DNA of 21,733 bases from Saccoglossus kowalevskii (Eukaryota; Hemichordata; Enteropneusta; Harrimaniidae), in NCBI RefSeq assembly GCF_000003605.2, contig NW_003152750.1, positions 1,478 through 23,210 of the forward strand. The letters run 5' to 3'. Positions 1-21,733 of this stretch are shown piece by piece. Each line of letters begins with the position of its first letter. The first letter of the stretch is position 1. The notes under the pieces are model-generated. The model was not told where the DNA came from. It searched no databases and saw only the letters and a list, made by a program, of their open reading frames with translations. A program made the translations under genes and the position numbers.

Positions 1-780
1 CAAAAACATCAAAAAACATCATGTGCCATCGCAGCAGAGCGACCCCATTTTTCTTGTCTCTTTATTGTGATTAGACGAACTTCAGGAAGAAGTTGTAGAG
101 ATTTTGTTTGATGGCTACAGTAACGCCGACTTGGACATTGAGGGTTTTGAGTTTGACGAAGATGGCAATGAACGTACAAATAAAGATCTGAGAAGTTTTT
201 TCAAACAGCTATGAATTTTTATAATTATTACAGTGTAAATTTGTAAATTATTGTTGATCTTGTATGACAGTTGATTCGCAATTTGTCAAGACCGGAAATC
301 ATTTTACGTAGTTTAACCCCTGACATTTTAATTCATTTTGGGCGTGTTTGTCGGCGGGAAAATCCTAATTCAAATGATAATAATGCATATTGTTCATTTA
401 TTTCTGTTGCATGTTTTCATTTGTCGTTCTATTCCCTGTCGCAGTTCAATCTGCATGTTGTCAATTTTCAATGCATGTTAAGAACCCTGGGCTTATACCC
501 GGATAAATACAATATTTACCCTTCAGAAGTGGTTATTCTATGTGACATAAAGGCATTCAAGTTACGCAAAAAATATTTCAACAGACCTAGAAAATAATTT
601 CCTGGATACTTGGTTTTTCCAAAATAGCCTTTTTCATTCTGAAAACCCACCACTCCAAGTGTTTTGTATGTATATACGTGTTGAACAATTTGAAAATAGT
701 CCATTCTATATGATTTCATGAGAGGATACACAACAAATGTTTGTCAGAGACGCCACCATAATAATACATTTGCCACTAAC
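1..780 (-). other. Partial intron of the HELZ-like gene (left edge)
   Basis: This stretch follows the GTTAGT donor (780 down) of the last HELZ exon in the window. The next HELZ exon would encode the region between the EKWM motif and the helicase core. I looked for it on the minus strand and did not see it, so the intron runs past position 1. Open stretches here on both strands have no recognisable domains. The only coding-like segment is the plus-strand one at 75–214, listed separately. Confidence 0.6.
75..214 (+). CDS. Possible 3'-terminal exon of an unrecognised plus-strand gene
   Basis: A pyrimidine-containing stretch ending in AG at 73–74 is followed by 45 open codons and a TGA at 212–214. 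The first codon would be split, with its first base in an upstream exon outside the window. The frame is closed at 68–70, so a splice is required. The peptide begins ELQEEVVEILFDGY and contains DLDIEGFEFDEDGN: strongly acidic, then a basic/hydrophobic end SFFKQL. I do not recognise the family. Acidic segments with an EGFEF-like core occur near the N-termini of some transposon-derived proteins, but here the segment ends in a stop. It would lie antisense inside a HELZ intron, so a nested gene or a transposon remnant is plausible. No canonical AATAAA follows closely. Confidence 0.3.
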
Positions 781-970
781 CACATTGAGAGGTGTAGTAG
801 AAGTCATCCACTTCTCTAGGATCTGTTCTGCATAGCTATTACCATGAAGCTGCCTGTCTTTTGCTCGTTGCATCTTCATTTTCCGGTACTTGTACCTTTC
901 AATCCATTCTGATAATTCATCTTCTGAATGTGCTGAAGTACACTGTTCACCAAATCTACATTTAGGAAAT
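781..970 (-). CDS. HELZ: HELZ-like coding exon 6: CCCH finger end and EKWM helix
   Basis: The acceptor TTGTCAG sits at 972–971 and the exon opens with the third base of a split Arg codon. It encodes residues 266–328: FPKCRFGEQCTSAH completes the CCCH zinc finger, SEDELSEWIERYKYRK is a charged helix, and LHGNSYAEQILEKWM is the segment best conserved in HELZ. The exon ends in phase 0 after LNV at a GTTAGT donor. The alternative donor three bases earlier (AAT|GTGGTT) is weaker. The split-codon phase fits only this acceptor: the other nearby AG (CATACAG) is out of phase. The first zinc-finger spacing is three residues shorter than in human HELZ. Confidence 0.85.
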
Positions 971-3900
971 CTGACAACGGCAAAAGAGAGACAAAATAAA
1001 CATGACTGTATGATTAGTATTTTTAAACCAAGAGACTATATCCATTTACTGAGAGATCTAGTGTTATGCGTGAAATCGTACAGAAAAACAGGACAAGCAA
1101 AGGTCATACCAGTAGTATCATAGTGATGTTATAACATCACATGGAATTCAGCAAACACAAAAATATTTCAAGCTTAATATGCTATATACATTTGTGGATG
1201 GTCAATTTTGGTGAATAAGGATATCACAAAAAAATAATTAAATTCTCTCTCGAAGATTTTGGTGTTATTTCGACAATGAGCTTTCAAAAAATTCAAATTG
1301 TTCAATTTTTGCGGCAGACGCCTATAATTCCCAAAATGGTGAGAGAACAGGAATAATGGACATGAACTTTGCATCTGTCATTTAGGGAGGTTTCACTGAG
1401 TTCCGATACCTGTATTAGTACACTTGTCATATTACTTTTAGATAGTTTTATCTGGAAAAGCTGCACAAACATGTTTTTGTAAGTAACCAGGTTACTGTTT
1501 CATCAGAGGAAACATTTAAAAGCTCAGCATCAGAAAACTAGCTGCTAGTTGCGCATAATTAAAGGACACTTGCAACAAACACACTTTCATAAACAAAATT
1601 CTGAAACTTTGCTGAAATTATTCATTGTGATTGGTTGTTTGGATATCTGAAATAATTTTTAAACAATGAACCTCAATTGTATATATTTTATCGATTTTCC
1701 AATCCAAAAGACCCCTCTAAGTCAAGTTTAACACTACATGAAAATCGCAAAGCTAATGTTTCCATGGGAACAAGCTTTTATTTTCCCCATTGTCAATTAT
1801 TTGATGGAATGTCAATATATTTTGACTTCTTCTCCAGCTGTGAACAGCATCATATTAGCTTCTGTGATTAAGCACACACTACCATTCATTTAAATATAGC
1901 TGCTTTCACTTGAGGTTTCTCCACATTTTCTCAATAGATCACCTCTAATTTGTGACCAGATTGAACATCTGTGACATTTTCTGCTCACCAAGGTATAATA
2001 CATTACTTGGGCTGAGTTGCGTTCTAACACAAATACTGTAAATGTATTCATTATTCATTTGGTTTTAATTTAGCTATTTTCACTGATAAGTATAATTCGC
2101 TACATTAAATCTACGTGAACATGTAAAATTAGCAAAGAACTCATTGTTTCACTTGCAAATTTATAAACGAAAAACCCAGTGAATATACTCAAAACATCAG
2201 AATAGCGAAATTAAATGTCAGTGAAAATAAATGGTATTACAGTAATGGGAGATAATCACCAAGCATCACTATATCGGTCAGTCGGCCACAGAGGCCAAAC
2301 TGTAATTGACCGTAGTGCTGAAATTTAAATTTTGCATGGTATTTAATTGTTGATGCCATATAATGATGTTTTTTAGTGCTTCTTATTGCATTAAGTTAAT
2401 TTCATGACTTCCTTGTATATCAAACATTCATGTGAACTAAATTCTTCATCTAAGAATTATGTTGATTTATTGTGTTTTATTTAGGTCTTAATGGCCCCAG
2501 TGTGCTGTTTTTGCACAAGTCTGTAAGTCTTTTGTAAACATCGCAGCTGCTGAAAAATCAGTTGGTCACCAATAGCTTGTTTATTCCAACTCATAAAATC
2601 ATAAAAGTGACAGTAATTTTGGAAGAGACTATGGAATATATAGATACAAATGAACTATTAGAAAGATGGAAAAAAAAATTACTTGTGAATGCTTTGCCTT
2701 GGGTAACAATGATCTCTTTGAATAGGCCAACCCTATACAGTATTTTCAAATGACATGTCAGTAAAGTTTTTCAAAAATTAAGTTGCGAAACAGTTTAATT
2801 AGCCATGCGGTACAGAATATGTTTACAAAAGAATATCAAGGCCTACCTATCACATAAAGAATACTCTTCACTAGTTACGCCTCTAGGCGGCGGCCTATGT
2901 TTCCAATCCCTGCCATCGTCTGACATTATAACAGCCTGATGACTTTCACTAGTACAATGAAGGTGAAGATCTACAGCAGTTTGACATTTCACATCACAAT
3001 AAGAACAGTAATAAAATTCTGCAATAAAAACAAATGAATATTTAACTGTGAGTCTCACAGCCTAATCAGTGACATCAGATACGAGTTGCAATGCATTCTT
3101 GGGAACTGTCTACTGACTACCTGTTCATGCTTTGCATACTACCACATATAGAATGTAAACAGCCTTAATTTCTTAAGAAAACAATTTGCGAATTTTGCAA
3201 GTAAAAAAAAAATTTGCAAAAATTTGGAGCAGTTCAAATTTCTCTGGTGTCCTATTACACAAATTTTTCAGTGGCTTTCATAAAATTTTGTCTTTACAAA
3301 TGCTATGAATCAGTGAAAATTAAAAGTATACAGTTATAAATAAAATATAATCAAAGGACGACGGTTGTTGTGTCATGTCCTGTTGATATGGGACTCATAG
3401 CGACATACATGATAATGCATGTAAAATACATTGTTTGTTTACATGAAATTCAAACACGTGATGGGTGACAACCACAGCCCTTTATCAAACACGCAAACAA
3501 ATCACATACTGTACTGTAAATGTTCTAAATTAGAAGCCACTCCTATGATACCTAAATTACAATGTTCTCATCAAAATCATGTCTTTTTGTACATTGCATG
3601 ACACACAAATCAAAGAACACTATGCACAAGTACTTTGTCATATTAAAACTAAGATATACCAGTACCAAATCTAAACTCTGAGAAAATATTACAGAAATTC
3701 AGCAATCTGAAAAAGTTATTACAGTAATTGACACTAATTTTTCAGATTTTTTTTTTTTTAAAAGTTTAGATCAAAGAATAGAAAGCTATGTTTATTTAGT
3801 GCCAAATTAACTGAAATGTGGAAAGTATGGATTTTAAAATCAGCTTGAGATAGTTGACTACCATTAAATCCAAAGAAAGTATAGTTGCCATAATTATTTT

Positions 3901-6900
3901 TCGCACAAAAAATGTGTCAAACACTTGAGAAAATTGTTGAGTCATTTACCAAGGTAAAATGTTTTGTCAAAACTCAGGTACATACAGTAAAAAAAAAATC
4001 ATAATACTTATAAAGATGGGTGCACATATGGTTGTCCAAAATCAGTGGAAAATTCTGAAACTGTTTATTTTTTAGAAAATTGCTTCATAAAGGCACAGTA
4101 TTGCAAAATATTTTATGCTGGATTAAAAATATCCAAAAGTTGATGCATTATGTATAAATAAACTAGTACAAATGAGATTGCTCCCCTGTCAGCAATACAC
4201 GTTTCAATTAAAGAATAGAAGATATCAGCATGAAATGAACAAATCTGAGAGAAGTCTACATGTAGTGCATATATGTACATTGTATAATAAAAAATTAACC
4301 AGACTTGCGGTTTTCAACAAGAAGTTGAAAATATCACTTTTTACAAAAAATATTCATCAAAATTAAAGAATTGAAGATACATGTATCATCACAAAATGAA
4401 CAAATCTGAGAGAAGTCCACATGTAGTACCCATATATGTAATACATGTATATCAAAGCAACCAGACTTATGTTTTTCAACAAGAAGTCGAAAGTATCACT
4501 TTTTACTAAAAATATTCATCAAAATTAGAGAATTGAAGATACATGTATCATCACAAAATGAACAAATCTGGGAGAAGTCCACATGTAGTACCCATATATG
4601 TAATATCAAAGCAATTGGACTGCAGTTTTCAAAAAGAAGTCGAAAATATCACTTTTACCAAAAACGACAAACATATTCCTCAAAATCTAAGAAGTCTGCC
4701 CAAGGAACATACATACACCAAGTATCAAAGCAATAACAATTGTAGTTTTCAAGAAGAAGCCGAAAAATCAAAAGTTGACACAGACGCCGACGGACAACCA
4801 CTAATATGATAAGCTCCACTTGACAAAGTCAACAGCAGAGCTAAAAAGTTGACGCAGATGTCGGACTAAGACAGACAATCACTCTTATGATTAGCTCCAC
4901 TTGACAAAGTCAACAGCTCTTATGTAATACAATGTAGCTTGATTATTCACAAACAACCTCATATAATTATAATACATGCAGTCATAGATACAGACATGAA
5001 AATGTCCACCCTTTTGGCGATGTGCATCTCTTACCTATACATTTGGCAGGTTTACTATTTCTTTTCTTATTTACATTAACATCATTGCCAGTTGGTGTTT
5101 GTTGACTTGCCGCTAAGTTACCTTTTGAAAACGTTGTGTGGTTTGATCCATCTACTGTGGCTTCTACCTCCTCTAAACTACTGTGTGCGTCATCCTCGTC
5201 TGCCCCCTGAAATTAAACAAGAACATGCGTACTTAGTTATTTAATAAAATAATAAAAGAGAACAAATTCACTGGTATGAAAAAAAAAGTTTCCGTTGTCC
5301 TGAAAGCATGGGTATGTGGAAAACACTGCATCATACCAGGGGTACATGTAACATCATGGAAACATTGAAGGAAATAGGTGATTTTCCGTTCAACTGCTAG
5401 ATCTCGCGAGACGCATGAAAGACGCGCGTCAAACGTCTGCCACAAAATGATCGAATGATTTGATTTTGAACTTGAATTTCATAACTCACATCGACCGGCC
5501 GATCTTCGACAGAGGAATATTGCTTTCAAATACCCTCACTTAATCGAAATTGTCTATCATCAAATGTGTACAGCACATTATTAAGCATGCAAATGCCCCC
5601 CAAAATATTTTTGGGTTTGTCGAATGTCACGCGATGTTTGACGCCACTACGACGATTTCACGCATAACGCGCGATTCTCGCAGTGAACGGAAAATCTATT
5701 GTCTCAATGTCCAATGTGACTGAGATGTTTGGAATTTGGGGAAAATTTCCCTGCACTTTACTTTGTGGAATCTTTGATTGCTTAGACTGCTGTTACATTG
5801 TTATTCACAGACTCTGTGAAAAGTATTGCTATGTGCTGTTGAATGATGTGTGACTGGGTGTGTTTAAAAAGGCTGCAGGCAATTTCAAATAACTTGCGTC
5901 TGCGAAGCGGTGATTCTGTCATGGAACCCATAAAAACAGAAAATAGCTGGCTATTGGCAATATTTGTTCAAATCACAAAAAAAGGATTGACAATTTCACA
6001 CAATTGCAGAAAAAAGCAAGGAACTGACGTTGGGCAAGGTTAGTGTGGTGGCTGATACAAGACTGACATTCATACATCTATGACAAATATGATACAAATT
6101 GGAGCCAGTTTATTTGCGCATTTTTGCGTGTTTGCGTTGAATGAGATTAGTCCAGGCATGTCATAGATATGGCCTAAAACAGCATTTGTTAAAACAAAAT
6201 GGCTGCCAGTCTGCCATTTTGAATCTGATCTGGAAAAAAATGAATGAAATATGTCCATGCATGACCGGTTTCTGGAATGGCAGAAATGCTTGATTTTAAT
6301 GAATTTTTAACACAAAAATGGTAGCCATTCAGCTATCTTGAACTGGATCATAAAAAAATGCAAGTCCCATGTCCTTATTTATGAGAAGATGTGTGGTGTA
6401 TGTGTAAAGTTTGAAGACGATCGGGCAAGGCATGTTAGGAAAACAAAATGGCTGCCAGTCGGCCATTTAGAATTCAATCTGGGGGGAAAATGATAATATT
6501 ATAATAATATAATATTAATATAATATTAAAATCCTTACCTCCTCTTGTAAAGCATCTAGTATCTTTTTGAGTCGATTCAGTTCTTTTAAGGCTTGTGAAT
6601 TCTAAAGAAAAAAGATGAACAATATTGATGCATTTGACTGCGTAATGCAAGACACAACAATGATATTTGTAATCAGTCATACGCACATGAGATATATTAA
6701 AATAGAATATATATAAAATGATATGTATTTTAAAGATTAACAATAAGGAATTGCACACAAAGTTATCACCTCTTCACTGCAATGATATCCAATGTAATTA
6801 TAATACTGTGTGATGCCAATTATTGAAACAGTGTGTACTACATGTACTACATTTCAAAACTAGACCAAAACTTGGGTAGTGAGGGTAATTGGTTTTGTTG

Positions 6901-9900
6901 AATGTAAAATACACCTTTTTTACAAACTAGTGTCAAAATATTATACCCCAAACAAACGTATGAATCAATTGCTGAATGTGATATAAGGGCAGAGCATGTA
7001 GCACTTACTGATGTAACAAAAGAAAACTGGCTGTAGTTGTTCTGTTTTTGTCTAAATAGGGTGTTTGATAAGATCCTATTTCTTACATTAAATATTTGAA
7101 GGCGAAAATTTATATTTCTATATGCATAACATGCCCAGCCAAAATATTGTCCTATAGTTTTACTTTCAATGTTCAAAAATTGTGATAAGGAGGTTAAATG
7201 CTCATCAACAATTAATTAATAGCCCAATACTAATACAGGATGAAGCACTTTTTATATGTTGAGTCAAAGGTGTGAATGGAGTAACGATGAGGGGACTCAC
7301 CTCAGGTTCTAATTTGCGCCATAGCTTAGCCACATTGTGAGCATCGTTAAATTTGCCTAATTTACTAAGAGCTAAGGTTTTGCGCATTAATGCTTTACAG
7401 TTCTTGTTATCTGTTAATATCAATATCTTGTCGCAATCATCAATCACCTTTTCATGTTGTTTCTGAAAGAAAATAGAAGCATAGATTACATAAAGTAACA
7501 TGAGATGTTCAGCAAAATAAACCAACACTAGAGGTATCTGAACTAGTTTTTGAATTATTAACTTCAATTTAACGGCCAAGCTACTTTCTGATTGGCAAAA
7601 TTTATAGGTGTTTGTGTTGGGTAGCCAATCACGCAAAATCTTGTGAGAAGCTTTGCATCGACTGCAATTGTATACATCTTGCCAAATTTTCAATCAACAA
7701 GACATTTGAAAGTTCTCTTTGTGCTAGTTATATTAAAGTGGAGAGGTTGTCGCGAGTGTGTCCTTGAAACTTGAGTCCAAAGTGGCATATACAACAGATT
7801 GTAAATTCACATCAAATTCAAACACGTGTTGCATGACGACCCTTTCGATTTAAGACATAGCAAAGAAAAACATAGATCACAAGTGAAAGCATGTCCAAGT
7901 TATCACAATTCAAACAAACAAGATGGCCGCCAGTCGGCCATATTTTATCAAATTGCAACTTGAATTGACATGTACATGTATCCATTTATGACATGTTAAA
8001 TATCAATGAAAATGATACAGGGTGACAGAGATATAAGATATTATAAAATATAGATATAGAGATTATGAAACAAAGTGACATGTATGATGTATGTGCCAAA
8101 TATGAATGAAAATACATAAATCTTGGAAATATAGTAGTAAGGCCAAAAAGTCAGATGGCCATCCTTGATCGGATTTTGAAACAAATTGTCATGGACATGT
8201 ATCCTAACATGTATAAAGTATGTGCCAAATTTGAGTGAAAACTGACAAAGCATGTCCAAGATACCACATTTAAAAAAAAACAAGATGGCTCCCAGCCGGC
8301 CATCTTTTATCCAATTGTGATAGAAATTGTCATGGACATTTATCCTAACATGTATAATATATGTACCAAGTTTGAATGAAAATTGACAAAGCATGTCCAA
8401 AATACGACATTTAAAAAAAAAACAAGATGGCTGCCAATCGGCCATTTTGAATCGAATCGCCAAACCACTGCATGTGCACATGTCCCACATAAAGTACAAG
8501 GCACATGCAAAGAATGAACAGAATCGGTCCAAAGGATTCTGAAATATGACTCCGGACGGATGCACAGACACCTGGACAGACGGAGACCGAATTAAAAGTC
8601 CCCGTTTCCGGACTTCGTCTGAACAGGGACTAAAAATAGCCATTAAAGAAGATAGGAAAATCACAAAGTCACTGTTTCAATCAAGAGAAGTTTGGATGCC
8701 TCTGATTTTCATTTGCTTTTTATCATTTATCTGAAGAAACATTCCAGTCAGCAAAATATTAATAATTTTTCATTCATCTTTAAAATCAACAAATTAAATT
8801 TGTGGACATATGCACTATAAGTCAGTAACACATTAAGGTTTTTATCAAACTACATGTATCACTAGTACATGTCGACGATTAAACTACGTAATAAACACGG
8901 TACAGATACTGCATAGTGCTTAATTATCTGCTGTGGTTTATTTTCCTTAAATTTTTGAATGCGCTAAATTAAAACTCTGTGAATATTTCTCCTTCTACAG
9001 TACATTCAGTTGAAATTAAACATTGCCAGCAATTTGATCAAAATCTGATGGATGGATGGATGGTTTTGGAAACACATAACTACATCTAACTAATTCCCTC
9101 TGCACGTTACGTTCAGATCTCGCAGGATCAGTTTACAATCATAACTCATGACATGCCACTTTTGTGTAAGGTGTGCTCTATTGGTTGACAGTTGCCATCA
9201 GAGTAGTTCGTTGTGATTTAGATTATTATTTGTACAAACGTGTAGTTAGAGGCAATTTCACCGGTGACCAGAATTAAAAGCAAATAGAGCCATTTGCCTC
9301 TACCTACAGTGTATCTAAATAGGATTGTAATATGACAATAGATTTAATGAAAAACACATCAAATTTAGTGACAATGTGGGAAATTACCAATATTTCATTT
9401 AATTATTATAAATAATCCTTGTCAAAAATAACAATACATGTGTGTTCTTCTCAGGTGTACGAGTCCTATTAGAGAGAGGGTTGGACAAAAAATTTGTGAC
9501 AGTCCTTTTATAGCCTCCTCTCAAAACCGCAATTGATTGAGTACCGTAACTGCATTTTATAGTTCCCATGAGTTATCAAGTTTCAATCTCAGTATAACAA
9601 ATTTACTTTACTGATGTATAATATCTCAAATGAATGACGTCTTATTAATAGTAAAATCCTTGAATCAGTGTTTTAATAGATTGCAGTTGGTTTTTATATA
9701 TTTGGCTACCGATAGTCCAAAACTTGGTCCATGTAACTGATGGCATTTGTTTTACAACCATGCAAATAGCAGGTAACAAAGGTCGCTCACTAGCTCACGA
9801 TCTGCTATTCCAACATTACACATAAATTGTTTTAGTAATAAGGAGACATGCATGCATATTTAATAAAAGCAGCAGCAAACAATGGTATTATTTTATCTTT

Positions 9901-11535
9901 AAGTACGAACGACGACTTCTTGGCAACCAGTCACACCACATGCATGCAAAATGTAAACAGGTACAATGGCCTTTGGATGATAATATTCTTAGTACGGGGT
10001 TACATGTAACACAAACATCAAATTTTTCACATAGTATTAAAGTGATACTATTCCATTTTACTAATATTTTTATTAGTACAATACAAGTAACATAATGGTT
10101 ATATTCATGGCTGACATGTCAGCACATGCAACATATTTATTTTTACCAGGTTTAATATTAACTTGTTTGTGAAGGAATGCATTCCATTGTTAATTTTGCA
10201 TGTTCACTGGGTTTTAACTTAGTGCATTTACACAAATAATGTGGCTATCAGCAAAAAATAAAAAAAAACAAAAAAAAAACAGCAAATAATTAATAAGCCA
10301 TAAACAGTGAATTCACTTGCATAACAATACTCTTTCATTGTCTAAATTTTTGAAAACAGGTGTTGCATCATTGTCATGGAACACTTGTTCCAACAAGGCA
10401 GTAAAATTAATGGACATCATAAAATAACTTATTTCATATATGTGTGCTGCACATAAAACATAAATCATGCAGAACATTCATATAGTTTCTCATTCGGATA
10501 TACAGTGTATATAAGGCTAAATGTCAAATTTGTTTTAAAAATTGATTGAAAAACAGGGACTGTAAACCCCCAGTGAAATACAAGTGAGAAATGTTTATTT
10601 ACTGCACACAAACATTTTGTAAATGTAATTTTTTTTACAGACCATAATACTGTAATATTGAGTTAAGGTCACTCATATTCAACCCTGCTGAGAGCATGTT
10701 TTTTTAGTTGGGATTTTCAGTTGCTTTTAATTAGACACTCAGATGACATACATATACATGGTATTGTAGATAAATCTATCTTGAATAATACAACTATTCA
10801 GTTCTACAAAAACATACATTTCAAAGACGAGAATTAATACAAAAATTCAGGTTCATTGCATGTACTGCAATAAATGTTTAACTCGTCTCAAACACAAAAA
10901 ACAACATAACATGTATATGTATATATAGTGCACTTTTTTAGTCAAATGACGCACACATTACATTTTAGCCTGATCGAGCTTTGCATTACCGGTGCACCTA
11001 GTGTGGTGTTTGAGGGCAGATTAGATTTATCATTACAAAAATGTAGTCAATGACTGTTTGAAAAAATCAACATGTGAATGTTATGGGAAAGGAGGCTTTT
11101 TTATCATACAACTATGAGACTTTTACAGAAACAAAACATTTTATGCAATGCACAGAAAAAAAGAAAAATTTTAAATTCTCAAGTTCGGAAGCCAATTTAG
11201 AAAATGCAGTATTTGCACTATTAGAATAGCATACATACAGTGGGTACATGGTATATACATAAATACATGAATAAAATGTCATGACAGTTCAGATAACTAC
11301 ATGTACTTACCAGTTTCAGATAGCAAGTTACTCTGCTTGTTAAGTAGGATATTTGAGTATCTCTGTTATCGTCCGTCTCGGTGCCATTATTGAAATTGCC
11401 ACTACCATCATTGTTACTACCGGTAGGTACAAGTACATCCAGGGCCTTGGTGTAGAACTTTGCTGCTTCATTATAGTGCTGCGTTTGGTATAGATCAGTT
11501 GCCTTATCATGGAGCTCCTTATGCTTGCTTTCCAT
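781..11535 (-). CDS. HELZ: HELZ-like RNA helicase, N-terminal part (six coding exons)
   Basis: Joined exons, in transcript order, are 11535–11311, 7462–7301, 6601–6539, 5206–5035, 3018–2847 and 970–781. Phases agree at every junction and give 328 residues with no stop. Residues about 4–120 form TPR-type helical hairpins. Residues 130–207 are a charged then low-complexity linker. Residues 209–234 form a CX2CX12HX5H finger, about 243–252 a WKHRPPPRG motif, 263–279 a CCCH finger, and 280–328 a helical stretch with AHSEDELSEW and ILEKWM. RPPPRG, TSAHSxEEL and EKWM in this order are the signature of HELZ, an SF1 UPF1-like helicase. In human it binds CCR4-NOT and PABP and represses bound mRNAs. ZC3H7A/B share TPR plus C2H2/CCCH modules, but the LHGNSYAEQILEKWM segment favours HELZ. 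The helicase core lies beyond the window. It is divergent from the RBBP6 gene. Confidence 0.88.
971..2846 (-). other. HELZ-like intron 5, with one MITE
   Basis: The donor is AG|GTAGGC at 2846–2845 and the acceptor TTGTCAG ends at 971. The interior is AT-rich. Its only clear structure is the palindromic element at 2034–2244. I scanned it for a micro-exon that would restore the usual CCCH spacing and found none I could support. Open stretches at 1677–1871 and 2562–2753 have no recognisable protein content. Confidence 0.75.
2034..2244. mobile_element. MITE with TACTGTA ends
   Basis: The left end reads TACTGTAAATG and the right end, on the reverse strand, TACTGTAATACC. Inside these, TATTTTCACTGA near 2073 is inverted against TCAGTGAAAATA near 2218. 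GTTTTAATTT on the left also has a relaxed counterpart, ATTTAATTTCGC, on the right. The layout (TACTGTA ends, internal TTTTCRC and GCGAAA blocks, about 210 bp, no ORF) is that of short non-autonomous palindromic elements common in invertebrate introns. I could not define a target-site duplication. Confidence 0.6.
2847..3018 (-). CDS. HELZ: HELZ-like coding exon 5: U1-type C2H2 finger and RPPPRG
   Basis: The acceptor TTTTTATTGCAG ends at 3019. The first two bases complete Glu208 and the last two (AG) start Arg265. It encodes FYYCSYCDVKCQTAVDLHLH then CTSESH, a CX2CX12HX5H finger of the U1/matrin (dsRNA-binding JAZ) style, with ligands C212, C215, H228 and H234. After it come SDDGRDWKHRPPPRGVTSEE and YSLCD, where C263 is the first CCCH ligand. 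The finger followed by W-x-HRxPP and CCCH resembles the C-terminal module of ZC3H7 proteins. RPPPRG followed by SEEY and LC is shared with human HELZ. The donor is GATAG|GTAGGC. Confidence 0.88.
4205..4760. repeat. Three to four tandem units of about 160 bp
   Basis: Units begin near 4206, 4361 and 4523 (spacings 155 and 162) with AATTAAAGAATTGAAGAT-like sequence. Each carries AAATGAACAAATCTGAGAGA, then a CCACATGTAGTACCCATATA segment, a CAACAAGAAGTYGAAA segment and a run of TATCACTTTTTAC. The second and third units are closer to each other than to the first. The third grades into a shorter partial copy (ATCAAAGCAATAACAATTG) near 4727. Short ORFs here (for example 4533–4736) are frames through the repeat and not genes. 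Confidence 0.85.
4769..4916. repeat. Duplicated repeat tail of about 70 bp
   Basis: Two direct copies, about 4769–4835 and 4845–4916, share AAAGTTGACRCAGAYG at the start and AGCTCCACTTGACAAAGTC AACAG at the end. Each contains a GACGGACAA/GACAGACAA block. It directly follows the 160-bp tandem units, so the two probably form one composite element whose tail was duplicated. Such GACRGAC-rich tails closing an intronic repeat are common in marine invertebrate genomes. Confidence 0.75.
5035..5206 (-). CDS. HELZ: HELZ-like coding exon 4: acidic then basic linker
   Basis: The acceptor TTTAATTTCAG ends at 5207. The exon starts in phase 0 with GADEDDAHSSLEEVEATVDG and ends KKRNSKPAKCI plus one base of the split Glu208, before a GTAAGA donor. 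The 57 residues (151–207) are polar and probably disordered, acidic at the start and basic at the end, and link the TPR-like region to the zinc fingers. There is no domain of its own. Support comes from consensus splice sites on both sides and from perfect phase with exons 3 and 5. Confidence 0.82.
5362..5710. mobile_element. MITE-like element with about 55-bp imperfect inverted ends
   Basis: The left end ACATTGA...AATAG...ATTTTCCGTTCA-ACTGCTAGA (5362–5402) is mirrored on the reverse strand at the right end by ACATTGA...AATAG-ATTTTCCGTTCA-CTGCGAGA (5710–5672). The match continues weakly into CGCG and GCRTGAAA blocks. The core 12-mer ATTTTCCGTTCA is exact at 5381–5392 and 5684–5695. The interior has many more CpG dinucleotides than the surrounding intron. 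There is no ORF, so it would be non-autonomous. Confidence 0.7.
6150..6482 (+). repeat. ATGGC-palindrome repeat array A (three units)
   Basis: Three diverged units with cores at about 6196, 6314 and 6443, spacing about 120–130 bp. The core reads AAAATGGCTGCCAGTCKGCC followed by ATTT and then GAATYxRATCTGG. Between cores are AAGTTTGAA-like and GGCAAGGCATGT-like segments. The core is a near palindrome that can fold as a hairpin. Related arrays occur at 7915–8640 (same orientation) and 20820–21660 (opposite orientation). Confidence 0.75.
6486..6531. repeat. AT-only simple sequence
   Basis: A run made only of A and T apart from one G near its start, mostly TAATAT-like units, between array A and the exon 3 donor. 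It follows the six-G run at the end of array A and may be a degenerate microsatellite tail of that repeat. Confidence 0.7.
6539..6601 (-). CDS. HELZ: HELZ-like coding exon 3: short charged helix
   Basis: A 63-bp exon, phase 0 at both ends, with acceptor TTTTTTCTTTAG and donor GAG|GTAAGG. It encodes residues 130–150, beginning NSQALKELNRLKKILDAL and ending in two Glu. This is a heptad-like amphipathic helix that probably caps the TPR region. It resembles the KDLTRLKTLLSE helix at the equivalent place in human HELZ. The small size makes it easy to miss, but the splice sites are strong and the phase fits exons 2 and 4. Confidence 0.82.
6602..7300 (-). other. HELZ-like intron 2
   Basis: The donor is GAG|GTGAGT at 7300–7299 and the acceptor AG lies at 6603–6602. 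AT-rich. The open frame covering 6847–7176 shows no domain, composition bias or splice context suggesting an exon. Confidence 0.8.
7301..7462 (-). CDS. HELZ: HELZ-like coding exon 2: TPR helices
   Basis: The acceptor TATTTTCTTTCAG ends at 7463 and the donor is GAG|GTGAGT; both ends are phase 0. It encodes residues 76–129. KQHEKVIDDCDKILILT completes the TPR hairpin begun by CYLKL in exon 1. NCKALMRKTLALSKLGKF followed by NDAHNVA is a classic TPR pair (small residue at position 8, LG at the turn). It ends KLWRKLEPE. TPRs bind peptide segments of partner proteins. In HELZ the N-terminal region is helical in the same place, but its partner there is not something I can read from sequence. Confidence 0.9.
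7915..8640 (+). repeat. ATGGC-palindrome repeat array B (four units plus end module)
   Basis: Cores lie at about 7918 (CAAGATGGCCGCCAGTCGGC), 8153 (truncated, AGATGGCCATCC), 8281 (CAAGATGGCTCCCAGCCGGC) and 8424 (CAAGATGGCTGCCAATCGGC). Between cores run GTCATGGACATKTATCCTAA, CATGTATAA, CCAARTTTGARTGAAAA and GACAAAGCATGTCCAA, then a T/A run. The array ends in a GACAGACGGAGACC stretch and the hairpin module at 8597–8632. Spacing of the last two cores is about 143 bp. Confidence 0.85.
8597..8632 (+). repeat. Hairpin end module of array B
   Basis: A 36-bp module starting AGTCCC and ending GGGACTA, so its ends are self-complementary (AGTCCC/GGGACT, with GTTTC/GAAC just inside). A reverse-oriented copy with 28 of 36 identical positions is at 21121–21156 in array C, which makes it a fixed part of this repeat family. 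Confidence 0.75.
8907..9002. mobile_element. Possible short TACTGTA-ended MITE
   Basis: TACTGCATAG on the left and, on the reverse strand, TACTGTAGAAGG on the right enclose 96 bp with GTGGTTTATTTTC near 8933 against GAGTTTTAATTTAGCGC on the other strand. The layout matches the longer element at 2034–2244. The ends are short and imperfect, so this is tentative. Confidence 0.35.
9047..9063. repeat. GATG microsatellite
   Basis: Four tandem GATG units plus a partial one. Short simple repeat inside HELZ-like intron 1. Confidence 0.9.
9242..9307. repeat. Small inverted repeat
   Basis: GTAGTTAGAGGCAA (9242–9255) is mirrored by TTGCCTCTACCTAC (9294–9307), 13 of 14 pairs, with a 38-base loop. It could be a MITE remnant or a transcribed hairpin. 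The loop has no other feature that I can see. Confidence 0.5.
11311..11535 (-). CDS. HELZ: HELZ-like first coding exon: start codon and TPR 1
   Basis: The start is ATG at 11535, in context GAAAATGG (A at -3, G at +4), with an in-frame TAA shortly upstream. The exon also holds 20 bases of 5' UTR after a TTTGTTTTGTAG acceptor ending at 11556. It encodes 75 residues. HKELHDKATDLYQTQHYNEA followed by AKFYTKALDVL is a TPR. A Gly/Asn/Asp-rich spacer follows (residues 39–60, with SNNDGSGNFNN and TETDDNRD). SYLTSRVTCYLKL then starts the next TPR and continues across the CTG|GTAAGT junction. The low-complexity spacer between TPR helices replaces the shorter loop seen in many TPR proteins. Confidence 0.9.
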
Positions 11536-12052
11536 TTTCAGCAAAACAAATTAGTCTACAAAACAAATACATACATCCAAACTGAATAATGAAATTTTAC
11601 CCATCCATATTCACACTATGTCTTCCCAAATTGACATTTGCCCAACAGCAGCAAATGCAATTAAATTTGTAAATTAAAACCATTTTAGACAGCAATTGAA
11701 AGAAGGTTCGGGCTAAAATCTGAAATTATCTTTACTTATCTTTTTTATGATTTCATTATTATGGAATTAGGATACCAAAAAAAAAAACCTGGTTCATTTG
11801 GAACATATTGCAAGAAACAAAAGTCAGATATAGCATGCAAAATAGTTCTTTTGCACCATTCTTCCATGATGAGATTATTTCTCCATATCTTGAAGTTTTG
11901 CTTGGTGACATGGGATGAAAAAGTTATATAATTATTGATATGCATAAATTGACATTTAATTTAGTCAGTTTCAGGAGGGAATAATATTTTTTGATTTATG
12001 ATTTATGTATACAACAAGAAGTTTTCTGCCATAATGTTCTGCACATGTTCAG

Positions 12053-12074
12053 GAACATGCTCATGAACATGCTC
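12053..12074. promoter_or_regulatory. Pair of p53-family half-sites (candidate)
   Basis: GAACATGCTC occurs at 12053–12062 and again at 12065–12074, 2 bp apart. Both fit RRRCWWGYYY exactly, the half-site recognised by p53/p63/p73, and the spacer is within the accepted 0–13 bp. A related CACATGTTCA lies immediately upstream. The pair is also a 12-bp tandem duplication, so it could have arisen by slippage without function. Confidence 0.35.
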
Positions 12075-13714
12075 AGTAGCATATAATTTTAATTTGACTG
12101 AAACTGTCTTAAAATGTAATTATTAAATTTACTTGGCATTTAAAACCAAATAAAAATGCTAAATTGAGAATCTCAAGTGTCATTTTGAATAATAACAAAG
12201 CCAGCTTCATTTTTTTAGTAAATTAATTTTCCAACCACACAGTGACCTTTCATCTGATCATCCTGTTTATAGATATACTTTGAGACAAAAATAGCCAATT
12301 TTTTTTGAGTAAAAAATGAAAAATTTACTCAAATTTTGTCTGTTGGCTCCAAAATTAGGCTTCATTTCCAGAAATACTAGAGAATACAAGAAAAAATGTG
12401 GAATAATTTGAATGAGAAAGTCTGGTGGTGAAAAGGTTGAATCAGATCTTCCTACCATGCAAATCCACACCACAATCAAGAAGTTTCAAAAAGAGAACTG
12501 ATGGCCAATCAATAAACATACTATAATGATGATACTATACAAAAGCAAACCTGTACTCTGAAGTGATATGTATTCTTTAATACAGAACATTAGGAGATTA
12601 ATGTCCCAAGGCGGGCACTTGGTTGTTTGAAGGATACACATATGCATTTAAGAAAATTGCATATCCACGAAAACCAAAAAAGTGTACTGTTGAAAAGACT
12701 GATAGCTATTCACAGTCAAGCAAAGGGACATAATAGGAGATTGTTTTGGCAGTGAGAAACCTTTTGTTTTGGTGGTTCCACAGACATTGTACCTTCATGG
12801 CATTTCTCTGAAAAAAAAAGTGTTTTGATTTTTCTAAAAGTTCACATTATATCAAAATGGGAGAGGGGGGTTGGTTAATTTGTATTTAGAAACCAATGGA
12901 AATATGTCGTTTTTGATTTTCGAAATTATACATGAATGTCCTATCTATACCAGCAAAGCCGATGACCAACCATAAACACCATATAAAACCTATCGTTCAT
13001 TAACTGTTGAAAGATTTGAAGCAAAGTGATCACGACCTATGATCAGAATTTTAAAAATAAAATCCTATCTCAGACTGAACAATAAAAAGAGGTTGAATCC
13101 CTACACTGGGCAATGTACCAGTATACCCTGCCCTGACCCTATGGGAAGGTCAAATTAATTAAACAAATAACCAAGATTCAGTACCAGACTGCAGTAACAA
13201 TAGTACATCTCAATATATTTCTCAGGATCAATTTAATAATATCTATGTTAAACATGCTGTTAACATATTACAGATTTTGTAAACTTGCCAGACAAAGATA
13301 AATTCTAATGACTAATGACCACCAAATGTTTATAAATTCCAAGTCACTAAATTCATAAAAAACATCTTCAGCGTAAGAGAGCAGCGCCTACCACTCATAT
13401 TTGACATATCCTTCCAATGTAAATGTTTCTTTTGTATCAAAGTTTTTGTAGTGGACATTTATTCAGCAATGTCAATATGTTATTATGTTCAATTTTATTT
13501 CTTGTGTCAATTTGTTATTGTTGTCTTCTATGACCACAATTTATTTTTTCTTGTTAAATTTGTTTTCCCTTTTCTTTGAGACCTTAGTTCTGTACTGAGC
13601 TTAGACAGTGTTCTGAGAATAAATATTATAATGGCCATATGAATCAACCATGACTTTTTCACTACACTGATCACGCCAAAATGTTTTCACTAAACGTACC
13701 TGTACCTCTTACAA

Positions 13715-14674
13715 TTGCTACGTTCACACGACAGCATTTTATTTGAGCCCAGCGGCTCGAGCCAGCAAAAATGGCCGTGTAAACGCGTTCGGCTCGAGCC
13801 AAGTTCGGCTCCACTAAACCCTTGGGGTTGAACTCCGATAGGGTTGAGTCCCGACATGGCTCCGATCGTGTAAACGCATCGGGGCCCAACTATCGGAGCC
13901 GAAATCACGCCCTCAATCGTATTCTTTGAGTAACCTCTCATTTCAATTATGGCGGAGACAACATCTTTCATAATTTCATGCAATTTCCGGCTTGAATAAG
14001 AGGTACGCGTCCTAATATATAGTAACGAATTATTGCGATAGATTGATAGCTCAACGGGAAACAGAAAATGGCGTACGAAATTATGCAATAAAAACTTGAA
14101 AGCACGACTGAACGGAAACTTTTTAAAGACACTAGAGATAAAAATCGTAGAAGCGATCGCGGTACGGTGACGTGTTCCTGGTAGGTTTAGATTCTTCCAT
14201 AGTTTCTCTATGATAGATAAAGAGAATCTGTGATTCTTCCTAGGAGTTTAGATATTACTACAGTTGTTGAATAGTTACAAAATAGTAATTTTGCATGACA
14301 ATGACTTGAGTGAAAAGGCTGTATTAAACGCATTTTAGCTGCTGTATTTCCTGTTTATTCGAGATACTAGTACCTAAATCATAATACCCGTCATTGTCTT
14401 TTCTATCTCCATGCTCAGGCTCTTTTTTCTCCAAGCTCAACAGCATCATGCCATGTAAAGAAAAAACACAAGCACGACACTGAAATCGTTTTTAGTCACT
14501 AATTATTCAAGAGCACTGTTCCGTTTGACTCTGAACAAACTGAATCGAACTCTGGCAGATCTCGGCTCTCGTTCAGCTCCCGACCGTATGAACGCATTGG
14601 AGATAACCTCCTGTTAATCCGTGGGAGGAGAAGTAGTTCGGCTCCAATAGAATGCTGCCATGTGAACATAGCAA
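13715..14674. mobile_element. 960-bp DNA transposon-like element with 35-bp terminal inverted repeats
   Basis: The left end (13715–13749) begins TTGCTACGTTCACACGACAG and continues CATTTTATTTGAGCC. The right end (14640–14674), read on the reverse strand, begins TTGCTATGTTCACATGGCAG and continues CATTCTATTGGAGCC. Only a few positions differ. Subterminal repeats follow: GTGTAAACGC near 13778 and 13869 and TATGAACGCATTGGAG near 14586, with GGCTCGAGCC and CGGAGCC palindromes. No transposase is evident. The minus-strand frame at 13690–14088 (132 aa) crosses the left end and has no domain that I recognise. I could not define a target-site duplication, and the superfamily is unknown. Confidence 0.75.
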
Positions 14675-14791
14675 ATAAATACTAGGGTATACAGTGTAAT
14701 TCGCATACATTAAAATGCATACATTACATAAGATAAGAGTATTTACAAACTGTACCATAATCCACAGAAATGGAGCAAAGTGGAACAAAGT

Positions 14792-14956
14792 TTAAGCACA
14801 GTTCCTCTATCCCCGGTCTAGAAACGGTCATTGTATTAGGTGTGAATTGGTCTCCTTCCCTGGCAAAGGCGCATTGCGGGTGTGGGCAAAGCATTGTCAC
14901 GTGATCAGTATGTGATTTGACATCATCAGACGGGGGATAGAGGGACTGTGGTTTAA
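14792..14956. mobile_element. TTAA-flanked MITE (piggyBac-like)
   Basis: TTAA at 14792–14795 and TTAA at 14953–14956 flank about 157 bp. Inside the flanks are inverted ends: CACAGTTCCTCTATCCCC on the left and, on the reverse strand, CACAGTCCCTCTATCCCCC on the right, one mismatch plus small indels. Duplicated TTAA is the target site of piggyBac-type transposases. There is no coding capacity, so it would be moved in trans. Confidence 0.7.
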
Positions 14957-15869
14957 GTTATATTTTTTACCAATTTTTTTGATGCCTTTGTCAAATAAAT
15001 GCAACAACTACTGGATTCGCAAAAACCTGAAGTTTTTTGCCAAACAGCACTTTTGTGAATTTGGCTGATAATATGTTTTAGCATCCAAGGGTGGCATATT
15101 AAGTCACTGAATCGCACACTGGATTTCTCTGTTTGTTAAAGATGGACAATATTATAAAATCAACATTCAATGTGAATATATTGGGATTATTCAGAGATAC
15201 ACACCAGACTCTTAAATTAAGATGTTTTGTTTGTACATGTGTAGTCATTAGGTTGCTCTCTTTCAAATGTATAGAATGACTATTTAACTTGTATTACCAA
15301 TGCATGAGACATCGAACATTACATTATGTACTTCTTGGTTGAGTCTAACAAGAATTTGAACATCAAAGCAGGGAAGGATTTATTTTAGTGAAGATAAATA
15401 ACAACTTAGACAATAAATAAGCTTTCGATCCGTATTATTATAACACCCACACACAGTAACTTTCAGATTTTAGTTTTGGCCAAGTTACTCAAAATTGAAA
15501 AAGCTTTCAACTAAGTTGTGCAACTTTAAGAGAGAGATTGGGGTTAACCAATTGCAGTATGGAAGTAATTATTGCAGCAACTAGATTACACTAGTGTTTC
15601 TCGTATGTTTGATTGTAGTCATGTATTTAATTTATTCATTTGCGTATGTCATTGTGGTAGTAATAATAATGTTTACTTTCTGTTTGTAAGAGTAACTGTA
15701 ATTACGTAATATTCACAATGACGATCATGTGGAACCACAATATCGGTAAACAACACAAATTAACACAACTCTCAACGTTACATTTACCATATGCGAAATT
15801 GAGTATTACATTAATTGCGATTATTTTTTAAAACAAATGAGATCCGTCAAATCCTTAGGCAACTTTAAA

Positions 15870-16150
15870 ATCGTCAATATGGCGGGCGAAAAAATATGTA
15901 CGGACGACGTAAACAATGCACGTAATAATGGACAACCCGGAAGAGGCCCGTCGAGGGAAAACACCTCCCACTGACAACAGACAACTCGTTCAACGCCATA
16001 ATAAAATTGACAGAAATAATAATATACATGGTATACTTACATACCTTCACATTTCGTAGTGATGGCTCACAAGCAAGAAAAAAATACCCTAAAATTACAT
16101 TGACAGACAGGTGACTACTTGTTCAGGCAGGCACGCCATATTGGAAATTG
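15870..16150. promoter_or_regulatory. Candidate bidirectional promoter region
   Basis: Locally richer in CpG than the surroundings. CAATATGGCGGGC at 15875–15887 (plus) and CCAATATGGCGTGC at 16144–16131 (minus) both fit the YY1 core AAnATGGCGGC well or nearly so. CCCGGAAG at 15936–15943 fits an ETS/GABPA site. YY1 sites in animal promoters usually sit just downstream of the start in transcript orientation. That would put a plus-strand start near 15870 and a minus-strand start near 16150. No TATA box stands out. Confidence 0.45.
16045..16150 (-). other. HELZ: Proposed 5' UTR exon of the HELZ-like gene
   Basis: The first HELZ coding exon has an acceptor 20 bases before its ATG, so an upstream non-coding exon is required. 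The best candidate donor is GTGAAG|GTATGTAAG at 16045/16044. The exon would start near the minus-strand YY1-like motif. It would include a short upstream ORF of 14 codons (16139 to 16095, starting MACLPEQ). The 5' end is a guess. Confidence 0.45.
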
Positions 16151-17173
16151 CAAGTAACGAAATACAGTAACGCGAGATAAAGAAACGAGACTTTATTATT
16201 TTTGCAAGCTCAGCACAGTGACCTTGCTGTTCTTCTTCTATCAGGATTAGTCTATGTTTATGGGGTGAGATGTAGCCGCATATGGTGATGAGCGCATTTT
16301 TAATACAAACAAACATACGTAAAATTGCATACACATTTAATTAAGTATAAATATAAATACTTTTCATCAATATTTTATGTGTTTTAAATTGAAACGTGGA
16401 CAGGAACAGTGATTGTGATATTATTTTCACCCGTTTACAATAGAATCTTCTGAATACCCCTGTTTTTCATTTCAGAAATCCCCAATTTTTTGTCATCGAC
16501 ATTTTGTTAAAAAGAATATTGTCGAACCTCGGAACGTCACGAGAATGGTGTGAGTTTTGCTAAGTATTTACACCGTATTTTCTGATAATTCGTCGAAATG
16601 CCGAGACTGTAGTACATAGATATACTCCCACGTAGGCAACAATGGTTGTGAGGAACGAACTGCAAAATTGATACTATAAACGAACGTTGGATTAGATCTC
16701 CTGCCACCTCACCAGACATCAATTTTGGAACAAACGAGCGTGCTACAGAACGTGTTCATCTGTTGACACAAATGACGAAAACCAAGGCGTATTGCATTAC
16801 GTTTTGTTGCCAGTTGAAACAGGAAGTATAGTGTCTATACCACCAAAATACGCCATTGCAAGTCGGTAGCTCAGCCTCATCTTTGTCGGTCGACTTTGTG
16901 GAAATCCTATATTGATTCATAGCCGCCGCTGCTGTTGGTATATTTTCTTCAATTTGTTTCAGCTCAAGTCATCAGTGATAATTAGAAACAAAGTGTTTTC
17001 TGTATCTACTGAAGGTTTCTGAAAATAATTTCCTAATAGCAATTTTAGAAAGAAAAAAAAATATGTTGACTTTTTATTGAAACTGCGTCGAGGCTTTGTT
17101 CAAGCTGTACAAGTGCAAGGAGATCATATACAACTTCGGTCAACTCTTCTGACTACAGCAATTACAAAAGAAC
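16151..17173 (+). other. 5' region of the RBBP6-like gene
   Basis: No conserved coding sequence. The minus frames at 16095–16334 and 16537–16722 carry no domain. The part 16860–16950 has a mixed-composition, CpG-containing stretch (CGGTAGC, GTCGGTCGAC, GCCGCCGCTGCTG) that could hold an alternative RBBP6 start. TCTTCTGACTACAG ending at 17157 is a possible acceptor 16 bases before the RBBP6 ATG, which would make part of the 5' UTR spliced. Confidence 0.4.
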
Positions 17174-17342
17174 ATGTCGTCTATTCACTACAAATTTAAA
17201 AGTAGTAATGACTATGATACGTTAACTTTTGATGGGCTGCATATATCCCTGTCTGATCTGAAGCGAGCCATACTTACTCAAAAGAAAATTGGGAAGTCTG
17301 CAGAGTTTGATTTGCAAATAACAAATGCGCAGTCTGGCGAAG
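17174..17342 (+). CDS. RBBP6: RBBP6-like coding exon 1
   Basis: It starts at ATG 17174 and encodes residues 1–56 plus one base of Glu57, ending at AAG|GTAAGC. It contains the first beta hairpin, the helix GLHISLSDLKRAIL and the strand FDLQITNAQ of the ubiquitin-like fold. The frame stays open into the intron to 17473, but the conserved match stops exactly at the donor. Confidence 0.93.
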
Positions 17343-18073
17343 GTAAGCTAGCTATATGTGCTATTTGTTTTTCTTCTCTATTGTTGTTAATGTGTGGCGA
17401 CCAGGGCATATATTTTGTCAATAATAAGAAACTGAAGGATACAAACTTGTCAGATATTGGAAATAAGATTTGAATAGTGTTGTTTTTTTGTCACTTTGTC
17501 CAAATATGCTTTTTGATGTTCAGTATATTTTGTTGATTGTGATCACAAAGGAATAAAGAAAACAATGTGTTTCAAGAATGGATTTTTAAACTAAAAATTG
17601 TCATGGCTTTATTTCCAGAATACAAGGATGAATCGCACCTTATACCAAAGAATGCATCGGTCATCGTTAAGCGAATTCCTGTTGGCGGGATAAGAGCAAA
17701 TATTAAAGCGTAAGTTCTTTAAGATAATTAAAATAAAAAAGCTTGATAATAAATACTGCATACAAAAATGTATAAATCTGACTGTAGGCTACCGCAATTG
17801 ACATGCTAAAATTAACTTGGACATCAGGCTACTCTAAATCATAATAAAAATTCTTTACATTGAATTTATATTTAAGCTTGATTCTTCAAGGTTATACATT
17901 ATAGATCAAGTATTGTACTTTTCACTTGCACGGCAAATTGCACAGAGCATTAAAATCAAGTTAATATCAAATGAAAGTCAAGTTTTTCCATAAACGTCTT
18001 TCCTAAAATTGCTTTTTTCTGTTCTATTTTCAGGGAGCCGGTTGATCTGAATGGGGTACCAAATATCAAACCA
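17174..18073 (+). CDS. RBBP6: RBBP6-like protein, N-terminal DWNN domain (three exons, partial)
   Basis: Exons 17174–17342, 17619–17709 and 18034–18073 join in phase to give 100 residues. Residues 1–80 are a DWNN ubiquitin-like fold, beginning MSSIHYKFKSSNDYDTLTFD, with GLHISLSDLK, DLQITNAQSGEEY and LIPKNASVIVKRIPVGG. These blocks are nearly those of human RBBP6. The family is a subunit of the 3'-end cleavage/polyadenylation machinery (yeast Mpe1) and a RING E3 ligase that binds p53 and Rb in vertebrates. The zinc knuckle (expected CFRCGKPGHYIKNC-like) and the RING are encoded further on; I could not find them before 21733, so the next intron is long or the locus is broken. The ATG context AACATGT is moderate. 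The gene diverges from HELZ. Confidence 0.93.
17343..18033 (+). other. RBBP6-like introns 1 and 2
   Basis: Intron 1 is 17343–17618 (GTAAGC ... TTTATTTCCAG) and intron 2 is 17710–18033 (GTAAGT ... TTCTGTTCTATTTTCAG), with exon 2 at 17619–17709 between them. Both are AT-rich with no other feature that I can see. Confidence 0.9.
17619..17709 (+). CDS. RBBP6: RBBP6-like coding exon 2
   Basis: Its first two bases complete Glu57 and it then encodes residues 58–86, YKDESHLIPKNASVIVKRIP followed by VGGIRANIK, leaving two bases of Ala87. LIPKNxSVIVxRIPxGG is the most conserved block of the DWNN domain. The donor is GC|GTAAGT. Confidence 0.95.
18034..18073 (+). CDS. RBBP6: RBBP6-like coding exon 3
   Basis: A 40-bp exon after the acceptor TTCTATTTTCAG. 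It completes Ala87 and encodes EPVDLNGVPNIKP (residues 88–100), aligning with the EPV-containing stretch just after the human DWNN domain. The donor is CCA|GTATGT, phase 0. The exon is short and weakly conserved, but the acceptor is strong and the phase fits. Confidence 0.75.
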
Positions 18074-18139
18074 GTATGTAGTAATGCCATTTTTGATCAC
18101 AATGATTTGTGGTCTTGCGTAAGCTTTTATAATTATTAA
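18034..18139 (+). CDS. RBBP6: Alternative terminal exon giving a DWNN-only product
   Basis: If the GTATGT donor at 18074 is not used, the frame continues for 21 codons (VCSNAIFDHN, then DLWSCVSFYNY) to TAA at 18137–18139. The product would be 121 residues: the DWNN domain plus a short tail. Human RBBP6 has a DWNN-only isoform of about 118 residues, as I recall, made by the same kind of early termination after this exon. An AATAAA lies at 18470–18475. The product is inferred. A run-on frame of 21 codons can occur by chance. Confidence 0.45.
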
Positions 18140-20819
18140 TGTTAACTGGGCATTTGAATTTCATTCAGTAGTTACAAAAAAAAAAGAGTAGAAATTACTC
18201 AAGAGTTGATACACTTGATATCAACCTAATGTTATGTAAACGTATATTGCATTCACAAAATTACATTCTATGTGCATGTGCTGTCCGAGATATTAATTGT
18301 TGGCCCCTCCGTACTTGTACATGTGTTTTCACTTTTAAGTATAGAATTTACTTTTTTTTGTTGGCATATTTGTCACTGGAATAATCACTAGTACTCTCAC
18401 TTGCTAATATGCATTGAATATGTAGTTAAAAGAAGTTTTTTTTTTTCAATTCTTGCACAAACGATGTGCAATAAAAGATGATTTGATAATAGCCTGTGAC
18501 TGTAAAGCTGGACTCTATCAATATGATTGTCACATGGTTTGCAAAGATGATACTATGAATTTTGTTTCTACAATTTTCATTAGCATAACAAGGAGCATTG
18601 CCTGCCAAGTCTTCAGTCAAGGGAGCATTGTTTCTCTTAATAACATGAAGATATTATCATCAAAGTTTATGCCCATTTGTGGTAATTGATGATTTCAGTA
18701 ATGCGTGAAAATTGTAATGAAATATGGGCATTGGTATAATCTTCATGAAACAGTAACAGGTTTTCATAGAAAATGCCAAAAGTTATTTTTTTAATATTCT
18801 GCCATCTGTCTTTCATTTGGACTGGTTTCCATGGGCAAGTTATTATACATATATATATATAAATAAATATTTTATTACAGATTGATACATTTTTGCTATA
18901 TTTATTTCATACAGAGTATATTAAAATCAATTTTTACAGACATAAATTTACTATTAACACTGTTCACCCTGTGACTTATATTTTCTATGATGGAAAATGA
19001 ATAAAAAATATGCTGGGATTGCTTGAAATCCTTCTTGTGTTTCTCTTTTGATAACACCTACACTCACTCAGACCATTTATTTCATTCAGATGTATTTATG
19101 ATATATTTATGCATATTGTCGAATCCATGCATGTAGTGTTTTTTTGTTTTTTTCTGCAATACCCGTAATCTTTATGTATTCAGTATATGGAGACCTCAAT
19201 GTTTCATGACTAGATTTAATTATACAAACATTGTTGTACTAAAGTCTTAAGGTGTGCATTATGTGAAATAGAAAACTGTTTTGGTTTTCCACATACATTG
19301 TCCTACACAATCTTTTTATACTGGCCTGAATTGTGCAATTCTTTAATAATATGGAATTTTTTCTTGCAAGCTTGATTCATATTTAAGGAGCAAACTTGAG
19401 TGATAACATAAACTTGCAGCTAATATGTGATTTGCCTATTCATTTTAAATAATTTGGTTTCTAATCTTGTACATCTGGCAGTGACAATTGAATAGCGCAA
19501 AGTCTGCATTAGAGATACATGGAATCGCCTCGGCCTCTGCTATAAGTTGGTTGATCGATACTATCACCAGTCTGCCTTTGTGCATACTTTGCGATATTCT
19601 TGTTATAACCTCATGTACATGTGTCATTTGCACTAAGGAAATTTAATAAATTGCATGCTTATTTGTTGTAGTTGTACCACTCCCCTAAAATTTTATAATA
19701 CTGAGTACTAAATGCAAATTTACAAATTAATGATTATTACATGACATTTCTCAAAATTAATTTCCATAAAATAGCTGCACTATGAAAACTGTAGGTTTTG
19801 CAATGTTTATTTTTATACTTTAGATTTTTCAAGCTTTCAGTTGTACATAACTTTGTCATTATTTTATCATATAAATGTGCAAAATCGCAGTATCTTTTTA
19901 CATAATAGATGCTTTTCTTGGTGCCCTATTTAAAAACGTCTTGCAATGTGTGTAGATGATATGAGCAACTCGTTAATAAACTCTGCATTGCAATTATTTT
20001 CAAACGCAAGTTGCTTGTTGCTCTGGCAGTTTTGCCCAGGAAATATTGGTCCAGACATGCTAATTTCAAGTGACAACTATCTGTTGCTGTGATTTTTGTC
20101 ACTTGCATTTTCAGTCAAAAACCACTACTATGTGAAGGATGCAACAATTCCCAGAATAATGTGTATTGCATACTGGAAACATTCACAGAATTGCAATCAA
20201 CTGTCCTCGGGGGGGGGTGTGTGAAATTTTCTTTTATTTGGTCTGTAATTTTGGGTGCACAGTCTTGCATTTGGCCTGATAAATGAGACTGGATATCTTT
20301 ATTTGCCTGTCCACGGGGACAGCCAATTTCTATCTGTCTAGGACAGGTGGGCAGGCCTTAATAGACCATTTTCAAGTTTATAGGGACCCTTGTGATATCA
20401 AACATAAAAACGGGACAAGACAATACATATATCATCGTGGTGCGGTCGAAACGTGGGATTTGACAATCACAACATTATTTTTATTCTATTTCCATGCTTA
20501 ATGAGTTCACATTGAACGCATTGAAAATTTTGAAGTAAAAATATCTCGACACCATATTCCTCTCTGAAAAATATAAAACTATGGAAAAAATGGGGGTTAT
20601 TGAAAATGTTGCACATAATCCACACAAGGAAATGAAAAGCCAGATTTTGCAGCACTGCTGCCAGTCTGTTTTGAATTCACTTGACTACTCGTTAGAGCAA
20701 GTGATTTACATCCATGTTCAATAATAACGTGCATTACTGTCGCATATATAGGCAATATTATATTTAGTAACGCGTGAAAAGAACCTTTAAAGAAAGGCGT
20801 ATAAAGAATAAATGCATTG
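18140..20819 (+). other. RBBP6-like intron 3 or 3' region
   Basis: AT-rich, with a TATATATATA run near 18850 and a run of nine G at 20210–20218. No RBBP6 zinc-knuckle or RING exon is visible. Four open stretches without recognised domains occur at 18453–18689 (+), 19445–19633 (-), 19946–20092 (+) and 20089–20286 (+). None fits the required phase-0 continuation with a homologous sequence. Confidence 0.6.
18470..18475 (+). terminator. Candidate polyadenylation signal AATAAA
   Basis: A canonical hexamer about 330 bases after the DWNN-only stop, in sequence CAATAAAAGATG. It would terminate the short RBBP6 transcript. The hexamer is frequent in AT-rich DNA, and an extensive U-rich downstream element is not obvious. 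Confidence 0.3.
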
Positions 20820-21660
20820 CGTGCTAAATCCTCAAGATGGACACCTTGGACTAGCTCGTAACTGCATTAAGCAAGGGTTGTTAATCATATTCATACATTC
20901 TAAAAATTATTCTGTCACTTGTCAAACATGCCTGGACCATTTTTACTTCCTAGTTGAAGCAAAAAAAATTCACCTCTGCATTCATACCTGTATGGCTGTC
21001 TGGACCGATAGTGTTCAAACTTTACATATTGGGATAAATGTGCACTAGCATTGTTTTTGTGATCCAATTTAAACGGGACATTGATGCATGTTCAAAATGC
21101 TCAACTGGTGGGCATTTTGTTAGTTCTCGTTCGAACGCAGTCCAGAAACAGGGACTTGTGTTTTACCTCTGTTCGTTCGAGCCTGTATCTTAGAAATGCC
21201 TGGACCAATCACAATCATACATTACATTATACATGTGCACATCAATTTGTTTCAAGATCTGGTGGCCATTTTGCTTTAATTGATGTGATTCAAGTGCTAT
21301 ATCTGACTTGCTTTGACTGATTATGTTCAAATTTTAGATATTCATTATACATCATGTCATAGATATTCAGATATATTGGTTTAAAGATCCTATTTAAAAT
21401 GGCTGAATGGTGGCCATTTTGTGCTAAAAATCATCAAATATCAAGCATTTATTGATGGATTTTCGTTCAAACTTGGTACATACATTAGACATTGGTTCTT
21501 GATGCATGTCATTTTATTTTTCAAATTGGATTAAAAATCCCTAATTGGCGGCCATTTTGTTTTAATGAATGGGCTTCTAAAGCCATATCTCTGACGTGCT
21601 TTGACTGATTATGTTCAAATTTTATATATTCATTATACTTCATAATCATATTCCTGACAT
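20820..21660 (-). repeat. ATGGC repeat array C (inverted relative to A and B)
   Basis: On the plus strand the cores read TGGTGGCCATTTTG-like at about 21106, 21262, 21408 and 21545, so the minus strand carries CAAAATGGCCRCCA. Spacing is about 140–155 bp. Between cores, GACTGATTATGTTCAAATTT, TATTCATTATAC and CTTGCTTTGACTG are reverse-strand counterparts of the CATGTATAA, CCAARTTTGAATGA and GACAAAGCATGTC segments of array B. A diverged ATGGAC/CTGGAC part fills 20820–21060. Confidence 0.8.
21121..21156 (-). repeat. Hairpin end module inside array C
   Basis: The reverse complement starts AGTCCCTGTTTCTGGACT and ends GAACTA, aligning without gaps to the module at 8597–8632 with 8 differences in 36. 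Here it lies between units and not at the array edge, so array C may be two insertions joined. Confidence 0.7.
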
Positions 21661-21733
21661 TGTTATATTACTATAAACAAAACTATGTATCTTAAATTTG
21701 ATAACTAAAGGGGACTGCGCCATGCATGGCTTG

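Follow-up and report, generated by a model that had tools for sequence, protein, structure and literature searches.

The window analysed here, 21,733 nt of DNA from Saccoglossus kowalevskii (contig NW_003152750.1), carries on its plus strand the first three coding exons of a gene for RBBP6. The coding part of exon 1 (17174 to 17342; 56 codons plus 1 nt) ends at the donor AAG/GTAAGC, with a U1 duplex of -9.5 kcal/mol; exon 2 (17619 to 17709) encodes the end of the DWNN domain, including the motif RIPVGG, and ends at the donor AGC/GTAAGT; and exon 3 (18034 to 18073), which is 40 nt long, follows the acceptor TTTTCAG, encodes the linker segment EPVDLNGVPNIKP and ends in phase 0. Spliced together, these pieces amount to 300 nt, or 100 codons. 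The DWNN domain is recognized at residues 4-77 of the product (Pfam PF08783, 8e-34), and alignment with the structure of RBBP6 isoform 3 (PDB 2c7h; E 1.1e-29) yields 52 identities over 82 aligned columns, corresponding to 63% identity. The Gly-Gly motif is present at residues 79-80.

The remainder of the gene was sought past the window, in the next 40,000 bases of the 270,776-base contig, part of which reads N. With residues of human RBBP6 serving as the query, six matches were obtained in this DNA (best E 4.5e-18). In window numbering continued, and again on the plus strand, the gene model comprises exon 4 (32344-32432), exon 5 with the zinc knuckle (32767-32869), exon 6 (33486-33622) and exons 7 and 8 with the RING (34277-34452 and 34626-34729), all of which join in frame, followed by exon 9 (from 37647), the last exon modelled. 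Pfam matches to the spliced protein comprise the DWNN domain, a zinc knuckle (PF13696) at 142-162 and a RING (PF13923) at 244-285, placing the CCHC zinc knuckle and the RING in one gene with the DWNN domain, downstream of the window. Because the zinc-knuckle and RING exons join the DWNN exons in frame, the locus is an RBBP6 gene, modelled on DNA through exon 9, and a stand-alone DWNN-only gene is ruled out. The human zinc finger has been assigned to exons 4-7 (PMC6415476), which fits a DWNN domain encoded by exons 1-3.

Several further searches bear on the identity of the gene. Inside the window there was no convincing candidate for exon 4 (best E 0.44), and the sole NCBIfam match to the spliced protein, to rad18 over the RING, reached 31 bits, below the cut-off of 175. 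An exon-by-exon search of the 572 Mb assembly, which may be incomplete, returned one DWNN locus at E <= 0.001, with two candidates scored, as expected of the usually single-copy RBBP6/Mpe1 family. Among stretches in viral_contigs where relatives were sought, 0 of 13 were confirmed.

Other features were observed elsewhere in the window. Open frames of an apparent second gene occupy the minus strand from 706 to 11550. This gene faces RBBP6 head to head, at a distance of about 5.6 kb on its upstream side, and appears to resemble ZC3H7; weak Pfam matches, below cut-offs, point to a zinc finger of CCCH-like type near 706-1035 and, near 11221-11550, to a start resembling TPR/MIT. By eye, two similar degenerate repeat blocks are visible in a long open frame on the minus strand at 8041-8676, and the degenerate repeat GGCCATTTTG occurs three times at 21260-21560.

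Exon 3 of RBBP6 is followed by the weak 5′ splice site CCA/GTATGT (18074-18079), whose predicted U1 duplex of -1.4 kcal/mol makes it the second weakest of the eight donors in the gene model; the other seven give -9.5, -5.9, -4.6, -1.3, -5.1, -6.0 and -5.1 kcal/mol. When a longer stretch of U1 is considered, the donors of exons 1-3 score -9.5, -6.4 and -3.4. Intron 3 runs from 18074 to 32343, past the window, and measures 14,270 nt, 6,899 of them N; because the N part may hide an exon, the intron that directly follows exon 3 is at most this long. The seven other introns range from 173 to 2,917 nt, and intron 3 is about five times the length of the next longest. Its part within the window contains six AATAAA hexamers.

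The combination of a large intron and a weak donor has been described by Luo et al. as the setting of poly(A) sites in composite terminal exons (PMC3708835). The setting found for CstF-77, a big intron with a weak donor and intronic AATAAA, is present here, on a comparison of eight donors and with AATAAA at chance frequency, and by this analogy the setting of intron 3 suggests that it could accommodate a form made by intronic polyadenylation. A weak donor alone says little, because the donor of exon 5 is also a GTATGT, equally weak, and precedes an intron of only 616 nt. Moreover, the longest intron would be expected to fall on one of the two weakest among eight donors in 1 of 4 cases by chance.

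A sequence-only reading of this DNA had proposed that the frame of exon 3 continues through the GTATGT donor to produce a DWNN-only isoform of RBBP6, and the coordinates, the length of 121 residues and the AATAAA about 330 bases on that it gave are all correct to the base. Translation past the donor adds a tail of 21 codons (18074-18136; VCSNAIFDHNDLWSCVSFYNY) and reaches a TAA stop at 18137-18139. The first candidate poly(A) signal 3′ of this stop, an AATAAA at 18470-18475 with UGUA and a T-run upstream, lies 333 nt beyond 18137, where the TAA begins. The frame is thus open through the DWNN domain and closes before the zinc knuckle, at 121 residues, but at a level expected by chance.

This chance level was estimated from all GTA and GTG sites in the window (583 on the plus strand and 628 on the minus strand). 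The frame stays open for 21 codons or more after 25.6% of those on the plus strand and 33.3% of those on the minus strand, as well as after 7 of the 23 GTATGT sites on both strands, the site under study counted. Of plus-strand positions 52.8%, and of minus-strand positions 39.8%, have an AATAAA no more than 397 nt away; for the stops reached from GTR sites on the plus strand, 45% have one no more than 333 nt away. The gene itself served as a second control: with the junction codon included, three of its eight modelled donors are followed by 21 or more residues, and in six of the eight introns the read-through stop is followed by an AATAAA within the intron, as in intron 1, where 43 residues are read and the hexamer lies 81 nt on. 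A rough, purpose-made score for the context of AATAAA (UGUA together with U-rich and GU-rich elements) ranks the signal at 18470 tied 12th of the 68 in the window on both strands. Three others in intron 3, at 19645 (2nd), 19975 (4th) and 19000 (9th), rank above it, and the first of these (19645-19650, plus strand), with its better UGUA/GU context, is an alternative candidate for an intronic poly(A) signal. Because both features match chance frequency in the window, the open tail and the AATAAA carry no evidential weight alone; they are a common product of an AT-rich intron. The sequence-only reading had counted them in favor of an isoform, a use that neither the survey of GTR sites nor the introns of the gene itself upholds. 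The length of the tail, the distance to the AATAAA and how good a signal the one at 18470 is were dropped as evidence, being at chance level or unremarkable in context.

A different account of the open frame, which we regard as very unlikely, is that exon 3 has tandem donors and ends at either 18073 or 18118, so that full-length RBBP6 would include 15 extra linker residues (VCSNAIFDHNDLWSC) and the frame would be open since it is sometimes or always coding. The candidate second donor, TGC/GTAAGC (18119-18124, plus strand), would extend exon 3 in frame by 15 codons; it lies in phase 0, its U1 duplex is -4.6 kcal/mol versus -1.4 for the GTATGT at 18074, and an in-frame GTRAG ahead of the stop occurs after only 23 of 1211 GTR sites (1.9%). 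Beyond the boundary, the linker of human RBBP6 is longer by 15 residues, and the readable part of intron 3 offers no convincing exon for their equivalents: among 180 phase-0 candidates of 18-90 nt examined there as possible mini-exons, the best (score 18) has a very weak donor, and one of 8 residues at 20323-20346 (score 16) has a strong donor (-10.3) and little likeness to the human linker. Against tandem donors, the 15 codons are intron-like: of 220 open intron pieces, 43% reach their log-odds of -3.9, and a value this low is found in 8.6% of 58 coding pieces; their codon make-up thus argues weakly against this account. In addition, GTATGT is also the evident donor of exon 5, the site at 18119 was noticed post hoc, and part of intron 3 is unreadable.

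What has been published on the human gene provides a framework for judging a DWNN-only form. Three human RBBP6 transcripts have been attributed to alternative splicing and alternative polyadenylation, and one of them, of 1.1 kb, encodes the 118-residue isoform 3 (Pugh et al., PMC1360078), whose origin has been ascribed to intronic polyadenylation (PMC7852185). Human RBBP6 is described as an activator of CPSF: its UBL (DWNN) captures the nuclease domain of CPSF73 in pull-downs, and a D43K-R74E mutant gives no activation (PMC8887125). The UBL-only isoform is reported to compete with full-length RBBP6 and to inhibit cleavage (PMC8887125, citing Di Giammartino 2014), and RBBP6 has been counted among prematurely terminated dominant-negative variants (PMC7471841) and grouped in a review with Pcf11 and CstF77 as controlling themselves through alternative polyadenylation (PMC7614891). 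The premises that human RBBP6 has a DWNN-only isoform of about 118 residues, that it acts as a brake on cleavage, and that it arises by intronic polyadenylation have published support. The further proposal that the short form is ancient fares less evenly. Pugh et al. associate the Gly-Gly motif with the short form, and their preliminary analysis of 2006 describes invertebrates as being without that form (PMC1360078). Our search of titles and abstract openings turned up no invertebrate for which a DWNN-only isoform of RBBP6 is reported, and passages of a paper on worm RBBP6 do not name such a form.

The comparison with human isoform 3 extends to the exon boundary and the tail. Two putative CPSF73-contact positions are kept in S. 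kowalevskii, where human D43 corresponds to E44 and human R74 to R75. We place the exon boundary of the human isoform between residues 101 and 102, with the tail VCKNTISHFFYTLLLPL after it. On this placement, the boundary, between residues 100 and 101 here, would be in phase 0 and at a matching position in both proteins, in a linker that is not surely alignable, the DWNN domain here being longer by one residue and the linker shorter by two. The human tail, like that of S. kowalevskii, opens with Val-Cys. This opening arises because any phase-0 GTATGT is translated in this way, and the read-through of exon 5 in the present gene begins likewise (VCMVFSL). The best local match between the two tails is VC-N-I, and relative to 6,615 stop-free random tails from 20,000 draws, the likeness has P values of 0.040 (prefix score), 0.069 (local score) and 0.026 (identities at positions 3-6). 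Tail likeness was not convincing at P 0.03-0.07. On the placement given above, the anticipated correspondence with the human isoform would extend to place, phase and Val-Cys.

These comparisons bear most directly on a tentative alternative, less likely than not, in which the weak donor of intron 3 would often be bypassed and the transcript cut after an intronic AATAAA, either the one at 18470 or one further along the intron, for example at 19645, yielding a 121-residue DWNN-only protein that serves as a feedback brake older than vertebrates. Such a protein could bind the CPSF73 nuclease domain without the zinc knuckle, the RING and the RNA-sensing parts, thereby competing with the full-length protein and damping cleavage; by analogy, the 121-residue form, if made, would be expected to act like the human short form. 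Consistent with this alternative are an apparent end at the same exon and in the same phase as human isoform 3, with the same Val-Cys opening, and the disparity between the 14,270 nt of intron 3 and the 173-2,917 nt of the others, coupled with a donor at -1.4 kcal/mol. Retention of E and R at the positions identified in the human protein points the same way (PMC8887125), as do the human precedents for inhibition (PMC8887125) and self-regulation (PMC7614891). On the other side, the case comes from the DNA of one species, the tail and the signal are at chance, the longest intron would coincide with one of the two weakest donors in the 1 of 4 cases noted above, and the published, if preliminary, view is that invertebrates lack the short form (PMC1360078). 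We consider it unlikely that an autoregulatory DWNN-only isoform made by intronic polyadenylation at the same exon predates vertebrates, contrary to that view, with its weak GTATGT donor and outsized intron maintained in evolution for this role.

The reading that we favor, with a probability of roughly 0.55, is that this site is the exon 3/intron 3 junction of RBBP6, normally spliced to exon 4, and that the tail and the AATAAA are incidental. Splicing of exon 3, which ends at 18073, would bridge the 14.3 kb of intron 3 to reach exon 4, with the zinc-knuckle and RING exons to follow; the full-length product would act as an activator of cleavage and polyadenylation, and a 121-residue product would at most be minor or occasional, the outcome of failed splicing. 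The gene model, the chance level of tail and signal, the length of the intron and the strength of its donor are read directly from the DNA; what we infer is that the junction serves mainly for splicing to exon 4 and that the short product is minor at best. Running counter to an incidental tail is the fact that the human gene makes a short form, which would end at the matching exon. The presence of the Gly-Gly motif, tied to the short form by Pugh et al. (PMC1360078), and of a very large intron with a weak donor, as in intron 3 of CstF-77 (PMC3708835), likewise weigh against it.

Known systems resemble the present one to differing degrees. Human RBBP6 isoform 3 shares the DWNN domain (52 of 82 columns), the Gly-Gly motif and, at the contact positions, E and R here, along with what appears to be the same exon end, phase and Val-Cys tail; for the human form, however, a transcript and inhibition have been reported, whereas the putative form of S. 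kowalevskii is predicted from DNA. CstF-77 (CSTF3) is likewise a gene for 3′-end processing with a very long intron 3 that has a weak donor and harbors poly(A) signals, but its short mRNAs are described as yielding no apparent protein, and its poly(A) site is conserved across vertebrates (PMC3708835). Drosophila SNAMA B is a short isoform of an invertebrate RBBP6, although it is described as keeping the zinc finger and the U-box. The DWNN genes resembling the RBBP6 N terminus that form an array on zebrafish chromosome 8, an unusual expansion numbering 18 copies in an older assembly and 208 in a newer one according to a preprint (PMC12667973), are separate multicopy genes, unlike the one DWNN locus found in S. 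kowalevskii.

If the favored reading is correct, an open tail and an AATAAA past a donor are simply what an AT-rich intron gives. If instead the short form is made and is ancient, the self-limiting of mRNA 3′-end formation by truncated RBBP6 would go far back in animals rather than having been added in vertebrates, and RBBP6 would parallel CstF-77.
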